Positions 1 to 64,000 of a stretch of DNA of 64,000 nt are shown here, piece by piece. Source of the DNA: Candidatus Parcubacteria bacterium. Lineage in GTDB: Bacteria > Patescibacteriota > Minisyncoccia > Minisyncoccales > JAGLPU01. Both the position numbers and the translations under genes were made by a program. Where the stretch lies: positions 1 to 64,000 of the forward strand of contig JAGLPU010000016.1 in NCBI GenBank assembly GCA_023137175.1. The letters run 5' to 3'. Within the stretch, counting starts at the first letter, position 1, and every line of letters begins with the position of its first letter. Under the pieces are notes generated by a model. It saw nothing but the letters and a program-made list of their open reading frames with translations. It did not search any database and had not been told where the DNA came from.

Positions 1-288
1 GCTTATTCAATAATTGCTTCCGACGACGGATATATTGCAGCAGGTACTGCTGGTATTTTTGGCGGAGATGCTTTGATTCTCAAATTAGATCCAGACGGCA
101 ATATTTCTTCTTGCCCTTATCTCCAAAATGTTACTGCTAGTATTTCTCCTGTAAGCTTAGGAGATATTTCTTCAAACGCTGTGGAAAGTATTCTTATTTC
201 GGAACCAGGAAGCATATTTATAGGAGATTTAGGAGACTTGCTTATAAGTTCAGACAATATCCCCTCAACAAGCATTTGTCCGGAATAA
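1..288 (+). CDS. C-terminal fragment of a repeat-type surface protein
   Basis: The reading frame is open from base 1 and stops at 286-288, so only the last 95 residues of a larger protein are visible. The segment DGYIAAGTAG, followed by GGDALILKLDPDGNI, has the shape of one blade of SBBP-like beta-propeller repeats in secreted bacterial proteins (a glycine-rich strand, then a strand ending in D-x-x-G-N-I). The remaining 60 residues are serine/isoleucine-rich and show no motif I recognise. The next gene starts 9 bases after this stop in the same frame, so the two may be cotranscribed. A surface or secreted location is inferred from the repeat type and the neighbours. No catalytic function can be assigned. 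Confidence 0.6.
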   Translation, partial: AYSIIASDDGYIAAGTAGIFGGDALILKLDPDGNISSCPYLQNVTASISPVSLGDISSNAVESILISEPGSIFIGDLGDLLISSDNIPSTSICPE

Positions 289-297
289 TTTATTAAT

Positions 298-1464
298 GTG
301 ACTAATTCCAAATCTTTCACCTTAATCGAACTTCTCGTAGTCATAGCCCTTATCGGTCTATTGGCTTCCATTGTTTTGGTTTCTCTTCAAGATGCCACTG
401 CCCATGCCAGAGATGGGAAAAGAGATGCTGAAGCAGGAGAACCAAACAGCACTTTAAGGAAAACATTGGAAGTGTATCACAGTGTTCATGGAACTTATCC
501 TTACAATGAGGACACGGAAGGAGATGTTGGCTGCTGTATAGAAGATAACGATGACATTAAGCTTGATCTAGTTCCATATATCACTGATATACCAGAAGAT
601 CCTAAGTATAATCCTGACGACCCAAAAAACCCTGATGATCTAAGCAAGTATTGCTACCGCTATAGGACAATAAACAGCGGAGAAGAATACAAGATAAGAG
701 TTAATTACGAAAGAACAGGCATCAAAACAATTTCTTCTTGGGGCGGAGGAGACATAGATTATACTTCTTGGAGTTGTGGAGATGCGGTTGATTACGCCGG
801 ACAGAGTTATTCTACGGTTTTAATTGGAACTCAGTGCTGGATGGCAGGAAATCTTAATGTAATAAACGGAAATACTGATCAAAGTTGTTCTATAACAAGA
901 TATTGTTATGACGACAATTCTGTTAATTGCAACACCTACGGAGGTTTATACACTTGGAATGATATGATGTGCGGGGAGGCAAGCAGTAACTCTGAACCAA
1001 GCGGGGTCCAGGGCATCTGCCCGACTGGCTGGCACATCCCCGGCCATTATGAATGGGTTGATTTGGAGCGTCAGATTTGTTCCGACATTGGCAATTCAAA
1101 CTGTGAGACTACCTTTCCTAAAGATACAACTACATTTGACTGGCTTGGTCAAGACACCATTACTGCTGAGGGAGAAGGTAGTGCCATGGCTGGCAATGAA
1201 ACTCTCTGGACTGACGACGACATTGATAACGCGGGTGTGGGAAATAATGATTTCGGCGTTTCCAGTTTTAATGCGCTGCCATCTGGTTTTCGCTTTCCCG
1301 TTGGGATTTATGGTAATCTAGGAGGCAGTATACACATCTGGTCTTCTTTGGAGAATGATATTGATAGTGTTTGGATACGGCATTTGTATTACTCTCGTAC
1401 GGATATTTTTCAAAACATAAGCGGCAAATCTAATAGCTTTTCTGTCCGATGTCTCAAGGATTAA
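298..1464 (+). CDS. Type IV pilin-like protein with C-terminal FISUMP domain
   Basis: The 388-residue protein begins with a class III prepilin signal (SKS, then FTLIELLVVIALIG), so a prepilin peptidase should cut before the Phe and leave a hydrophobic N-terminal helix. Residues 30-165 form a pilin/pseudopilin-like head with Cys pairs. From about residue 170 there is a FISUMP (Fibrobacter succinogenes major paralogous) domain: YSTVLIGTQCWMAGNLN, GGLYTWNDMM, CPTGWHIPGHYEW and the terminal SVRCLKD are its landmarks. The fold is related to C-type-lectin/FGE domains, so a displayed binding module is plausible. GTG at 298 is the only reasonable start: an in-frame stop lies at 286-288, and the ATG at 296 is out of frame. 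No pilus assembly gene is present in the window. Confidence 0.85.
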   Translation: MTNSKSFTLIELLVVIALIGLLASIVLVSLQDATAHARDGKRDAEAGEPNSTLRKTLEVYHSVHGTYPYNEDTEGDVGCCIEDNDDIKLDLVPYITDIPEDPKYNPDDPKNPDDLSKYCYRYRTINSGEEYKIRVNYERTGIKTISSWGGGDIDYTSWSCGDAVDYAGQSYSTVLIGTQCWMAGNLNVINGNTDQSCSITRYCYDDNSVNCNTYGGLYTWNDMMCGEASSNSEPSGVQGICPTGWHIPGHYEWVDLERQICSDIGNSNCETTFPKDTTTFDWLGQDTITAEGEGSAMAGNETLWTDDDIDNAGVGNNDFGVSSFNALPSGFRFPVGIYGNLGGSIHIWSSLENDIDSVWIRHLYYSRTDIFQNISGKSNSFSVRCLKD

Positions 1465-1506
1465 TTTAACTTTGTTTTAAGCACACTTATAATAAGAGAG
1501 AATATA

Positions 1507-1534
1507 TTACCAATCTACTGAATTGTGGTATAAT
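1507..1534 (+). promoter_or_regulatory. Extended -10 promoter giving a leaderless start
   Basis: TATAAT at 1529-1534 is preceded by TGG (extended -10), with a weak -35 (TTACCA, 1507-1512) 16 bases upstream. Six bases separate the -10 from the ATG at 1541, so transcription should start on the A of the start codon. The sequence motif is observed; leaderless transcription is inferred. Confidence 0.6.
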
Positions 1535-1540
1535 GGAACA

Positions 1541-2539
1541 ATGAACAAAATCCTAAAGTATTTTTTGTTAACAATCTTAGGATTGTTTTGTTTATTTATC
1601 GCCTTCTTCTCTCTCGGCACTCCGCCCAAGGCGGAAAACATTAATTGGGGAGTTAATTTTTCCCAGAAGCACTGCCAGAATTTTGGGCTTGATTCGAAAG
1701 AAGTCTATTCAGCCATAATTGACGATTTAGAGGTGAAAAAAATAAAAATAGCGGTACATTGGGATTTAATTGAGCCGAAGCAGGGAGAATACTATTTTGA
1801 CGACTTGGATTGGCAAATAAGTAAGGCGGAAGAAAACGACGTTAAATTACTTTTGGTGATCGGAATGAAAACTCCACGCTGGCCGGAATGCCATTTGCCG
1901 GAATGGACTGTTCATTTAAGCAAAGAAGAACAACAGAAAGCGATCTTATTCATGCTAGAGAAGGTCGTTTCTCACTATGAAGACAGAGTTGTGATAGAAG
2001 CATGGCAGATAGAAAATGAGCCGTTTTTCCCTTTTGGCGTTTGTCCATGGACTGATAAAGACTTTTTAAAAAAGGAAATAGCTCTTGTAAGATCAATTGA
2101 TGAGCGCATGATTATTATTTCCGAAAGCGGAGAAGGATCTTTCTGGCTGCAAGCGGCAGAGCTAGGGGATATGGTAACAATAACTATGTACCGTGAAGCT
2201 TGGTTTGAGCAGCTGAACAGATATGTTGAATATCCCTTTAAGCCAATTTTCTACTGGCGTAAAGCGCAGGTTATTAAGAAATTGTATGATAAAGAAGTGA
2301 TTTGCGGAGAGCTGCAAGCTGAACCATGGGGGCCGAAATTACTTTACGACTCACCATTGGAGGAACAGAAAAAAACAATGGATTTAATTCAATTCCGGAA
2401 AAACATTGATTTTGCTTCCCAGACCGGGTTAAAAGAGTTTACTCTATGGGGAGCAGAATGGTGGTATTGGCTAAAGATAAAACATAACCAGCCGGAAATT
2501 TGGGACGAGGCCAAAAAATTATTTACATCTTCTCTCTAA
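1541..2539 (+). CDS. Membrane-anchored clan GH-A glycoside hydrolase-like protein
   Basis: The 332-residue protein has an N-terminal hydrophobic segment (about residues 5-24, signal anchor or signal peptide) followed by a TIM-barrel glycosidase-like domain. Clan A landmarks are visible: AWQIENEP carries the Asn-Glu-Pro of the acid/base glutamate, and FTLWGAEWWYW near the C-terminus carries a plausible nucleophile glutamate. WDLIEPKQGEYYFDDLDW resembles the early strand of GH42/GH39/GH5-type proteins. The exact family and substrate are not clear; trimming or remodelling of the organism's own surface glycan fits a gene followed 3 bases later by a GT2 transferase. A TTG at 1523 would add six residues, but it overlaps the -10 element, so ATG 1541 is preferred. 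Confidence 0.72.
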   Translation: MNKILKYFLLTILGLFCLFIAFFSLGTPPKAENINWGVNFSQKHCQNFGLDSKEVYSAIIDDLEVKKIKIAVHWDLIEPKQGEYYFDDLDWQISKAEENDVKLLLVIGMKTPRWPECHLPEWTVHLSKEEQQKAILFMLEKVVSHYEDRVVIEAWQIENEPFFPFGVCPWTDKDFLKKEIALVRSIDERMIIISESGEGSFWLQAAELGDMVTITMYREAWFEQLNRYVEYPFKPIFYWRKAQVIKKLYDKEVICGELQAEPWGPKLLYDSPLEEQKKTMDLIQFRKNIDFASQTGLKEFTLWGAEWWYWLKIKHNQPEIWDEAKKLFTSSL

Positions 2540-2542
2540 AAT

Positions 2543-3250
2543 ATGAAATTAAGCATTATTATTCCTGCTCTTAATGAGGAAAAGAATTTGCCAAAGCTTT
2601 TAAACTCTCTTAAGGAGCAGTCGTTTTCTGATTACGAAATAATTATAGCTGATGCCGGCTCTAAAGATAAAACAGCGGCTATCGCTAAAAAATATGGCTG
2701 CAAAATAATTGCGGGAGGATTGCCGGCCAAAGGAAGAAATGAAGGAGCGAAGGTTGCTCAAGGCAAATTGTTTTTGTTTTTAGACGCTGATATGATTTTA
2801 CATTCTTCCTTTTTGGAAAAATTAATTGATCAGTTTGAAAAGAAAAAATTGGATATAGCTTCTTGTTCAATTTATCCAAACAAGAAAGTAGATAAATTTT
2901 TTCATGCTTTTTATAATATTTGGGCAAAATTATTGGAAGATGTTGTGCCGCATGCCAGCGAAGTCATTCTTATAAAGCGAGAATTTCACGAAATTATCAG
3001 GGGATTTGATAAGGATATTAAGATAGCCGAGGATCATTCTTATGCCCGAAAAGCAGCAAGGTTTGGCAAATTTGGTTTTTTACTGGAACTAAAAGCAGGA
3101 ACTTCTTCCCGCAGGTTTGAAAAGGACGGCAGGGCAAAAACCTATGTAAAACTTGTTTTAGCCGGAGTTTATTTATTTCTTCTGGGAGACATTAAATCAG
3201 ATATTTTTAAGTATAAATTTGACCATTATTCCAAGAAATCCAAAAAATAG
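2543..3250 (+). CDS. Family 2 glycosyltransferase (GT-A)
   Basis: This 235-residue protein starts with the classic GT2 nucleotide-sugar fold: LSIIIPALNEEKNL, then DYEIIIADAGSKDKT, and LFLFLDADMIL, which carries the DxD-type metal site. IAEDHSYARKAARFG supplies the later acidic D/ED motif often holding the catalytic base. There are no clear membrane spans beyond a weak hydrophobic patch near residues 212-220, so it is probably cytosolic or peripheral. It starts 3 bases after the glycosidase gene and is likely cotranscribed with it. The donor and acceptor cannot be read from the sequence; glycosylation of the neighbouring surface proteins is one possibility. Confidence 0.82.
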   Translation: MKLSIIIPALNEEKNLPKLLNSLKEQSFSDYEIIIADAGSKDKTAAIAKKYGCKIIAGGLPAKGRNEGAKVAQGKLFLFLDADMILHSSFLEKLIDQFEKKKLDIASCSIYPNKKVDKFFHAFYNIWAKLLEDVVPHASEVILIKREFHEIIRGFDKDIKIAEDHSYARKAARFGKFGFLLELKAGTSSRRFEKDGRAKTYVKLVLAGVYLFLLGDIKSDIFKYKFDHYSKKSKK

Positions 3251-3252
3251 GG

Positions 3253-3258
3253 TATAAT
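3253..3258 (+). promoter_or_regulatory. Consensus -10 element, leaderless spacing
   Basis: A perfect TATAAT lies at 3253-3258, six bases before the ATG at 3265, the same spacing as upstream of 1541. I see no good -35 hexamer (TTGACC at 3219-3224 is too far away). The element lies just after the stop of the GT2 gene and would give the LamG pilin genes their own promoter. Confidence 0.5.
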
Positions 3259-3264
3259 AAATAA

Positions 3265-4059
3265 ATGAACTTTAGACAACAATCTTTCACCCTTATAGAG
3301 CTTTTAGTGGTTATCTCTATTATTGGGGTATTAGGCAGTATTGTTTTGGCTAGCTTAGAAGGAGCTAAGGACCGTGCGGACATTGCCAAGTCTCAGCAGT
3401 TTTCTCATACGATCAGAACAAGCTTAGGAGATAAATTAGTCGGAGAGTGGAGGTTTGATGATAGCACTGAAGATAGTTCAGGCAGCGATAATCACGGAGC
3501 TATGCTTGGAGATCCGTCTTATGAGAACGGAATGTTTGGGCAATCCTTGGATTTTGATGGAAATGATTGTATAAATTGCGGCGATGACGATAATCTGGAT
3601 CCTGGCAACAAGTCTTTCACTGTGGAAACATGGTTTAAATGGGATGGCACGGGAGGTGAAAACATAGTATATAATAAGGAAAATTTATACGAAGCAAGGG
3701 TACTTAATGGATATTTTCATTATGCATGGCGACCTCATTGGAGTTGGGATGGAGGAACACATTTTCCAGTCACCTCTGGAAAATGGCATCATGCGGTAGT
3801 TACTTATGATAAATCAAACCAATATCTTTATAAAGATGGTGAGCTTGCTTATTCGAGGGATCAAATCGGAAACATTGGACAAAATACATCCAGATTCTTA
3901 ATAGGGGCGAGGGGTAATGCTGCTCCATATAATTATTTTTATGGAATTATTGATGAAGTTCGTATCTATAATAAAGCCTTATCTTCAGCTGAAATCCAGC
4001 AGCTTTACGCTCAAGGAGCAGCCAGCCACGGAATTGTCTTTAAACAACATTATGATTAA
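3265..4059 (+). CDS. Pilin-like protein with LamG (concanavalin-like) domain, copy 1
   Basis: The 264-residue protein carries a class III prepilin signal (RQQS, then FTLIELLVVISIIGVLG) and a short amphipathic stretch ending in SHTIRTSLGDKLVGEW. A Laminin-G/concanavalin-A-like jelly roll follows (about residues 62-250): HGAMLGDPSYENGMFGQSL, SFTVETWFKW, GKWHHAVVTYD, LYKDGELAY and the signature GIIDEVRIYNKALSSAEIQ. LamG_3 domains bind carbohydrate or other surface ligands, so this is probably a minor pilin or surface adhesin presented by a type IV pilus-like machine encoded elsewhere. It has a near-identical partner immediately downstream, and the ends of the two genes are much better conserved than their centres. 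Confidence 0.85.
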   Translation: MNFRQQSFTLIELLVVISIIGVLGSIVLASLEGAKDRADIAKSQQFSHTIRTSLGDKLVGEWRFDDSTEDSSGSDNHGAMLGDPSYENGMFGQSLDFDGNDCINCGDDDNLDPGNKSFTVETWFKWDGTGGENIVYNKENLYEARVLNGYFHYAWRPHWSWDGGTHFPVTSGKWHHAVVTYDKSNQYLYKDGELAYSRDQIGNIGQNTSRFLIGARGNAAPYNYFYGIIDEVRIYNKALSSAEIQQLYAQGAASHGIVFKQHYD

Positions 4060-4858
4060 TCAAATTAGGCAAATATGAATTTCAAACAGCGATCTTTCAC
4101 CCTTATAGAACTTTTAGTCGTTATCTCTATTATTGGGGTATTAGGCAGTATTATTCTAGCTAGCTTAGGAGGAGCTAAAGACCGTGCGGACATTGCCAAG
4201 TCTCAGCAGTTTTCTCATACGATCAGAACAAGTTTAGGCGCTGATTTGGTAGGAGAGTGGAGACTTAACGATGTCACAGCGACTGACAGCAGCGGCAATG
4301 GCAATGATGGGACCGTTCACGGTCCTCCAGTACAAGTTGATGGAATGTTCGACGATGCTTTAGTATTTAATGGCAATGATTATATTGTCATAGACTCTGT
4401 TGCCGACGCAACTGCTCTAAATAATGCTCTAACCTGGGAAAGTTGGATCAAAACAACAGATTTTTCTGATAATGTTCTTGGCGGGTGGAATACTAGCGCA
4501 AACGGTAATTTGTTTTGGTTCCGCGTGCATAATGAGCTAGGAGATAGATTTCTTCAAATTTATGACGGGGTCTCTCACAATAGTCAAAAAGATGTGTCTG
4601 ACGGAATTTGGCATCATATTGCCGTTATTTATGATAACGGTAATACTACTGCTTATATAGACGGAGAAATTGATATTGGTCCATATAGTCGCAGCAGAAC
4701 ATTCAGCTCAAGTGACAAAGTAACTATAGGAGCAGAGTGGGATAGTGGAGTCCTTTCCGGATATTTTAATGGTATTATTGATGAAGTTCGTATCTATAAT
4801 AAAGCCTTATCTTCAGCTGAAATCCAGCAACTTTACGCTCAAGGAGCAGCCAGCCACG
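3370..4858 (+). repeat. Near-identical DNA blocks at both ends of the LamG pilin pair
   Basis: A 53-base block is identical at 3370-3422 and 4180-4232 (the region after the prepilin helix). An 85-base block at 3946-4030 recurs at 4774-4858 with one difference. The DNA between the blocks, coding for most of the LamG domain, has diverged strongly. The repeats therefore bracket variable cassettes within the two adjacent genes and could support gene conversion. Confidence 0.85.
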
Positions 4859-4881
4859 AAACTGTTTTGATAACCAACTAA
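4075..4881 (+). CDS. Pilin-like protein with LamG domain, copy 2
   Basis: This 268-residue tandem paralogue of the preceding gene has the same prepilin leader (KQRS, then FTLIELLVVISIIGVLG) and the same C-terminal IIDEVRIYNKALSSAEIQ signature. The central LamG domain differs (ALTWESWIKTTDFSD, GIWHHIAVIYDNGNTTAYI), which suggests a different ligand surface on the same scaffold. It starts 15 bases after copy 1 and is probably cotranscribed with it. The C-terminal tail ETVLITN differs from GIVFKQHYD in copy 1. Secretion through a type IV pilus/type II-like assembly system is inferred from the leader. The adhesin or minor-pilin role is a family-based guess. Confidence 0.85.
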   Translation: MNFKQRSFTLIELLVVISIIGVLGSIILASLGGAKDRADIAKSQQFSHTIRTSLGADLVGEWRLNDVTATDSSGNGNDGTVHGPPVQVDGMFDDALVFNGNDYIVIDSVADATALNNALTWESWIKTTDFSDNVLGGWNTSANGNLFWFRVHNELGDRFLQIYDGVSHNSQKDVSDGIWHHIAVIYDNGNTTAYIDGEIDIGPYSRSRTFSSSDKVTIGAEWDSGVLSGYFNGIIDEVRIYNKALSSAEIQQLYAQGAASHETVLITN

Positions 4882-4913
4882 AAGCTAAGCCGCTTCATAT
4901 TTACGCTAAAATT

Positions 4914-6209
4914 ATGTCATTATACGATTTACCAGAATTTAAACTGCCGGCAAAAAATAAATTGCCGAAGAATTTAAAGAAAATAAGACTATCTGGGAAA
5001 AAGATTGCCAAAACCTCATTTCGGAAGAACCGTTCTTTTTGGTTCATGATTTTGAATATCCTTATTCCCGCGCTGTTTGGCTTCTTTGCAGGAGCGCTTT
5101 CAGGCGGCTATTTTTATTTCGAAGTCAAAGATTATTTAGATAAGTTTAATCGGTCAGGATTAGGAGAAACAAGCATCATTGCTGAAGAAGCAAGGGAATC
5201 ATCCTATTTTCCGCGAACTTTGCAAGAAGAATCGGTGATCAGAGTGGTGGAAGAAGTTTCTCCTTCCGTAGTCAGCATTGTTATCAGCAAAATAACAGAA
5301 AAAGACCATTATGATCTTTGGGAAACAAATTCTACTAAGGAAGAAATTGGCAGTGGAACCGGCTTTATTATTTCTTCCGACGGAATGGTTTTGACCAATA
5401 AGCATGTGGTTACCGATGAAAAAGCTGATTATGCTGTTCTTGCCAGCGACGGACAAGAATTTTCAGCGGAAGTTTTAGCGCGTGATCCGTTTAAAGATTT
5501 GGCAGTTTTGAAAATCATTACCGATAGGACCGATTTTCAGCCGGTAAAATTAGGGGATTCTGACAAACTTCAGATTGGACAAAGTGTTATTTCTATTGGC
5601 AACGCTTTAGGAGAATACAATAATACGATCTCAGTGGGAATAGTTTCCGGCCTGGGAAGGAAAATTGTTGCTTCCGGAGGAGGATTAACCGAGAAACTGG
5701 AAAATCTTATCCAAACGGACGCTGCTATTAATCGAGGAAATTCCGGGGGTCCGTTATTAAATTTAGCAGGCGAAGTTATCGGAGTAAGCGTGGCCATGTC
5801 CCAAACAGCAGAAAATATCGGTTTTGCCATTCCTGTTAATGATGCCAGAAGAGATATTGAAATGATCAAAGAAAAGGGAGAGATTATTTATCCATTCTTA
5901 GGGATTCGCTATGTAATAATTACTTCCGATATCCAACAAGAAGACGATTTGCCAATTGATTACGGAGCTTTGATTATCAGGGGAGATAATTTAGGCGAGG
6001 CAGCTGTAACTCCCGGTTCCGCTGCTGAGGCAGCGGGATTGAAAGAAGGGGATATTGTGCTGGAATTTGCCGGAGAAAAGATCACTTCTGACAATCCTCT
6101 GGCTAAAATTATTCAAAAATATAATCCGGGAGATAAAATAATTTTAAAGATTTTAAGAAACAACGAAGAAGAAATCATAGAAGTGGTTTTAGGAGAAAGA
6201 AATTCGTAA
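4914..6209 (+). CDS. htrA: HtrA/DegP-type membrane-anchored serine protease with PDZ domain
   Basis: The 431-residue protein has a basic cytoplasmic tail (1-42), one membrane span (about 43-66), a trypsin-like domain (about 105-315) and one PDZ domain (about 325-425). The full catalytic triad is visible: His164 in TNKHVV, Asp195 in KDLAVLK and Ser277 in GNSGGP. One PDZ plus an N-terminal anchor matches DegS/HtrA-type proteases that degrade or sense misfolded envelope proteins. Length and order are normal for the family. The gene sits after the secreted pilin-like proteins and before clpB and a degenerate HtrA homologue, forming a protein-quality block. I see no extended promoter, although TAAAAT lies directly before the start. 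Confidence 0.92.
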   Translation: MSLYDLPEFKLPAKNKLPKNLKKIRLSGKKIAKTSFRKNRSFWFMILNILIPALFGFFAGALSGGYFYFEVKDYLDKFNRSGLGETSIIAEEARESSYFPRTLQEESVIRVVEEVSPSVVSIVISKITEKDHYDLWETNSTKEEIGSGTGFIISSDGMVLTNKHVVTDEKADYAVLASDGQEFSAEVLARDPFKDLAVLKIITDRTDFQPVKLGDSDKLQIGQSVISIGNALGEYNNTISVGIVSGLGRKIVASGGGLTEKLENLIQTDAAINRGNSGGPLLNLAGEVIGVSVAMSQTAENIGFAIPVNDARRDIEMIKEKGEIIYPFLGIRYVIITSDIQQEDDLPIDYGALIIRGDNLGEAAVTPGSAAEAAGLKEGDIVLEFAGEKITSDNPLAKIIQKYNPGDKIILKILRNNEEEIIEVVLGERNS

Positions 6210-6247
6210 TATTGCGGTTTTAGGCATTTTGTGTTAAAAAAGGGGTA

Positions 6248-8929
6248 ATGAACGGCGGAAATTTCACTCATAAGGTCCAAGAAGCAATGATGCTGGCCCA
6301 ATCTATTGCCCAGAAAAAAGGCCAGCAACAAATAGACGCTTTGCATATTTTTTCTGCTCTGCTTTCTCAGGAAGAAAGCGTGATTTTGACTTTGCTGCAG
6401 AAACTAGAAGTTGATACAGAGAACTTAAAGAGAAAAGCGGAAACAGCTTTAGACGGAATACCGACTTCTGCTAATTTACAGAGCTTTGGCCAATTTTATC
6501 TGACTCAAGACATGGCTAAAGTTTTAGAAAGAGCCGGTCAGGAATCAATTAAAATGGGAGATGAGTTTATTTCGGTTGAACACCTGTTTTTGGCTTTACT
6601 TACCACCGAAACAAAAGTTAAAGAGATTTTAGACAATGCAGTCTTTTTCAAAACCGGTGGAGACTCTGCCATCTTAGAATCTGGAAAATTAGATTATGAT
6701 ACTATTTTAAAGGTTTTGGCTCAGCTGCGTGGAGGAATGAGGATCACCGATCCTGAACCGGAATCAAAATACCAGATTATTGAAAAATATGCCCGCAACT
6801 TGACTCAAGTGGCCCGTGAAGGAAAACTGGATCCTGTTATTGGCCGAGAGAATGAAGTTAGAAGGTTAATGCAGGTTCTTTCTCGGAGAACAAAAAATAA
6901 TCCGGTTCTACTGGGAGAAGCAGGAGTAGGAAAAACAGCTATTGTAGAAGGACTGGCCCAGAGGATTATCAAAGGTGACGTTCCGGAAAGCATTAAGGAT
7001 AAAGAAATAATTGCTTTGGATCTAGGCGCTTTGATCGCGGGCACAAAATATCGTGGAGAGTTTGAAAGCAGAATGAAATCCCTTCTTAAAGAGATCAACA
7101 GGGCGGCAGGCCATTATATATTATTTATAGATGAACTGCATACTTTAATCGGCGCTGGAGGGGCTGAGGGAGCCATTGACGCTTCTAATCTGTTAAAGCC
7201 GGCTTTGGCTAGGGGAGAGTTGAAAACAATCGGCGCAACCACCTTAAAAGAATACCAAAAATACATTGAAAAAGATCCGGCCTTGGAGCGAAGGTTCCAG
7301 CCGGTTTATGTCGCAGAGCCGTCAGTGGAAGATGCTATTTCTATTTTACGCGGCATTAAAGATAAGTATGAGGCTCACCACGGAGTAAGAATCAAAGATG
7401 CTGCGCTAGTGGCAGCAGCAGAGCTTGCTTCAAGATATATCACTGACAGATTTTTACCGGATAAAGCAGTGGATTTAATGGATGAAGCTACCAGCGCTTT
7501 GCGTTTGGAGATTGAATCAGAGCCGGCCGGCTTTGATGAATTCAGAAAAGAAATTCAAAGGCTGGAAATTGAAAAAGAAGCGCTGAAAAAAGAAACTGAT
7601 CCTGTTTCTCGCCGTAAAACAAAGGCTGCTGATAGAGCCTTGGCGGATTTAAAAGAAAAATCCAAAGATATTGAAATGCGCTGGAAAACTGAAAAAGGTT
7701 TGATCCAAGACATTAGAAATTTAAGAAAAGAGATTGACGAACTTAATTTTCAGACGGAAGTTGCCGAAAGAGAGGCTGATTTGCAAAAGCTTGCAGAGAT
7801 CAAGTATGGCGAAATTCCCACTATTTTACAGGAAATTAAGAAAAAAGAGCAGAAATTAATTAGATTTCGCAAAAAGCATCAATTATTAAAAGAAGAGGTG
7901 ACGGAAGAAGATATAGCTAAAATTGTTTCCACTTGGACCGGCATTCCGGTGACCAGACTTTTGGAAGAGGAAGCCAGAAAATTGGAAAGAATGGAAGAAA
8001 TTATTTCTAAAAAAGTGATTGGCCAGGGAGATGCGATTAAGGCGGTTTCCAACGCTATTCGGCGTTCCCGAGCCGGTATTTCCGAAGAAAATAAGCCATT
8101 GGGCTCTTTCATGTTTTTAGGACCGACCGGAGTTGGTAAAACCGAAACTGCCAAAGTTTTGGCTAAGTTTTTGTTCAATGACGAAAAAGCTTTGGTCAGG
8201 GTTGATATGTCAGAATACATGGAAAAACATGCGGTTTCCAAGATTATTGGTTCGCCTCCCGGCTATATTGGACATGAGGAAGGGGGACAGCTGACCGAGA
8301 AAATTCGCCGCCGCCCTTATAGTGTCATTTTACTGGATGAAATTGAAAAAGCTCATCCCGAAGTTTTTAATATTTTATTGCAGATTTTTGAAGACGGAAG
8401 ATTGACTGATGCCAAAGGCAGAATGGTTTCTTTCAAGAACACTATTATTATTATGACTTCCAATATCGGTTCTGAGCATATTGTTAAAATGAGCTCCTTG
8501 GGCTTTACCGAAGGAACCGAAGAAAAAAATCTACGGGAGAAGGTGCTGGATTCATTAAAAGAAGAATTTCGTCCGGAGTTTTTAAACAGGATAGACGAAA
8601 TTGTAATATTCAACCATTTAGGCCAGGAAGAGATCAATAAAATAGTAGAGCTTGAGTTAGACAAAGTGGCAGAACGGCTTAAGCATAAAAGGATAGGTAT
8701 AAAGATATCTCAGGCAGCGAAGAAATTGCTGGCAGAAAAAGGTTTTGATCGCAATTTAGGCGCCAGGCCCTTAAAAAGAGTAATCCAGAAATTAATGTTA
8801 GATCCTTTCTCTTTGAAGATTGTTTCCGGACAGATCAAAGAAGGTGACAGGATATTTATTGATGTTAAGAAAGGAGAGATTGTTTTCAACACTACTGTCT
8901 CAGCTAAATCAAAGAAAAACAACGAATGA
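6248..8929 (+). CDS. clpB: ClpB-type AAA+ disaggregase
   Basis: At 893 residues it has the full Hsp100 layout: Clp N-domain (1-150), AAA1 with Walker A GEAGVGKT (223-230), Walker B ILFIDE (291-296) and pore loop KYRG, a long coiled-coil M-domain (about 415-540), and AAA2 with Walker A GPTGVGKT (625-632), Walker B VILLDE (693-698) and pore GYIG (672-675). The complete M-domain identifies ClpB rather than ClpC, so it should rescue aggregated protein together with DnaK. Unusually, SSLGFTEG at 749-756 occupies the place where ClpA/ClpC/ClpX carry a ClpP-binding loop. AGGGG ends 3 bases before ATG 6248 and may act as a closely spaced ribosome-binding site. The gene overlaps the next one by 4 bases (ATGA). 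Confidence 0.93.
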
Positions 8930-9630
8930 TTAAAAATATTTTTAAAATCATTATTGTTTTCATAGTTGGTATTGTGGGCGGAATTTTTTCCGAACATATC
9001 CTCTGGCCTTATTTCATAGAAAGGCCTCTTTTTTACGAATACCAACTGGAAAACAGGCCGATCCACTTAACCGAAACTATCTATATCCAGGAAAATGTTG
9101 CTGTAATTGAAGCAATTGGAAGAGCGGAAAAAGCGATAATAGGAGTAAAAACAGAACTGAAAACAGGGAAAACAATAGAAGGCGGCGGATTGGCCATTAC
9201 TTCTGACGGCTTGATAGTCACTTTAGCTGAACTTGTTCCCCAAGGAGAGGATTTCAGTTTTTTTGTTAACAAAGAAAAAGTTTCTTTTAAGGTATTAAAA
9301 AGAGATTTGAAAGAAAACCTGGCTTTAGTAAAATTGGAAAAGAACGGTTTACCAACTGTCAGTTTTGCCAATATCAGAGAAATAAAGAGGGGACAGACAG
9401 TTTTTTTAAGCGGAATAATTTTCGATGATAAAATTCCGCAAAGAACTGCGAACGAAGGGATTATTAAGCGATATGATGAAAATATGATTTATACCAGTAT
9501 TTTTGATAATCTTTTGGGCAGCTCCTTATTTGATATTGAGGGGAATGTTTTGGGCTTGAACACTGTTAATAAGGCAGGGGAAATTGAGACTATTTCCATT
9601 GAGATTATAAAACAATTCGCCGGATTTTAA
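8926..9630 (+). CDS. HtrA-like pseudoprotease, membrane-anchored
   Basis: The 234-residue protein has an N-terminal membrane span (about 5-24) followed by a trypsin-like HtrA fold without a PDZ domain. The catalytic positions are lost. GLAITSDGLIVTLAELV aligns with the HtrA segment GFIISSDGMVLTNKHVV, so the His becomes Ala/Glu. KENLALVKL replaces KDLAVLKI, so the Asp becomes Asn. NLLGSSLFD stands where GNSGGPL should be. The rest of the fold (FSFFVNKEKVSFKVL, GNVLGLNTV) is retained, so this is a maintained inactive homologue and not a decaying gene. It starts inside the clpB stop codon, implying translational coupling. A scaffold or regulator for HtrA or for envelope substrates is an inference. 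Confidence 0.75.
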   Translation: MIKNIFKIIIVFIVGIVGGIFSEHILWPYFIERPLFYEYQLENRPIHLTETIYIQENVAVIEAIGRAEKAIIGVKTELKTGKTIEGGGLAITSDGLIVTLAELVPQGEDFSFFVNKEKVSFKVLKRDLKENLALVKLEKNGLPTVSFANIREIKRGQTVFLSGIIFDDKIPQRTANEGIIKRYDENMIYTSIFDNLLGSSLFDIEGNVLGLNTVNKAGEIETISIEIIKQFAGF

Positions 9631-9663
9631 GTTAAAATTTTATAAGAGGATAGATTTAAAGAT

Positions 9664-9682
9664 CACCAGCAGGGTGTTTTTT
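9664..9682 (+). terminator. Weak intrinsic terminator after the HtrA-like gene
   Basis: CACC (9664-9667) pairs with GGTG (9673-9676) around a five-base loop and is followed by six T. The stem is only four pairs long, so termination is likely partial. Confidence 0.4.
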
Positions 9683-9704
9683 ATTTCTAACATTACTGAA
9701 AAAT

Positions 9705-9733
9705 TTGACAGAATCTTAATTCTGTGCTATTCT
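9705..9733 (+). promoter_or_regulatory. Strong sigma-70-type promoter
   Basis: TTGACA (9705-9710) and TATTCT (9728-9733) are separated by exactly 17 bases, and TGC directly before the -10 makes it an extended -10. Transcription should start near 9740. It points into the short unit at 9740-9942. Confidence 0.65.
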
Positions 9734-9800
9734 TTAAATTACGAAATGCATTTTAACAATTAAATTCGAATTTATAAAAACAAAGTATGGCCATTCTGAA

Positions 9801-9896
9801 ATGATAGCTGCAGGATATTTGAGCAAAGATAAAGAGGGAAAAGTCATGCTGACAGATCTTGCATTAGCTAAAATTCATGCAGAATATGCAAGATAA
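9801..9896 (+). CDS. Putative small protein of 31 residues
   Basis: ATG 9801 to TAA 9894-9896 encodes a charged peptide starting MIAAGYLSKDKEGK and ending KIHAEYAR. The frame stays open upstream to 9738, right at the predicted transcription start, so a longer product from a non-ATG start is possible. It lies between a consensus promoter and a terminator, which supports transcription. Translation is uncertain, because no Shine-Dalgarno sequence precedes the ATG. A small regulatory RNA is the alternative. I do not recognise the peptide. Confidence 0.35.
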   Translation: MIAAGYLSKDKEGKVMLTDLALAKIHAEYAR

Positions 9897-9904
9897 AATA
9901 AAGT

Positions 9905-9942
9905 CCCACCAGACATTTGAAGATTGGTGGGCTATTTTTTTT
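9905..9942 (+). terminator. Intrinsic terminator with competing downstream hairpin
   Basis: CCCACCA (9905-9911) pairs with TGGTGGG (9925-9931), followed by a CTA and a run of eight T. GGCTAT (9930-9935) can alternatively pair with ATAGCC (9946-9951), using bases of the first stem, so the two structures are mutually exclusive. Confidence 0.65.
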
Positions 9943-10020
9943 GAGATAGCCTATTAAAAAGAAGGCCAAAACTCTATTTTTGTTTTTTAAGGAAGGAGAT
10001 AAATTCTTATAGGTAAATTG

Positions 10021-10061
10021 ATAGTTGACTATTGACAGTAAACTGTCAACTATGTTAGGAT
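10021..10061 (+). promoter_or_regulatory. Promoter inside nested palindromes (operator candidate)
   Basis: ATAGTTGAC (10021-10029) is mirrored by GTCAACTAT (ending 10052). Inside it, TTGACAG and CTGTCAA form a second palindrome around TAAA. The inner left arm is also the -35 (TTGACA, 10032-10037). The -10 is TAGGAT (10056-10061) with TGT before it, 18 bases downstream. Six bases then lead to ATG 10068, the leaderless spacing. Repression by the HTH protein encoded directly downstream is the simplest inference. Confidence 0.6.
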
Positions 10062-10067
10062 TTAGGC

Positions 10068-11045
10068 ATGAAAACAAATACCAGCCAGAAAATTTTAGAT
10101 TATGTAAGTTCCAAGGGGCGGGTATCCGCTAAAGAGATTATTGACTATCTGGGCTTTAGCCGCCAAGCTGTTTTTAAGCAGCTAGCTAAACTTTTGGAAC
10201 AAGAAAAAATCAGCAAACTCGGCATGCCACCGAAGGTTTTTTATGTGATTGTTGAAAACAGAAAAGCTCAAAAGGAATATGAGATATTGGAAGACATCAA
10301 GATCTTTATTGAAGAGAGATTTATAGATATTACGCCAGCCGGTCAAATGCAGAAAGGGTGGACAGCTTTTGTTGATTGGTGTTTGAAGCGCAATCAAGAT
10401 GTTAAAAAATCAGCAATGGATTATGTGGATATTATCAAAAAATATGACGCCATTAGGAAAAACGGATTGATTGATGGGATGAAAAAAATGAAAAACACTT
10501 TTTCTAAAGTTTACCTGGACTCTCTTTTTTATCTTGATTTTTACAGTGTTGAAAGATTTGGCAAGACAAGATTGGGCAAGACTTTGCTTTATGCCAAACA
10601 GAGTCAAAACAAAGCAATGATTAAGGAAATTGCTAAAGAGATAAAGCCTGCTATTCAGCATTTGATTAGAAAATATAATGTTGATGCAGTCGCTTTTATC
10701 CCGCCGACAGTGAAAAGAGAAGTGCAATTTATTAAAGAATTGGAAAGAAATTTAAAGCTTAGTGTTAATATAATCCGTATTACAAAGATCAAAACTCCGA
10801 TTATGGTTCCGCAGAAAACGCTCAGTAAACTGGAAGACAGAATTGAAAACGCGGAACAGACATTTATTTTAGAAGAAACAACGCTATATAATAATATTCT
10901 GCTTATCGATGATGCAGTGGGTTCGGGAGCTACTCTTAATGAGATCGCCGCTCAAATCAAAAAGAAAAGCCTTGTTAAGGATAAAATCATTGGTTTAGCA
11001 ATTACCGGAAGCTTAAAGGGCTTTGATGTTATCAGCGAGGTATAA
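10068..11045 (+). CDS. HTH-phosphoribosyltransferase fusion regulator
   Basis: The 325-residue protein has an N-terminal winged helix (about 1-65; ILDYVSSKGRVSAKEIIDYL, FSRQAVFKQLAKLLEQEKI). The C-terminal ComF-like phosphoribosyltransferase domain (about 195-325) carries the PRPP loop ILLIDDAVGSGATLNEIA and the upstream PP-x-x-KRE segment. The middle is alpha-helical without known motifs. HTH-PRTase fusions such as PurR of Bacillus sense PRPP or nucleotides, so a ligand-responsive regulator is likely; this follows from the fold and not from a close family match. The gene is preceded by a palindrome overlapping its promoter, consistent with autoregulation. It converges with the next gene, the two stops lying only 4 bases apart. 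Confidence 0.72.
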   Translation: MKTNTSQKILDYVSSKGRVSAKEIIDYLGFSRQAVFKQLAKLLEQEKISKLGMPPKVFYVIVENRKAQKEYEILEDIKIFIEERFIDITPAGQMQKGWTAFVDWCLKRNQDVKKSAMDYVDIIKKYDAIRKNGLIDGMKKMKNTFSKVYLDSLFYLDFYSVERFGKTRLGKTLLYAKQSQNKAMIKEIAKEIKPAIQHLIRKYNVDAVAFIPPTVKREVQFIKELERNLKLSVNIIRITKIKTPIMVPQKTLSKLEDRIENAEQTFILEETTLYNNILLIDDAVGSGATLNEIAAQIKKKSLVKDKIIGLAITGSLKGFDVISEV

Positions 11046-11049
11046 ATTA

Positions 11050-14000
11050 TTAATCAGCGTTTCTCACCGCTAAAATTTTAACAGGCCGGTGGCTGGCTAA
11101 GTATCTTATTTTATCTCCAAAATTAGCGTTTTTTCTAGAAACATAATTATCTAAATACCAATGTTTGGAAGGATCAGGAAAATAAGCGGTAGAGGACCAA
11201 TAATGCCAGTTAGAACTTATCCCTCGGTGGGTCATTCCAGCAGAAAGCAATAACTCTTTTATAGTCGGTAAACGCCAGTCTGTATGGCCGGCAAACTCTA
11301 AATTTTCCACATAGTCAACAGCTTGTTCCCAAGTACATGAATAAGTTGAAAATTCAGTTTCATGCCATATTAGGTTTGTGCATAGATCTGTTTTTGTACC
11401 GTCTCCATTATCTTCAACGCCTAAAACACAGCCTTTTTGATGATAGCCGTCATCTCCTTCTTTGTAAGAGGAGTATGGGTTGTTAGAAGGCAGGATTTCA
11501 TTATTTTCAGGACCGCGAACAGGCCTTAGATAATAAAGGGCTGACAAATCTCTACGAATATCCGTTCTATATGTCTGAGCGTTATTGAAGTCTACAGCAT
11601 AAACATTGTAAATATATCCGTCGCCAATCCAATCTTTCCAATGAGATGATGTCCAGTATTTATCAGATATTTGATTTAAAAAGTAGTTGCTGTTAATTGT
11701 GGGAGTGTTCTCATAATCAACAATACTGAATAATTCATTATAGCTGGGTAGCCGCCAGTCTGTATAACCTGCGAAGTCCAGCTCATTGCAAAACTCAATT
11801 GCATTTGTCCATCTGGTAGTTGTGCCGTTATTTCCGCCAACTCCCGTTCCATCTTTTCCCCACATTAGGCCTGTGCAGTTATCTGTAATAGTGCCGTCAT
11901 TATTGTCGGTGTAGTCATCACGGCATCCGGATGTGTAAAATCCATCATCGTATTTATCGTACGAAGTTGTTTGTCCGGTGGCAGGCAAGATTCCTCCTAA
12001 CAAAGGAATTTCAGAAGAGACAATATTGGAAATTTCAGAATAATTTTGGCCATCAAAAGCTTTGACTGCAAAATAATAAGTGGAATTATAGTAAAGGTCA
12101 TGAATAGTAACAGTGGTCGAGGTTGAGATAAGAGTATTATCCCAATTGTTTTCATCAATTTCTTGTTTACTGCAATGGATGCTATAAGAAAGGTTTTCCA
12201 CAGGGGTGTCTTGATCACTGGATGCTGACCAAGATAAAGTGACAGCATTATTATTCCTATTAATGATAGCAAGATCAATAATCGCTTCGGGAGAAAAAAT
12301 ATTGCTTATTTCTCCTTTGCTGTTAGTAGGGAACGGCATTTCTTTGATTTCAAAGTCCGGCAAATTATTGTTTGTGTCAATGTAATTTCCAACGCTGTTT
12401 TGAATGCGGGACAAGCTTCTCCCTTCCTGTGGAGCAAGCGCGCTATTTTCTTCTTTAACTAGAGTTTCTGCCCAGCCTAAAGCGTCAATTTTACAGCTTT
12501 TCGCGGATTCAGTGCTGGTAGCTTCTTGTGGATTACAGGAAAAAATAGCAATAGAACCGAATTCATCATTCAATTGCTTAGTTCCATAAACTTGCCAGTC
12601 GCTGTCAGGATTGCCATTTTCCTGTGGATAACTATTCAAGCCGATGAGATAATAACTGTTTGCTGAGATAACTGCCACTTCCGGAAATTCCTTATTCCTA
12701 TTAGGCTCATTCCAATCCCGGTTGGAAGGAAAATAGGAAAAGTACCAGCTGCTTATATCAACATCTTCGTTCGTTGGGTTATAAAGCTCTATAAATTCTT
12801 TATCAGCAAGCTGAATTTCGGATATTACTATTGTTTGAGCTAACGGCAGTTCAATAGTGATTGTTGCTTCCTTCCATTCGCTTTGATTGCCAGCCTTGTC
12901 TTTAGCTTTAATTTTAAATAAATAATTATGTTCGTTCTTGCCCTTTAAAGAAAGTTGAGTTTTATCTGCTGTGAGCTCCAGAGTTTCATTTATGGGCCAA
13001 CTTTTCCAAGTTTCATCCATATATTCCATAATATCACTATCACCGGAACTGTCTGTGTATAAAATAGAGAAAGAGTCTATGCCGGAAGGGGAATCAGTTC
13101 CAACTATATCCGTGGCTGCCCAGCTAAGAGTGAAATAAAGGGAGCTTTGTGCTGTGGATAAGTCAAAGTTAACTATTGGAGGAGTATTGTCTAAAAACTC
13201 TTCTATTATTTCTTCTTCGGATGTCGTTGCGCTATTTTCTTGTTTTGGCGTTCCCATTACTTCACTATTGCCATCATATGTATGCCAGCCGATTGAATCC
13301 TTTTCCATTGTTCTTTTTTCAGTATTATCTCCGGCAGGCCAAGTATCAACAATTATTTCGTCAATTAAATTACAATTTTGGTCAAATAGCCGCAACGATT
13401 CATTTTCGTTATTTAAATAGCCGGAATATATTTTATCGGCCTGAATATTAGGAACCGCTTCTTCGTTTCTTTCCAGCAGATAAAAGCCTTGGGCAGAAAT
13501 AGAATCATTATCAAAGATGATTTTTATTTGTTCGTCTTTATCTAAAAGCTGCCAGCCGGCAAGAGAAACATCTTCTTGCGATGTGTTTTTTAGTTCCAGC
13601 CATTCATTCCGCCAATCAGCTAAATTTCCCATCCATGCGATTTCGTTAAAAACTATTGGTGTATTAGTGGCTGTGGATAAGTTTTCTTGGGAGCAAAATT
13701 GAGGTTCGGAGTTTTCCACAGGCACACTTGCTTCTTGAAGATTACTTGTTGTTCCGCCGGAACTGCTTGTGATGCCGGCGCTGTTCTTTTCTTTCGGAGT
13801 TCCCATAACTTTGTTTTTAGGAAAGTTATTGCCATAGGTTTGCCAGTTTAAATTATTTGATCTTTCCATTGTTCTTTTTTCGGAACTGCTTCCTCCCTCC
13901 CAATTCGGATCGGCGATTGCTTCATCTTGAATCTGGCATTCGGCATCAAAGAGATATAGCGCTTCTTCTGAGTTTTTAAGATTGCCGGTGTAAATAAGAT

Positions 14001-15687
14001 CGGCAGCAAGTCCCGGGACAGAATCATCATCGGTTCTTTCAAGTAGATAGAATCCTTCAGCCGGGATAATATCTTTTTCTGTGAAGATTATTTGGATTTG
14101 TTCATCTTTGTCTGAAAGTTGCCAACCATTCAAGTTGATTTCTTTATTGGTAAGATTTTTGAGTTCAATCCATTCATTACTTGATGAATCTTTTGTTCCC
14201 ATCCATGCGATTTCGTTGATCAAGATAGCGTTCTGAATAGGAGATGTTCCTGTTTTCTTTCGGCAGATTGCTGGTTCTTCCACTATTTCTTCTTTTAGTT
14301 CTCCTTCTTCTTCAATTTCCTCTGCTTCCAAGCTTTCTTCTTTCTCTTCTTCCGGTATTTTAATTATTTTAGCTAATTGGACTTCTCTTTTTCCCATTTC
14401 TATTATTTTTTGGGAAAGAACATCCATTTCTTCACTAATGTCATCCAGCTTTTCTACAATCTCATCCAGCGAACGGCCGTTTTCGGCAGACGCATCAATA
14501 AAGAAAGGAGGTCGTGTCTCCTGCGTTTCTTCTGGAGGCTTAATTTTTAAAGATTCAGGTAAAATAGTAAGTAGTTTTGTTTCTATTTCTTCAATCTTTG
14601 TGCTGGTAATTTTATTTTCCGTAATAAGCTTGGAATATATGTCGTCTTTTTCTGAAAGGGGGAGCGTTTGAACCAAAGAAGCTCCAAAAGGATTGTGTTT
14701 ATCAATAGTTCTTTTTATTCTATCAAAAGCTCTTCCTATTGAGTCAGCAGCATCTTTTAACCCTTTTCCTATGTCTTCAAAAATATTTGAAGAAGAGTTT
14801 TCCACAGGTTCGTCTTTTTTAGCAAACTTTTGAGAAATATTTTCTATTGTCCATTTTATTTCTTTGATTTTGCTTTTTATAGGTTCCGTAAGGTTTCTCT
14901 CCCACCACGAAAGTGGTCTTAACCCTAAATCAGGCACAGGTTGGTCAAAGATAATATCAATAGTAGGCGCACCAATCCATTTATATTCTCCATATCTATC
15001 TTTTTCTGTCGCGCCTTGTATTTTAGTAATGAAAGGAGGTAAATTACTTTCCAATTCGTGATAAAAATTTACATTAGATTTCGGTGGATTAATGGGATTT
15101 GGAGAGTAAAATCTTATTTCAGTTTTATTATCAGATGGCCTGCGAATTATAATATATTGAAAAACAGCTTTTGCGTTTTTTCTTTGATAATAATAATTAA
15201 ATTCTATCGCCCCGGCAGCCACTTTTATTTCTTCTTGCATTAACCAATCCATTCCATATTCCACGGCTCTACTGATACTCTCTCTTTCAAATTTTTCCAA
15301 AACTGGTCCAACATCACCGGCGGCAATCAGCTTTGCCATGTCCACGGCATTTTTAGTTATTTTCCATGTCACTTTAATCGGAATATCTATAAAAAAATAG
15401 TTTAGGGCATTCTCTACCGCTGCCGCTTTAAGAAACACCGGCACAGCCCTTTCTTCTGGCGTAGAATAAACAGAGGTTTCAGAAATAAAATGTTTATCAG
15501 TAAATATCTGGATTGACGATCTTAATAATTTTTGAGTATCTTCTTTAGTAATCTCAAGGTGTTTCTTTAATTCTTTAAGAGAAAGTTCATCAGTATTATC
15601 TGCCAAGGCTATTTTAGGTAAAAAGAAAAAGCCTACTAAACAAATCAGCAAAGCTATAAAAGAAACCTTTTTAGTAAAGATATTCAT
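11050..15687 (-). CDS. Giant secreted protein with lamin-tail, Fn3-like and DUF1566 domains
   Basis: The 1545-residue protein starts with a signal peptide (about 1-29, ending IALADN). An alpha-helical region of about 450 residues with an acidic coiled-coil stretch follows. Lamin-tail (LTD) domains lie near 485-630, 680-812 and 952-1100 (INEIAWMGTKDSSSNEWIEL, FNEIAWMGNLADWRNEWLEL, ISEIQLADKEFIEL). Immunoglobulin/Fn3-like segments lie near 836-949 and 1136-1225. Two C-terminal DUF1566 (Lcl-type) domains share the signature AGYTDWRLPS/AGHTDWRLPT. It is probably a cell-surface adhesin or cell-wall-associated protein. GGGAGGAAA about 9 bases before the ATG is a canonical ribosome-binding site, unlike the leaderless genes nearby. 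The two LTD units with IAWMG and the two DUF1566 units look like internal duplications. Confidence 0.82.
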   Translation of the reverse strand: MNIFTKKVSFIALLICLVGFFFLPKIALADNTDELSLKELKKHLEITKEDTQKLLRSSIQIFTDKHFISETSVYSTPEERAVPVFLKAAAVENALNYFFIDIPIKVTWKITKNAVDMAKLIAAGDVGPVLEKFERESISRAVEYGMDWLMQEEIKVAAGAIEFNYYYQRKNAKAVFQYIIIRRPSDNKTEIRFYSPNPINPPKSNVNFYHELESNLPPFITKIQGATEKDRYGEYKWIGAPTIDIIFDQPVPDLGLRPLSWWERNLTEPIKSKIKEIKWTIENISQKFAKKDEPVENSSSNIFEDIGKGLKDAADSIGRAFDRIKRTIDKHNPFGASLVQTLPLSEKDDIYSKLITENKITSTKIEEIETKLLTILPESLKIKPPEETQETRPPFFIDASAENGRSLDEIVEKLDDISEEMDVLSQKIIEMGKREVQLAKIIKIPEEEKEESLEAEEIEEEGELKEEIVEEPAICRKKTGTSPIQNAILINEIAWMGTKDSSSNEWIELKNLTNKEINLNGWQLSDKDEQIQIIFTEKDIIPAEGFYLLERTDDDSVPGLAADLIYTGNLKNSEEALYLFDAECQIQDEAIADPNWEGGSSSEKRTMERSNNLNWQTYGNNFPKNKVMGTPKEKNSAGITSSSGGTTSNLQEASVPVENSEPQFCSQENLSTATNTPIVFNEIAWMGNLADWRNEWLELKNTSQEDVSLAGWQLLDKDEQIKIIFDNDSISAQGFYLLERNEEAVPNIQADKIYSGYLNNENESLRLFDQNCNLIDEIIVDTWPAGDNTEKRTMEKDSIGWHTYDGNSEVMGTPKQENSATTSEEEIIEEFLDNTPPIVNFDLSTAQSSLYFTLSWAATDIVGTDSPSGIDSFSILYTDSSGDSDIMEYMDETWKSWPINETLELTADKTQLSLKGKNEHNYLFKIKAKDKAGNQSEWKEATITIELPLAQTIVISEIQLADKEFIELYNPTNEDVDISSWYFSYFPSNRDWNEPNRNKEFPEVAVISANSYYLIGLNSYPQENGNPDSDWQVYGTKQLNDEFGSIAIFSCNPQEATSTESAKSCKIDALGWAETLVKEENSALAPQEGRSLSRIQNSVGNYIDTNNNLPDFEIKEMPFPTNSKGEISNIFSPEAIIDLAIINRNNNAVTLSWSASSDQDTPVENLSYSIHCSKQEIDENNWDNTLISTSTTVTIHDLYYNSTYYFAVKAFDGQNYSEISNIVSSEIPLLGGILPATGQTTSYDKYDDGFYTSGCRDDYTDNNDGTITDNCTGLMWGKDGTGVGGNNGTTTRWTNAIEFCNELDFAGYTDWRLPSYNELFSIVDYENTPTINSNYFLNQISDKYWTSSHWKDWIGDGYIYNVYAVDFNNAQTYRTDIRRDLSALYYLRPVRGPENNEILPSNNPYSSYKEGDDGYHQKGCVLGVEDNGDGTKTDLCTNLIWHETEFSTYSCTWEQAVDYVENLEFAGHTDWRLPTIKELLLSAGMTHRGISSNWHYWSSTAYFPDPSKHWYLDNYVSRKNANFGDKIRYLASHRPVKILAVRNAD

Positions 15688-15725
15688 TTTTTCTATTTCC
15701 TCCCTTTTTTCCTCCTCTAATATAT

Positions 15726-16406
15726 CTATTCAATAACAACTGTTTCTAAAAATTTATCAAATTCTTGTTCGCATCGCTCTTTATCTTCCGAAAAAAGATA
15801 TGTTTCAAATATATATATATATTTATTTTTTGGGATTTTAACCGCAATATATTCTCCCGGAAGGATTGATTCATCTTCAGGATGATTTTCTTTTGGAGAG
15901 TAAGCATGTTTAACAGCATAACTTCCGTTGACTTCAATGATTTTATCGTCATGGTGAATTTTATCAGAATAAAATTCATTATATTCCTCTGGCGATTCTA
16001 AATACCAATTTATCTGGTTTTGAAGATCATTATATTCCATCTCATAGACACCTACTTTTTTTTCTTTGCTTACATACATTGCTACAGCACATCCTTTTTC
16101 AAATATGGGGAAATTATAATTAATTGTTTCTGGGTATAATTGGAAATCAGGGCTAGTAAAAAGAAAACTTTCTTCTTCTTTTTCTATCTGCCAGTCTATA
16201 AGAATCTCCATTGTTAGTCTTGTCCCTTTATGTTTTATTATCTTCTTACTTTCCGTTTCTTCAATAATGAATTCGTTAGAAGGCACATATCTATGCCATT
16301 TAGCGTATTCCTCCAATTGCCAGGAATAATAAAGCTTTCCTGCGATACCAAGAACAACAAATAACAAAATAACTAGCACGGAAATAATAATTTTCTTTTT
16401 ATTCAT
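15726..16406 (-). CDS. Membrane-anchored protein of unknown function
   Basis: This 226-residue protein has an N-terminal membrane span (about 5-24) and an extracytoplasmic alpha/beta domain. The pattern of an exposed strand-rich domain ending ILPGEYIAVKIPKNKYIYI and a C-terminal helix CEQEFDKFLETVVIE vaguely resembles PsbP-like lipoproteins, but there is no lipobox cysteine and I cannot assign a family. It lies upstream of the giant secreted protein on the same strand, 38 bases away, and may share its transcript. ATG 16406 follows TAAGAT by six bases, again the leaderless spacing, and an 11-pair dyad lies just upstream. Confidence 0.6.
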   Translation of the reverse strand: MNKKKIIISVLVILLFVVLGIAGKLYYSWQLEEYAKWHRYVPSNEFIIEETESKKIIKHKGTRLTMEILIDWQIEKEEESFLFTSPDFQLYPETINYNFPIFEKGCAVAMYVSKEKKVGVYEMEYNDLQNQINWYLESPEEYNEFYSDKIHHDDKIIEVNGSYAVKHAYSPKENHPEDESILPGEYIAVKIPKNKYIYIFETYLFSEDKERCEQEFDKFLETVVIE

Positions 16407-16427
16407 ATTTTAATCTTATTTATGGGT

Positions 16428-16452
16428 TTGTGCTTAACTCGGTTGAGCACAA
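16428..16452. promoter_or_regulatory. Dyad upstream of the membrane protein gene
   Basis: TTGTGCTTAAC (16428-16438) pairs with GTTGAGCACAA (16442-16452) with one G-T mismatch and a three-base centre. It lacks a T-run, so an operator or leader hairpin is more likely than a terminator. A related dyad lies at 17044-17062, on the other side of hicBA. Confidence 0.45.
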
Positions 16453-16456
16453 GCAA

Positions 16457-16486
16457 AAAGAAAAAGGAGCTTATTCCTTTTTCTTT
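16457..16486 (-). terminator. Intrinsic terminator overlapping the hicA stop
   Basis: AAAGAAAAAGGA (16457-16468) pairs perfectly with TCCTTTTTCTTT (16475-16486) around a six-base loop. Read on the minus strand it ends in a U-rich arm and directly follows hicA, whose stop codon it overlaps. Confidence 0.6.
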
Positions 16487-16715
16487 ATTTCTTTAATAAT
16501 TTTATGAATTCTTCAGTTGAGATCTCTAAATCGCAAAGAATCGCTTTTAGTGTTCCCCGAGGAATATCTTTTCCTGAATGGAAGGGGACAGTCACTCTTC
16601 TGTTATCCTGGTGTTTAAATTGAATATGGCTTCCTACTTGATGATATTTAAAGAATCCAATTTTCTTTAAAACTCTTATTAGTTCTTTGGATTTTACAAT
16701 AGGCAATTTTGGCAT
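16485..16715 (-). CDS. hicA: HicA-type mRNA interferase toxin
   Basis: The 76-residue protein matches HicA/YcfA: a small dsRNA-binding-like fold with the catalytic histidine in QVGSHIQFKH, then RVTVPFHSGKDIPRGTLKAIL, typical of the family. HicA cleaves mRNA when freed from its antitoxin. Length is normal and the His is intact, so the toxin looks functional. It is the second gene of the pair, starting 3 bases after the hicB stop, which is the antitoxin-first order found in many hicBA loci. The start ATG gives MPKLPIVKSKELIRVLKKIGF, the expected N-terminal helix. A strong hairpin terminates the unit. Confidence 0.9.
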   Translation of the reverse strand: MPKLPIVKSKELIRVLKKIGFFKYHQVGSHIQFKHQDNRRVTVPFHSGKDIPRGTLKAILCDLEISTEEFIKLLKK

Positions 16716-16718
16716 AAT

Positions 16719-16964
16719 CTAATTTTTTATAAGTTCTTTTTCGGTGAAAGTTTGAATAAATTCTAAGCTTTCCTTGTCCTGAGAAATAGCATTCTTGTCT
16801 TTCAGGAGTCCTTGGATGTGGCATTTTATTGCATCTCTTAGATTTTTTCTCGTTTCTTGTATTGTTTTACCCCAAGTATGGCAACCACGCAAAGAAGGAA
16901 CATATCCATGAAATGTGTTCTTTTCGTCCGGTTCAATAATAATTCTAAAAGTATATATGCTCAT
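16719..16964 (-). CDS. hicB: HicB-type antitoxin
   Basis: The 81-residue protein is the partial RNase H fold of HicB antitoxins: YTFRIIIEPDEKNTFHGYVP, SLRGCHTWGKTIQETRKNL and AIKCHIQGLL match the family pattern. It should bind and neutralise the HicA toxin encoded just downstream. No C-terminal HTH or ribbon-helix-helix domain is visible, because the protein ends soon after the core. If so, autoregulation would need another DNA-binding element, or the basic N-terminus. The upstream region is very AT-rich, with TATACT-like -10 candidates on the minus strand. Confidence 0.9.
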   Translation of the reverse strand: MSIYTFRIIIEPDEKNTFHGYVPSLRGCHTWGKTIQETRKNLRDAIKCHIQGLLKDKNAISQDKESLEFIQTFTEKELIKN

Positions 16965-17043
16965 AATTAAAAAAGTATTAATTATTTAACTTGTTAGTAT
17001 ATTAGCCAAAAAATCATACGAATGCAATAGCTTGTAGTAATTG

Positions 17044-17062
17044 TGCTAAACCGGGTTTAACA
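17044..17062. promoter_or_regulatory. Second dyad, related to 16428-16452
   Basis: TGCTAAACC (17044-17052) and GGTTTAACA (17054-17062) form a nine-pair dyad with one G-T mismatch. It shares the GTGCT-A-AAC core with the dyad left of hicBA. It lies upstream of hicB and next to the terminator of the 17111 gene. Confidence 0.35.
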
Positions 17063-17067
17063 TATAA

Positions 17068-17098
17068 ATAAAAAAAAAGAGGGTTTTAGTCCCTCTTT
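17068..17098 (-). terminator. Intrinsic terminator for the small minus-strand gene
   Basis: On the minus strand AAAGAGGG and CCCTCTTT (plus positions 17091-17098 and 17076-17083) pair around a seven-base loop, followed by a long T run (plus-strand A run at 17068-17078). It lies 13 bases after the stop of the gene at 17111-17404. Confidence 0.75.
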
Positions 17099-17110
17099 GG
17101 TTTGTGTGCA

Positions 17111-17404
17111 TCATGCACAAGGCGGCTGTTCTGGAATGGGGCATCTTTCTTCTCTGTAGTTGTTCAATTTTTTTCTTAATGCTTCCTGTTCTTCCTTGTT
17201 TTGCTGATATCTTTTCTTTCCAAGCCGGTCTTTTGCCTCTGTTGTGCACTTTGTAACATGCAAGAATTCTTCCAATATATCTCCACTTGGATGTGGTATA
17301 TCAGGATCTAAATATTGGCCAGGAGGTCTATATTGATCGATCTCAAGTTTAGCGGTTTCTCCACTAGTTTTATCTGTATATAAACCAATACCAGGTTCAG
17401 GCAT
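17111..17404 (-). CDS. Small hypothetical protein with Shine-Dalgarno and terminator
   Basis: The 97-residue hydrophilic protein starts MPEPGIGLYTDKTSGE and has a charged helical middle (NKEEQEALRKKLNNYREE). It has two Cys near the C-terminus (CPIPEQPPCA) and one at about residue 53. I do not recognise a family. Its reality is supported by GAGGTG upstream of the ATG, a TATAAA-rich -10 region and a good intrinsic terminator directly after the stop. The sequence before the start (GACAGAGGTGATACA on the minus strand, plus 17405-17419) matches the boxes in front of the sigma factor gene at 18171-18221, so it may belong to the same regulon. A cytosolic location is likely, as there is no signal or membrane segment. 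Confidence 0.55.
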   Translation of the reverse strand: MPEPGIGLYTDKTSGETAKLEIDQYRPPGQYLDPDIPHPSGDILEEFLHVTKCTTEAKDRLGKKRYQQNKEEQEALRKKLNNYREERCPIPEQPPCA

Positions 17405-17558
17405 TGTATCACCTCTGTCTTATATTTATATGTAAAAAAGCTATTAATATTACTTATAGTCTTTTTTTAAAATATGGCAATAGTTCTTGCTCTATTTCCT
17501 GTTTTTTGTTATGCTGGTTCTAGGTTTAATAACAAGTTAAGCAGTATTTATTAGTAAA

Positions 17559-18167
17559 GTGGATAAAGATTATTTCATAAAACTAACACTGGGAGTTTAT
17601 CGAGTGACAGAGCTTTTCCCGCAGGAAGAACCGTTAAAATTTAAGATTAGAGAAAGGGCTAATGATATTTTAGCTGGTTTGATTTTGTGCGCAGGGAATC
17701 CGGTAAAAATTACAGCAGGGGATAAAAAGAGAATTACAGAAGATGTTTTCCAAAACATGGAAATCATTAAAGGATATTTTAAAGTTGGGGAAGGACAAAA
17801 ATGGATTGATTCCCGCAATTTTTCGTTGTTAAAGAAAGAGTATAATAAGATAAGGAGGGAAATTGGAGACAAGGAAGAAGAGATAAAGCAAAACAGCCAA
17901 AATTTGGCGGAATCTAACACTGTAAAGACTATCATGCCGGTGAAGGTTGATAACAATGAAGAACTTTCAGATCGGCAAAAAAGAGTCTTCCAATTATTAA
18001 AGCAGAGGCATAAAATAAAAGTGGGGGAACTGGTTAAAGCTTTTTCAAATATCAGTAAAAGAACTTTACAGAGAGATCTAGAGATTTTAGCGTCCAAAGG
18101 TTTTGTTGTCAGGAATGGAAGCCATAACGGCATATTCTACGAATTCAAAGATAAGCAGAAGAGTTAA
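17559..18167 (+). CDS. DeoR-type HTH regulator
   Basis: The 202-residue protein has an N-terminal helical domain (1-95) with no family I can name, a linker, and a C-terminal DeoR/HTH_11-like winged helix (about 132-195): LSDRQKRVFQLLKQRHKI, KVGELVKAF, then SKRTLQRDLEILASKGFV, where the recognition helix TLQRDL is clear. A DNA-binding role is therefore solid; the target is inferred. Immediately downstream lie seven GGTGTGACA-like boxes and then an ECF sigma gene, so this protein is the best local candidate to bind those boxes. The start is GTG 17559; no ATG gives a comparable N-terminus. Confidence 0.75.
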   Translation: MDKDYFIKLTLGVYRVTELFPQEEPLKFKIRERANDILAGLILCAGNPVKITAGDKKRITEDVFQNMEIIKGYFKVGEGQKWIDSRNFSLLKKEYNKIRREIGDKEEEIKQNSQNLAESNTVKTIMPVKVDNNEELSDRQKRVFQLLKQRHKIKVGELVKAFSNISKRTLQRDLEILASKGFVVRNGSHNGIFYEFKDKQKS

Positions 18168-18170
18168 TAG

Positions 18171-18304
18171 GGTGTGACAGAGGTGTGACATTGCGACAGG
18201 GGGTATGACAGAGGTGTGACATCATTCTAATATTAATAAATAAGTTTATAGTTTATATTAGAGAGAAAAGTTTCTATAGTAAGTGTGACATAATAGGTGT
18301 GACA
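18171..18304 (+). repeat. Array of seven GGTGTGACA-like boxes
   Basis: Boxes end in GACA at 18179, 18190, 18198 (degenerate TTGCGACA), 18210 (GGTATGACA), 18221, 18290 (AGTGTGACA) and 18304. The first five are 8-12 bases apart, close to one helical turn, and the last two flank the -35 of the sigma gene. Longer copies share GACAGAGGTGTGACA, which also occurs (one change) before the minus-strand gene at 17404. A cooperative binding site for a repressor or activator fits. The spacing is far too short for CRISPR. Confidence 0.75.
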
Positions 18305-18312
18305 TTTATAGT
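18285..18312 (+). promoter_or_regulatory. Promoter of the ECF sigma gene
   Basis: GTGACA (18285-18290), part of the sixth box, serves as a -35 with 16 bases to TATAGT (18307-18312). The predicted start is about 18319, two bases before the ATG at 18321. A protein bound to the boxes would compete with or contact RNA polymerase here. Confidence 0.5.
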
Positions 18313-18320
18313 TAAATTTT

Positions 18321-18827
18321 ATGGACAGCCTTCAACAAGAATTTGAGAAGATTTACGATGAGTATATAGAAAAGATTTATCGTTTTGTCTTCTTTAAAAT
18401 AAATTCTCGAGAGATTGCCGAAGACATAACTTCCGAGGTTTTTCTGCGTGGCTGGAAGGCTTTCCAAAAGAGCAAGCAGGGAGAGAAAGAAATTGAAAAT
18501 TTGCCGGCCTTTCTTTATCAAATTGCCCGCAATACTGTTGCCGATTTTTGCCGCAAAAACGGAGAGCTCAAAGTGGTTTCGGCAGAACATAATGAAATTA
18601 TTGACCCTCAGCCCGGCGTTGAAAAAAAAGCAGAGGTTGATTCAGAGATAGAAAATATCAAATTAGTCATGAGCGATATTAAAGACGAGTATAGGGAAGT
18701 GATTACTTTGCGCTATCTTAATGATTTATCCACGATAGAAGTTGCCAAAGTATTGGGCAAGTCGGAAGGAGCGGTAAGGGTGTCTCTCCACCGCGCCTTA
18801 AGGTCCTTAAAAAAGAAGCTTGCTTAA
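18321..18827 (+). CDS. ECF-family RNA polymerase sigma factor
   Basis: The 168-residue protein has sigma region 2 (about 8-78; IYRFVFFKINSREIAEDITS, EVFLRGWKAF, FLYQIARNTVADF) and region 4 (about 112-165; REVITLRYLNDLSTIEVAKV, GKSEGAVRVSLHRALRSLKK). Regions 1.1 and 3 are absent, as in ECF sigma factors, which redirect RNA polymerase to envelope-stress or surface genes. It is followed by a DUF5667 membrane protein, the position where anti-sigma factors sit, and then by an S-layer-like gene that is a plausible target. Control through the GTGTGACA boxes is inferred from their position. Confidence 0.9.
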   Translation: MDSLQQEFEKIYDEYIEKIYRFVFFKINSREIAEDITSEVFLRGWKAFQKSKQGEKEIENLPAFLYQIARNTVADFCRKNGELKVVSAEHNEIIDPQPGVEKKAEVDSEIENIKLVMSDIKDEYREVITLRYLNDLSTIEVAKVLGKSEGAVRVSLHRALRSLKKKLA

Positions 18828-18884
18828 AGTGTAACGAAAGCTTGGTTTTTCCGTCTTAATTATAAAGGAACTAATTTTACTTCA

Positions 18885-19676
18885 ATGACTGACACAGAAC
18901 TCATTCAAAAAATTCGAAAGCTCAAACAAATTAAACCCAGAGAAGAATGGGTTGTTTTGACTAAGAATAAGATGTTTGATATAAAGGATGAGGTAATAGA
19001 AAACACAGCAGAACAGACAACAGAAGCTAAAACTGGAATAAAAGAAATTTTAATAGGCGCTTTTAAAATGTTGAATTATAGACCGGCAATGGCGGCAACA
19101 GTTTCGTTTGCCTTTTTATTTGTGCTCTTTGTTTCCGCACAGAATTCTTTACCAGGCGATTCTCTTTTTTCTATCAAAAAGATCACTGAGCAAGTAAGGA
19201 TAGAATTGGCTTCCCAAACCGAAAAGCCGAAAGTCCAGCTGGAATTAGCTGAGAAGAGATTAACGGAATTAGCCAAGATTGCTGATGCCAACCTAGGAAA
19301 AAATTTGGCTTCTGCGATAGAGGAGTTTGAAAAAACAGCCAAGAAGTCAGCAAGGGCATTGAAAGAAATGTCCGCAGTTGATGATTATAAGATAGACAAA
19401 GAGATAGTGGCCGTGATTGAGGCGATAGAAGAGAAAACAAAAAATATAGAAAAAACTTTAGCAGTACAGATAGACACTAGCGCTTTCACAGAATCAGCCG
19501 ACTCCTATTACCGAATTTGCCAGCTGGAAGTTGAACAGCAGATTACAGATTTTGAAAACAGCACACTTACTGTTGAGCAAGAAGGTTTATTGCAGACAGC
19601 AAAACAGCACTATAAAGAAGGGGATTGCAATCAGGCCTTGGAAGTAATTTTCATTTTAAGCAATCCGGAAGAGTAA
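18885..19676 (+). CDS. DUF5667 single-pass membrane protein, anti-sigma candidate
   Basis: The 263-residue protein has a cytosolic N-terminal part (1-67), one membrane span (about 68-86) and the DUF5667 signature directly outside it (NSLPGDSLFSIKKITEQVRI, then QLELAEKRLTELAKI). An extracytoplasmic helical bundle follows. The architecture of a cytosolic segment, one span and an outer sensor domain, in the gene after an ECF sigma factor, matches membrane anti-sigma factors. No zinc-binding ZAS motif is visible in the N-terminus, so the anti-sigma role rests on context. It starts 57 bases after the sigma gene, probably in the same transcript. Confidence 0.78.
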   Translation: MTDTELIQKIRKLKQIKPREEWVVLTKNKMFDIKDEVIENTAEQTTEAKTGIKEILIGAFKMLNYRPAMAATVSFAFLFVLFVSAQNSLPGDSLFSIKKITEQVRIELASQTEKPKVQLELAEKRLTELAKIADANLGKNLASAIEEFEKTAKKSARALKEMSAVDDYKIDKEIVAVIEAIEEKTKNIEKTLAVQIDTSAFTESADSYYRICQLEVEQQITDFENSTLTVEQEGLLQTAKQHYKEGDCNQALEVIFILSNPEE

Positions 19677-19738
19677 AAGATAAGATAGATTGAGATAAAT
19701 TGTTTTTATCTGTTTGTGTCGTTGCGAAACAATATTCC

Positions 19739-19766
19739 GGAACAAATAATTTAAAGTTCGAACGTC
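19739..19766 (+). promoter_or_regulatory. Possible ECF-type promoter
   Basis: GGAAC (19739-19743) and CGTC (19763-19766) resemble the -35 and -10 of ECF promoters, but the 19-base gap is two or three longer than usual. It lies between the sigma/DUF5667 genes and the S-layer-like gene and would give a leader of about 160 bases. Confidence 0.35.
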
Positions 19767-19883
19767 GTTAGCTCACTTTTCTTGAATGTTTGCAGAAATG
19801 CAGCAAAAATCATGATTTATATTCAAAAGAAGTGATTTGGTCGATTACGGCGAAATAAAATTAAAATAAAAAGTAAATTGAAA

Positions 19884-19912
19884 TTTAATTAATCAATTTT
19901 TGATTAATTAAA
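19884..19912 (+). promoter_or_regulatory. Perfect 13-pair AT hairpin in the leader
   Basis: TTTAATTAATCAA (19884-19896) pairs perfectly with TTGATTAATTAAA (19900-19912) around TTT. It ends 22 bases before the ATG at 19935 and is followed by an A/G-rich stretch without a Shine-Dalgarno motif. A 5' hairpin stabilising an abundant mRNA, or a protein-binding operator, is inferred. Confidence 0.55.
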
Positions 19913-19934
19913 GAAAAGAAAAGAAATTAAAATT

Positions 19935-23345
<3,411 letters not shown>

Positions 23346-23421
23346 CTCTAGTTAAAACGGATCCTTTCTCCTACCTTGTGAGCCCTGTAGTAAAATATAG
23401 GGTGGGGAGACAAGGAGACAA

Positions 23422-23450
23422 CCAAAAACCGCCTTCAAGGCGGTTTTTGG
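23422..23450. terminator. Bidirectional intrinsic terminator
   Basis: CCAAAAACCGCC and GGCGGTTTTTGG form a perfect 12-pair stem around TTCAA, with A and T runs on both sides of the GC core. It separates the S-layer-like gene from the convergent TPR gene and can serve both strands. Confidence 0.88.
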
Positions 23451-23468
23451 TTTAATGCCAATTTTATA

Positions 23469-24266
23469 TTATTTAAGTGTTCTTAAGAACTCTTCTATGC
23501 TAGCTTTGCTTTCAGGCGACAGTTCCATTACCTTATATGCCGCTTCTCTGGCTTTTTCATAATCTCCAGTCATCTTATAACAAAATGCCATGGAAGCGTA
23601 ATATTGAAAGTTTTCCGGTTCTAGCTCTATCAGCTTTTGATATACCGGAATTAGTTTTAAATGATTTCCGGTTTTAGTATAAGCGGAAAGAGCCAACGGC
23701 CAACATTCTTCATAATCATTGTTTATATTAATACATTCTTGCGCTTTTTCTCCTGCCATTTGGTATTCTCCGGTTAAAAGAAGGGATTTAGTCCATGCTT
23801 TTAAGATTTCTTGCCGTTTTGGAGACAGGGAATGAGCTTTTTCAAAATAATAATTTGCTTCTTCTTTTAGCTCTGTTTGATTATTCGCTTCAATCAGATA
23901 GTTGGTATAGATGCCCAAGAATAACCAGTTCCGGGTATAAGAAGGTTGGATAACTGTATTTTCTTTTAAAGTTTGAATCACTTTATTTATTAATTCTATC
24001 TTTTTATCTGTTTCAATTTCTTCTTTGATGCATTCGCCTATAATATCGGTGTATTCCAGCCGCAGATAGCCGTCTAAAAAACTATGGGAAGAAACAATAT
24101 TTTCCATTATACTTAACGCTTTCTCGCAATTGCCTTGTTCTTGCCAATAAACAGCCATATTTATTTCTTTATTGGTATATAAAGGTTTTAAATTATACTC
24201 CCAAATAAAGTAAATTAGAGCGATAAAAAGCAATATTAATAATGGGGCTCTATATTTTTTTAACAT
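23469..24266 (-). CDS. TPR protein, membrane-anchored, coupled to an O-antigen ligase-like gene
   Basis: From ATG 24266 the protein has 265 residues: a membrane span (about 6-23) and then tetratricopeptide-type helices, including AVYWQEQGNCEKALSIMENI, EECWPLALSAYTKTGNHLKL, NFQYYASMAFCYKMTGDYEK and AREAAYKVMELSPESKASI. This start overlaps the upstream gene stop as ATGTTAA, implying translational coupling; an ATG at 24305 would add 13 residues inside the upstream gene and is less likely. TPR domains form docking surfaces, and many O-antigen ligase/PglL-like proteins carry a TPR tail. Here that tail seems to be a separate protein working with the ligase. Confidence 0.78.
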   Translation of the reverse strand: MLKKYRAPLLILLFIALIYFIWEYNLKPLYTNKEINMAVYWQEQGNCEKALSIMENIVSSHSFLDGYLRLEYTDIIGECIKEEIETDKKIELINKVIQTLKENTVIQPSYTRNWLFLGIYTNYLIEANNQTELKEEANYYFEKAHSLSPKRQEILKAWTKSLLLTGEYQMAGEKAQECININNDYEECWPLALSAYTKTGNHLKLIPVYQKLIELEPENFQYYASMAFCYKMTGDYEKAREAAYKVMELSPESKASIEEFLRTLK

Positions 24267-25681
24267 GTTTGTTCTGTTTGAGCGGCGCTTATTAAATGCA
24301 GGCAATAACCGATTAACAAGAATAAAATAATATAGCTGGAATACGAGTCAAAGCTGAAAAAATTAGCGATTAAATAAGCAATGAACGATGCTTGAATTCC
24401 GTGATAAATTATCGCCTTAGACGGATTTCTATGTTTTAATTTTTGAAGCCGTTCAAAAAGAGCGCCAAATAACAAGAGATAAATAATCAAAGCTGGAATT
24501 CCTGCGCAAACAGCAATTTCTAGCGCAAAGTTATGGGCTCTGTCCCACCAGCCGGAGCCAGCATCCCTTCCTCCTTCTCTAGTTATACTAGAAATGGCAG
24601 GGTCGTAATATTTATCAAAGCCGATAGAGAAGTTTTCCGGTCCATAGCCGAGAATCGGTTTTTCTTTTACCGATTGCCAAGCGACTTTCCATCCTGAATA
24701 ACGGCCTTCGCTGGCAATTTTGCCGAAGGAAATGTTCTGAATGTCCAAAAGCGGTTGGATAGATGACCATGCTCTGCTGAATCCAGTCCCAAAAAATTTG
24801 TTTTTTTCCAAAGATTCAACAATTTGCGACTGGCTGTTTAGCCAATAAGCTCCAATAGCTCCCAAGATTAGAATTATTCCCAAACCAGCTTTTAACCAAG
24901 TCATTTTTCTCCAATGCCTTTTATCTATAAATTCTCGAATAGGAAAGAAAAAGGCGAAAAACAGGAGCCCGATAAATAAGCCTAAGAAAGCGGCTCTGGT
25001 GGCGGTTAGGAGAATAATAAAAAGAAACAAGATGAAGCAAAAGAGATAAAACAAGGATTTTTTGCTTTTCTTTTGAATTCCAAAAACAAGAGCCAAAAAA
25101 CTTAAAAGCAAAAGATAAATTGCTAGAAAGGAAGGCGCTCCGGTGGTGGAGCTGGGACGGGAAAAGTCAGAGGCCAATATATTGCTAAAGAGCCCAAAGT
25201 GTTGGAAAATAGCAATCAAAGCGACTAAAAAACCGATAACAAGAGTGAAATTCCAAATTTTATTCCAATCAGCTTTTTTCAAAAGCAGAAAAACAAGGAT
25301 AGAAAAGAAGATATAGAAAGAGAAGTTCAGAAATCCTCCTGAGCGATAAGGGGAGTTCCAAAAGCTGAAATAAGGGTCTTGGGAAAAAATAGTGGCCAAG
25401 AAATAGACTCCAAGCAGGGACAATAGCAGTTTAAAAACTAGAGATTTTCTAATGACAGCTATTTTTTGGCCAATCTCTGATTTTTCGCGAGAGAGAAGAG
25501 ACCATAGGAAACCAAAAGCCATAACAGAGAGAATTATGCGGAAAACTATTGTTTTTCCCCAATTAGCCGGAGAAAACCATGGAGCTATATTTAAAAGAGG
25601 CAAAGCTAAAATCAGGCAAAACCCAATCAAATAAAACCAATACAGCCTATTTTCAAACAAGCATGTTTTATTGTTTTCCAT
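24260..25681 (-). CDS. O-antigen ligase/polymerase-like membrane protein (Wzy/WaaL family)
   Basis: The 473-residue protein has about 11-12 hydrophobic segments and the large extracytoplasmic loop typical of the Wzy_C (PF04932) family. The family motif is KPILGYGPENFSIGF, followed by WWDRAHNFALEIAVCAGI, in which the RAHN-type His is conserved. Such proteins polymerise glycan repeats or transfer lipid-linked glycans to an acceptor. It reads opposite to the main glycan locus and is followed by a TPR protein, as in protein O-oligosaccharyltransferase loci. Transfer of glycan to surface proteins is therefore an alternative to polymerisation. TATCAT eight bases before the start is a -10 candidate. 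Confidence 0.82.
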   Translation of the reverse strand: MENNKTCLFENRLYWFYLIGFCLILALPLLNIAPWFSPANWGKTIVFRIILSVMAFGFLWSLLSREKSEIGQKIAVIRKSLVFKLLLSLLGVYFLATIFSQDPYFSFWNSPYRSGGFLNFSFYIFFSILVFLLLKKADWNKIWNFTLVIGFLVALIAIFQHFGLFSNILASDFSRPSSTTGAPSFLAIYLLLLSFLALVFGIQKKSKKSLFYLFCFILFLFIILLTATRAAFLGLFIGLLFFAFFFPIREFIDKRHWRKMTWLKAGLGIILILGAIGAYWLNSQSQIVESLEKNKFFGTGFSRAWSSIQPLLDIQNISFGKIASEGRYSGWKVAWQSVKEKPILGYGPENFSIGFDKYYDPAISSITREGGRDAGSGWWDRAHNFALEIAVCAGIPALIIYLLLFGALFERLQKLKHRNPSKAIIYHGIQASFIAYLIANFFSFDSYSSYIILFLLIGYCLHLISAAQTEQTC

Positions 25682-25730
25682 ATTATTTTATGATACAGTA
25701 AAAAAAGATTTTAATCCACAACTAAATTCT

Positions 25731-25771
25731 TATTGACACCTATTGACACCTCTTTTTATTTTATATATTAT
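25731..25771 (+). promoter_or_regulatory. Tandem TATTGACACC operator candidate and promoter
   Basis: TATTGACACC is repeated exactly at 25731-25740 and 25741-25750. The second copy contains the -35 (TTGACA, 25743-25748), followed by 17 bases and TATTAT (25766-25771), seven bases before ATG 25779. The 97-base gap also holds the start of the divergent ligase gene, so the downstream HTH protein may control both directions. Confidence 0.6.
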
Positions 25772-25778
25772 ATAATAT

Positions 25779-26024
25779 ATGGAAGAAATAAAGCCAGAAC
25801 AAGTTTATACCACAGAAGAAACCCGCAAGTTCCTAAGAATAAGCGACAGCACGATTAAACGTTATTTAAAAAATGGAATTATTCGAGCGAACAAAGTCGG
25901 TGGCAGGTACAGGATTTTAGGAGCCGAGCTTTTAAGGCTGGTTTCGCCGAAAGCGGAAAAAGGAGCAACAGTGGCCTACCGCGGTTTAAAAGAAAAAGTT
26001 AGAAAAACTATTAAAAATTGGTAA
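25779..26024 (+). CDS. Excisionase/MerR-type HTH DNA-binding protein
   Basis: The 81-residue protein is an HTH_17 (excisionase/BldC-like) winged helix: YTTEETRKFLRISDSTIKRY, LKNGIIRANKVGGRYRI and the following basic tail. Such small proteins bind direct repeats as filaments or tandem dimers, which matches the tandem decamer in its own promoter. No integrase is nearby, so a transcription regulator is more likely than a recombination factor. It lies at the head of the main glycan locus, 3 bases before the next gene, and divergent to the ligase-like gene. Control of glycan production is inferred from that position. Confidence 0.8.
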   Translation: MEEIKPEQVYTTEETRKFLRISDSTIKRYLKNGIIRANKVGGRYRILGAELLRLVSPKAEKGATVAYRGLKEKVRKTIKNW

Positions 26025-26027
26025 TTT

Positions 26028-26771
26028 ATGAATAAACAAGTTGGAATATTAGGTTATGGGGAAGTTGGCAAAGCGATTGCCAAGTTTTATAAGAATCCGA
26101 GAATAAAAGACTTAAACAGGGACGATGGGCTGGAGAATGTGGAAGTGTTGAATATCTGCATTCCATGGAATGAAAATTTTATAAAAACAGCGAAAAAGGA
26201 AATAGAGAGAATCAGCCCTAAATTAACCATTATCCATTCCACGGTTGATCCTTTCACCACGAAAAAATTGATCCAGAGCTTGCCTGAAAAGAATAAAGCA
26301 GTTGTCCACAGTCCAATTAGGGGCATTCATCCCAATCTTTATGGAGGTATTAAAACATTTGTGAAATATATCGGCGCTGAAGATAAAAAGGCAGGGAACC
26401 TGGCTCAAAAACATTTACAAAGTGTGGGTATGAAAACAAAGATATTCACGCCTTCTGTCACCACGGAAATAGGGAAGTTGCTTTCCACTTCTTATTACGG
26501 TCTTTGTATAGCTTGGCATGGAGAAATGGAAAAAATCTGCGCTCAAACAAAAGTTGATTTTAAACAGGCAGTCGTTGATTTTAATGAAAGCTATAACAAA
26601 GGCTACGCGGAACTGGGGAAAACAAATGTAATCAGGCCGGTGCTTTATCCGCCAGAAGGAGGCATAGGAGGCCATTGCGTTATTCCTAACGCTGAAATTC
26701 TTAAAAAACATTTTAAGGGCAAAGCGCTGGATTTAATTTTAGAATATAAACCAAAACATTCAAAAAAATAA
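26028..26771 (+). CDS. Short UDP-sugar dehydrogenase-like protein
   Basis: The 247-residue protein has an NAD-binding Rossmann domain ([13 protein letters not shown]) and the central helical domain of UDP-glucose/UDP-ManNAc dehydrogenases. The conserved Lys is in [14 protein letters not shown] and a catalytic-Cys-like motif is [10 protein letters not shown]. The C-terminal UDP-binding domain is missing, since family members usually have 400 or more residues. The spacing is also compressed. It may oxidise or bind a sugar nucleotide with a partner, or act on a different substrate. It has no frameshift and ends 1 base before gmd, so it is a maintained gene. Its exact reaction is not assigned. 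Confidence 0.65.
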
Positions 26772-26772
26772 T

Positions 26773-27828
26773 ATGGATAATGTCAAAAAAGCGCTGATTA
26801 CTGGAATTGCCGGTCAAGACGGCTCGTATTTAACGGAACTGCTGTTAAGCAAGGGCTATGAAGTTTATGGAATCATCAGATGGGACAGTATTTTCACCAC
26901 GCAAAGAATTGACCATCTTTATCAGGATCCTCATATAAAGGGGACAAGATTATTTTTAAAACACGGCGATCTTACTGATAGCGCCAGCATTATTAAACTG
27001 ATAACTGAAATCAAACCGGATGAAATTTATCATTTAGGCGCGCAATCTCATGTTAGGGTAAGTTTTGAAATGCCGGAATATACTGTTAATACCAATGCTT
27101 TGGGCACATTGCGGATTTTAGAAGCGATAAGAATTTCCAAATTGCCGATAAAATTTTACATGGCTGCTTCAAGCGAAATGTTTGGAGGGATTAATTCGCC
27201 TCAAAATGAAAATACGCCTTTTTGTCCCAAGAGCCCTTATGCCTGCTCAAAGGTTTTTGGCTATGATATAACCAAACTTTATAGAGAGGCTTATGGAATT
27301 TTTGCCGCCAACGGCATTTTCTATAACCATGAAAGCCCGAGGAGAGGAGACACATTTGTTACCAAGAAAATTACCCGGGGAATTGCGCGCATTAAGGCGG
27401 GCCTGGATAAAAAACTTTATCTCGGAAACCTTGATGCCAAGAGGGACTGGGGTTTTGCGCCAGAGTATATTGAGGCAATGTATTCAATACTTCAACAGCC
27501 AAAGCCTGATGATTTCGTAATTGCTACAGGCGAAAGCTGTTCAGTGAAAGGATTTTTGGAAAAAGCTTTTGATTACGCCGGACTTGGCGATTACCAACAA
27601 TATGTTGAGATTGACCCTTATTATTATCGGCCGTCCGAAGTTAATGTATTAATAGGGGATTCTTCAAAAGCAAAAGAGAAATTGGGCTGGAAATCAAAAA
27701 TTAACTTTAATGAATTGGCAAAAATCATGATTGATGCTGACTTCCGAAAATATGGACTAACCCCACCGGGAGAAGGGGACGGAATTTTAAAAGAGAAATT
27801 TCCCAACAGATGGTGGAAGGTTGATTAA
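26773..27828 (+). CDS. gmd: GDP-mannose 4,6-dehydratase
   Basis: The 351-residue extended SDR enzyme has the NADP loop [15 protein letters not shown], the ASSEMFG segment, the catalytic YACSK and the GMD-specific [16 protein letters not shown]. It converts GDP-D-mannose to GDP-4-keto-6-deoxymannose, the branch point to GDP-fucose, GDP-rhamnose and GDP-perosamine. Length and motifs are standard. A GDP-mannosyl-hydrolase-like Nudix and a GDP-fucose synthase homologue follow at once, and a second GMD-like gene lies at 45365. The C-terminal extension after [12 protein letters not shown] is slightly longer than usual. Confidence 0.92.
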
Positions 27829-27829
27829 C

Positions 27830-28285
27830 ATGAATAAAAATTTTATTCCAGAAGATTTATACAAAAAAATCATTCACAATGTTCCTTTATGCTGCGTGGA
27901 TATTGTTGTCAAACTGGATAATTCGTTTCTTTTGGCAAAAAGAACAGAAGAGCCAGTCAAAAGTAAATGGTGGTTTCCTGGAGGAAGAGTGCTGTTTAAT
28001 GAAAAATTAGAGACAACAGCAAAAAGAAAGCTGAAGCAAGAGCTTAATATTAAAAAAGTTAGGAAAATTGAGTTTTTAGGCGCGGAAGGAATAAGATTTA
28101 AAAAAGGCGATTTCGGCAAACCCGTTTACAGCATAGGCATTGTGTTTTTAGCAGAAATAGATAAAAAACAAGCAAACGATATTCGCCTTGATCATACAGC
28201 ATCTGAATATAAATGGTTTAGTGGTGTTCAAAGGAGTTTTCATCCATATTTAAAAAGATTTTTAAAAAAGTCTTTATTTAATTAA
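27830..28285 (+). CDS. GDP-mannose mannosyl hydrolase-like Nudix protein
   Basis: The 151-residue Nudix-fold protein has FPGGRVLFNEKLETTAKRKL and then KQELNI, a variant of the Nudix box like that in GDP-mannose mannosyl hydrolases (Gmm). Those have an altered box and hydrolyse GDP-mannose to mannose and GDP. The N-terminal VDIVVKLDNSFLLAKRTEEP is also family-like. It lies between gmd and the GDP-fucose synthase homologue, the same placement as gmm in colanic-acid-type clusters. ATG 27830 is preferred because it overlaps only the upstream stop region (a TTG at 27821 would add three residues). Control of the GDP-mannose pool is inferred. Confidence 0.75.
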   Translation: MNKNFIPEDLYKKIIHNVPLCCVDIVVKLDNSFLLAKRTEEPVKSKWWFPGGRVLFNEKLETTAKRKLKQELNIKKVRKIEFLGAEGIRFKKGDFGKPVYSIGIVFLAEIDKKQANDIRLDHTASEYKWFSGVQRSFHPYLKRFLKKSLFN

Positions 28286-28298
28286 GGAAAAACTAGCT

Positions 28299-29264
28299 AT
28301 GTTAAGCGATATTGATTTAAAAACAAAGAAAATACTAATTACCGGAGCGCATGGATTTTTAGGCAGGCATTTAGTGAAGAATTTATTGGAAAAGAGAAAA
28401 GTTCCTAAAGAGAATTTGTTTTTGCCTTCTGTTGAGGATTTGGATTTTAAAAAATGGGAGAATTGCCAGAAAGCTGTTGTAGGTCAAGATATTGTTATTC
28501 ATCTGGCTGCCATGGTCGGAGGTATTGGCGCGAATCTAGAAACCCCTGGGGAATTTTTTTACGACAACATTATAATGGGCGTTCATTTAATGGAAGCATC
28601 TCGCCAAGCCGGAGTGGAAAAATTTACGGCACTCGGAACAATATGCTGCTATCCGAAATTTACTCCTATTCCTTTTAAAGAAAAAGATTTATGGAGCGGT
28701 TATCCCGAAGAAACAAATGCTCCTTATGGTTTAGCCAAAAAAATGCTTTTAGTTCAGGCGCAAGCGTATAGGAAACAATACGGATTTAACGCTATTTACC
28801 TTTTGCCGGTCAACATGTATGGACCTGGCGACTCGTCCAACCTTAAAAAATCTCATGTTGTGGCAGCCATAATCAGAAAAATCTATGAAGCAAAAAAAGA
28901 CAACAAAGACTATATTGAGGTATGGGGGACTGGCAAACCAACTCGGGAATTTCTTTATGTGGAAGATGGAGCAGAGGGAATTATATTAGCAACCGAGCAT
29001 TATAATAAACCAGAACCAATCAATATCGGCGCAGGCAAAGAAATTTCCATTAAAGACTTAGTTGAATTAATTTGTGATTTAATGGATTTTAAAGGAGAAA
29101 TTCGCTGGGATAGTTCAAAGCCGGACGGCCAGCCCCGCCGTTGTTTAGACACTTCAAAAGCAAAAAAAGAATTTGGTTTTGAGGCAAAAGTTGATTTCAA
29201 AGAAGGGCTTAAAAGAACCATTCAGTGGTATAAAGAAAAAATAGAACAAAACTATGAATGTTAA
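28299..29264 (+). CDS. fcl: GDP-L-fucose synthase-like epimerase/reductase
   Basis: The 321-residue SDR protein has LITGAHGFLGRHLV (NADP loop), HLAAMVGGIGAN and NMYGPGD, all features of GDP-L-fucose synthase (WcaG/Fcl), with catalytic Tyr-Lys in APYGLAKKM. It would convert GDP-4-keto-6-deoxymannose to GDP-L-fucose. The usual GSSCIYP motif with the catalytic Ser is GTICCYP here, a form seen in related enzymes, so Thr may replace Ser or the product may differ. The gene overlaps the flippase gene by 11 bases. The function is well supported by context, the exact product less so. Confidence 0.82.
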   Translation: MLSDIDLKTKKILITGAHGFLGRHLVKNLLEKRKVPKENLFLPSVEDLDFKKWENCQKAVVGQDIVIHLAAMVGGIGANLETPGEFFYDNIIMGVHLMEASRQAGVEKFTALGTICCYPKFTPIPFKEKDLWSGYPEETNAPYGLAKKMLLVQAQAYRKQYGFNAIYLLPVNMYGPGDSSNLKKSHVVAAIIRKIYEAKKDNKDYIEVWGTGKPTREFLYVEDGAEGIILATEHYNKPEPINIGAGKEISIKDLVELICDLMDFKGEIRWDSSKPDGQPRRCLDTSKAKKEFGFEAKVDFKEGLKRTIQWYKEKIEQNYEC

Positions 29265-30729
29265 TAATTTTTCCGGGATTAAAGCTATTCTTTTTGATAA
29301 TGTGACGGTCAAACAAACAATATTTAAAAATACATTTTGGCTGGCCATAGGAAGCGGCGTTAATAAATTATTAATGTTGGTTCTGCTAATATACGCCGCT
29401 AGGATTTTAGGCGCTGTTGAGTATGGAAAATTTAGTTTTGCGTTTGCTTTTATATCGTTGTTTGTTGTTTTCCACGATTTTGGATTATCCACGACGATTA
29501 TTCGCGAATACGCTAAAAAACAAGAACAAAAAGGAAAGGAAGAATTTTATTCCATTATTTCTCTAAAGGTTTTTTTAAGTATAACTGCCTTTATTTTAAT
29601 TCTAATTGGTTCCTTTTTCATCACTGCCGACCCCAGTATCAGAAATATTATTTTGATTTTGACCTTTTTTAGCTTATTCAATAGTTTTATCGCTATTTTT
29701 TATGCTGTTTTTCAGGCTCGCCAGAAAATGGAATACCAAACATGGCTGGAAATGTTTCAGTATCTGTTAATAAGCGGCTTGGGCATTTTTATTCTGTTTA
29801 ATTTTCCGTCAGCCGCAAACTTAAGTTATGGTTATTTGATTGCCGGCTTAATCTCTTTAATTTCTGTATTGATTTTCTTTAGCATAAAAATATTTAATTT
29901 AAGAATTTTTTGGCAACGTTCAGTCTGGAGAAAATATTTAAGAATGTCCTGGCCGTTAGCGTTAACGAGTTTATTCGGCTTTCTTTATTCTTATATCGAC
30001 TCGGTAATGATGGGTTATTGGGGAATGATTGCGCAAACCGGATGGTATAATGCGGCATACCGAATTATTTTTGTGGCATTGATCCCCATGGGCTTGATTT
30101 CAGGAAGTTTTTATCCCGTGTTAAGCAAGTTTTTTAAAGAATCAAAAGAAAAGCTCCAAAAGATTTGGGATTTTCAATTACAATTGATGATTTTATTCTC
30201 TTTGCCGCTGGTGGTGGGTGGAATAGTGCTGGCTCCCAGGATCATTCATTCTTTTTATCCTTCTGATTTTTCTCCTTCCATTTTGACTTTTCAGATTTTA
30301 ATTGTGATGGCTGGCCTTATTTTTCTTTACCGCCCATTTTTTGATGTTATGATTGCTTCCAACCAACAAAAGAAAACATTTTGGATCACGTTGTTGGGTT
30401 CATTGGCCAATATATCGTTAAATTTATTTTTAATTCCTGAATATGGCCTATATGGAGCAGCGCTAGCAACTGTTGCCACTTGTATGTTAACTCTTTTAAT
30501 AGGCATTTGGCTCACAATAAAATCAACTTCCATCCGAATTCCTTGTTTAAAGCTTTTTTATTCTTTTGTATTGGCGAGCTTGTCCAGTATTTTAATGTGT
30601 TTTGTGATAGCCAAACCCATAATTTATAATCTTAACATTTTTCTTTCTGTTCCGATTGGAGCTTTGTCATATTGTTTTTGCCTTTTTTCCATGTATAGAA
30701 TAACAAAACCGATTTATGAAAAAATCTAA
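29254..30729 (+). CDS. Wzx-type flippase
   Basis: The 491-residue protein has about 12-14 hydrophobic segments and the polysaccharide-biosynthesis/MVF family N-terminus (FKNTFWLAIGSGVNKLL, YAARILGAVEYGKFSFAFAF, FGLSTTIIREYA). The family moves undecaprenyl-linked repeat units across the membrane. It overlaps the genes on both sides (11 and 14 bases), so expression is tied to sugar synthesis. Two Wzy-like proteins (24260, 49911) and the Wzz-type gene at the window end would complete a Wzy-dependent pathway. Confidence 0.88.
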   Translation: MNVNNFSGIKAILFDNVTVKQTIFKNTFWLAIGSGVNKLLMLVLLIYAARILGAVEYGKFSFAFAFISLFVVFHDFGLSTTIIREYAKKQEQKGKEEFYSIISLKVFLSITAFILILIGSFFITADPSIRNIILILTFFSLFNSFIAIFYAVFQARQKMEYQTWLEMFQYLLISGLGIFILFNFPSAANLSYGYLIAGLISLISVLIFFSIKIFNLRIFWQRSVWRKYLRMSWPLALTSLFGFLYSYIDSVMMGYWGMIAQTGWYNAAYRIIFVALIPMGLISGSFYPVLSKFFKESKEKLQKIWDFQLQLMILFSLPLVVGGIVLAPRIIHSFYPSDFSPSILTFQILIVMAGLIFLYRPFFDVMIASNQQKKTFWITLLGSLANISLNLFLIPEYGLYGAALATVATCMLTLLIGIWLTIKSTSIRIPCLKLFYSFVLASLSSILMCFVIAKPIIYNLNIFLSVPIGALSYCFCLFSMYRITKPIYEKI

Positions 30730-31429
30730 AATCATTGCCATAATTCCAGCGCGTGGAGGCTCTAAAGGCCTGCCAAAGAAAAACACCAGGGCTTTAGCCG
30801 GGAAACCGTTAATCGCTTGGTCCATTGAACAGGCTCTAAAAAGCAAATATATAGACACGCTGATAGTTAACACGGACAGCGAAGAAATCGCTGGCATTGC
30901 CAAAAAATACGGGGCAGAAGTTCCTTTTCTAAGGCCGAAAAAATTAGCCCAAGACAAGTCTTCCATTTATGATGTTATCTTCCATACGCTTGATTGGTTC
31001 AAGAAAAACGGTTCTGAGTTTGACATTGTTATTTTATTGGAACCGACATCTCCGCTTAGAAAAAAAGACGATATAGACAATGCCATTAAATTATTTCTGA
31101 AAAACCGCAAACAAGCTGATTCCTTGGTGAGTGTTGGAGAAATACATTTGGAAAATCCTTCCATATCCTTAAAAATAAACAAAAAATATGTTACACCGTA
31201 TATGAAAACGGATTTTTCCATGCGGCAGGAATTAGCTAAAGTTTATTTTCCTTATGGCGTGATTTATTTGTCAAAAGTAAAGATGCTGGAGAAACATAAG
31301 AAATTTTATCAAAAAAGAACAATCCCTTATTCCATTGAAAGATGGCAAAATTACGAGATTGATGATATATATGATTTTGTTTGCATAGAAGCAGTTTTAA
31401 ATATTAAATTAAAAGAAAAACAAATATGA
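30716..31429 (+). CDS. neuA: CMP-nonulosonate cytidylyltransferase (NeuA/LegF/PseF family)
   Basis: The 237-residue GT-A-like nucleotidyltransferase has IPARGGSKGLPKKNTRALAG (CTP loop), NTDSEEIAGIAKKYGAEVPF and LLEPTSPLRKKDDID. It activates sialic, legionaminic or pseudaminic acid as the CMP sugar, the last step before transfer. All core motifs are intact and the length is typical. The specificity among these sugars cannot be read; the neighbouring CBS-aminotransferase, acyltransferase and NeuC-type genes favour a diamino sugar such as legionaminic acid. It overlaps the next gene by 4 bases (ATGA). Confidence 0.88.
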   Translation: MKKSKIIAIIPARGGSKGLPKKNTRALAGKPLIAWSIEQALKSKYIDTLIVNTDSEEIAGIAKKYGAEVPFLRPKKLAQDKSSIYDVIFHTLDWFKKNGSEFDIVILLEPTSPLRKKDDIDNAIKLFLKNRKQADSLVSVGEIHLENPSISLKINKKYVTPYMKTDFSMRQELAKVYFPYGVIYLSKVKMLEKHKKFYQKRTIPYSIERWQNYEIDDIYDFVCIEAVLNIKLKEKQI

Positions 31430-32661
31430 AAAATACATGGCGTTTCAAAGGAAATGAGTTTAAGTACATTAGAGAAGTTCTTGATTCGGGTTTTGGGTCA
31501 TCAACTTCAGGGAACATGTGCAACAGGTTTGAAAAAGCCTTTGCTGACAAAGTTGGCGCAAAGTATGGGATAGCTTTTAATTCAGGAACATCCACAATGC
31601 ATTCTTGCTTGGCAGCGGTGGGCGTGGGGCCTGGAGACGAAGTAATTGTGCCTTCTCTTACAGTTATTAGCACCGCTAATGTTGTTATTCATCAAAACGC
31701 AGTTCCTATTTTTGCTGACATTGACCCAATGACTCTTAATATTGATCCCCAAGATGTTGCCAAAAGAATAACCGAAAGAACTAAGGCGATTATTCCAGTA
31801 TCTTTATACGGACTATCTCCGGACCTGGATCCGCTTATGGAACTGGCCGAAAAACATAACTTGGCTATTATCAATGATGCGGCGGAAGCGCATATGGCGA
31901 TGTATAAAGGCAAAAATATCGGCCAATTATCTCATATGACAAGTTATAGTTTGGAAAACTCCAAACATATTACAACCGGAGATGGCGGAATTGTTGTGAC
32001 GGATAATGAAGAATTATCTCAAAAAATCAGAAAACATGCCAGCCAAGGCTATATTTCAATTAAACCAAAAGACGGCAGAATAAGAATAAATAAAGAAATT
32101 TTCCAAGATCCGAATTATAAAAGGCATGATGCTTTGGGATGGAATTACAGGATGCCTGAAGTGGCTGCGGCTATTGGTTTGGCGCAGGTGGAGAGAATAG
32201 AGGAATTTATTAAATTAAGGCAGGATATAGCGAAAATGTATTTTGAGGCTATTAAAGATCAGGATTATTTTACTCCGCAATATGTGCCAGATGGTTATGT
32301 AAACACTTACTATACTTACGTCGCAAAATTTGAAGGAGACAAAATAGGCGTAAAATGGCAGGAATTTAGAAAGAAATATGTAGAACTTGGAGGAGACGGC
32401 ATTTATGCCGCATGGTCACCTGTTTATTTAGAGCCCGTGTATTCCAATTATAATTTTTATGGCAAGGGATGTCCTCACAATTGCCCGTTGTACAAGGGCA
32501 AGGTTGAATACAAAGAAGGATTGTGCCCAGTTGTTGAGAGAGTCCAGCCAAAGTTAATGCAGTTTATAAACAATTATGGAAGCATTGAAGAGGCTGAGCC
32601 AAAAGTTGAAGCGTTGAAAAAGACAATTGAATACTTTAACCAAAACAAAAGAAATGTTTGA
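31426..32661 (+). CDS. DegT/DnrJ/EryC1-type sugar aminotransferase-like protein
   Basis: The 411-residue PLP-dependent fold has SGTSTMHSCLAAVGVGPGDEV (phosphate-binding), IINDAAEAH (Asp to the pyridine N) and YSLENSKHITTGDGGI with the Schiff-base Lys. Unlike the other three family members here, the C-terminal part contains a Cys cluster (GKGCPHNCPLY, GLCPVVERV), which could bind metal. It starts in the stop of the CMP-sugar synthetase gene and is followed by an SDR enzyme, an order reminiscent of nonulosonate/flagellin-modification loci. The keto-sugar substrate is not determined. Confidence 0.82.
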   Translation: MKNTWRFKGNEFKYIREVLDSGFGSSTSGNMCNRFEKAFADKVGAKYGIAFNSGTSTMHSCLAAVGVGPGDEVIVPSLTVISTANVVIHQNAVPIFADIDPMTLNIDPQDVAKRITERTKAIIPVSLYGLSPDLDPLMELAEKHNLAIINDAAEAHMAMYKGKNIGQLSHMTSYSLENSKHITTGDGGIVVTDNEELSQKIRKHASQGYISIKPKDGRIRINKEIFQDPNYKRHDALGWNYRMPEVAAAIGLAQVERIEEFIKLRQDIAKMYFEAIKDQDYFTPQYVPDGYVNTYYTYVAKFEGDKIGVKWQEFRKKYVELGGDGIYAAWSPVYLEPVYSNYNFYGKGCPHNCPLYKGKVEYKEGLCPVVERVQPKLMQFINNYGSIEEAEPKVEALKKTIEYFNQNKRNV

Positions 32662-33436
32662 TTTGAAAAATAAAACAATAATAATTACCGGGGGAGCGGG
32701 ATTAATGGGAAGCGCGTTCTCCAAGATATGCGCTCAACACAATGCCAATGTTGTGATTGCTGATGTTGACGAAAAAAAAGGCAATGAGCTGGCAGAAGAG
32801 ATTAAAAAAGAAGCGCAAAACAACAATATAGTTTTTCAGAAATGCGACATAACAAAGATGGAGGATGTTCAAAACTTAATAAAGGCAACCTTGGAAAGAT
32901 TTGAAAAAATAGACGCATTGGTGAATAATGCTTACCCCAGAAATAAAAATTACGGCAGAAAAATGGAAGATGTTTCCTATGAGGATTTTTGCGAGAATGT
33001 AAATATGCATTTGGGAGGCTATTTCTTGATAACCCAGCAAGTGGCTAAAACAATGGAAGAGCAAAATCAGGGAAATATAATCAACATAGCTTCTATTTAT
33101 GGGTTTTCCGCTCCGGATTTTGAGATATATAAAGGAACAGACATGACAATGCCCGTGGAATATGCGGCAGTAAAAGGAGCCGTAGTAAATCTGACTAAAT
33201 ATTTAGCCGCTTATTTGGGGAAGAATAATATCAGAGTAAATTCAATTTCTCCAGGAGGAATTTTCAACAATCAGCCTGAAAAGTTTGTTGAAAAATATTC
33301 CAAGAAGGTTCTTTTGGGAGAAAGGATGGCGAACACGGATGATTTGACAGGGGTTTTAGTATTTTTATTATCTGGCGCTTCAAAATATATTACCGGACAG
33401 AACATTACAGTAGATGGTGGCTGGACAGTTTCTTGA
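32654..33436 (+). CDS. SDR oxidoreductase (PtmA-like)
   Basis: From ATG 32654 (overlapping the previous stop) the protein has 260 residues with the classical SDR features TGGAGLMGSA, NNAYPRN, NIASIYG and catalytic PVEYAAVKGAV, ending GQNITVDGGWTVS. It resembles PtmA of Campylobacter legionaminic acid loci, an NAD(P)-dependent reductase whose step is not fully defined. A start at 32627 would add nine residues deep inside the upstream gene. Its placement beside NeuA-, NeuB- and NeuC-type genes suggests a role in nonulosonate or precursor synthesis. It is the last gene before the inverted transporter gene. Confidence 0.82.
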   Translation: MFDLKNKTIIITGGAGLMGSAFSKICAQHNANVVIADVDEKKGNELAEEIKKEAQNNNIVFQKCDITKMEDVQNLIKATLERFEKIDALVNNAYPRNKNYGRKMEDVSYEDFCENVNMHLGGYFLITQQVAKTMEEQNQGNIINIASIYGFSAPDFEIYKGTDMTMPVEYAAVKGAVVNLTKYLAAYLGKNNIRVNSISPGGIFNNQPEKFVEKYSKKVLLGERMANTDDLTGVLVFLLSGASKYITGQNITVDGGWTVS

Positions 33437-33487
33437 AGAAAGAACTTTTATAAAAAAGGAACGGAATAAATTCCGCCCACAAATAGT

Positions 33488-34360
33488 TTATCGGAGTAAA
33501 ATAAGTAATACTCCAATTATCCCGCATAGAAATGCTAAAATCTCTTTTTTGGAAAGCTCTTTTCTTTCTTTAAAAATAGTCCAGCCTATCACAACAGGAA
33601 TTATAGTGATAAACACTCCCCGCAAAGGAAGAACTAGACTGATTGGTCCTTTTAATTGAAAGGTAAGATAGAGAGCAAAAAGAGCTCCGACTGTGGTGGC
33701 TGCCAATAGAAATAGAGAAAAAAGCAGTCTTTTTGGCACCTTGATTGATCTTTGCTTTTCTAAGGCCAGCAATGGCACAGAAGCTAAGAGGGCTCCGCCA
33801 TACCATCCCAGAAGAAATATTTCGCTAGGAACGGTAAAGGAGGATACTTTAACTAGAAATGCTGCTATACCAAAAATAACAATTGCGCTTAAAGTAAAAA
33901 AAAGCCACTTTCTATTCAAAATTTCTTTCCTTCTGCTAATATTCTTTGACGATCGGAAAAGCCAAATCGCTAAAAAACACAGTATTATTCCCAATGTCAT
34001 TTGAGCATTCCATAGATTAATCTCTCCTAAGAAAAAGATTGCCAGTCCTATGCTTACTATATCCATCAGCGGAAAAAATAGAACAGTTTTGCTCATGTTT
34101 ATATCGAACGCTTTCCATTGAGAGTAAGTGCCAAAAGCATTCACAAATCCAATAGCTCCTATTGCCGTTAGAAGAACCACAGAATTAATTTTTGTTTCAT
34201 TCTTTGCCAGAAAAAACAGAATTGCCAGACCGAAACAAAAAAGATATTGATAAAAAACTCCAACAGCCTTTTCAGGCAAGTTATTAGCATTTATCTTAGT
34301 AAGAACAATAGAAATAGTTTGGATCACGATCAATAATCCCAGTGCGATTTCCCAATACAT
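33488..34360 (-). CDS. EamA/DMT-family transporter
   Basis: The 290-residue protein has ten hydrophobic segments in two repeats, the EamA layout. The ends of the halves (ALGLLIVIQTISIVLTKI and GVFITIIPVVIGWTIFKERK) are typical, including the terminal FLCGIIGVLLILL helix. DMT exporters and importers handle small metabolites, and some move lipid-linked or nucleotide sugars. It is the only minus-strand gene in the 38-kb run of plus-strand glycan genes, with its own promoter and a good ribosome-binding site (AGGGGTG about 8 bases before ATG). It is convergent to the SDR gene and divergent from neuB. Substrate unknown; a sugar or sulfate-related metabolite is only a guess. Confidence 0.8.
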   Translation of the reverse strand: MYWEIALGLLIVIQTISIVLTKINANNLPEKAVGVFYQYLFCFGLAILFFLAKNETKINSVVLLTAIGAIGFVNAFGTYSQWKAFDINMSKTVLFFPLMDIVSIGLAIFFLGEINLWNAQMTLGIILCFLAIWLFRSSKNISRRKEILNRKWLFFTLSAIVIFGIAAFLVKVSSFTVPSEIFLLGWYGGALLASVPLLALEKQRSIKVPKRLLFSLFLLAATTVGALFALYLTFQLKGPISLVLPLRGVFITIIPVVIGWTIFKERKELSKKEILAFLCGIIGVLLILLR

Positions 34361-34393
34361 TCTTAATCACCCCTATTTTAAGTTACTGCAAAA

Positions 34394-34421
34394 ATAATAA
34401 CATAAATCAATAAAAAGTCAA
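34394..34421 (-). promoter_or_regulatory. Promoter of the inverted transporter gene
   Basis: On the minus strand TTGACT (plus 34416-34421) and TATTAT (plus 34394-34399) are 16 bases apart, with TGT before the -10. The predicted start leaves a leader of about 28 bases with a Shine-Dalgarno motif. The -35 ends 2 bases before the neuB start codon. Confidence 0.6.
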
Positions 34422-34422
34422 G

Positions 34423-35469
34423 ATGAAGAAGATTAGAATAAGAAACAAATCAATAGGAGAAGAGAGTCCTTGTTTCATTATTGCCGAAGCAGGCGTTAAC
34501 CATAACGGCGATTTAGGATTGGCTAAAAAATTAATTATAGCGGCAAAACAGGCAGGCGCTGACGCTATAAAGTTTCAAACCTTTAAAGCAGAAGATTTAG
34601 TTTCCAAAAGCGCTAAAATGGCGGATTATCAGAAAAAAAATATCGGTAGAAAAGAGAGCCAATTGGAAATGCTGAAAAAACTGGAATTAAGTAATTCAAA
34701 CTTTAGAGAACTGAAAAAATACTGTGATGAAAAAAACATTATTTTTCTTTCAACCGCTCATACGGAAGATGCTGTTGATTTTTTAAATCCTTTGATCCCT
34801 GCCTATAAAGTTGGTTCAGGGGATTTAACAAATTTGCCTTTTCTGGAAAAAATAGCCAGAAAGAAAAAGCCAATAATTTTATCAACGGGAATGGCTGTTT
34901 TAAATGAGATTAAAGAAGCTTTGGAAGCGATAAAAAAAACAGGGAACAGCAAGATAATCCTGCTCCACTGCACAACCAATTATCCTTGCCCGTTAGAGGA
35001 AGCAAATTTAAGAGCAATACAGACCATGGAAAAAGAGTTTAATCTGCCTGTTGGTTATTCAGACCATACTTCGGGAATTATGGTTTCAGTTACGGCAGTG
35101 GCAACAGGAGCAGTTGTTATTGAAAAACATTTTACTCTAGACAGGAATTTATCCGGTCCGGACCATAAGGCGTCTTTAGAGCCTGACGATTTGAAAAAAA
35201 TGGTAAAGGAAATCAGAGATGTGGAAAAAGTATTGGGCAGCGCAATCAAAAAGCCAAGCAAAAGCGAAGAGAAAATTAAAAAAGTTGCCAGAAAAAGCAT
35301 TGTTGCCAAAACTGATATTTTGAAAAACACTAAGATAACCAAAGAAATGTTGATTATTAAAAGGCCTGGAACCGGAATTTTACCCAAACATTTCAATAAA
35401 GTCATTAACAGAATTGTTAAAAAAAACATAAAGCAAGACGCATTAATTGAATTTAAAGATTTGAAATGA
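34423..35469 (+). CDS. neuB: Nonulosonate synthase (NeuB/LegI/PseI family)
   Basis: The 348-residue protein has the NeuB TIM barrel (about 15-255): EAGVNHNGD, KFQTFKAEDLVS, HCTTNYPCP, GYSDHTSG and EKHFTLDRNLSGPDH. A C-terminal SAF/antifreeze-like domain (about 285-345, KSIVAKTDILKNTKITKEML) follows. It condenses PEP with a six-carbon N-acyl-mannosamine-type sugar to form a nine-carbon acid. All motifs are present. It starts a run with NeuC-type hydrolase/epimerase, acyltransferase and aminotransferase, overlapping the next gene by 4 bases. The product is probably a diacylated sugar such as legionaminic acid, as inferred from those partners. Confidence 0.9.
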   Translation: MKKIRIRNKSIGEESPCFIIAEAGVNHNGDLGLAKKLIIAAKQAGADAIKFQTFKAEDLVSKSAKMADYQKKNIGRKESQLEMLKKLELSNSNFRELKKYCDEKNIIFLSTAHTEDAVDFLNPLIPAYKVGSGDLTNLPFLEKIARKKKPIILSTGMAVLNEIKEALEAIKKTGNSKIILLHCTTNYPCPLEEANLRAIQTMEKEFNLPVGYSDHTSGIMVSVTAVATGAVVIEKHFTLDRNLSGPDHKASLEPDDLKKMVKEIRDVEKVLGSAIKKPSKSEEKIKKVARKSIVAKTDILKNTKITKEMLIIKRPGTGILPKHFNKVINRIVKKNIKQDALIEFKDLK

Positions 35470-36596
35470 GAAAGATTCTATACATTTCAGGAACAAGAGC
35501 GGATTATGGTTTGATGAAACAAGCTTTACTTGCCATAAACAAGCGTTCAAAATTGGAAATAGCGACTACGGGCATGCATTTGATGCCGGAATTTGGCGAG
35601 ACAATAAAAGAGATTGAAAAAGATGGCTTTAAGATCCATCAAATAGACGCAGTTTACAAAGATGACAGCAGAGAATCAAGCTCTTGCTTCATCGGCAGAT
35701 TTATTCAATTGCTTAGTGAAAGAATTAAAAAAATAAAGCCTGATATGATTCTGGTTTTAGGAGATAGGGCTGAAATGCTGGGGGGAGCGATAGTCGGAGC
35801 ATATTCAGGAATTCCGGTTGTTCATATTCATGGAGGCGATTTAAGCTCTACTGTTGATGAAATTGTCAGGCACGCCATAACCAAATTGTCGCATTTTCAT
35901 CTTCCCGCGACTAAAGCGGCCGCTGAAAGGATAATCAAGATGGGCGAAAATCCTTGGAGAGTGTCTGTTGTCAGCGCGCCCGGGCTGGATGGCATTTTAG
36001 ATACCAAATTATTTTCTGAAAAAGAAATAGCAAAAAAATATAAATTAGATTTTAGCAAACCCGTTTTGTTAACAGTGCAACATCCGGCAGAAGGAGACAA
36101 AAAACAAATAAAGGAAACAATGGAGGCGATAAAAGAAACAGGTTTTCAAACCGTTGTAATTTATCCCAACGCTGACGCCGGGGGCAGGGAAATGATAAAA
36201 ATAATTGAGCAATACAGAAAATATTCATTCATTCAAATTTATAAAAGCCTTCCCCGTAAAGACTATTTAAGCTTAATGAAAGCGGCGAGCTTGATGATTG
36301 GGAATTCCAGTTCAGGGATAATAGAATCTTCAGCCTTTCGTTTGCCTGCAGTTAATATAGGGTCAAGGCAAAAAGGAAGGGAGAGAGCGGAAAATGTTAT
36401 TGATGCGGGATACGATAAAAAACAAATTAAAAAAGCTATCCAAAAGGCGCTTTATAACAAAAAATTTAAAGAAAAAGTTAAAAAATGCAAAAATCCTTAC
36501 GGAAACGGCAAAGCGGGAATAAAAATCGCCGGCTTATTAAGCAAAATTAAAATTGACAATAAGCTATTGCAAAAACAAATAATTTATAAACTTTAA
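35466..36596 (+). CDS. neuC: UDP-sugar hydrolysing 2-epimerase (NeuC/LegG family)
   Basis: The 376-residue GT-B-fold enzyme has GTRADYGLMK, LGDRAEMLGGA, HIHGGDLSSTVDE, VQHPAEGDKKQI and the UDP-binding GNSSSGIIES, the set typical of hydrolysing UDP-GlcNAc 2-epimerases. NeuC makes ManNAc from UDP-GlcNAc, while LegG makes 2,4-diacetamido-trideoxymannose from UDP-diNAc-bacillosamine. The neighbours favour the LegG role. It starts inside the neuB stop codon (ATGA), so the pair should be made in step. The three-residue spacing and the length are normal. Confidence 0.88.
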   Translation: MRKILYISGTRADYGLMKQALLAINKRSKLEIATTGMHLMPEFGETIKEIEKDGFKIHQIDAVYKDDSRESSSCFIGRFIQLLSERIKKIKPDMILVLGDRAEMLGGAIVGAYSGIPVVHIHGGDLSSTVDEIVRHAITKLSHFHLPATKAAAERIIKMGENPWRVSVVSAPGLDGILDTKLFSEKEIAKKYKLDFSKPVLLTVQHPAEGDKKQIKETMEAIKETGFQTVVIYPNADAGGREMIKIIEQYRKYSFIQIYKSLPRKDYLSLMKAASLMIGNSSSGIIESSAFRLPAVNIGSRQKGRERAENVIDAGYDKKQIKKAIQKALYNKKFKEKVKKCKNPYGNGKAGIKIAGLLSKIKIDNKLLQKQIIYKL

Positions 36597-36597
36597 C

Positions 36598-37017
36598 ATG
36601 GAAAAAAGATTTGACAATTGGAAAAAGCCCGTGATCAATGAAGGCAAGTTAACGAAATATAACTGGCTTGTCCAGAATAAAAAACATTTGAAACTCGGCT
36701 GTAAAACGGATATAGGGGCATTCACATATATAAACGCAAAAAATGGGGTGATTATTGAAGATTATGTCCAAATCGGATCTCATTGTTCCATTTATTCCAT
36801 TTCAACCATTGATAATAAAGAGGGGGAAGTAGTGCTGAAAAAGAATTGTAAAATAGGATCCCACAGCGTTATAATGCCGGGAGTCGTGATAGGAGAAAAC
36901 TCCATTATCGGAGCCCAAAGCGTTGTTAATAAAGATATTCCCAAAAATACTTTAGCGTTTGGAATTCCGGCAAAAGTAGTGAGGAAATTAAATAACAAAA
37001 AAATAAATTATGGATAA
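36598..37017 (+). CDS. Left-handed beta-helix acyltransferase (LegH/NeuD-type)
   Basis: The 139-residue protein is built of hexapeptide repeats (IGAFTYINAKNGVIIEDYVQ, IGSHCSIYS, IGSHSVIMPGVVIGENSIIG, NTLAFGIPAKVVRKL), the left-handed beta helix of sugar O/N-acyltransferases. The catalytic His candidate is in IGSHCS or IGSHSV. Acetylation of the 4-amino group of a nucleotide sugar would fit the gap between the aminotransferase encoded next and NeuC/NeuB. It lacks the N-terminal UDP-sugar-binding Rossmann domain found in PglD, so the acceptor is less certain. It starts 1 base after neuC and overlaps the following gene by 8 bases. Confidence 0.8.
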   Translation: MEKRFDNWKKPVINEGKLTKYNWLVQNKKHLKLGCKTDIGAFTYINAKNGVIIEDYVQIGSHCSIYSISTIDNKEGEVVLKKNCKIGSHSVIMPGVVIGENSIIGAQSVVNKDIPKNTLAFGIPAKVVRKLNNKKINYG

Positions 37018-38476
37018 AAGAATCAGCTCCATCACGCTTGGAGAAAGCAACACAATTAAAGAAGCGATGGAACGCATTAATAAAACAGGCTTAAGGATTG
37101 TTATAATAACAAACGAAAGTAAAAAATTGCTGGGTGTGGTTACTGATGGCGATATCAGGCGAGCGCTGTTGACTGGCAAGAACTTTCAAACCCTGCTTAA
37201 AGAGATAATAACCACAAGTCCGATTAAAGCTGTAGAAGGTGCTCCTGCTATGGATTTATTGAAAATTATGGCTGAAAAGAATATCCAGGAAATCCCCATA
37301 GTTGACAAAAATGGAGTGCTGGTAGATATTGTGTTATTATCGGAAATCAAAAGCATCCCTCTCTCAAGCCCTGATATTACTAGCAAGGATGTTGAAGCGA
37401 TAAATCAGGTATTATCCACATCGTTTTTAAGCATTGGCCCGAAAGTTAAGGAATTTGAAAAAAAGATAGCAAATTATATCGGAGTAAAATACGCAGTGGC
37501 TGTAAATAGCGGGACGAGCGGTTTGCATTTATGCGTTAGGAGTCTGGACATTAAAGATGGGGACGAGGTGATTACCGCGCCTTTTAGTTTTATTGCTTCG
37601 GCGAATTGCATGCTTTTTGAAAGAGCAAAGCCTGTTTTTGTTGACATAGACGAAAAGACTCTTTGCATTGATGTCAATAAAATTGAAGAAAAGATTACTG
37701 AAAAAACCAAAGCCATAATGCCGGTTCATATATTCGGCCATTCTTGTGAGATGGATAAAATTATGGAAATCGCTAAAAAACATAATTTGGCCGTGATTGA
37801 GGACGCTTGCGAAGCAATTGGGGGAGAATATAAGGGAAAGAAGGTTGGTTCTTTCGGCGATGCATCTGTGTTCGCTTTTTATCCCAATAAACAAATTACA
37901 ACGGCTGAAGGAGGAATGATCGTCACAGACAATGAAAAGATTGCAAAGTTATGTCAAAGCATGAGGAACCAAGGAAGGGACGATAACAATGAATGGCTGT
38001 CTCATATGAGATTGGGATACAATTACCGAATGAGCGAATTAAGCGCGGCTTTGGGCGTGGCACAAATGGATAGGATTGATGAAATACTTGGGAAACGGCA
38101 AAAAATAGCTGAATATTACAACGAACAATTAAAAAAAATTAATGGAGTAGAAATTCCGTATGCCAGCCTTGATGTAAAAATGAGCTGGTTTGTTTATACT
38201 ATAAAATTAGACAGTAAACGATTTTCTAGAGAAAACAGGAATCAAGCCATAGAAGATTTAAGAAAAAGGGGAATTGCCTGTAAGGCTTATTTTCCACCTA
38301 TTCATCTTGAACCTTTTTATGTTGATATGTTTGATTATAAAAAAGGAAGTTTTCCGGTTACTGAAAGTGTTTCGGATTTAACAATTGCCCTGCCTTTCTA
38401 CAATAATTTGCCGGAGAAAGAAATTGATTATATTTGTGACAGTTTGAAAGATATAATGGAAAGCCTTAATGATTAA
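37010..38476 (+). CDS. CBS-domain/DegT aminotransferase fusion
   Basis: The 488-residue protein has a CBS pair (about 8-57 and 70-118; LGVVTDGDIRRALLTG, NIQEIPIVDKNGVLVDIV) fused to a complete DegT aminotransferase (about 120-488). The latter shows SGTSGLHLCVRSLDIKDGDE, Asp265 in IEDACEAI and Schiff-base Lys294 in YPNKQITTAEGG. The best guess is a 4-aminotransferase of the LegC/PglE kind in nonulosonate synthesis. CBS pairs bind adenine nucleotides or CMP-type ligands and regulate attached enzymes. The same CBS type is known at the N-terminus of PtmE-like nucleotidyltransferases in legionaminic loci, but here it is attached to the aminotransferase. Overlaps on both sides indicate tight coupling. 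Confidence 0.85.
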   Translation: MDKRISSITLGESNTIKEAMERINKTGLRIVIITNESKKLLGVVTDGDIRRALLTGKNFQTLLKEIITTSPIKAVEGAPAMDLLKIMAEKNIQEIPIVDKNGVLVDIVLLSEIKSIPLSSPDITSKDVEAINQVLSTSFLSIGPKVKEFEKKIANYIGVKYAVAVNSGTSGLHLCVRSLDIKDGDEVITAPFSFIASANCMLFERAKPVFVDIDEKTLCIDVNKIEEKITEKTKAIMPVHIFGHSCEMDKIMEIAKKHNLAVIEDACEAIGGEYKGKKVGSFGDASVFAFYPNKQITTAEGGMIVTDNEKIAKLCQSMRNQGRDDNNEWLSHMRLGYNYRMSELSAALGVAQMDRIDEILGKRQKIAEYYNEQLKKINGVEIPYASLDVKMSWFVYTIKLDSKRFSRENRNQAIEDLRKRGIACKAYFPPIHLEPFYVDMFDYKKGSFPVTESVSDLTIALPFYNNLPEKEIDYICDSLKDIMESLND

Positions 38477-39821
38477 AAAAACTGAACCAAAAATACTGTT
38501 TTATACTTCCATTCCCAGATCTTTTTACACGACCTTGATAGGCTATCTCTACGAGATTTCCCAAGTTTATCCCGTAGTTTTATTATCCGAGAACCTAGAT
38601 CCAGCGATAGCTAAACTTTTAGAAAAAAAAGATATCTTTCCTAAATTGGAAATCATTGTTCCTATTAAACAGTATACTGGAAAAAAGAGGAATGCATTTT
38701 CCAAAAATTATTATCTTTACAATTTGGCGAAAAATATTGTTAAAGAGCATAAACCAAACATTGTTATAACGGCAAACGATGTATATCCTTTTGAAATGTA
38801 TTTAATGAGATTTGCCAAGAAAATAAACGCCGTTAATGTATGCTTTCAGAGTGCTCTTCAGGAAAAAGACATAAAAGAATTGGTTCTTTGGTCCAACCTT
38901 TCAAATGCCTATCTTCAGTATCCTAAAATATTGCCATTGAAATTGAGATTATTTTTTTCAAGATTGAAGAAATTTTTCGGACATATTTTTTTCTATTGGA
39001 TGCTTCCGTTAATGGTGGGAGAAAGGCCGTTCTTGGGCAAATCAAGTTTTATTATTTGGAAAAACAGCCTTTCTCTCCAAATTGCCGATTATCAAACTGT
39101 TTTTTCGGAAATGAATTATAATCTTTGCGTGGAAAACGGCTCTTCATCGGAAAAAGTTCTTATTCTGCCTCATCCCCTAGAAAGTGAATCTAGAGAAATT
39201 TTTAAAGAAATGAATCTTTTAGAATTATCACCAGAAGTGAAAAAAGAAAATAAAATGATAGTCATAATGTGGCCGGCCGAAACAGTCAGTTTTAGAAGGA
39301 GCGATTATTCGTTAATTTCAAAAGAGGAATTATTAGAAGAAAGAATAAAGATTGTTGCATTGATTAATCAAACGCTTAACAATTGGAAGATTATTATAAA
39401 ACCGCATCCTGTGGTTAAAAATGATGAGAAGTTGTTTCAAGAAATAACCCATAGGATTGCATCAATTTCCAAAAAGATTGAAATTATTGACCCTAATGCG
39501 CCTGCGGAAAAATATATGGAAATGAGCGATGTTATTGTGGGAATGCCTCCCGCGAGCACAACGATTTTTATTGCCTCACTGCAATCTCCAAAAAAGCCGA
39601 TTCTATCTTTAGATTTGAACAAAGAGCTTATGGGAGATTATTATGACAATTTTAAGGGCATTGAATACATAGATAATAAAACAAAATTTGCCAGTATTTT
39701 AGAATTAATTCGAAACAACAAATATCATAAAAAAAATAAAATAAGACCAAAAGAAAAAGAATTTTCAAACAGTGTTTCTTTATTACGTTATTTATTTGAT
39801 AAAAAGTATGAACAAAAATAA
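38469..39821 (+). CDS. GT-B-type glycosyltransferase-like protein, possible nonulosonate transferase
   Basis: The 450-residue protein is not a family I can name with certainty. Its C-terminal half has WKIIIKPHPVVKNDEKLF, then IIDPNAPAEKYMEMSDVIVG and MPPASTTIFIASL. The HP motif and the later Ser/Thr-rich loop are features of bacterial polysialyl/sialyltransferases and CDP-glycerol transferases. One hydrophobic stretch (about residues 170-185) might bind membrane. It lies directly after the nonulosonate genes, overlapping the CBS-aminotransferase by 8 bases, which supports a role as CMP-sugar transferase. This is inference from motif and position. Confidence 0.6.
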   Translation: MIKKTEPKILFYTSIPRSFYTTLIGYLYEISQVYPVVLLSENLDPAIAKLLEKKDIFPKLEIIVPIKQYTGKKRNAFSKNYYLYNLAKNIVKEHKPNIVITANDVYPFEMYLMRFAKKINAVNVCFQSALQEKDIKELVLWSNLSNAYLQYPKILPLKLRLFFSRLKKFFGHIFFYWMLPLMVGERPFLGKSSFIIWKNSLSLQIADYQTVFSEMNYNLCVENGSSSEKVLILPHPLESESREIFKEMNLLELSPEVKKENKMIVIMWPAETVSFRRSDYSLISKEELLEERIKIVALINQTLNNWKIIIKPHPVVKNDEKLFQEITHRIASISKKIEIIDPNAPAEKYMEMSDVIVGMPPASTTIFIASLQSPKKPILSLDLNKELMGDYYDNFKGIEYIDNKTKFASILELIRNNKYHKKNKIRPKEKEFSNSVSLLRYLFDKKYEQK

Positions 39822-42024
39822 TAATATAAAAATTTTAGCCACGCTGGGACCGGCTTCAATGGAAAAATCAATTGTTCAGAAAATGGATTCTTCAGGCGTG
39901 GATATATTTCGAGTTAATCTTTCTCATACAAAAACAAAGGATTTTAACGGTATTATTGAAAAAATTCGCAGTTGGACAAAAAAGCCGATATGTGTTGACA
40001 CTGAAGGGGCTCAAATTCGCACGGGAAAAATCAAGAATGGTTTCACGGTGATAAAAAGAAATAGTATTATTTCACTGGCAAGGGCGGATGTTTTAGGAAA
40101 CGAATCTTGCATCCCATTGTATCCTGTTCATCCTGAAGAGACTTTAAAAACAGGCGATATTTTGTATATTGATTTTAATTCTGTTGCCATACAGATTATT
40201 AAAATAGAAAAACAAAAAGTTTTGGCAAGAGTTTTGTTTGGAGGAAAGATTGGCTCAAATAAAGGAGTAAACATAGATAGGACGGTCAAGCTTCCGGCCT
40301 TAACTGAGAAAGATTGGAAAATACTCAAGCTCTCCAAGAAATTGAAATTATCTCATTTTGCTTTATCGTTTGCTTCAAGAAAAGAAGATGTTGAAAAGTT
40401 AAGGAAGTTTTTCCCTTATCCCGTTTTTATAATCAGCAAAATAGAAAGCAGGGCCGGGTTGAATAATCTTGAAGACATTTGCCAGCAAAGCGATGCGATT
40501 TTGATAGATAGGGGAGATTTGTCGAGGGATGTGCCTCTGCAAAAAATAGGACTTGCTCAAAGATATATCCTGGATATTGCCAAAAAAACAAAAACACTTT
40601 CTTTCGTGGCAACAAACTTATTGGAAAGTATGCTCACCAATCTTGAACCAACCAGAGCCGAGATAAACGATATTACATCTACTTTGCTTTCCGGAGCAAA
40701 CGGGTTGGTGCTGGCGGCTGAAACAGCTATTGGGAAAAATCCAATAGAGAGTGTCAGAATGATTTCAGGAGTGATGCAAGAAACGGAAAAATATATTTCC
40801 AATAATAAAAAAAATGATATTCGAAATTGTCTTGGCTCTATTCACAGTTATAGTCTGATTAATCCACATGGAGGCGTTTTAATTCAAAACTTTATAGATT
40901 TTAATAAAGTTGAAGATATTAAAAATTTGCCGACGATAGACATAGACGAACAAACACTTTCAGATGTTGTCCAAATCGCGGAGGGGACATATTCTCCGCT
41001 TAAAGGATTCATGGATCATGACGAGTTAATATCTGTTCTCCAAGATTACAAGCTGCCTAATGGAGTTGTTTGGCCGCTTCCCATATTATTGCAGTTAAAC
41101 AAAGAAGACATTAATTTTTCTCAAAAAGATTTAATAGCTTTGCGTTGGAAAAAGGACAAGAAGATTTATGCTGTGATGAAAGTGTCCGGCACTAGGAAAA
41201 TCAATATTTCCGATATAGCAAAGAAATGGTTTGGGACTGAAGATATAAGACACCCGGGAGTCGCTTATTTTGCGAAGAGAGGAAATTATATTATCAGTGG
41301 TGAAGTATTCCTTGGGGAAAAACCATCTTTTTTCTCCCATTCATACAGCTTGAATCCGCGGCAAACAAGAAACATTTTCAAGGATTACGGATGGCAGAAG
41401 ATAGTCGGCTTCCACACTAGGAATGTGATTCATCGCGGGCATGAATTTATCCAGAAACAGGCCTTAAAATCAGTCAACGCGGATGCTTTATTTATCAGCC
41501 CTGTAGTCGGATTTAAAAAACAAGGAGATTTTTCAGCTGAAGCGATATTAAAAAGCTACGAGGTTATGCTGAATAATGATTATTATGCTCCTTTTGGGAC
41601 ATTATTGGGAACCTTTAACACCTATTCAAGATACAGCGGGCCAAGAGAAGCGATCTTTACCGCTCTTTGCAGAAAGAATTTCGGCTGTACTCATTTTATT
41701 ATAGGAAGAGATCATACGGGAGTAGGCGATTATTATTCTCCCAATGCCTCCCAAGAACTTTTTCATAAATTGGGCGATATAGGGATTGTTCCCTTGATGT
41801 TTGACACTGCTTATTATTGTGAAGTTTGTAAAAAAACAACAACAGACTGCGCTCATGACGAAAAAAACAAAAAAGGACTAAGCGGGACAGAAGTTCGCAG
41901 ATGCTTGTTGAATAATATAGACATAGAGGAATATTTGGTGAGAAAAGATATTGCGGCGGCGTTGCGAAAGATGTATAAGGTTTGCAAGGATGATGTATTT
42001 AAGAATAATAAACAAAACAAATGA
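39808..42024 (+). CDS. Pyruvate kinase-like/ATP sulfurylase fusion
   Basis: The 738-residue protein joins a pyruvate kinase A/B-domain unit (about 5-330) to an ATP sulfurylase (about 340-730). Kinase residues visible are Arg35 (FRVNLSH), Asp64-Thr65 (DTEGAQ), Lys211/Glu213 (SKIESRAG), Asp237 (RGDL) and Thr269 (ATNLLESM). The kinase C-terminal regulatory domain is missing, and the usual DTKG is DTEG. Sulfurylase motifs are GFHTRNVIHRGHE (534-546), GRDHTGVG (633-640), SGTEVR (692-697) and a CxxC-x6-C-x-H zinc-type cluster (671-683). It would make APS from ATP and sulfate; the kinase half may regenerate ATP from PEP. I know of no characterised protein like this. ATG 39808 overlaps the previous stop; an earlier start at 39772 is less likely. 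Confidence 0.85.
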   Translation: MNKNNNIKILATLGPASMEKSIVQKMDSSGVDIFRVNLSHTKTKDFNGIIEKIRSWTKKPICVDTEGAQIRTGKIKNGFTVIKRNSIISLARADVLGNESCIPLYPVHPEETLKTGDILYIDFNSVAIQIIKIEKQKVLARVLFGGKIGSNKGVNIDRTVKLPALTEKDWKILKLSKKLKLSHFALSFASRKEDVEKLRKFFPYPVFIISKIESRAGLNNLEDICQQSDAILIDRGDLSRDVPLQKIGLAQRYILDIAKKTKTLSFVATNLLESMLTNLEPTRAEINDITSTLLSGANGLVLAAETAIGKNPIESVRMISGVMQETEKYISNNKKNDIRNCLGSIHSYSLINPHGGVLIQNFIDFNKVEDIKNLPTIDIDEQTLSDVVQIAEGTYSPLKGFMDHDELISVLQDYKLPNGVVWPLPILLQLNKEDINFSQKDLIALRWKKDKKIYAVMKVSGTRKINISDIAKKWFGTEDIRHPGVAYFAKRGNYIISGEVFLGEKPSFFSHSYSLNPRQTRNIFKDYGWQKIVGFHTRNVIHRGHEFIQKQALKSVNADALFISPVVGFKKQGDFSAEAILKSYEVMLNNDYYAPFGTLLGTFNTYSRYSGPREAIFTALCRKNFGCTHFIIGRDHTGVGDYYSPNASQELFHKLGDIGIVPLMFDTAYYCEVCKKTTTDCAHDEKNKKGLSGTEVRRCLLNNIDIEEYLVRKDIAAALRKMYKVCKDDVFKNNKQNK

Positions 42025-42545
42025 TTATTTGGTTCACAGGATTATCAGGAGTTGGAAAGACGACATTGTCTGCCGGCTTGAAGAAAAAATTGGGAGAAAC
42101 GGATTTTTCCGTTTTTCAAGTTGACGGAGATATTGTTAGGAAAGAACAGAATATTAAAAATACATTTTCAAAAGAAGAGATTTTAGAAAATAATTATAAT
42201 ATAATATCTTATTGTGAATCAATAAAGAAGGATTATGATTTCATTATTGTTTCAGTGATTTCTCCTTTTCAAGAAACCCGGGCAAAAGCCAGAGAGATGT
42301 TTAAAAAAGATTATTTGGAAATATTCTTGTCTTGCCCCTTAAAAGAACTGCTTAAGCGAGATCCAAAAAAATTGTATGCAAGGATGCTTGCCGGAGAGAT
42401 TAAAAATCTAATCGGTTTTTCAGAGCAAAATCCCTATGAAGTTCCCAAGAATCCTGACATAATGATTAATACAGAAAAGGACAATATTGAGAAATCGTTG
42501 GAAAAAATAATAAATGTGATTAAAAATAATAATTATGACAAATAA
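42021..42545 (+). CDS. cysC: Adenylyl-sulfate kinase (APS kinase)
   Basis: The 174-residue kinase has the P-loop GLSGVGKT (7-14), QVDGDIVRK, VSVISPFQETRAKARE, IFLSCPLKELLKRDPKKLYA and GEIKNLIGFSEQNPYEVP, the sequence of landmarks of CysC. It phosphorylates APS to PAPS, the sulfate donor. Length is normal. The gene starts in the stop of the ATP sulfurylase fusion (ATGA) and overlaps the sulfotransferase gene by 11 bases, so sulfate activation and use are encoded as one coupled block. Assimilation to cysteine through PAPS reductase is not suggested by the context, since no reductase gene is present in the window. Confidence 0.9.
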   Translation: MIIWFTGLSGVGKTTLSAGLKKKLGETDFSVFQVDGDIVRKEQNIKNTFSKEEILENNYNIISYCESIKKDYDFIIVSVISPFQETRAKAREMFKKDYLEIFLSCPLKELLKRDPKKLYARMLAGEIKNLIGFSEQNPYEVPKNPDIMINTEKDNIEKSLEKIINVIKNNNYDK

Positions 42546-43287
42546 CGAAGAAAAAGTAGTGTTAATAGCGGACTACGGCAGGTCAGGACAAGGCTGGCTG
42601 AGCTATATGCTTTGCCATATACTCAACGCTAAATATATTGAACCATATTTCTTTTTAAAAGGTGCTCTTTACACCGAGAATAAAGAGCTGCGAGACTTGA
42701 CGAGCGGGAAATTGCCCAATAGAGAAAAAACGCAGTATTCAATGGTAATAAAAACACACGAACTGCCGGCAGTTGACTTTAACTTGACAGACAAAGTCAT
42801 TTTTCTGATGCGAGACCCGAGAGATGTTGCAGTATCCGCTTATTTTATGTATAGAGTTACTTTTAAAAAAGAAGGCAACAAATCCATTAAAAACACAATT
42901 TTTTATTTAATACACCGGTTTAAACCAACAAGCTTTATTCTAACGGCCCTAAGATGGAGAAGGTTTTTTAGGGCATGGGCAGGAAGAAAAGACATTGATT
43001 CTCATTTTGTTAAATATGAAGATGTTTCGTTGAATACGGAAAGCACATTAAACGGCATATTGGATTATTTAGGCATTAAGGCTCCCACAGCTATTGTTAA
43101 GGAATCGATTGAAAACTTTTCTTTTGAAAAACTATCCGGACGAAAAAAAGGAAAAGAGAGTGTTGCCAATCCAACCTTTAGAAAAGGAATAGTCGGAGAT
43201 TATAAAAACAATTTTTCAAAAATAGATTTAATGATATTTAAGTTTATTTGCGGAAAAGAAATGAAAAAAATAAATTATCTTTTTTGA
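42535..43287 (+). CDS. PAPS-dependent sulfotransferase
   Basis: The 250-residue protein has the sulfotransferase 5'-phosphosulfate loop DYGRSGQGWL (13-22), the 3'-phosphate motif FLMRDPRDVAVSAYF and the C-terminal FRKGIVGDYKN, which matches the RKGxxGDWKN signature of PAPS sulfotransferases. A conserved His (KTHELP) is in the position of the catalytic base. No signal peptide or membrane span is visible, so it acts in the cytosol. It would transfer sulfate from PAPS to a sugar of the lipid-linked or nucleotide-linked glycan, or to another acceptor. Substrate is inferred only from the location among glycan genes, between APS kinase and a methyltransferase. Confidence 0.88.
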   Translation: MTNNEEKVVLIADYGRSGQGWLSYMLCHILNAKYIEPYFFLKGALYTENKELRDLTSGKLPNREKTQYSMVIKTHELPAVDFNLTDKVIFLMRDPRDVAVSAYFMYRVTFKKEGNKSIKNTIFYLIHRFKPTSFILTALRWRRFFRAWAGRKDIDSHFVKYEDVSLNTESTLNGILDYLGIKAPTAIVKESIENFSFEKLSGRKKGKESVANPTFRKGIVGDYKNNFSKIDLMIFKFICGKEMKKINYLF

Positions 43288-43292
43288 AATAT

Positions 43293-44117
43293 ATGTTGAA
43301 TTTTATTTACAAGTTAATACCAGATTGGTTTAAGGCGGGCTACTATAACGCAAGGCGCAAAAAGCCATTCAGCATGGGCTACACAACCGCTAAGTTCGTT
43401 GATATTAAAAAAAATATCAACGATCCAACCATAATAGAAAAATTCAAAAACGCAGCAGCGCTGCCAAAAGGATACGGCGAATCTTTTGACGAAAGAGCGG
43501 TTGAGTACTCTTGGGCTATTTCAAAAATTCCCTTGGAACCCGGCAGTTTTTTAGATGCCGGCTCAGCTTTAAATGTCAAAGAAGTTCTAAATCATTCGGT
43601 TTTTGATAATAAAAAAATCACTATTCTGAATTTAAATCCCGAACCAACTTGTTTTTGGCAAAAAGGAATATCTTATGTTTTTGAAGATTTAAGAAATATG
43701 CCTTTCAAAGATAATCATTTTGATTGCATCACCTGTGTTTCAACACTGGAGCATGTTGGTATGGACAACACGCCATATATGAACGATTTAAAATACAAAG
43801 AAGAAAATGTTTTTGATTTCACAAAAGCAATTCTGGAGTTAAAAAGGGTTTTAAAAAACAATGGCAAAGTTTTAATTACTGTTCCTTTCGGCGCATATCA
43901 AAATTACGGCTGGTTTCAACAATTTGATTCTAATCTTATTAATAAGATACTAACCGCTTTTCAGCCATCGCATCACAAAATTTCTTATTATAAATATGAA
44001 AAAAACGGTTGGGACATCAGCGATGGAACATCTTGCAAAGAAGTTAAATATCTGATGGTTACTGATTATGATTCAGGCATGGCTCAAGCGATTGCTTGTT
44101 TGGAGCTGGTCAAATAA
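43293..44117 (+). CDS. Class I SAM-dependent methyltransferase
   Basis: The 274-residue protein has the Methyltransf_11-type Rossmann signs FLDAGSALNVKEVL (SAM loop), FEDLRNMPFKDNHFDCITCV and STLEHVGMD, then LKRVLKNNGKVLITVPFG. Most homologues with this pattern methylate sugars or small metabolites. The start at ATG 43293 lies 5 bases after the sulfotransferase stop; an ATG at 43248 would overlap it by 40 bases and is less likely. The N-terminus (MLNFIYKLIPDWFKAGYYN) is amphipathic and may contact membrane. O- or C-methylation of a glycan sugar is the probable role. Confidence 0.78.
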   Translation: MLNFIYKLIPDWFKAGYYNARRKKPFSMGYTTAKFVDIKKNINDPTIIEKFKNAAALPKGYGESFDERAVEYSWAISKIPLEPGSFLDAGSALNVKEVLNHSVFDNKKITILNLNPEPTCFWQKGISYVFEDLRNMPFKDNHFDCITCVSTLEHVGMDNTPYMNDLKYKEENVFDFTKAILELKRVLKNNGKVLITVPFGAYQNYGWFQQFDSNLINKILTAFQPSHHKISYYKYEKNGWDISDGTSCKEVKYLMVTDYDSGMAQAIACLELVK

Positions 44118-44164
44118 TCAGTATCATTGATAATCACAAATTAATATGTAAAAATAGTAAATAT

Positions 44165-45358
44165 ATGAATTACACAACAAGAAAAACATGCCGAGTTTGC
44201 GGTTCTAAAAAATTAAGCTTCATTTTAACATTGGGCAATCTTTTCGTTTCCACTTTTGTCAAAGATAAGAAAGAGAAAGCAATCAGAGCTCCTTTAGAGC
44301 TTGTTTTTTGTGAAAATTGCAAACTTTTGCAGTTAAAGCATACCGCACCCCAGGAATTAATGTATTCACGGCATTATTGGTATCGATCAGGTCCCAATCC
44401 TGTTATTTCCAATGATTTGAAAGAAATAACCATGGTAGCGCGGAAAATGGTAAAATTGAAAAAAAGAGATATTGTTTTTGATATTGGAGCGAATGATGGC
44501 ACCATGCTTAAATACTATCCAAAAAACTTGATCAGAGTTGGCTGTGAGCCGGCAGATAACCTTATAGCGGAACTTAAGAAGGTTGCGCCTTATGTTATTC
44601 ATGATTTTTGGAGCTATCAAGCGTGGCAAAAGCAATTTAAGGATAAAAAAGCGAAAATTATTACTGCCATTGGAATGTTTTACGACATGGAAGACCCGAA
44701 CCAGTTTATAAAAGATTCGGCTAAGGCTTTGGATGAAAAAGGAATATTTATTGCCCAGCTTATGTGTTTGCGTCCAATGCTGGAAAAAAATGATTTGGGG
44801 AATATCTGCCATGAGCATCTGGAATATTATTCATACGATTCTTTGAAATATCTGTTTGAGACAAACGGGCTGGAGATATTTAAAGTGGAAGAAAACAGCA
44901 TTAACGGAGGAAGCTATAGGATTTTTGCCCGGCATTACAAAAAAGGGAGCATTAAATTTAAAGAGAAGCTTACAAAGAAAGACTATAAAGATTTTTACAA
45001 AAGGATTGAAGCGAATAAAAAAGCTTGCGTTGATTTTATAAAAAAAGAAGTGGAAAAAGGGAAAAAGGTCTATGCCTATGGTGCGTCCACCAAAGGGAAC
45101 ACAATTCTTCAATATTACGGACTTAATAATAAACTGATAAAAGGAGCAGCCGATAAAAGCAAAGAAAAGTGGGGCAAATACACAGTCGGAACATTAATCC
45201 CAGTAATGAATGAAGATAAAGCAAGGAAAGACGCGGATTATTTTCTGGTCCTTCCTTGGGCGTTTTTTGAAACTTTTCGCAAAAGAGAAAAAGACTGGCT
45301 GAAAAGCGGAGGCAAATTTATTGTGCCTTTGCCTAATTTTAAAATTGTTAGCAAATAA
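44165..45358 (+). CDS. Zinc-containing sugar C-methyltransferase-like protein
   Basis: The 397-residue protein starts with a zinc-knuckle pair (CRVCGSKKLSF and CENCKLLQL), then a SAM domain (VFDIGANDGTMLKYYP, IITAIGMFYDMEDP) and a C-terminal SAM-MT_14-like domain (YAYGASTKGNTILQYYG). This is the Methyltransf_13/11/14 layout of TylCIII/NovU-type deoxysugar 3-C-methyltransferases acting on keto-deoxysugars. The downstream GMD-type dehydratase supplies such a keto-sugar. The start at 44165 is chosen because the upstream part (from 44096) lacks family similarity and overlaps the previous gene. Order and spacing (6 bases to the next gene) suggest one operon. Confidence 0.85.
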   Translation: MNYTTRKTCRVCGSKKLSFILTLGNLFVSTFVKDKKEKAIRAPLELVFCENCKLLQLKHTAPQELMYSRHYWYRSGPNPVISNDLKEITMVARKMVKLKKRDIVFDIGANDGTMLKYYPKNLIRVGCEPADNLIAELKKVAPYVIHDFWSYQAWQKQFKDKKAKIITAIGMFYDMEDPNQFIKDSAKALDEKGIFIAQLMCLRPMLEKNDLGNICHEHLEYYSYDSLKYLFETNGLEIFKVEENSINGGSYRIFARHYKKGSIKFKEKLTKKDYKDFYKRIEANKKACVDFIKKEVEKGKKVYAYGASTKGNTILQYYGLNNKLIKGAADKSKEKWGKYTVGTLIPVMNEDKARKDADYFLVLPWAFFETFRKREKDWLKSGGKFIVPLPNFKIVSK

Positions 45359-45364
45359 AATATC

Positions 45365-46357
45365 ATGGAAAATAATAATAAAAAAGTTCTTATTCTCGGT
45401 GTGACGGGACAAGACGGTTCATATCTTGCGGAATTTCTTTTGGAAAAAGGATATGAGGTTCATGGAATGGTGCGCCGTTCCGCCGCCGGGAACACCCGCA
45501 ACATTGACCATCTTCTTAAAAATAAAGAATTGCTTGATAATAAGTTTTTTGTTCATAAAGGAGATTTGGCTGATGTCACTTCTTTATACAGAATTATCAA
45601 TGAAGTTAAGCCTGAGGAAATATATAATGAAGCCGACCAGGACCATGTGGCTTGGAGTTTTGCCGCGCCTGATTATTCTTATGATATCACCGGAGCGGCC
45701 GTGGGAAGAATTCTTGAGATTATCAGGCAGATTAATCCTAAGATAAAGTTTTTTCAGCCTTGCTCTTCCAATATGTTTGGGAAAGCCGCAGAAACGCCGC
45801 AGAAAGAAACTACGCCTTTTCATCCTCAAAGCCCTTATGCCTGCGCTAAAATTCTTGCCTTTGTGCTGACAAGGCATTACAGGGAAACATACGGCATGTT
45901 TGCGTCAACCGCCATTTTCTATAACCATGAGTCGCCCAGAAGAACAGATGAATATGTCACCAGAAAGATAACTAAAGCGGTTGCCAGAATTTCAATGGGA
46001 CTGCAAGATAAACTGGTGTTGGGAGACCTAAGAGCTAAAATAGATTGGGGATACGCGAAAGAATATATGGAAACAGCCTGGAGCATTTTGCAGCAGGAAA
46101 AGCCTGATGATTTCGTGATTGCCACCGGAGAAGTCCATTCGGTTCAAGAATTCGTGAAACAAGCTTTTAGTCTTGTTAATTTGAATCCTGACGATTTTGT
46201 GATCAGCGACAAAAAATTGCTGCGGCCGGCAAACACGAGTGTGCTTATCGGAGACATATCAAAAGCAAAAAACGCTTTTGGGTTTGAACCGAAAGTTAAA
46301 TTCAAGGACTTAGTTAAAATTATGGTAGAGGCTGATTTACAGGCCATTAAAAAATAA
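45365..46357 (+). CDS. gmd: GDP-mannose 4,6-dehydratase-like enzyme, second copy
   Basis: The 330-residue enzyme has GVTGQDGSYLAEFLLEKGYE, PCSSNMFGKA, catalytic SPYACAKIL and NHESPRRTDEYVTRK, the GMD set, but differs at many positions from the copy at 26773, so the two are not a recent duplication. Variants include YNEADQDHVAWSF in place of the usual YNLGAQSHV, which changes residues near the nucleotide-sugar site. Substrate could be GDP-mannose or another GDP-hexose. It sits between the C-methyltransferase and a GT4-type transferase, and a perosamine-synthase-type aminotransferase follows, so a C-methylated or 4-amino deoxysugar is likely. Confidence 0.82.
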   Translation: MENNNKKVLILGVTGQDGSYLAEFLLEKGYEVHGMVRRSAAGNTRNIDHLLKNKELLDNKFFVHKGDLADVTSLYRIINEVKPEEIYNEADQDHVAWSFAAPDYSYDITGAAVGRILEIIRQINPKIKFFQPCSSNMFGKAAETPQKETTPFHPQSPYACAKILAFVLTRHYRETYGMFASTAIFYNHESPRRTDEYVTRKITKAVARISMGLQDKLVLGDLRAKIDWGYAKEYMETAWSILQQEKPDDFVIATGEVHSVQEFVKQAFSLVNLNPDDFVISDKKLLRPANTSVLIGDISKAKNAFGFEPKVKFKDLVKIMVEADLQAIKK

Positions 46358-47496
46358 TGGCAGAAAAAAGAGTCGGAATATTTATATATTATGAATGGCT
46401 GTCAATTTCTCCGTCACTTGTCAGCGTTGTTCGTTCTTTGACAGAGAATGGATATATTGTTGATATCTTCCATTTATATGATGAAAAGATTGGCGTTTTA
46501 AAACCCGAATTTGACAATGTTAATTTGATATCTATCAGGTCTGGCAAAAGAAAATGGCTAACCGCAATATCATTTTTAACTGCTTCCCTTAAAAATATCA
46601 TAAAGCACAAATACAAGTTTTTTATCGGCGCTGACCAAGAGGGAATAATAGTTTCCGGAATATTGGGCAAAATTAAAAAGACGCCATATATTTATTATTC
46701 GTTGGAGATATTAACCAAAGAAGACATTGCAAAAGAAAAAGGCATTAGGAGATTCGCGCTTAGCGTCAGGAAGATGTTGGAGAATCATTTCAGCAGGAAT
46801 GCCAGAATCACGGTTGCTCAAGATAAATATAGGGCCGGCATATTGATTAGGGACAACAATATTAGCAAAGAAAACATTTTTATTGTTCCTAATTCATATT
46901 ATTTTACATCCGAAAAACCTTGTGATGCTGTTGATTTCCAGCTCCCAGCCGATAAAAAGATTGTTCTTTATGCTGGATCAATACAGCCGGAAATGGCGAT
47001 TGAGGATATAATAAGGTATGTGGAATTATGGCCTGAAAATACTATTCTGTTTTTGCATACGCCATACAGAAGCGCTTATTTGGAGAAAATTGAAAAATAT
47101 ATTAAGGAAAAGAAGCTGGAACAAAAGGTTATTGTTTCTTTAAAGCAACTATCCTTTGAGGAACTATGTTGCTTGATAGCAAAGGCAGATATTGGAATCA
47201 GTTTTTATCGGCCAGTGAATGAAAGTTTTGCCTCGGGCCCATCAGGAAAAGTAAGTTTTTATCTTTCTCAGGGCATTCCAATTATTACCAACAAAATTCC
47301 ATCAGTTATGGATCTTGTCCAAAAATATAAATGCGGAATATGCGTTGATACGGCGAAAGAGGCTGGAGAGGCCATTGCAACCATATTGAATAATTATTCT
47401 GAATTTTGCGCCGATACAAAGACATGCTATAAAAATGAGTTAGAATTTTCTAAGCATTTTAAAAAAGTTTTAGAACATATAGAGTCATCTTTTTGA
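46357..47496 (+). CDS. GT4-like glycosyltransferase (GT-B)
   Basis: The 379-residue protein begins RVGIFIYYEWLSISPSLVS and has the C-terminal nucleotide domain KKIVLYAGSIQPEMAIEDI and GISFYRPVNESFASGPSGKV, with an acidic position near the family E-x7-E motif, which is not perfectly matched. It fits the GT-B glycosyltransferase family 4-type fold. No membrane helices are apparent. It shares one base with the previous stop (TAATG). Donor sugar unknown, though the neighbouring GDP-deoxysugar genes make a GDP-linked donor plausible. Confidence 0.75.
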   Translation: MAEKRVGIFIYYEWLSISPSLVSVVRSLTENGYIVDIFHLYDEKIGVLKPEFDNVNLISIRSGKRKWLTAISFLTASLKNIIKHKYKFFIGADQEGIIVSGILGKIKKTPYIYYSLEILTKEDIAKEKGIRRFALSVRKMLENHFSRNARITVAQDKYRAGILIRDNNISKENIFIVPNSYYFTSEKPCDAVDFQLPADKKIVLYAGSIQPEMAIEDIIRYVELWPENTILFLHTPYRSAYLEKIEKYIKEKKLEQKVIVSLKQLSFEELCCLIAKADIGISFYRPVNESFASGPSGKVSFYLSQGIPIITNKIPSVMDLVQKYKCGICVDTAKEAGEAIATILNNYSEFCADTKTCYKNELEFSKHFKKVLEHIESSF

Positions 47497-47526
47497 AATA
47501 ATTGTAATATAAAGATATAATTAATT

Positions 47527-47943
47527 ATGAAAAATATAGAAACCGTCAAAGACGAAAAAGATAATGTCATAGCTATAATTATCCGGGATGATTTTTCTTC
47601 AGATGGAGTTCAATTTTTTACTCCGGGTGATTTTAACCAGCAGCTTGGATTTATATCCCATAAGACTGGGAAAATTATAGATGCTCATATCCATAAAATT
47701 ATAAAAAGAGAGATATACTTGACTCAGGAGGTGTTGTTTATAAAAAAAGGAAAAATTGAAGTAAATTTTTATGATTCTGAAAAGAAATATCTAAGTTCAA
47801 GAGTGCTGACAAAAGGAGACATTATTTTGCTTGCGGGCCAAGGACATGGATATAAAGTTTTGGAAGACGTGGAAATGATTGAAGTAAAACAAGGTCCTTA
47901 TTTGGGAAAAGATGATAAAGTAAGGTTTAAAGGCATAGAGTAA
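47527..47943 (+). CDS. Cupin-fold sugar-cluster protein
   Basis: The 138-residue protein has a small cupin barrel: HIHKIIKREIYLTQEVLFIK, GKIEVNFYD and GDIILLAGQGHGYKVLEDVE carry the two cupin motifs with His/Glu/Gly positions. Single-domain cupins in sugar clusters include ketoisomerases and epimerases, but I see no feature that identifies one. It ends 4 bases before the perosamine-synthase-like gene. An intergenic of 30 bases lies upstream, with an A/T-rich sequence (TATAAAGATATAATT) that could be a weak promoter. Its function is not assigned. Confidence 0.65.
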   Translation: MKNIETVKDEKDNVIAIIIRDDFSSDGVQFFTPGDFNQQLGFISHKTGKIIDAHIHKIIKREIYLTQEVLFIKKGKIEVNFYDSEKKYLSSRVLTKGDIILLAGQGHGYKVLEDVEMIEVKQGPYLGKDDKVRFKGIE

Positions 47944-47947
47944 AAAC

Positions 47948-49063
47948 ATGATTCCAGTTAATGAGCCATTATTTATAAGCAATGAAAAAGAGTATTTGAA
48001 CCGCTGCGTTGACAGCGGCTGGATTTCTTCAGAAGGTCCGTTTATAAAAGAGTTTGAAGAAAACTTCAGCGCTTATATCGGCAAGAAATACGGTATAGCT
48101 GTTTCAAGCGGAACAGCGGCTTTAGAGGTTGCAATCGGAGCTATCGGCTTAAAGCCTGGCGATGAGGTTATAATGCCAAGCTTTACCATAATGAGCTGCG
48201 CTTTGGCTGTGGTGAATTATGGCGGCATTCCTGTTTTTGTTGACAGCGAGCCGGAAACTTGGAATCCAAATACAGATAAAATTGAGGAAAAAATAACTGA
48301 AAAAACAAAAGCCATAATGCCGGTTCATATTTACGGTCATCCTTGCGATATGGACACAGTTTTAAGAATCGCGGAGAAATATAATTTGAAAATCATAGAA
48401 GACGCGGCCGAAACCCACGGAGCGGAATACAAAGGAAAAAAATGCGGCAGCTTCGGCCATATTTCTTGCTTTAGTTTTTATGCGAATAAGATCGTCACTA
48501 CCGGAGAAGGAGGAATGCTTCTGACTGACAACGAAGAATATGCGGAAAGAGCAAGAACTTTAAGGAATCTTGGCTTTATTAAAGAAAAAAGGTTTTATCA
48601 TAAAGAATTTGCCAGAAACTATAGGATGACTAATTTACAGGCGGCAGTCGGAGTCGCCCAACTCAAAAATATTGATAAACTGGTGGAAATAAAAATAGAC
48701 AATGCCAAGAAATACACGGAAAGATTAAAAGACATTAAAGAACTACAGCTTCCAATGGAAAAAGAATGGGCCAAAAATGTTTATTGGATGTATGGAATTG
48801 TTTTAGATGAATCAACCGGGTTTAACGCGGAAGAATTTGCCAAAAAATTGGCAGAAGAGGAAATAGCTGCCAGGCCGTTCTTTTATCCGCTTCATCTGCA
48901 GCCTGTTTTGAAAGAAACAAACATTAAACCAAGAGGAGAATACCCGATAGCTGAAAGGATTGCAGAGCAAGGCCTGTATCTGCCGAGCGGTTTGGGCTTG
49001 AAAGATTGGCAGATTGACAAAGTCTGCGAAGCTGTCAAAAAAATATTGGAAAAGACATGCTAA
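47948..49063 (+). CDS. GDP-perosamine synthase-type aminotransferase
   Basis: The 371-residue DegT-family protein starts MIPVNEPLFISNEKEYLNRC and has WISSEGPFIKEFE, SGTAALEVAIGAIGLKPGDE, IIEDAAETHGAEYKG and SFYANKIVTTGEGG with the PLP Lys. This pattern is that of GDP-perosamine synthase (RfbE/Per), which aminates GDP-4-keto-6-deoxymannose made by GMD. Both GMD-like enzymes in this locus could supply the substrate. Length is normal. It overlaps the following glycosyltransferase gene by 7 bases (ATGCTAA). A different 4-keto-6-deoxy sugar is the main alternative. Confidence 0.8.
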   Translation: MIPVNEPLFISNEKEYLNRCVDSGWISSEGPFIKEFEENFSAYIGKKYGIAVSSGTAALEVAIGAIGLKPGDEVIMPSFTIMSCALAVVNYGGIPVFVDSEPETWNPNTDKIEEKITEKTKAIMPVHIYGHPCDMDTVLRIAEKYNLKIIEDAAETHGAEYKGKKCGSFGHISCFSFYANKIVTTGEGGMLLTDNEEYAERARTLRNLGFIKEKRFYHKEFARNYRMTNLQAAVGVAQLKNIDKLVEIKIDNAKKYTERLKDIKELQLPMEKEWAKNVYWMYGIVLDESTGFNAEEFAKKLAEEEIAARPFFYPLHLQPVLKETNIKPRGEYPIAERIAEQGLYLPSGLGLKDWQIDKVCEAVKKILEKTC

Positions 49064-49911
49064 CTCTGTTTACCATTCCAAAACCTTTTCAAGGCCATAT
49101 CAATGTCATTCAAAGGAATGCTATCCAAAGCTGGCTTAAGCTTGAGCCGAAATGCGAAATTATTTTATTCGGCGATGACCAAGGTGTTGCCGAAGCTGCC
49201 GGTGAATTTGGCGTTCGCCATATTCCGGGAATTGAAAAAAATAAGCTGGGCACTCCTCTTTTGGATTCCGCATTCAACCTTGCTCAAAAAACAGCTAAAA
49301 ATGATATTTTAGTCTATATCAATGCGGATATTATTTTAATGAGCGATTTTGTTCCAGCCGTAAAAAGAATTAAATTTCCTTTATTTTTAATGAATGGCCG
49401 GCGCTGGGATTTGGATATAAAAGAAGAGATTAATTTTGACAAGCCTGATTGGGAGAAAAATATGCGGGCGAAAATAGCCGAAAAAGGGGAGCTGCATGGT
49501 TTTTCCGGCATTGATTATTTTGTTTTTCCTCGTGATTTTCAGTACAACCTTCCTTCGTTTGCGGTTGGCCGGCCAGGATGGGACAACTGGTTGATTTATC
49601 ATACTCGCTGTTTAAAAACGCCGATAATAGACGCGACAGAGGCGATTGATATTGTCCACCAAAATCATGATTATTCTCATTCTAATTTTGGGAAGAAGAA
49701 AAGAGTGGAGGGGCCGGAACTTCAAGAAAACATTAAATTAGCAGGCGGTTTTTCTCATTTTTGCACGCTCAGGGAGGCGGACTGGATTCTTACTCTGGAA
49801 GGAATTAAAAGGCCGAAATTTTCCAGACGAATTTTTTCTAAATTGTCTTTATTCTACCCGTGGCGGCTGTTGCTTTCAATTAAGAGAAAACTTCAAGAGT
49901 TTTTAAGATAA
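49057..49911 (+). CDS. Putative GT-A-type glycosyltransferase
   Basis: The 284-residue protein has a GT-A-like core: LTLFTIPKPFQGHINVIQRN, KCEIILFGDDQGVAE, VYINADIILMSDFVPAV (N-A-D in place of DxD) and a C-terminal HQNHDYSHSNFG with histidines that could bind metal. It resembles uncharacterised proteins of plants and bacteria annotated as glycosyltransferases, but the donor is unknown. No membrane helix is visible; the basic C-terminus (KLSLFYPWRLLLSIKRKLQE) may bind the membrane. The gene overlaps the one before by 7 bases and the one after by a single base. Confidence 0.6.
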   Translation: MLTLFTIPKPFQGHINVIQRNAIQSWLKLEPKCEIILFGDDQGVAEAAGEFGVRHIPGIEKNKLGTPLLDSAFNLAQKTAKNDILVYINADIILMSDFVPAVKRIKFPLFLMNGRRWDLDIKEEINFDKPDWEKNMRAKIAEKGELHGFSGIDYFVFPRDFQYNLPSFAVGRPGWDNWLIYHTRCLKTPIIDATEAIDIVHQNHDYSHSNFGKKKRVEGPELQENIKLAGGFSHFCTLREADWILTLEGIKRPKFSRRIFSKLSLFYPWRLLLSIKRKLQEFLR

Positions 49912-51164
49912 TGAAGAAAGCATGGTTTGAAAATTTGCCATTAATTCTTTTAGCCGGAGCCATTGCTTTGTCTCCGAGTTTTTTAGTGGGAAAAGTTGAA
50001 GGGCTTGATAAAATTATTGAAATAAGGATAGAAGACATTTTAATAGCGATTTTAGGATTGGTTTGGATAGCCAATTTTTTAATCTCAGGCAGGAAAAGCA
50101 TAAAAAAACCGCCCCTATTTTTACCCATGCTGGCATGGCTGAGCATAGGATTTATAGGCTTGCTGACTAATTGGATTTTTGAGAATGTCACGCTTAGCCG
50201 CGGATTTTTCTATTTCCTAAAAGATGTTGAATTTTTCTTTTTATATTTTTATCTTTTCTATCATATAAAAAGCATTGATTCGGTTAAATCCATTGTTAAA
50301 TTTTGGATAATTCTTGGATTAGCCAATGTTGGCTATGTTATTTATCAAATTATTACAGGCGTTCAGCCGGGAGAGTACGGAACCGCTGCTATTTGCGAAT
50401 GGGGAGTTTTTCCAACAGGGGCTTTTTTCATACTTCTTTTTATTTTTTTAGTTAATATTTCTTTATATTATTTTTTTCCGTTTTCTCCTTTTAAAAAAGC
50501 GATTGTGATGATAATTACTATGAGCCTAATTATCGGCGTTATCGGCGCAGCTTCAAAAACTGTTTTCTTGGGTCTTATCATCGCGATATCTTTAACTTTG
50601 TTCCTTTGGTTTTTTAAAGAAAAAAAATTAAAAAACATTCTGCCGCTTATTTTAATTTTAATTTTTATTTCCGGTATTTTTGTTTTTACTTTTAAGGGCG
50701 TCCCAGTGGCGCATCGAATAGCTTTTATATTTGAGTCTGATAATCTTCTTTTAAATTATCAGGCTGGAAGGCTTGACACGGCCATAAAACCTCAACTTGA
50801 AGAGGCATTAAAAGCTCCATTATTTCTTCCGTTTGGTTTTGGCAAAGGCGCTATTTTAGCTCTTGAGGAAAGCCATAACCAATATTTGCGTAATCTGGTT
50901 GAAAACGGAATTGTCGGGAGTGTTATATTTTTCTTTTTAATTTTTGCCATAATCAAAAAATCTTTTCAAGGATTTTTAAAGAGTAAAGACGGGCTTACGG
51001 TTGGGTTGTCGGCTGGACTTTTTATCGCTACCTTGATTATGCTCTTTTTTTCCTTTGCCACTGAACCTTTTATGGTAGTGAAGCCATCTGAGGTTTATTG
51101 GTTTTTTACAGCTTTAACAATGGCTGTTTTAACTTTAAAACAAGAACGAAATGTGATAAAATAA
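49911..51164 (+). CDS. Wzy-like O-antigen polymerase/ligase
   Basis: The 417-residue membrane protein has about 11 hydrophobic segments and the family loop PLFLPFGFGKGAILALEESH, then NQYLRNLVENGIVGSVIFF, where the ESHNQYL matches the conserved H-N of Wzy_C/O-antigen ligases. It would polymerise the repeat units flipped by the Wzx protein at 29254. The protein at 24260 belongs to the same superfamily but lies on the other strand, so one may polymerise and the other ligate. This one is embedded in the main operon and is the better polymerase candidate. Confidence 0.8.
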   Translation: MKKAWFENLPLILLAGAIALSPSFLVGKVEGLDKIIEIRIEDILIAILGLVWIANFLISGRKSIKKPPLFLPMLAWLSIGFIGLLTNWIFENVTLSRGFFYFLKDVEFFFLYFYLFYHIKSIDSVKSIVKFWIILGLANVGYVIYQIITGVQPGEYGTAAICEWGVFPTGAFFILLFIFLVNISLYYFFPFSPFKKAIVMIITMSLIIGVIGAASKTVFLGLIIAISLTLFLWFFKEKKLKNILPLILILIFISGIFVFTFKGVPVAHRIAFIFESDNLLLNYQAGRLDTAIKPQLEEALKAPLFLPFGFGKGAILALEESHNQYLRNLVENGIVGSVIFFFLIFAIIKKSFQGFLKSKDGLTVGLSAGLFIATLIMLFFSFATEPFMVVKPSEVYWFFTALTMAVLTLKQERNVIK

Positions 51165-51168
51165 TCAT

Positions 51169-52050
51169 ATGGATATTAATGAAACAAAAAAGGAGATTAA
51201 TTATACATTAATTATTCCCGCCTATAACGAAGGCATGGTGATTGCCGGTGTGCTTAAGGAGTTGGGAAATCCATTAGGCTGTGCTGAAATAATTGTCGTT
51301 GATGACGGTTCCACTGATAATACGGCTAAAATAGCTGTTGAGAATGGCGCCAGAGTAGTTTGCCATCAGCATAACAGGGGCAATGGCGCGGCGATAAAAA
51401 CAGGGATTTGTTCGGCTGAAACAGAAACAGTGATTGTTTATGACGCTGATGGGCAGCATCGTCCGGAAGATTTGGAAAAAATAGCAAAAGAATCGCCCTA
51501 TTGCGATATGGTGGTTGGAGCAAGAAACAAAAAGTCCCAAAAAGATTGGACCAGGGTTCCGGGGAAAATGGTTTTAGGGATTTTTGCAAATATATTATCG
51601 GGGCATAAAATTCCGGACTTAACATCAGGACTGCGTTCCTTTAAGGTTTCTGTTATTAAAAAATACTTGCATTTAATGCCCAATGGTTTTTCCATGGCCA
51701 CAACAAGCACGATAGCGTTATTTAAAATGGGTCACAATGTTAAGTATATTCCCATAATGACTAAAAATCGTTTGGGACGCAAGAGTTCAGTAAAGATTTT
51801 TAGCGACGGCTTTAGGGTGATAATGCTGATATTAAATTTAATAGTATTATTTAATCCTCAAAGAGTTTTTCTGCCAATTTCCGTATTTTTCGTCAGTTTG
51901 GGCACGGGCTACTTTATTGTTTATTCGTTGGTAGATAGAGTTCATTTAACGCCTTCAATGCTTTTATTGATCATTACCGGAATAATACTATTCTTTATGG
52001 GAATTATTTGCGAGCATATTTCCGCTATCCGCCGAGAACTTCATAGCTAG
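51169..52050 (+). CDS. Polyprenyl-phosphate sugar transferase (DPM1/GtrB-type GT2)
   Basis: The 293-residue protein has the GT2 domain YTLIIPAYNEGMVIAGVL, IIVVDDGSTDNTAKIA and VIVYDADGQHRPEDLEKI, then two C-terminal membrane segments (about 225-250 and 260-285). This layout is typical of enzymes that load a sugar on polyprenyl phosphate for use on the outer face of the membrane. The GT-C protein two genes downstream and the LPG-synthase-like membrane protein between them could use and flip that lipid-sugar. It begins 4 bases after the Wzy-like gene. Confidence 0.85.
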   Translation: MDINETKKEINYTLIIPAYNEGMVIAGVLKELGNPLGCAEIIVVDDGSTDNTAKIAVENGARVVCHQHNRGNGAAIKTGICSAETETVIVYDADGQHRPEDLEKIAKESPYCDMVVGARNKKSQKDWTRVPGKMVLGIFANILSGHKIPDLTSGLRSFKVSVIKKYLHLMPNGFSMATTSTIALFKMGHNVKYIPIMTKNRLGRKSSVKIFSDGFRVIMLILNLIVLFNPQRVFLPISVFFVSLGTGYFIVYSLVDRVHLTPSMLLLIITGIILFFMGIICEHISAIRRELHS

Positions 52051-52080
52051 TTGCGGCTAACAAGGCTTTATTAAAAATAA

Positions 52081-53010
52081 ATGGCGAATAAAAATCAATA
52101 CATAAGAGTTATCGGGATAATCCTGTTTTTTTATATTTTATCAAGAATTGACCTTCAGGAACTGTTTTTATCGTTAAAAAATATAAATGCCGGCTATTTT
52201 ACATTGGCTATCATTGTTTTGTTTATTTCTCCTTTTTTTGGAATATTAAAGTGGAGAATATTAATTGAATCGCAAAACACAAAAGTTCCCTTTGGATTGC
52301 TTGCTAGTTCTTATCTAAAAGGTATTTTTTGGGGGACAGTCACCCCTGCCAGGGCCGGGGAGTTTTTTAGGGTGAAATATCTTACCTCAGCTACGGATAT
52401 TTCCAATGGCAAGGCATTTTATACTGTTTTACTGGATAGACTGATATATGTTATTGTACTCACAATAGTTAGCGTGGTGGGGATTATTTATTTTCTGTTG
52501 TTGAATAAGATGGAAAATGGTTTTCCGATTGTTGTCTTTCTTTTGTTCTTCCTTTTTTTCATAATTTATTTTTTAATAAAGAAAGAAACTACACAAAAAA
52601 TCTTAAATTATATTATTGTGCGTTCGTCTTCGGGAAAAAAGACAAATTATTTTTTTGAAGAATTTTTCGAAGGGATGAAACAATTAACGCTAGTCCTGTT
52701 TTTAAAAATTATTGCGTGCGGATTTATTTATTATTTGAGTTCGGTATTAGTTTGCTGGTTTTTAGCGCTATCCTTAAATATACATATCACATTTTTTCAT
52801 TTGTTTTTGATTGTTGCCACAAATTTATTACTTTTAGCAATTCCAATCACGATATTGGGAATCGGGGTGCGTGAAGCAGGCTACATATTTTTCTTTGGAT
52901 TTTTTGGGATAAAATCTTCTTTGGCAGTGGCTTTTTCCGAGCTAAATTTAATAGCGAGCATTATTCTGGCTGTTCCCGGAGCAATATTATTTTTGAAAAA
53001 TAAATATTAA
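52081..53010 (+). CDS. LPG-synthase-like/flippase-type membrane protein
   Basis: The 309-residue protein has about eight membrane segments and the lysylphosphatidylglycerol-synthase TM (PF03706) pattern: SYLKGIFWGTVTPARAGEFF and FYTVLLDRLIYVIVL. The equivalent N-terminal half of MprF flips a modified lipid, and archaeal AglD-linked members act in polyprenyl-sugar glycosylation. The cytosolic C-terminal transferase domain of MprF is absent here. Its position between a lipid-sugar synthase and a GT-C transferase suggests translocation of the lipid-linked sugar, as inferred. Confidence 0.75.
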   Translation: MANKNQYIRVIGIILFFYILSRIDLQELFLSLKNINAGYFTLAIIVLFISPFFGILKWRILIESQNTKVPFGLLASSYLKGIFWGTVTPARAGEFFRVKYLTSATDISNGKAFYTVLLDRLIYVIVLTIVSVVGIIYFLLLNKMENGFPIVVFLLFFLFFIIYFLIKKETTQKILNYIIVRSSSGKKTNYFFEEFFEGMKQLTLVLFLKIIACGFIYYLSSVLVCWFLALSLNIHITFFHLFLIVATNLLLLAIPITILGIGVREAGYIFFFGFFGIKSSLAVAFSELNLIASIILAVPGAILFLKNKY

Positions 53011-53012
53011 AG

Positions 53013-54941
53013 ATGCCGATTAATCAAATATTATTTCCTTTATTCTTTTCTTTGTTTTTTTCCCACATAGCTTTCGTATTGGGTTTTTTTATTTTGGGCA
53101 AGATTCGCGCTCGTGAGGATTCTTTTTTATTCAACACAAGTTGTTCAATATTATTGGGCTACGGGTTTTTAGGCTATATTGCGTTATTTTTTTCTTATCT
53201 TGGCGCTCTTAATAAATTGTCAATTTTTGTTTTTTCTTTCTTAATTCTTCTTTTAGGTTATAAATATTTAATTTATTTTTATAAAAACCTTAAGAAGGTT
53301 CTACGCAGCGCTCTAACTCAAACGAGATTAGATAAAATTTTGCTTTCGTTTTTACTTATTTTAATCGTTCTGGTTTCTTTCTCTGCTTTTATGCCGCCGT
53401 TTCGCACGGATACAATTTTTTATCACTTGCCGGAAGCAAGAATGATGGCCGAAAACAGGGTTTTTACGGACGATTGGAATAAACTGGCTGAGAATCTTTG
53501 GACACCTTGGACCGCAAGCATTCCTTTATTGACCGAATCGTTGTTTGCGATAGCTATTACTGTTTCTGATTTTAGTTTGGCTCATTTGACGCACTATCAA
53601 ATATTTTTATCGTTAATACTGTTTATCTATGTTTTCATACGAAAAAGATTTAACAAAACATATGGGCTTTTGGCTGCTTTGTCTATTTTCACGCTATTTG
53701 AGCTAGTGGTTAATTCTACTGTTACCTATGTTGACGCGGCCATGGTTGCCTTTGATATAGCGGGCCTGTTAATTTTCATCAGTTGGTTTTTTTCAAATAA
53801 AAAGAGCAGTTTAATATTAAGCGCCTTACTGCTTGGCTTTGCGGCCAGTATTAAATATTTGTCTTTCTATAATTTAGCGATAATTATTTTATTCTTTCTT
53901 TTTAAAATTATATTCATTGACAAGAAAAACATTTTTGGAATTATTAAAATCAGCCTTCTTTTCTTTGGTTTTTGGCTAATGTCCGCGGGCTTCTGGTATA
54001 TTAAAAATTTAATTCTTTATCTTAATCCTGTTTACCCTTTCCTTAGTTCCGTGCCTATACAATTCAAAGATGTCTATTCAAGAAATATAACGGAATTTTT
54101 CGCCATACCGTTTAAAGTTTTTATGGAGCCTCATTATTTTTCTGTTTTTCTCGGGTTTTTCGCTCTGCCTTTTCTGTTTTTATTCAGAAAAATCAAATCG
54201 ATACAAGAGAATCAAAAAATTATTACTCTTTTATCGGTTTATTTTCCAATCTTTCTGGCCATTTGGTTTTTTGGCGGAGCCCATGTCAGAAGATATACGG
54301 TTGACGGACAGGTTGTTTTAATGATTTTGGTTTCAATTATTCTTGGAGCCATAATAACTAAGCTCAGAGAAAGAATTAAATTAGTCTGGCTGATAATGTC
54401 AGCTGTTCTTATTTTAATTCCGACGGTCTTTTTTGTCGCCCGACAGGAAAACAATTTCTTGATAGAAACAGTAAAACTCCAGAAAGAATATATTTTAGGT
54501 GAAAAAAATAAGTATGATTTTTATCGTTTCCAAAATTTAGGAGAAGAATTTTTTATTTCAGATTATGTAAACAAGAATTTGGAAAATGAGAAAATAATTA
54601 ATAATCTCTGCCCGAAAGAGGGAAACTTCTTTATAGAAAAAAATAATCTATTTTTGCCGTTCATGAAATCAACTAATTTTATCTCGAAAACCGACTTGAT
54701 AATTGAAGAAGATGAAGATGTTTGGCCTCAGGTTGTTGTTTACTTGGAAAAACATGACATCAACTATCTGATGTATGCTTGGCAAAAGAAAGAAGAAAAC
54801 TATGCGCGCCGATCCGGGTCCTGCACCCCTTTATGGGAACAATACAAAGAACGGCTTTTGCCCGTGGAAAATTTAATTATAGAACACAGCGATCTTGTTT
54901 TTTCGGATAATGGAACTGAGCTTTATAAAATAACATTTTAA
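53013..54941 (+). CDS. GT-C-type membrane glycosyltransferase
   Basis: The 642-residue protein has about 12 hydrophobic segments and a C-terminal soluble domain of about 150 residues. FMPPFRTDTIFYHLPEARMM in the first outer loop carries the Asp that is a hallmark of GT-C transferases (PMT/ArnT-like). Such enzymes use polyprenyl-phosphate sugars made by the DPM1-type enzyme encoded upstream. The acceptor may be a lipid-linked glycan or a surface protein. The soluble domain contains GSCTPLWEQYKERL, with no motif I know. It starts 2 bases after the preceding gene. Family assignment is at superfamily level. Confidence 0.72.
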   Translation: MPINQILFPLFFSLFFSHIAFVLGFFILGKIRAREDSFLFNTSCSILLGYGFLGYIALFFSYLGALNKLSIFVFSFLILLLGYKYLIYFYKNLKKVLRSALTQTRLDKILLSFLLILIVLVSFSAFMPPFRTDTIFYHLPEARMMAENRVFTDDWNKLAENLWTPWTASIPLLTESLFAIAITVSDFSLAHLTHYQIFLSLILFIYVFIRKRFNKTYGLLAALSIFTLFELVVNSTVTYVDAAMVAFDIAGLLIFISWFFSNKKSSLILSALLLGFAASIKYLSFYNLAIIILFFLFKIIFIDKKNIFGIIKISLLFFGFWLMSAGFWYIKNLILYLNPVYPFLSSVPIQFKDVYSRNITEFFAIPFKVFMEPHYFSVFLGFFALPFLFLFRKIKSIQENQKIITLLSVYFPIFLAIWFFGGAHVRRYTVDGQVVLMILVSIILGAIITKLRERIKLVWLIMSAVLILIPTVFFVARQENNFLIETVKLQKEYILGEKNKYDFYRFQNLGEEFFISDYVNKNLENEKIINNLCPKEGNFFIEKNNLFLPFMKSTNFISKTDLIIEEDEDVWPQVVVYLEKHDINYLMYAWQKKEENYARRSGSCTPLWEQYKERLLPVENLIIEHSDLVFSDNGTELYKITF

Positions 54942-54942
54942 T

Positions 54943-55533
54943 ATGGAAAACCAAGAAAATTTCAGCGACAAGTATTTAAAATACAATTTTGTTGTTAGAA
55001 AACTTATGGATAATTTTTTTCAATCAATAAGCAGGATAATTTTTGATTTGGAAATAAAGAGCGCATTGGAGGTTGGATGTGGTCCCGGTTTTTCCACTCA
55101 AAGGCTTACAAAAATATTGAAGCATAAAGATTTTCAAGCATCTGAATTAAGAATGGATCTAGTAAAAGAGGCTCAGGAAATAAATCCCGGGATAAAAATT
55201 GAATGTGAGTCCATATATGAATTAAAAAAAGCCGACAATTCTTTTGATTTGATAATTGTTTTGGAGGTTTTGGAACATCTTGAAAATCCTGAGCGCGCGC
55301 TAAAAGAATTGAAAAGAGTTACATCAAGATATTGCTTATTAAGCGTGCCAAACGAACCTTTTTGGAGATTTTTAAATATTTGTAGGTTGGCGTATTTGAA
55401 AGATTTTGGCAATACGCCGGGGCATATCCAGCATTGGTCAAGGAATAGTTTTCTTAAATTTTTAAGCAAAGAATTTAAGGTTAAAAAGGTGTCTGCGCCA
55501 TTGCCTTGGACATTAGTTTTAGTGGAGAAATAA
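54943..55533 (+). CDS. SAM-dependent methyltransferase
   Basis: The 196-residue enzyme has ALEVGCGPGFSTQRL (SAM loop), NSFDLIIVLEVLEHLENPER and ALKELKRVTSRYCLLSVP, all typical of the class I Methyltransf_11/23 fold. The C-terminal part (GHIQHWSRNSFLKFL) resembles O-methyltransferases of glycan clusters. It begins 1 base after the GT-C gene. The substrate is unknown. It is one of four methyltransferase genes in the locus (43293, 44165, 54943, 57267). Confidence 0.8.
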   Translation: MENQENFSDKYLKYNFVVRKLMDNFFQSISRIIFDLEIKSALEVGCGPGFSTQRLTKILKHKDFQASELRMDLVKEAQEINPGIKIECESIYELKKADNSFDLIIVLEVLEHLENPERALKELKRVTSRYCLLSVPNEPFWRFLNICRLAYLKDFGNTPGHIQHWSRNSFLKFLSKEFKVKKVSAPLPWTLVLVEK

Positions 55534-55534
55534 T

Positions 55535-56272
55535 ATGTATAAACTTTTATCAAATTGCGCCAATACTGTTGATTCTTTTATTATGGAATCAGACAATTTG
55601 GAAAAAATACTTGATTTGGCAATTTTTAATTTTAAAGAAAAAAATGCCATTGAGGGATATGAACTTGAAATTATTGACAATGACCAAGAGTCTTTATTCA
55701 AGACGAGCATGTTGTCGATTGATCCTATTGTTAAAAATGCAATAAGTCTTGCGAGAAAATATCATTATGGACAAATAAGAAAAGGAGATGGTTTGCAGTA
55801 TATAATCCATATTTTACAAATTTCGCATCTCTTGCATGAGAATAATTTTGATAAAGAAATTATCGCATCCGGAATATGCCATGACCTGCTTGAAGACACG
55901 GGCTGTTCGGAAGAAGAAATTGAACAACAGTGCGGTAGGGAAGTTTTAAGGATAGTAAAAACAGTGTCCGATGATAAAACTTTGGAAGAGAAAAAATACT
56001 GGGAAATAATAAAAGAAAAATATGTTAAAACCGTTGCTGCTGGCGGAGAAAAGGCAATGATAGTGTCTCTTTGCGATAAAATTATGAACTTAAGGTCTTT
56101 CTTTTCGCAATATGAAAAAGAAGGAGAAACAATATGGAGCAAATTTAATAGGGGGAAAGAGAAAAAGGCATGGTTTGAAAAGGAAGTCTTGAAAATGCTT
56201 CAAAAAAACTTAAATCATCCTTTGATAAGTGTTTATGAAAAAATGATTCAAAAATTTGAGTCGCTTAAATAA
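55535..56272 (+). CDS. HD-domain (p)ppGpp hydrolase-like protein
   Basis: The 245-residue protein has the metal-binding HD motif set of SpoT/MESH1-type alarmone hydrolases: YHYGQIRKGDGLQYIIHIL (His1 and RKGxxYxxH), GICHDLLEDTG (HD and ED), and SLCDKIMNLRSF (the later Asp). No synthetase, TGS or ACT domain follows, so it is a stand-alone hydrolase. The first 65 residues are of unknown type. It overlaps none but starts 1 base after the methyltransferase. The substrate could be (p)ppGpp or another nucleotide. It has no obvious glycan role, so its place in the operon is unusual. Confidence 0.75.
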   Translation: MYKLLSNCANTVDSFIMESDNLEKILDLAIFNFKEKNAIEGYELEIIDNDQESLFKTSMLSIDPIVKNAISLARKYHYGQIRKGDGLQYIIHILQISHLLHENNFDKEIIASGICHDLLEDTGCSEEEIEQQCGREVLRIVKTVSDDKTLEEKKYWEIIKEKYVKTVAAGGEKAMIVSLCDKIMNLRSFFSQYEKEGETIWSKFNRGKEKKAWFEKEVLKMLQKNLNHPLISVYEKMIQKFESLK

Positions 56273-56286
56273 CTTTTAGAATATTT

Positions 56287-57276
56287 ATGTCAAATTCAGC
56301 AGTGGTTTCTGTCATTATTCCTTGCAGAAACGAAGAAAAATTTATTGGGAAATGTCTGGATTCCATAATTAAGCAGAATTATCCAAAAGAAAACTTGGAG
56401 GTTTTGGTTGTTGATGGAATGAGCCAGGATAAAACAAGAAAAATAATAATTGAATTCAGAAAGCAATATTCTTTTATTAAACTTTTAGACAACCCTAAAA
56501 AAATTACTCCAACAGGATTGAATATAGGCATTAAAAATTCCAAAGGAAAGATTGTCATGAAGATGGATGCCCACACCCTATATACAAAAGATTATATTTC
56601 AAAGTCCGTAAGATATTTGGATAATGCTGATAATGTCGGAGGAAAATTAATAACCCTTCCTGCTGAAAATACCATTGCGGCAAAGGCCATTGCTCTTTCC
56701 TTATCTTGTTCTTTCGGCGCCGGCAATTCATATTTTCGAACAGGTTCGGAAAAACAGAGATGGGTTGATACTGTTTTCGGAGGCTGTTATCGCAAGGAAG
56801 TTTTTGAAAAAATAGGGTTTTTTAACGAAAATTTGGCGAGAAGCCAAGATATGGAGCTTAATTTGAGGTTAAAAAAAGCTAAAGGCAGGATTCTTTTAGC
56901 TCCGGACATTGTTGCTTATTATTATCCCAAATCTAATTTCAAGGATTTTTTAATCCATAATTTTAATGATGGAGTCTGGGCAATTTATCCTTTTAAATTT
57001 GTTAAAATGCCTTTGCGTCTGCGCCACTATATTCCCTTGATTTTTGTTTTAAGTTTGATCATGACAGGATTATTGGGGATCATTTCTTTAATTTTCTTTT
57101 ATTTGTTCTTAGCTATTTCAGTTATATATCTTTTGACTAGTTTCTATTTTTCGCTTAAGATAACTATGAAAGAGAAAGATGTACGCTATTTGTTTTTAAT
57201 GCCAATAGCATTTGCCAATCGGCACATCGGCTATGGTTTGGGCTCGCTTTGGGGCATGCTAAAATTATGGAAATAG
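56287..57276 (+). CDS. Family 2 glycosyltransferase with C-terminal membrane helices (ExoA-like)
   Basis: The 329-residue protein has a GT2 domain (SVIIPCRNEEKFIGKCLDS, VLVVDGMSQDKTRKII, VMKMDAHTLYTKDY with the DxD-like MDAH) and two to three membrane segments near the C-terminus (about 250-300). The pattern, including TVFGGCYRKEVFEKIGFFNE and ARSQDMELNLRLKKA, is that of ExoA/succinoglycan-type transferases. These extend the lipid-linked glycan at the cytosolic side of the membrane. The gene follows the HD-hydrolase by 14 bases. Confidence 0.85.
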   Translation: MSNSAVVSVIIPCRNEEKFIGKCLDSIIKQNYPKENLEVLVVDGMSQDKTRKIIIEFRKQYSFIKLLDNPKKITPTGLNIGIKNSKGKIVMKMDAHTLYTKDYISKSVRYLDNADNVGGKLITLPAENTIAAKAIALSLSCSFGAGNSYFRTGSEKQRWVDTVFGGCYRKEVFEKIGFFNENLARSQDMELNLRLKKAKGRILLAPDIVAYYYPKSNFKDFLIHNFNDGVWAIYPFKFVKMPLRLRHYIPLIFVLSLIMTGLLGIISLIFFYLFLAISVIYLLTSFYFSLKITMKEKDVRYLFLMPIAFANRHIGYGLGSLWGMLKLWK

Positions 57277-58058
57277 AAGAGAGAAAACAAGAAGAAATTG
57301 AATATTATGACAAGCGGGCAAAAGACTGGCTGGAAACCAATTCCGAGAAAAAACAGGCTGAAGATTTTGAAGGGTTTAATCCAGCGCTTCTCAGTAGTTT
57401 TTTATTCTGTTATCAATGTCTGGAAAAATATTGTCGCGGGAAAAAAGTCTTGGATTATGGCTGCGGTAATGGAGTCCACTCAGCCTTTTTAGCGAAGGCC
57501 GGCGCTAAAGAAATTATCGGGGTTGACCTATCTCAGCCATCTCTTGAAATTGCCAGAGAAAGAGCAAAACAAAAAGGAGTTGACGTTAATTTTCTGAAAA
57601 TGGATTGCGAAGCGCTGGATTTTGCGGGCAGCTCTTTTGATATTATTCTTGACGGAGGAACTTTTTCTTCCATTGATATGGACAAAGCTTTTCCGGAGTT
57701 AGCCAGAGTTTTAAAACCGGATGGTTTTTTAATAGGAATTGAAACATTCGGGCATAATCCGATTGCCAACCTGAAGAGAAAACTGAATAAAGTTTTTGGC
57801 AAAAGGACAGGCTGGGCCGAAGCGCATATTTTTAAAACAAAAGACTTGAAGGAAGCGGAGAAATATTTCAACAAAGTTGAAGCGCATTATTTTCATATTA
57901 TTTCTTTTCTGGTTTTTCCTCTGCTTCATTTGCCAGGAGGCAAACTTTTGTTAAAACTATTGGAAAAAATCGATAGAATTCTATTTTTGCTTCCTTTTTT
58001 AAGAAAATACGCCTTTAAAACAGTTTTTATCTTTTCCAAACCAAAAAAACATGATTAA
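57267..58058 (+). CDS. SAM-dependent methyltransferase
   Basis: The 263-residue protein has YYDKRAKDWLETN, VLDYGCGNGVHSAFLAKAGA (SAM loop) and IIGVDLSQPSLEIARE, then SSFDIILDGGTFSSIDMDKA, a Methyltransf_11-type class I enzyme. The C-terminal half (LKRKLNKVFGKRTGW, then FKTKDLKEAEKYF) resembles glycan-cluster methyltransferases. It ends with two hydrophobic segments (about 210-245). ATG 57267 is preferred because the earlier 57249 start adds only six residues. It overlaps its upstream neighbour by 10 bases and its downstream neighbour by 8. Confidence 0.8.
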   Translation: MEIEERKQEEIEYYDKRAKDWLETNSEKKQAEDFEGFNPALLSSFLFCYQCLEKYCRGKKVLDYGCGNGVHSAFLAKAGAKEIIGVDLSQPSLEIARERAKQKGVDVNFLKMDCEALDFAGSSFDIILDGGTFSSIDMDKAFPELARVLKPDGFLIGIETFGHNPIANLKRKLNKVFGKRTGWAEAHIFKTKDLKEAEKYFNKVEAHYFHIISFLVFPLLHLPGGKLLLKLLEKIDRILFLLPFLRKYAFKTVFIFSKPKKHD

Positions 58059-58644
58059 ACGATTATTTGATATTATATTCTCTTTTTTAGGATTAGTGGC
58101 GATTGCGCCTTTGTTAATAACAACAGCCATTTTAATTAAGCTGGATTCTCCCGGTCCTGTTTTTTATAGAGGAGCAAGGGTTGGGAAAAAAGGAAAACAG
58201 TTTAGGATTTTTAAATTTAGAACAATGGTTCCTAACGCCGAGAAACTGGGAGGGCCGTCAACTGCCGGAGACGATCCTCGCCTGACAAAAATGGCACCAT
58301 TTTTTAAAAAATACCAGCTTGACGAATTACCCCAGCTTATCAATGTGCTAAAAGGGGACATGAGCTTGGTTGGCCCCAGGCCAGAAGTGCAAATGTATGT
58401 TAATATAATGAGCGAGGAAGAAAAAAAGAATATTTATTCTCTTCGTCCAGGAATGACAGATTGGGCGTCTTTGTGGAACTTCCATGAGGGTGAAATCCTT
58501 GAAGGCAGCCCTGATCCGGAGAAAGCCTATCTGGAGAAAATAAGGCCGGAGAAAATAAGGCTGCAGTTAAAGTATGTTAAAGAGCGTTCTTTTTGGGTGG
58601 ATTTAAGAATAATACTTCAAACCGTTGTTAGGATATTTAAGTGA
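58051..58644 (+). CDS. Initiating sugar-1-phosphate transferase (PglC/WcaJ-type)
   Basis: The 197-residue protein has an N-terminal re-entrant hydrophobic helix (FDIIFSFLGLVAIAPLLIT) and the bacterial sugar transferase domain: FYRGARVGKKGKQFRIFKFR, KYQLDELPQLINVLKGDMSL (the DE pair is catalytic in PglC) and VGPRPEVQMYV. It puts the first sugar-1-phosphate onto undecaprenyl phosphate. The short monotopic form without extra membrane helices is like PglC, whose usual substrate is a diNAc-bacillosamine-type UDP-sugar. The CapD/PglF gene four genes downstream can provide the precursor. Ends 3 bases before the E1 alpha gene. Confidence 0.9.
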   Translation: MIKRLFDIIFSFLGLVAIAPLLITTAILIKLDSPGPVFYRGARVGKKGKQFRIFKFRTMVPNAEKLGGPSTAGDDPRLTKMAPFFKKYQLDELPQLINVLKGDMSLVGPRPEVQMYVNIMSEEEKKNIYSLRPGMTDWASLWNFHEGEILEGSPDPEKAYLEKIRPEKIRLQLKYVKERSFWVDLRIILQTVVRIFK

Positions 58645-58647
58645 TTT

Positions 58648-59619
58648 ATGGATAAAACTTTATTAAAGAATTTTTATAGCGAGATGGTTAAAATTCGCTT
58701 TTGCGAAGAGAGTTTTGTTGAGCCTATTTTGTCAGGAGAAATAAAATGCCCGGTTCATCTTTGCACGGGACAAGAAGCTATTGCTGTTGGAGTTTGTTCA
58801 GCCTTGCAAAAAGACGATTATGTCTTCGGTAATCATCGTTCCCATGGCCACTACTTGGCCAAAGGAGGAAATCTTAATGCCATGGTTGCTGAAGTCTATA
58901 CGAAACAGAGCGGTTGCTCAAAAGGCAGGGGAGGGTCAATGCATTTGATTGATAAAGAGCAAGGTTTTGTCGGTTCAGCTCCAATTGTCACAGGAACCGT
59001 TTCTTTAGCTTTGGGAGCTGCTTTGGCAGCGAAAACAAGGAGAGAACCAAGGGTTGCTGTCAGCTTTTTTGGCGATGGAGCTACGGGAGAAGGCGTCTTG
59101 TATGAGTCGCTTAATTTTGCGGCTTTGAAAAAACTGCCTATTATTTTTGTCTGCGAAAATAATCTGTATTCCACTCATCTGCCTGTGCGAGAATGTCGGC
59201 CGGAACAGCCGATTTTTGAAATTGCCAAACCTTTCGGAATAACTACCAGCCAAGTTGACGGCAATGATATTTTAGCGGTTTTTAATGGAGCTCAAAAAGC
59301 AGTGGAACTTTGCCGTGAGGGAGAGGGCCCGTTTTTTATAGAATGTCTGACTTATAGGATGAGGGGACATGTCGGCCCTAATGACAATGTACAAGGAGCT
59401 TATACTGATATCAGGCCGGAATCGGAAGTGGAAGAATGGAAGAAAAAAGATCCTATAAAAAGATTTGAGGAACTGCTTTTAGAGGATAGGGTTTTAGAAG
59501 AAAAAGACATGGAAGAGATTAAACAAGAGATAAAAAAAGAAGTAGATAATGCTCATAAGCTCGCTAACGAGGATGTTCGTCCTTGTTCAGAGGATATCAA
59601 TAAATATGTCTTCAGATAA
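58648..59619 (+). CDS. TPP-dependent E1 alpha subunit, orphan in glycan locus
   Basis: The 323-residue protein matches E1 alpha of pyruvate/acetoin/branched-chain 2-oxoacid dehydrogenases: HLCTGQEAIAVGVCSAL, NHRSHGHYLAKGG, the TPP motif GDGATGEGVLYESLNFAALK, then VCENNLYSTHLPV and YRMRGHVGPNDNV. The beta subunit follows with a 14-base overlap. No E2 lipoyl acyltransferase or E3 is present, so a 2-oxoacid dehydrogenase complex is not encoded here. Alternatives are a TPP-dependent ligase adding a two-carbon unit to a keto-sugar, or supply of an acyl-CoA with E2/E3 elsewhere. Active-site phosphorylation serines are not obvious. Confidence 0.85.
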   Translation: MDKTLLKNFYSEMVKIRFCEESFVEPILSGEIKCPVHLCTGQEAIAVGVCSALQKDDYVFGNHRSHGHYLAKGGNLNAMVAEVYTKQSGCSKGRGGSMHLIDKEQGFVGSAPIVTGTVSLALGAALAAKTRREPRVAVSFFGDGATGEGVLYESLNFAALKKLPIIFVCENNLYSTHLPVRECRPEQPIFEIAKPFGITTSQVDGNDILAVFNGAQKAVELCREGEGPFFIECLTYRMRGHVGPNDNVQGAYTDIRPESEVEEWKKKDPIKRFEELLLEDRVLEEKDMEEIKQEIKKEVDNAHKLANEDVRPCSEDINKYVFR

Positions 59620-60592
59620 AAGAAAATTATCATACGGATTGGCAATCAACGAAGCGTTGCTTCAGATGATGGAAAAGGATTCCTCTGTTTTGCTTTGCGG
59701 ACAGGGAGTTAAAAGCCCTTGGTATGTCGGAGCCACTTGTAAAGATTTGGTACAAAAATTCGGCGAAGACAGAGTTATTGACACACCAATTTCGGAAAAC
59801 GCAATGACTGGCGCAGCAGTTGGCGCCGCTTTAACCGGAATGAGGCCGATAATCCTGTATCCACGGATGGATTTTATGCTTTATGCTATTGATCCGATTG
59901 TTAATGAAGCCGCCAATTGGAGCTATATGCTTGGCGGCAAAGCGTCTGTTCCTGTTGTAATTTGGGGAATTATTAACAGAAAAGGGGAACAGGGAACTCA
60001 GCACTCTCAATCTTTGCAAACTATGTTTGCCCATATTCCGGGGTTAAAAGTGGTTATGCCCAGCACCCCTTATGACGCAAAGGGTCTCTTGATAGCTGCC
60101 GTCCAAGACGATAATCCGGTGGTATATATTGACGACCGCCAACTTTATAATCTGGAAGGAGATGTGCCAGATGAAATGTATTCTGTACCTATTGGAAAGG
60201 GAATTATCAGAAAAGAAGGAAAAGATATTACCGTTGTCGCGACATCATATATGGCGCTAAAAGCAGTTCAAGCGGCTGAGCTTTTGGAAAAAGAAGGAAT
60301 TCATGTCGAAGTGATTGATTTGCGCTCTTTAAAACCGATTGATAAAGAGCTTTTGTTTTCTTCAATCAAAAAAACAGGCAAGTTGGTCATCGCGGACGGG
60401 ACATGGAAAAGTTATGGAGTAGCCGCCGAAATATCCGCTTTGGTTACGGAAAACATTTTTGAATATTTGAAAGCTCCCATTAAGCGGGTGGCTCTTCCTG
60501 ATACGCCGGCTCCTGCCAGCAGAACTTTGGAAGATGCCTATTATCCCGACGAGAAGGAGATTATAAAAGCTGTAAAAGAAATTAATAAATAA
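59606..60592 (+). CDS. TPP-dependent E1 beta subunit, orphan in glycan locus
   Basis: The 328-residue protein matches E1 beta (Transketolase_pyr plus C-terminal domain): KLSYGLAINEALLQMMEKDS, FGEDRVIDTPISENAMTGAA, YPRMDFMLYAIDPIVNEAA and HSQSLQTMFAHIPGLKVVMP. The conserved Glu that contacts TPP is in ISENAM. It ends with PDTPAPASRTLEDAYYPDE, the usual C-terminal signature. ATG 59606 lies inside the E1 alpha gene; a start at 59549 would lack homology. It must act with the alpha subunit as an alpha2-beta2 enzyme. The following gene is a DegT aminotransferase, hinting at use in a modified amino-sugar. Confidence 0.85.
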   Translation: MSSDKRKLSYGLAINEALLQMMEKDSSVLLCGQGVKSPWYVGATCKDLVQKFGEDRVIDTPISENAMTGAAVGAALTGMRPIILYPRMDFMLYAIDPIVNEAANWSYMLGGKASVPVVIWGIINRKGEQGTQHSQSLQTMFAHIPGLKVVMPSTPYDAKGLLIAAVQDDNPVVYIDDRQLYNLEGDVPDEMYSVPIGKGIIRKEGKDITVVATSYMALKAVQAAELLEKEGIHVEVIDLRSLKPIDKELLFSSIKKTGKLVIADGTWKSYGVAAEISALVTENIFEYLKAPIKRVALPDTPAPASRTLEDAYYPDEKEIIKAVKEINK

Positions 60593-60596
60593 AACT

Positions 60597-61700
60597 ATGG
60601 ACTTTAAAGTTAGATTCGTAAATTATTCTTTGCAATACCAAAATCTAAAAGAAGAAATAGACGCGACCATGCAGGATGTTCTTAATAGGGGAGATCTGAT
60701 CAATCGTCAAGATGTGGAAGAGTTTGAAAGCGGCGTTGCTTCTTTTATCGGAGTAAAACATGCGGTTTCCCTCAACAGCGGGACTGATGCTTTGATTTTT
60801 GCGCTTATGGCGGCCGGAGTCGGTTCTGGAGACGAAGTCATTACCGTGTCTCATACTTTTGTGGCCAGCATTTCTTGCATTGCCCATTGTGGAGCTACTC
60901 CTATTTTAATAGAAGTGAGGGAAGACTTTAATATGGATGTGGACAAACTGGAACAAGCCATAACTCCCAAAACCAAAGCCATTATACCAGTTTATCTTAA
61001 CGGACGGATGTGCGATATGGAAAAGATTATGGCTATAGCTGAAAAGCACAATTTGATTGTGGTTGAAGACTCGGCTCAAGCATTGGGAGCTAAATTTAAG
61101 GGAGAACCTTCCGGTTCTATTGGTCTGGCCGGCTGCTTTAGTTTTTATCCGGCTAAGATTCTGGGATGTTTCGGGGATGGGGGAATGCTGACAACCAATG
61201 ATTCGGCCATAGCCGAAAAAGTCACTCTTTTAAGAGACCATGGGCAGAAAACCAAGACTGACATTCTTTGCTATGGTTTTACCAGCCGTTTGGATAATCT
61301 GCAGGCAGCTGTTTTAAGCATTAGACTCAGATGTCTGCCGGAAAATATCAGGAAAAGAAGGGAAATAGCCGAAATTTATAATAATAAATTGGCAGATGTT
61401 ACGGAAATAAAACTTCCACCGGCTCCAAATGACGAGTATTTTGATGTTTATCAGAACTATGTGCTTAAAGCTCAAAAAAGAGACGAGCTATTTGCTTATT
61501 TAAAAGAGAACGGAGTGGAAACATTAATTAAAGACCCGATTCCCAACCATTGGCACAAAGGGCTTAATCTTTCCCATTTTGTTCTTCCTTACACCGAACA
61601 GCTAGCCAAGGAAGTAATTTCCTTGCCAATGTACCCGGAATTAACTAATAAGCAGGTTGATTATGTGATTGATTGCGTCCATAATTTTTATTTGAAATAA
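60597..61700 (+). CDS. DegT/DnrJ/EryC1-type sugar aminotransferase
   Basis: The 367-residue PLP protein has NSGTDALIFALMAAGVGSGD, VVEDSAQALGAKFKG and FSFYPAKILGCFGDGG with the Schiff-base Lys, and the C-terminal GVETLIKDPIPNHWHKG. It resembles the FdtB/QdtB and WlbE/WbpE subfamilies that aminate 3-keto or 4-keto sugars. Directly next to it are the E1 alpha/beta pair and the CapD/PglF-type dehydratase, so it may aminate the 4-keto sugar made by that enzyme. It begins 4 bases after E1 beta. The regiochemistry is inferred only from the family. Confidence 0.82.
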   Translation: MDFKVRFVNYSLQYQNLKEEIDATMQDVLNRGDLINRQDVEEFESGVASFIGVKHAVSLNSGTDALIFALMAAGVGSGDEVITVSHTFVASISCIAHCGATPILIEVREDFNMDVDKLEQAITPKTKAIIPVYLNGRMCDMEKIMAIAEKHNLIVVEDSAQALGAKFKGEPSGSIGLAGCFSFYPAKILGCFGDGGMLTTNDSAIAEKVTLLRDHGQKTKTDILCYGFTSRLDNLQAAVLSIRLRCLPENIRKRREIAEIYNNKLADVTEIKLPPAPNDEYFDVYQNYVLKAQKRDELFAYLKENGVETLIKDPIPNHWHKGLNLSHFVLPYTEQLAKEVISLPMYPELTNKQVDYVIDCVHNFYLK

Positions 61701-61704
61701 AAAA

Positions 61705-63582
61705 ATGGTTAAATCTTTTTTAAATATCTTTAGGAGAACAAAACAGACCAGAACAATGTTTTTTATTTTTTGGGATGTTTTATTGATTTCTTTTTCAGTT
61801 TGGCTTGCATTTTTTTTAAGGTTTGAGGGCGAAATTCCTCTCCAGTACTGGGAAGGTGCTATTCAGGCAACAGTCGCATTAGCCTTAATTTTCTGCCTGC
61901 CTATTTTCCACTTTTCCAGGCTTTATTCTTTCACTTGGGCTTATGTGAGCGCTCAGGAGCTGATTTCTTTGATTAAAGCATTAACCCTAGCTTTCTTGGG
62001 AATAGTAGCCTCATTTTTTCTATTACAGAATCACACGATTTTTTTCAGTTATCCGCGCTCTGTTTTTCTTATTAGTTATTTTCTTATATTTATTTTTTCC
62101 GGAGGGATTCGTTTTTCCAAAAGGATTTATATGCAGATTTTTAAAATTAAGGAAATGGGAAGCGAAGAGACTTTAATTATTGGAGCCGGCGATGCAGGGG
62201 AACAGATATTAAGAAGCATTCAAAGTTCAGAGAGTCCTTATTTTCCAATCGGTTTTGTTGATGACAACAGATTTAAGCAGGGAAGCATAATCCATGGGGT
62301 TAAAGTCTTGGGCAGAATTGAAGAAATTCCTAAAATAGTAGACGATTATCAAGTTAAAAACTTATTAATTGCTTTGCCTTCGGTTGATTCCCAAACTATT
62401 AAAAAAACGGTTGAACTGGGTAAAGAAGCCGGTGTGGAGAATATAAAGATTCTTCCTTCTTTTGCGGAAATACTTAACGGAAAGATTTCCCTAGCTGATG
62501 TCAGAGAGGTTCAAGTAGAAGACTTATTGGGTAGGGAAAAGGTTTCTTTAGATCCTGATCTTATTAAAGATTCTATTCGGGGAAAAAGAATTTTAGTCAC
62601 CGGAGCAGCCGGTTCAATCGGTTCAGGCCTAGTGAAAAGGATTGCTGATTTTTGTCCACTCAGTATCTTGATATTAGATCAAGACGAAAGCGGGATATTT
62701 ACCGTTGCTCGCCAGCTTAATGAAGAGTTTTGCTGTTTAAGTTTAAAAGAAAGAGTTTGTGATATTTGCGATAAAGAAAAGATTGATCAGGTGTTTGCGG
62801 AATTTAAGCCCAATATTATTTTTCATGCCGCCGCTTATAAGCATGTGCCCTTAATGGAGGAGCAGCCGGAAGAAGCAGTAAAAAATAATATCTTTGGAAC
62901 AAAAATATTGGCTGAAGCGGCCATAAAATATGAGGCGGAGAGATTTATTTTTATTTCCACGGACAAAGCGATAAATCCGACCTCTGCCATGGGAGCGACA
63001 AAAAGAATAGGAGAAATGCTCTGCCAGGTTTTTAATAAAAAAAACGTCACTAAATTTGTTTCAGTTCGTTTCGGCAATGTTTTAAACAGCCGTGGAAGTG
63101 TTGTTCCCATTTTCAAGGAGCAGATAGCGAAAGGCGGTCCTATCAAGGTTACTCATGAAGATATGAAAAGGTATTTTATGATAACTTCCGAAGCTTGCCT
63201 TTTAGTGATGCAAGCCGGGGCCATGGGCGAAGGGGGAGAGGTTTTTGTCTTGGATATGGGCAAACCGGTTAAAATTTTAGACTTGGCAAAAGAAATGATT
63301 AGGCTTTCCGGTTTTGAGCCGGACAAGGATATTCCTATTGTTTTCACAGGCACTCGTCCAGGAGAAAAGCTTTTTGAAGAATTACTAAGCGCCGAAGAGG
63401 GGACGCAAGCCACTCAAAGCAAGCAAATTTTTATAGCTGAACTGTCCGATGTAAGTGAAAAAAAACTGAATTCCACGCTGGAAAGATTAAAGTTTGCCGC
63501 TAAAAAATCAAATAAACAAGAGATAAAAAATATATTTAAAGAGTTCGTTCCTTATTATGATCCCGGCGCTTTTCAAGATTAA
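61705..63582 (+). CDS. CapD/PglF/WbpM-type UDP-GlcNAc 4,6-dehydratase
   Basis: The 625-residue membrane enzyme has four to five N-terminal membrane helices, a CoA-binding-like Rossmann module (ETLIIGAGDAGEQILRS, about 152-280) and a C-terminal SDR domain with VTGAAGSIGSGLVKRIADF, FHAAAYKHVPLMEEQPEEAV and catalytic STDKAINPTSAMGATKR, where Met replaces the Tyr of classical SDRs as in PglF. It converts UDP-GlcNAc to UDP-4-keto-6-deoxy-GlcNAc, the first step to bacillosamine and legionaminic acid. This would fill the dehydratase step missing from the nonulosonate genes. Length is typical. It is followed by a promoter-like sequence and the Wzz gene. Confidence 0.9.
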   Translation: MVKSFLNIFRRTKQTRTMFFIFWDVLLISFSVWLAFFLRFEGEIPLQYWEGAIQATVALALIFCLPIFHFSRLYSFTWAYVSAQELISLIKALTLAFLGIVASFFLLQNHTIFFSYPRSVFLISYFLIFIFSGGIRFSKRIYMQIFKIKEMGSEETLIIGAGDAGEQILRSIQSSESPYFPIGFVDDNRFKQGSIIHGVKVLGRIEEIPKIVDDYQVKNLLIALPSVDSQTIKKTVELGKEAGVENIKILPSFAEILNGKISLADVREVQVEDLLGREKVSLDPDLIKDSIRGKRILVTGAAGSIGSGLVKRIADFCPLSILILDQDESGIFTVARQLNEEFCCLSLKERVCDICDKEKIDQVFAEFKPNIIFHAAAYKHVPLMEEQPEEAVKNNIFGTKILAEAAIKYEAERFIFISTDKAINPTSAMGATKRIGEMLCQVFNKKNVTKFVSVRFGNVLNSRGSVVPIFKEQIAKGGPIKVTHEDMKRYFMITSEACLLVMQAGAMGEGGEVFVLDMGKPVKILDLAKEMIRLSGFEPDKDIPIVFTGTRPGEKLFEELLSAEEGTQATQSKQIFIAELSDVSEKKLNSTLERLKFAAKKSNKQEIKNIFKEFVPYYDPGAFQD

Positions 63583-63588
63583 ATTATC

Positions 63589-63597
63589 TGTTATAAT
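63589..63597 (+). promoter_or_regulatory. Extended -10 promoter before the Wzz-type gene
   Basis: TGTTATAAT (63589-63597) is a perfect extended -10 right after the dehydratase stop. The -35 is weak (TTTCAA at 63571-63576, 15 bases away). The predicted leader to ATG 63632 is about 28 bases. Confidence 0.5.
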
Positions 63598-63631
63598 AGA
63601 TTTATAAGTTATTAAAAAAATTGAATAAAAT

Positions 63632-64000
63632 ATGTATCAAGAAGAAAAAGAAATAGATCTAATAGATTATATTAAAATTATTTTGAAACGAAAGCTGTTG
63701 ATTTTTGTTGTGTTTCTTATTTTTATTATTATCGCTGGCGTAGCCACTTCTTCTTTACCCAGGCCTTATAAAATTGACACTTCTTTAGAGATAGGGAAGA
63801 TCACAGAGAAAATAGGATTGGTGGAAAGAAGAGAAGTGATTTTAGAAAATCCGGAACAGTTGGCGCAAAAAATCAAAGGGGATGTTTACGGAATTTTAGC
63901 GAGAGAGGAACTAAATATTTCAGAGAGAGATTATCCGGAAATAGAAGTTAATAATCCGGAAAACACTGATTTAATTGTTTTAAAAATAAAATCAACCGAG
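63632..64000 (+). CDS. Wzz-type polysaccharide co-polymerase, N-terminal part
   Basis: The frame is open from ATG 63632 to the end of the window (123 codons) and continues beyond it. It begins MYQEEKEIDLIDYIKIILKR, a cytosolic segment, then a membrane helix (LLIFVVFLIFIIIAGVATSS) and a periplasmic part with SSLPRPYKIDTSLEIGK. This is the Wzz chain-length determinant topology, which sets glycan length together with a Wzy polymerase. Whether the protein carries a tyrosine kinase domain cannot be seen. It is the last piece needed for a Wzy-dependent system in this window. Confidence 0.8.
   Translation, partial: MYQEEKEIDLIDYIKIILKRKLLIFVVFLIFIIIAGVATSSLPRPYKIDTSLEIGKITEKIGLVERREVILENPEQLAQKIKGDVYGILAREELNISERDYPEIEVNNPENTDLIVLKIKSTE

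Follow-up and report, generated by a model that had tools for sequence, protein, structure and literature searches.

The 64,000-nucleotide stretch analyzed here (the window; positions 1 to 64,000, forward strand, of contig JAGLPU010000016.1 from a Candidatus Parcubacteria bacterium) contains a gene in which a pyruvate kinase (PK)-like domain is joined to an ATP sulfurylase (SAT). The gene overlaps a gene for an APS kinase by 4 bases, which in turn overlaps a sulfotransferase gene by 11 bases, and the 3 genes lie within a glycan locus. The features are as follows:

29254..30729, + strand: polysaccharide flippase (Wzx type), glycan locus (PF01943, 1.4e-37)
34423..36596, + strand: NeuB-family synthase and UDP-GlcNAc 2-epimerase genes, glycan locus (PF03102, 5.5e-102; PF02350, 4e-82)
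39808..42024, + strand: PK-like/ATP sulfurylase fusion gene, 738 aa, single frame (PF00224, PF14306, and PF01747)
39823..40755, + strand: PK barrel (A and B domains) without C-terminal domain (PF00224, aa 6-316, E 2.4e-61)
40507..40524, + strand: DRGDLS signature of SAT-linked PKs (ARGDLG in ordinary PKs), A243D
40609..40617, + strand: ATN signature (ATQ or ATH in ordinary PKs), Q279N
40813..40851, + strand: flexible linker between the halves, aa 336-348 (pLDDT <50 in the AlphaFold2 model)
40858..41310, + strand: PUA_2 domain of the sulfurylase (PF14306, aa 351-501, E 1.4e-36)
41341..41970, + strand: ATP sulfurylase catalytic domain (PF01747, aa 512-721, E 2.5e-70)
41413..41424, + strand: HTRN motif (QTRN in unlinked sulfurylases), Gln to His
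41704..41718, + strand: GRDHT motif (GRDHA in unlinked sulfurylases), Ala to Thr
42021..42545, + strand: APS kinase gene, 174 aa (PF01583, E 3.3e-37; TIGR00455, 146.5 bits, cut-off 138.7)
42535..43287, + strand: sulfotransferase gene, 250 aa (PF00685, Sulfotransfer_1, E 9.6e-24)
49911..51164, + strand: O-antigen ligase/polymerase-like protein, glycan locus (PF04932, 6.6e-7, slightly below the Pfam cut-off)

The fusion frame comprises 750 aa if started at an upstream GTG. Both PF14306 and PF01747 scored above their cut-offs, which places the second half in the ATP sulfurylase (Sat) family; the protein passes one SAT model (NF003166, 390.8 bits, cut-off 387) and lies below the cut-off of another (TIGR00339, 304 bits, cut-off 323). 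The Pfam search found no PK C-terminal domain in the window fusion, as a previous reading of the sequence alone had stated, and the score against the PK equivalog TIGR01064 (269.3 bits) is under the cut-off of 306.4. For these reasons, we refer to the domain as PK-like. An AlphaFold2 model, a type of check put forward with the sequence-only reading, showed 2 well-folded halves (mean pLDDT 89, pTM 0.73), with values mostly above 85 on either side of the linker. In Foldseek searches, these halves matched pyruvate kinases and a solved ATP sulfurylase (8a8d), respectively, the latter with a TM-score of 0.93 by target length. The zinc-site cysteines are kept in the window protein, in agreement with its earlier description as a zinc-type sulfurylase, and are missing in most distant fusions.

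With matches to PF01747, PF01583, and PF00685, the 3 overlapping genes do form the complete set for sulfate activation and transfer that had been recognized. The gene order including the sulfotransferase is repeated in 4 other loci (L043, L044, L045, and L058). The SAT and APS kinase are encoded by separate genes in the window and reside on a single chain in 10 relatives. The placement in a glycan locus is likewise borne out by the NeuB-family synthase, the UDP-GlcNAc 2-epimerase, the Wzx-type flippase, and the O-antigen ligase-like protein, alongside which the locus encodes a cytidylyltransferase, GDP-mannose dehydratases, DegT aminotransferases, and glycosyltransferases.

The fusion had been presented as a single, unusual case. 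The fusion itself is real, since the 738-aa frame with its 3 Pfam domains is repeated elsewhere, but it is a member of a widespread family that includes triple fusions. In total, 38 distinct PK-SAT fusion loci were counted, consisting of the window and 37 others (L068 duplicates L046 and was not counted; contig ends truncate L084 and L086). Within the order of the window genome, 4 further genomes among 247 carried the same fusion, as ORFs of 737-749 aa. One more (G391) came from 380 genomes sampled at the phylum level; it is a triple PK-SAT-APS kinase fusion of 916 aa, with a CysQ-type phosphatase gene downstream. A one-genome-per-species scan with alignment A1 yielded about 35 loci. Of 237 genomes sampled from the phylum to which the Pacearchaeota genome G640 belongs, 6 encoded a SAT within an open frame longer than 750 aa. 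The loci carry labels from the CPR (Nealson-, Staskawicz-, Colwell-, Yanofsky-, Harrison-, Falkow-, and Komeilibacteria), DPANN (Pace-, Woese-, Micr-, and Nanoarchaeota), and other groups (Rhodospirillales, Bacteroidetes, Nitrospirae, Negativicutes, Elusimicrobia, and Anaerolineaceae), though MAG labels can mislead for single contigs.

The fusion is also present on 2 complete rhizobial plasmids, of Sinorhizobium chiapasense and Ensifer adhaerens CTYH.Ch1 (NZ_CP118611, about 774652-776838), where it has an APS kinase alongside and adjoins an O-antigen-ligase-sized membrane protein. The window protein is 54-68% identical to fusions from independent assemblies, and 42-43% identical to those of the 2 plasmids over 97-100% of the protein. 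Together, the independent assemblies and complete plasmids rule out an assembly artefact at the junction, a concern raised with the sequence-only reading.

Across the 38 loci, APS kinase is fused to the same chain in 10 (the triple fusions) and encoded by a separate gene of the locus in a further 21, while none was found in the visible stretch of 7. About half of the loci (approximately 21) contain sulfotransferase genes. The association also occurs without fusion. In G045, a complete PK gene of 469 aa is directly followed by a SAT gene, and a split form (L092) contains a SAT, a 360-aa PK barrel, and an APS kinase inside about 4 kb, where a single further gene separates the SAT from the PK. 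These unfused forms suggest a path from a neighboring complete PK, through loss of the C domain, to a double and then a triple fusion. In addition, viral contigs carry genes for barrel-only PKs with the DRGDL/ATN signature (L116:4995-5972, L117:463-1263, L118:4995-5951, L119:603-1556, L120:4581-5516, and L157:501-1238), which in L117 and L120 lie directly downstream of sulfotransferase genes. In some of these viral PKs, the B domain, which forms the lid of the PK site, is reduced or lost. PK matches in annotated phage records were set aside, as these are mostly unannotated faecal contigs and may represent ordinary bacterial PKs.

Several other arrangements were observed among the scanned loci. 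The viral PK of L120 is followed by a 123-aa nucleotidyltransferase-like ORF (L120:5494-5865), which, together with a P-loop kinase of L116 (L116:2613-3065), matches opposite halves of PHROG 10255 (230 aa, "kinase"); the pair may represent a small-scale phage version of the sulfurylase and APS kinase. In a Woesearchaeota record, an APS kinase and a CysQ-type phosphatase form one 440-aa protein (L074:11036-12358), with a PK-SAT fusion and 2 sulfotransferases nearby. In G497, the fusion and a second APS kinase are neighbored by a CysQ-like gene (C28:1329-2084) that has one in-frame TGA and is read as 2 ORFs in L042. Finally, SAT-APS kinase proteins of Desulfobacterales and related organisms (L097-L115) have broken GRDH motifs, and their sulfurylase domains are apparently inactive.

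The PK half retains the catalytic apparatus of the family. In E. coli PykF numbering, all fusions with data share R32, N34, S36, H37, D66, R73, K156, K220, E222, R244, G245, D246, and E314 without exception, T278 is kept in 38 of 39, and the linked PKs retain all residues for binding the PEP phosphate, Mg2+, and the nucleotide phosphates. In a solved PEP complex, the PEP phosphate is held by Arg54 and Lys248 (PMC10338316), which, by our own reading of the motifs, would correspond to R32 and K220. In the pocket of the window protein, the canonical ARGDLG and ATQ motifs are replaced by DRGDLS and ATN. Every SAT-linked PK carried A243D, including 39/39 fusions, the unfused G045 and the split L092, as did 5/5 viral PKs, and Q279N was found in 39/39 fusions and 5/5 viral PKs; neither substitution occurred in any of 19 ordinary PKs. 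Ser312 is missing from most SAT-linked PKs, a loss not seen in ordinary PKs. The canonical catalytic residues would fit a domain that makes ATP from PEP, yet A243D and Q279N are fixed in its pocket.

In a phylogenetic tree of the PK domains, 38 fusions and 4 viral PKs fell on one side of a branch with an SH-aLRT support of 95, opposite 14 ordinary PKs that included the second PK of the window genome. Support for this branch was 99 when the split L092 was added, and a tree in which all SAT-linked PKs were grouped, including that of G045, was not worse (p-AU 0.81). The SAT-linked PKs are thus compatible with a single clade apart from ordinary PKs, and convergence of A243D in G045 and L092 need not be invoked. 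The viral PKs may lie either inside or outside the fusions (p-AU 0.54). An origin of the fused domain by recent duplication of the host PK was rejected, since the ordinary PK of the window genome sits in another clade.

The sulfurylase half shows a similar mixture of retained and altered positions. Both histidines of the HxxH motif are present in 38/38 fusions, and GRD in 37/38 (HRGHE and GRDH in the window). The exception, from a Rhodospirillales MAG (L061:5998-8172), has degenerate sulfurylase motifs (YTHN and GSDYA) and intact PK motifs. In a MAG labelled Nitrospirae (L087:4484-6683), the fusion gene is broken across 2 frames and its SAT motifs are odd too, pointing to either decay or sequencing error. 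The Gln of QTRN is replaced by His in 37/38 fusions, as well as in G045 and L092, and kept in 14/14 unlinked SATs; because the one-genome-per-species scan was run with the IVGFH motif, its matches are partly selected for His, and the contrast rests on fusions from whole-domain searches (L042-L046, L151, and L152) compared with unlinked SATs found likewise. At the Ala position of GRDHA, 36/38 fusions have Thr or Ser and 14/14 unlinked SATs keep Ala; reference SATs likewise retain both Gln and Ala. In the ATP sulfurylase of Allochromatium, the residues Gln199 and Ala299 make contact with the sulfate group of APS (PMC3779200). The window sulfurylase appears to have a variant active site within the SAT family, in which the canonical sulfate-contacting Gln is absent.

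The SAT tree placed the fused SATs in one group (95), sister to the SAT of G045 (93) and distinct from the unlinked SATs, and grouping all PK-linked SATs was not worse (p-AU 0.47). Distant phyla are intermixed in both the PK and the SAT tree, which fits horizontal spread. The PK and sulfurylase sites depart jointly from the usual pattern, and the 2 sets of changes may be functionally linked.

The metabolic setting was surveyed in the genomes carrying these genes, where all counts of absent genes are limited by MAG incompleteness. The SAT-linked PK is the only PK match, whole or fragment, in 30 of 40 genomes; the window genome and 9 others encode a further PK, whole or in part. As the one in the window genome is an ordinary PK (L018), the fused PK is dispensable for glycolysis there. 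No PAPS reductase was found in the window genome, extending the earlier statement that no sulfate reductase lies nearby, nor in 30 of the 40 genomes searched, so that PAPS is probably used for sulfation and an assimilatory role is unlikely. Enolase was detected in 21 of 29 genomes. The window genome has both an enolase and a PPDK/PEP-synthase domain, so that PEP can be made, while neither was matched in G391, G635, G658, G660, G661, G664, and G667, several of which are incomplete MAGs. Soluble PPase PF00719, the pyrophosphatase family searched, was not found in 21 of 29 genomes and is present in the window genome.

We propose that the fusion acts first in a module dedicated to PAPS synthesis and, through it, to sulfation of a surface glycan, and that its PK-like half regenerates ATP from PEP, a proposal whose chances we consider about even. 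The sulfurylase half would convert ATP and sulfate to APS and PPi, a reaction that in ATP sulfurylase is endergonic, with its equilibrium far to the left (PMC3734648). The APS kinase, neighboring here and fused elsewhere, would then phosphorylate APS to PAPS with release of ADP; this enzyme forms an enzyme-ADP-APS dead-end complex (PMC3734648). Beside both ATP-using sites, the PK-like half would use PEP to turn this ADP back into ATP, and this local coupling, by removing ADP and restoring ATP, would draw the reaction chain forward at the expense of PEP, while the sulfotransferase would consume PAPS on the surface glycan. Loss of the PK C domain would free the enzyme from glycolytic control. 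The sequence-only reading had coupled the PK directly to the sulfurylase. This part did not hold, since the sulfurylase yields PPi and the ADP comes from the APS kinase, which would be the direct coupling partner and the step at which the pull of PEP must act. Overall, the observation of the fusion is confirmed, and its earlier interpretation partly supported.

Several features argue against a role in ATP regeneration. Fixed A243D and Q279N and the loss of Ser312 are foreign to ordinary PKs, and mere ATP supply does not account for the changes in the sulfate pocket of the sulfurylase. In addition, there are the 7 genomes without enolase or PPDK/PEP synthase (several being incomplete MAGs), the 7 loci without a visible APS kinase, and the loss of the B domain in some viral members. 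As the pocket changes may mean another reaction, we hold the PEP-regeneration reading with moderate confidence. Its serious rival is a changed enzyme, which would use a phosphoryl donor or acceptor other than PEP or ADP and be coupled through its chemistry to a sulfurylase whose own reaction is altered. We regard this as a possible, though less than probable, explanation, consistent with the presence of A243D in every SAT-linked PK and no ordinary PK examined, of Q279N in all fusions and viral copies, and of His for Gln and Thr or Ser for Ala at the sulfate contacts of the linked sulfurylases, including those of the unfused G045 and split L092. The reduced B domain of viral copies and the fusion genomes without a visible PEP source point the same way. 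However, the residues for the PEP phosphate, Mg2+, and nucleotide phosphates are all kept, the normal PAPS route is complete, since most fusions have an APS kinase, and common ancestry of the linked PKs could alone explain their shared signature. A bolder and rather doubtful extension is that the PK-descended enzyme and the ATP sulfurylase co-evolved into a single machine with two sites. Sulfate activation would then be powered by a phosphoenol donor through a chemistry different from plain regeneration of ATP. The matched changes in the pockets of both domains would be the trace of this, and viruses would carry the PK part to support sulfation.

Alternatively, the PK-like half could be mainly a regulatory or scaffold domain that switches the sulfurylase on or off upon sensing PEP or ADP/ATP. 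There is precedent in Penicillium, where the ATP sulfurylase is gated by a fused, inactive APS-kinase-like pseudo-enzyme domain (PMC13213808). Unlike in a pseudo-enzyme, the catalytic lysine, acids, and arginine are invariant here across deep divergence, and the PK domain also occurs free-standing beside sulfotransferases, making this role unlikely. We find it very improbable that the fusion is simply the glycolytic pyruvate kinase of the cell, joined to the sulfurylase by chance and kept. While the lack of another PK in 30 of 40 genomes would fit, the window genome and 9 others do have a separate PK or fragment, enolase is missing in 8 of 29 genomes, and the link to sulfation genes is steady in distant lineages and viruses.

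To our knowledge, few drivers of APS synthesis are known, namely pyrophosphatase, APS kinase, reduction, and a GTPase partner. A partner acting through PEP would add to this list, with a distribution across CPR and DPANN, and a PK relative dedicated to sulfate-activating enzymes suggests an undescribed way of powering sulfate activation. The cell surfaces of CPR and DPANN organisms are central to their life on host cells, and we know of hardly any studies of sulfation in these groups. The homologues in cultured rhizobia make the question directly testable. If active, the triple fusion would combine PAPS synthesis and ATP supply on one chain, which would be of use in enzymatic sulfation.

Reported partners of ATP sulfurylase, fused or cooperating, are APS kinase, pyrophosphatase, and a GTPase (PMC3734648, PMC13213808), and a passage of an archaeal fusion survey gives only a split case for Sat (PMC11237513). 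We found no description of a PK partner in the openly licensed literature, in line with the earlier claim of novelty; domain databases may list the architecture automatically.

The closest known systems each share part of this architecture. The archaeal/Thermus-type Sat (PDB 8a8d, 1v47; 39-40% identity to the SAT part, at the TM-score of 0.93 by target length) has the same PUA_2 and catalytic domains and the HxxH, GRD, and SGT motifs, to which the fusion adds the N-terminal PK-like domain, with His for the Gln of QTRN and Thr for the Ala of GRDHA. E. coli PykF has the A and B domains and all main catalytic residues in common with the PK-like half, which differs in its missing C-terminal domain, its score below TIGR01064, its DRGDLS/ATN signature, and its separate clade. 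Bifunctional SAT-APS kinases (PRK05537, PDB 2gks) and animal PAPS synthases place the 2 activation steps on one chain, as do the triple fusions; the PK-like domain is extra, and in the window the APS kinase is a separate, overlapping gene. CysDN, a GTPase-coupled ATP sulfurylase, uses a second energy source for sulfate activation, with unrelated folds and with GTP hydrolysis where PK-SAT would use PEP. This GTPase class is mentioned in a previous study (PMC3734648). In the APS kinase-ATP sulfurylase-pyrophosphatase of diatoms and stramenopiles, a third domain likewise aids the thermodynamically poor step (PMC3734648, PMC13213808), but that partner removes PPi, whereas the PK-like partner would remove ADP.
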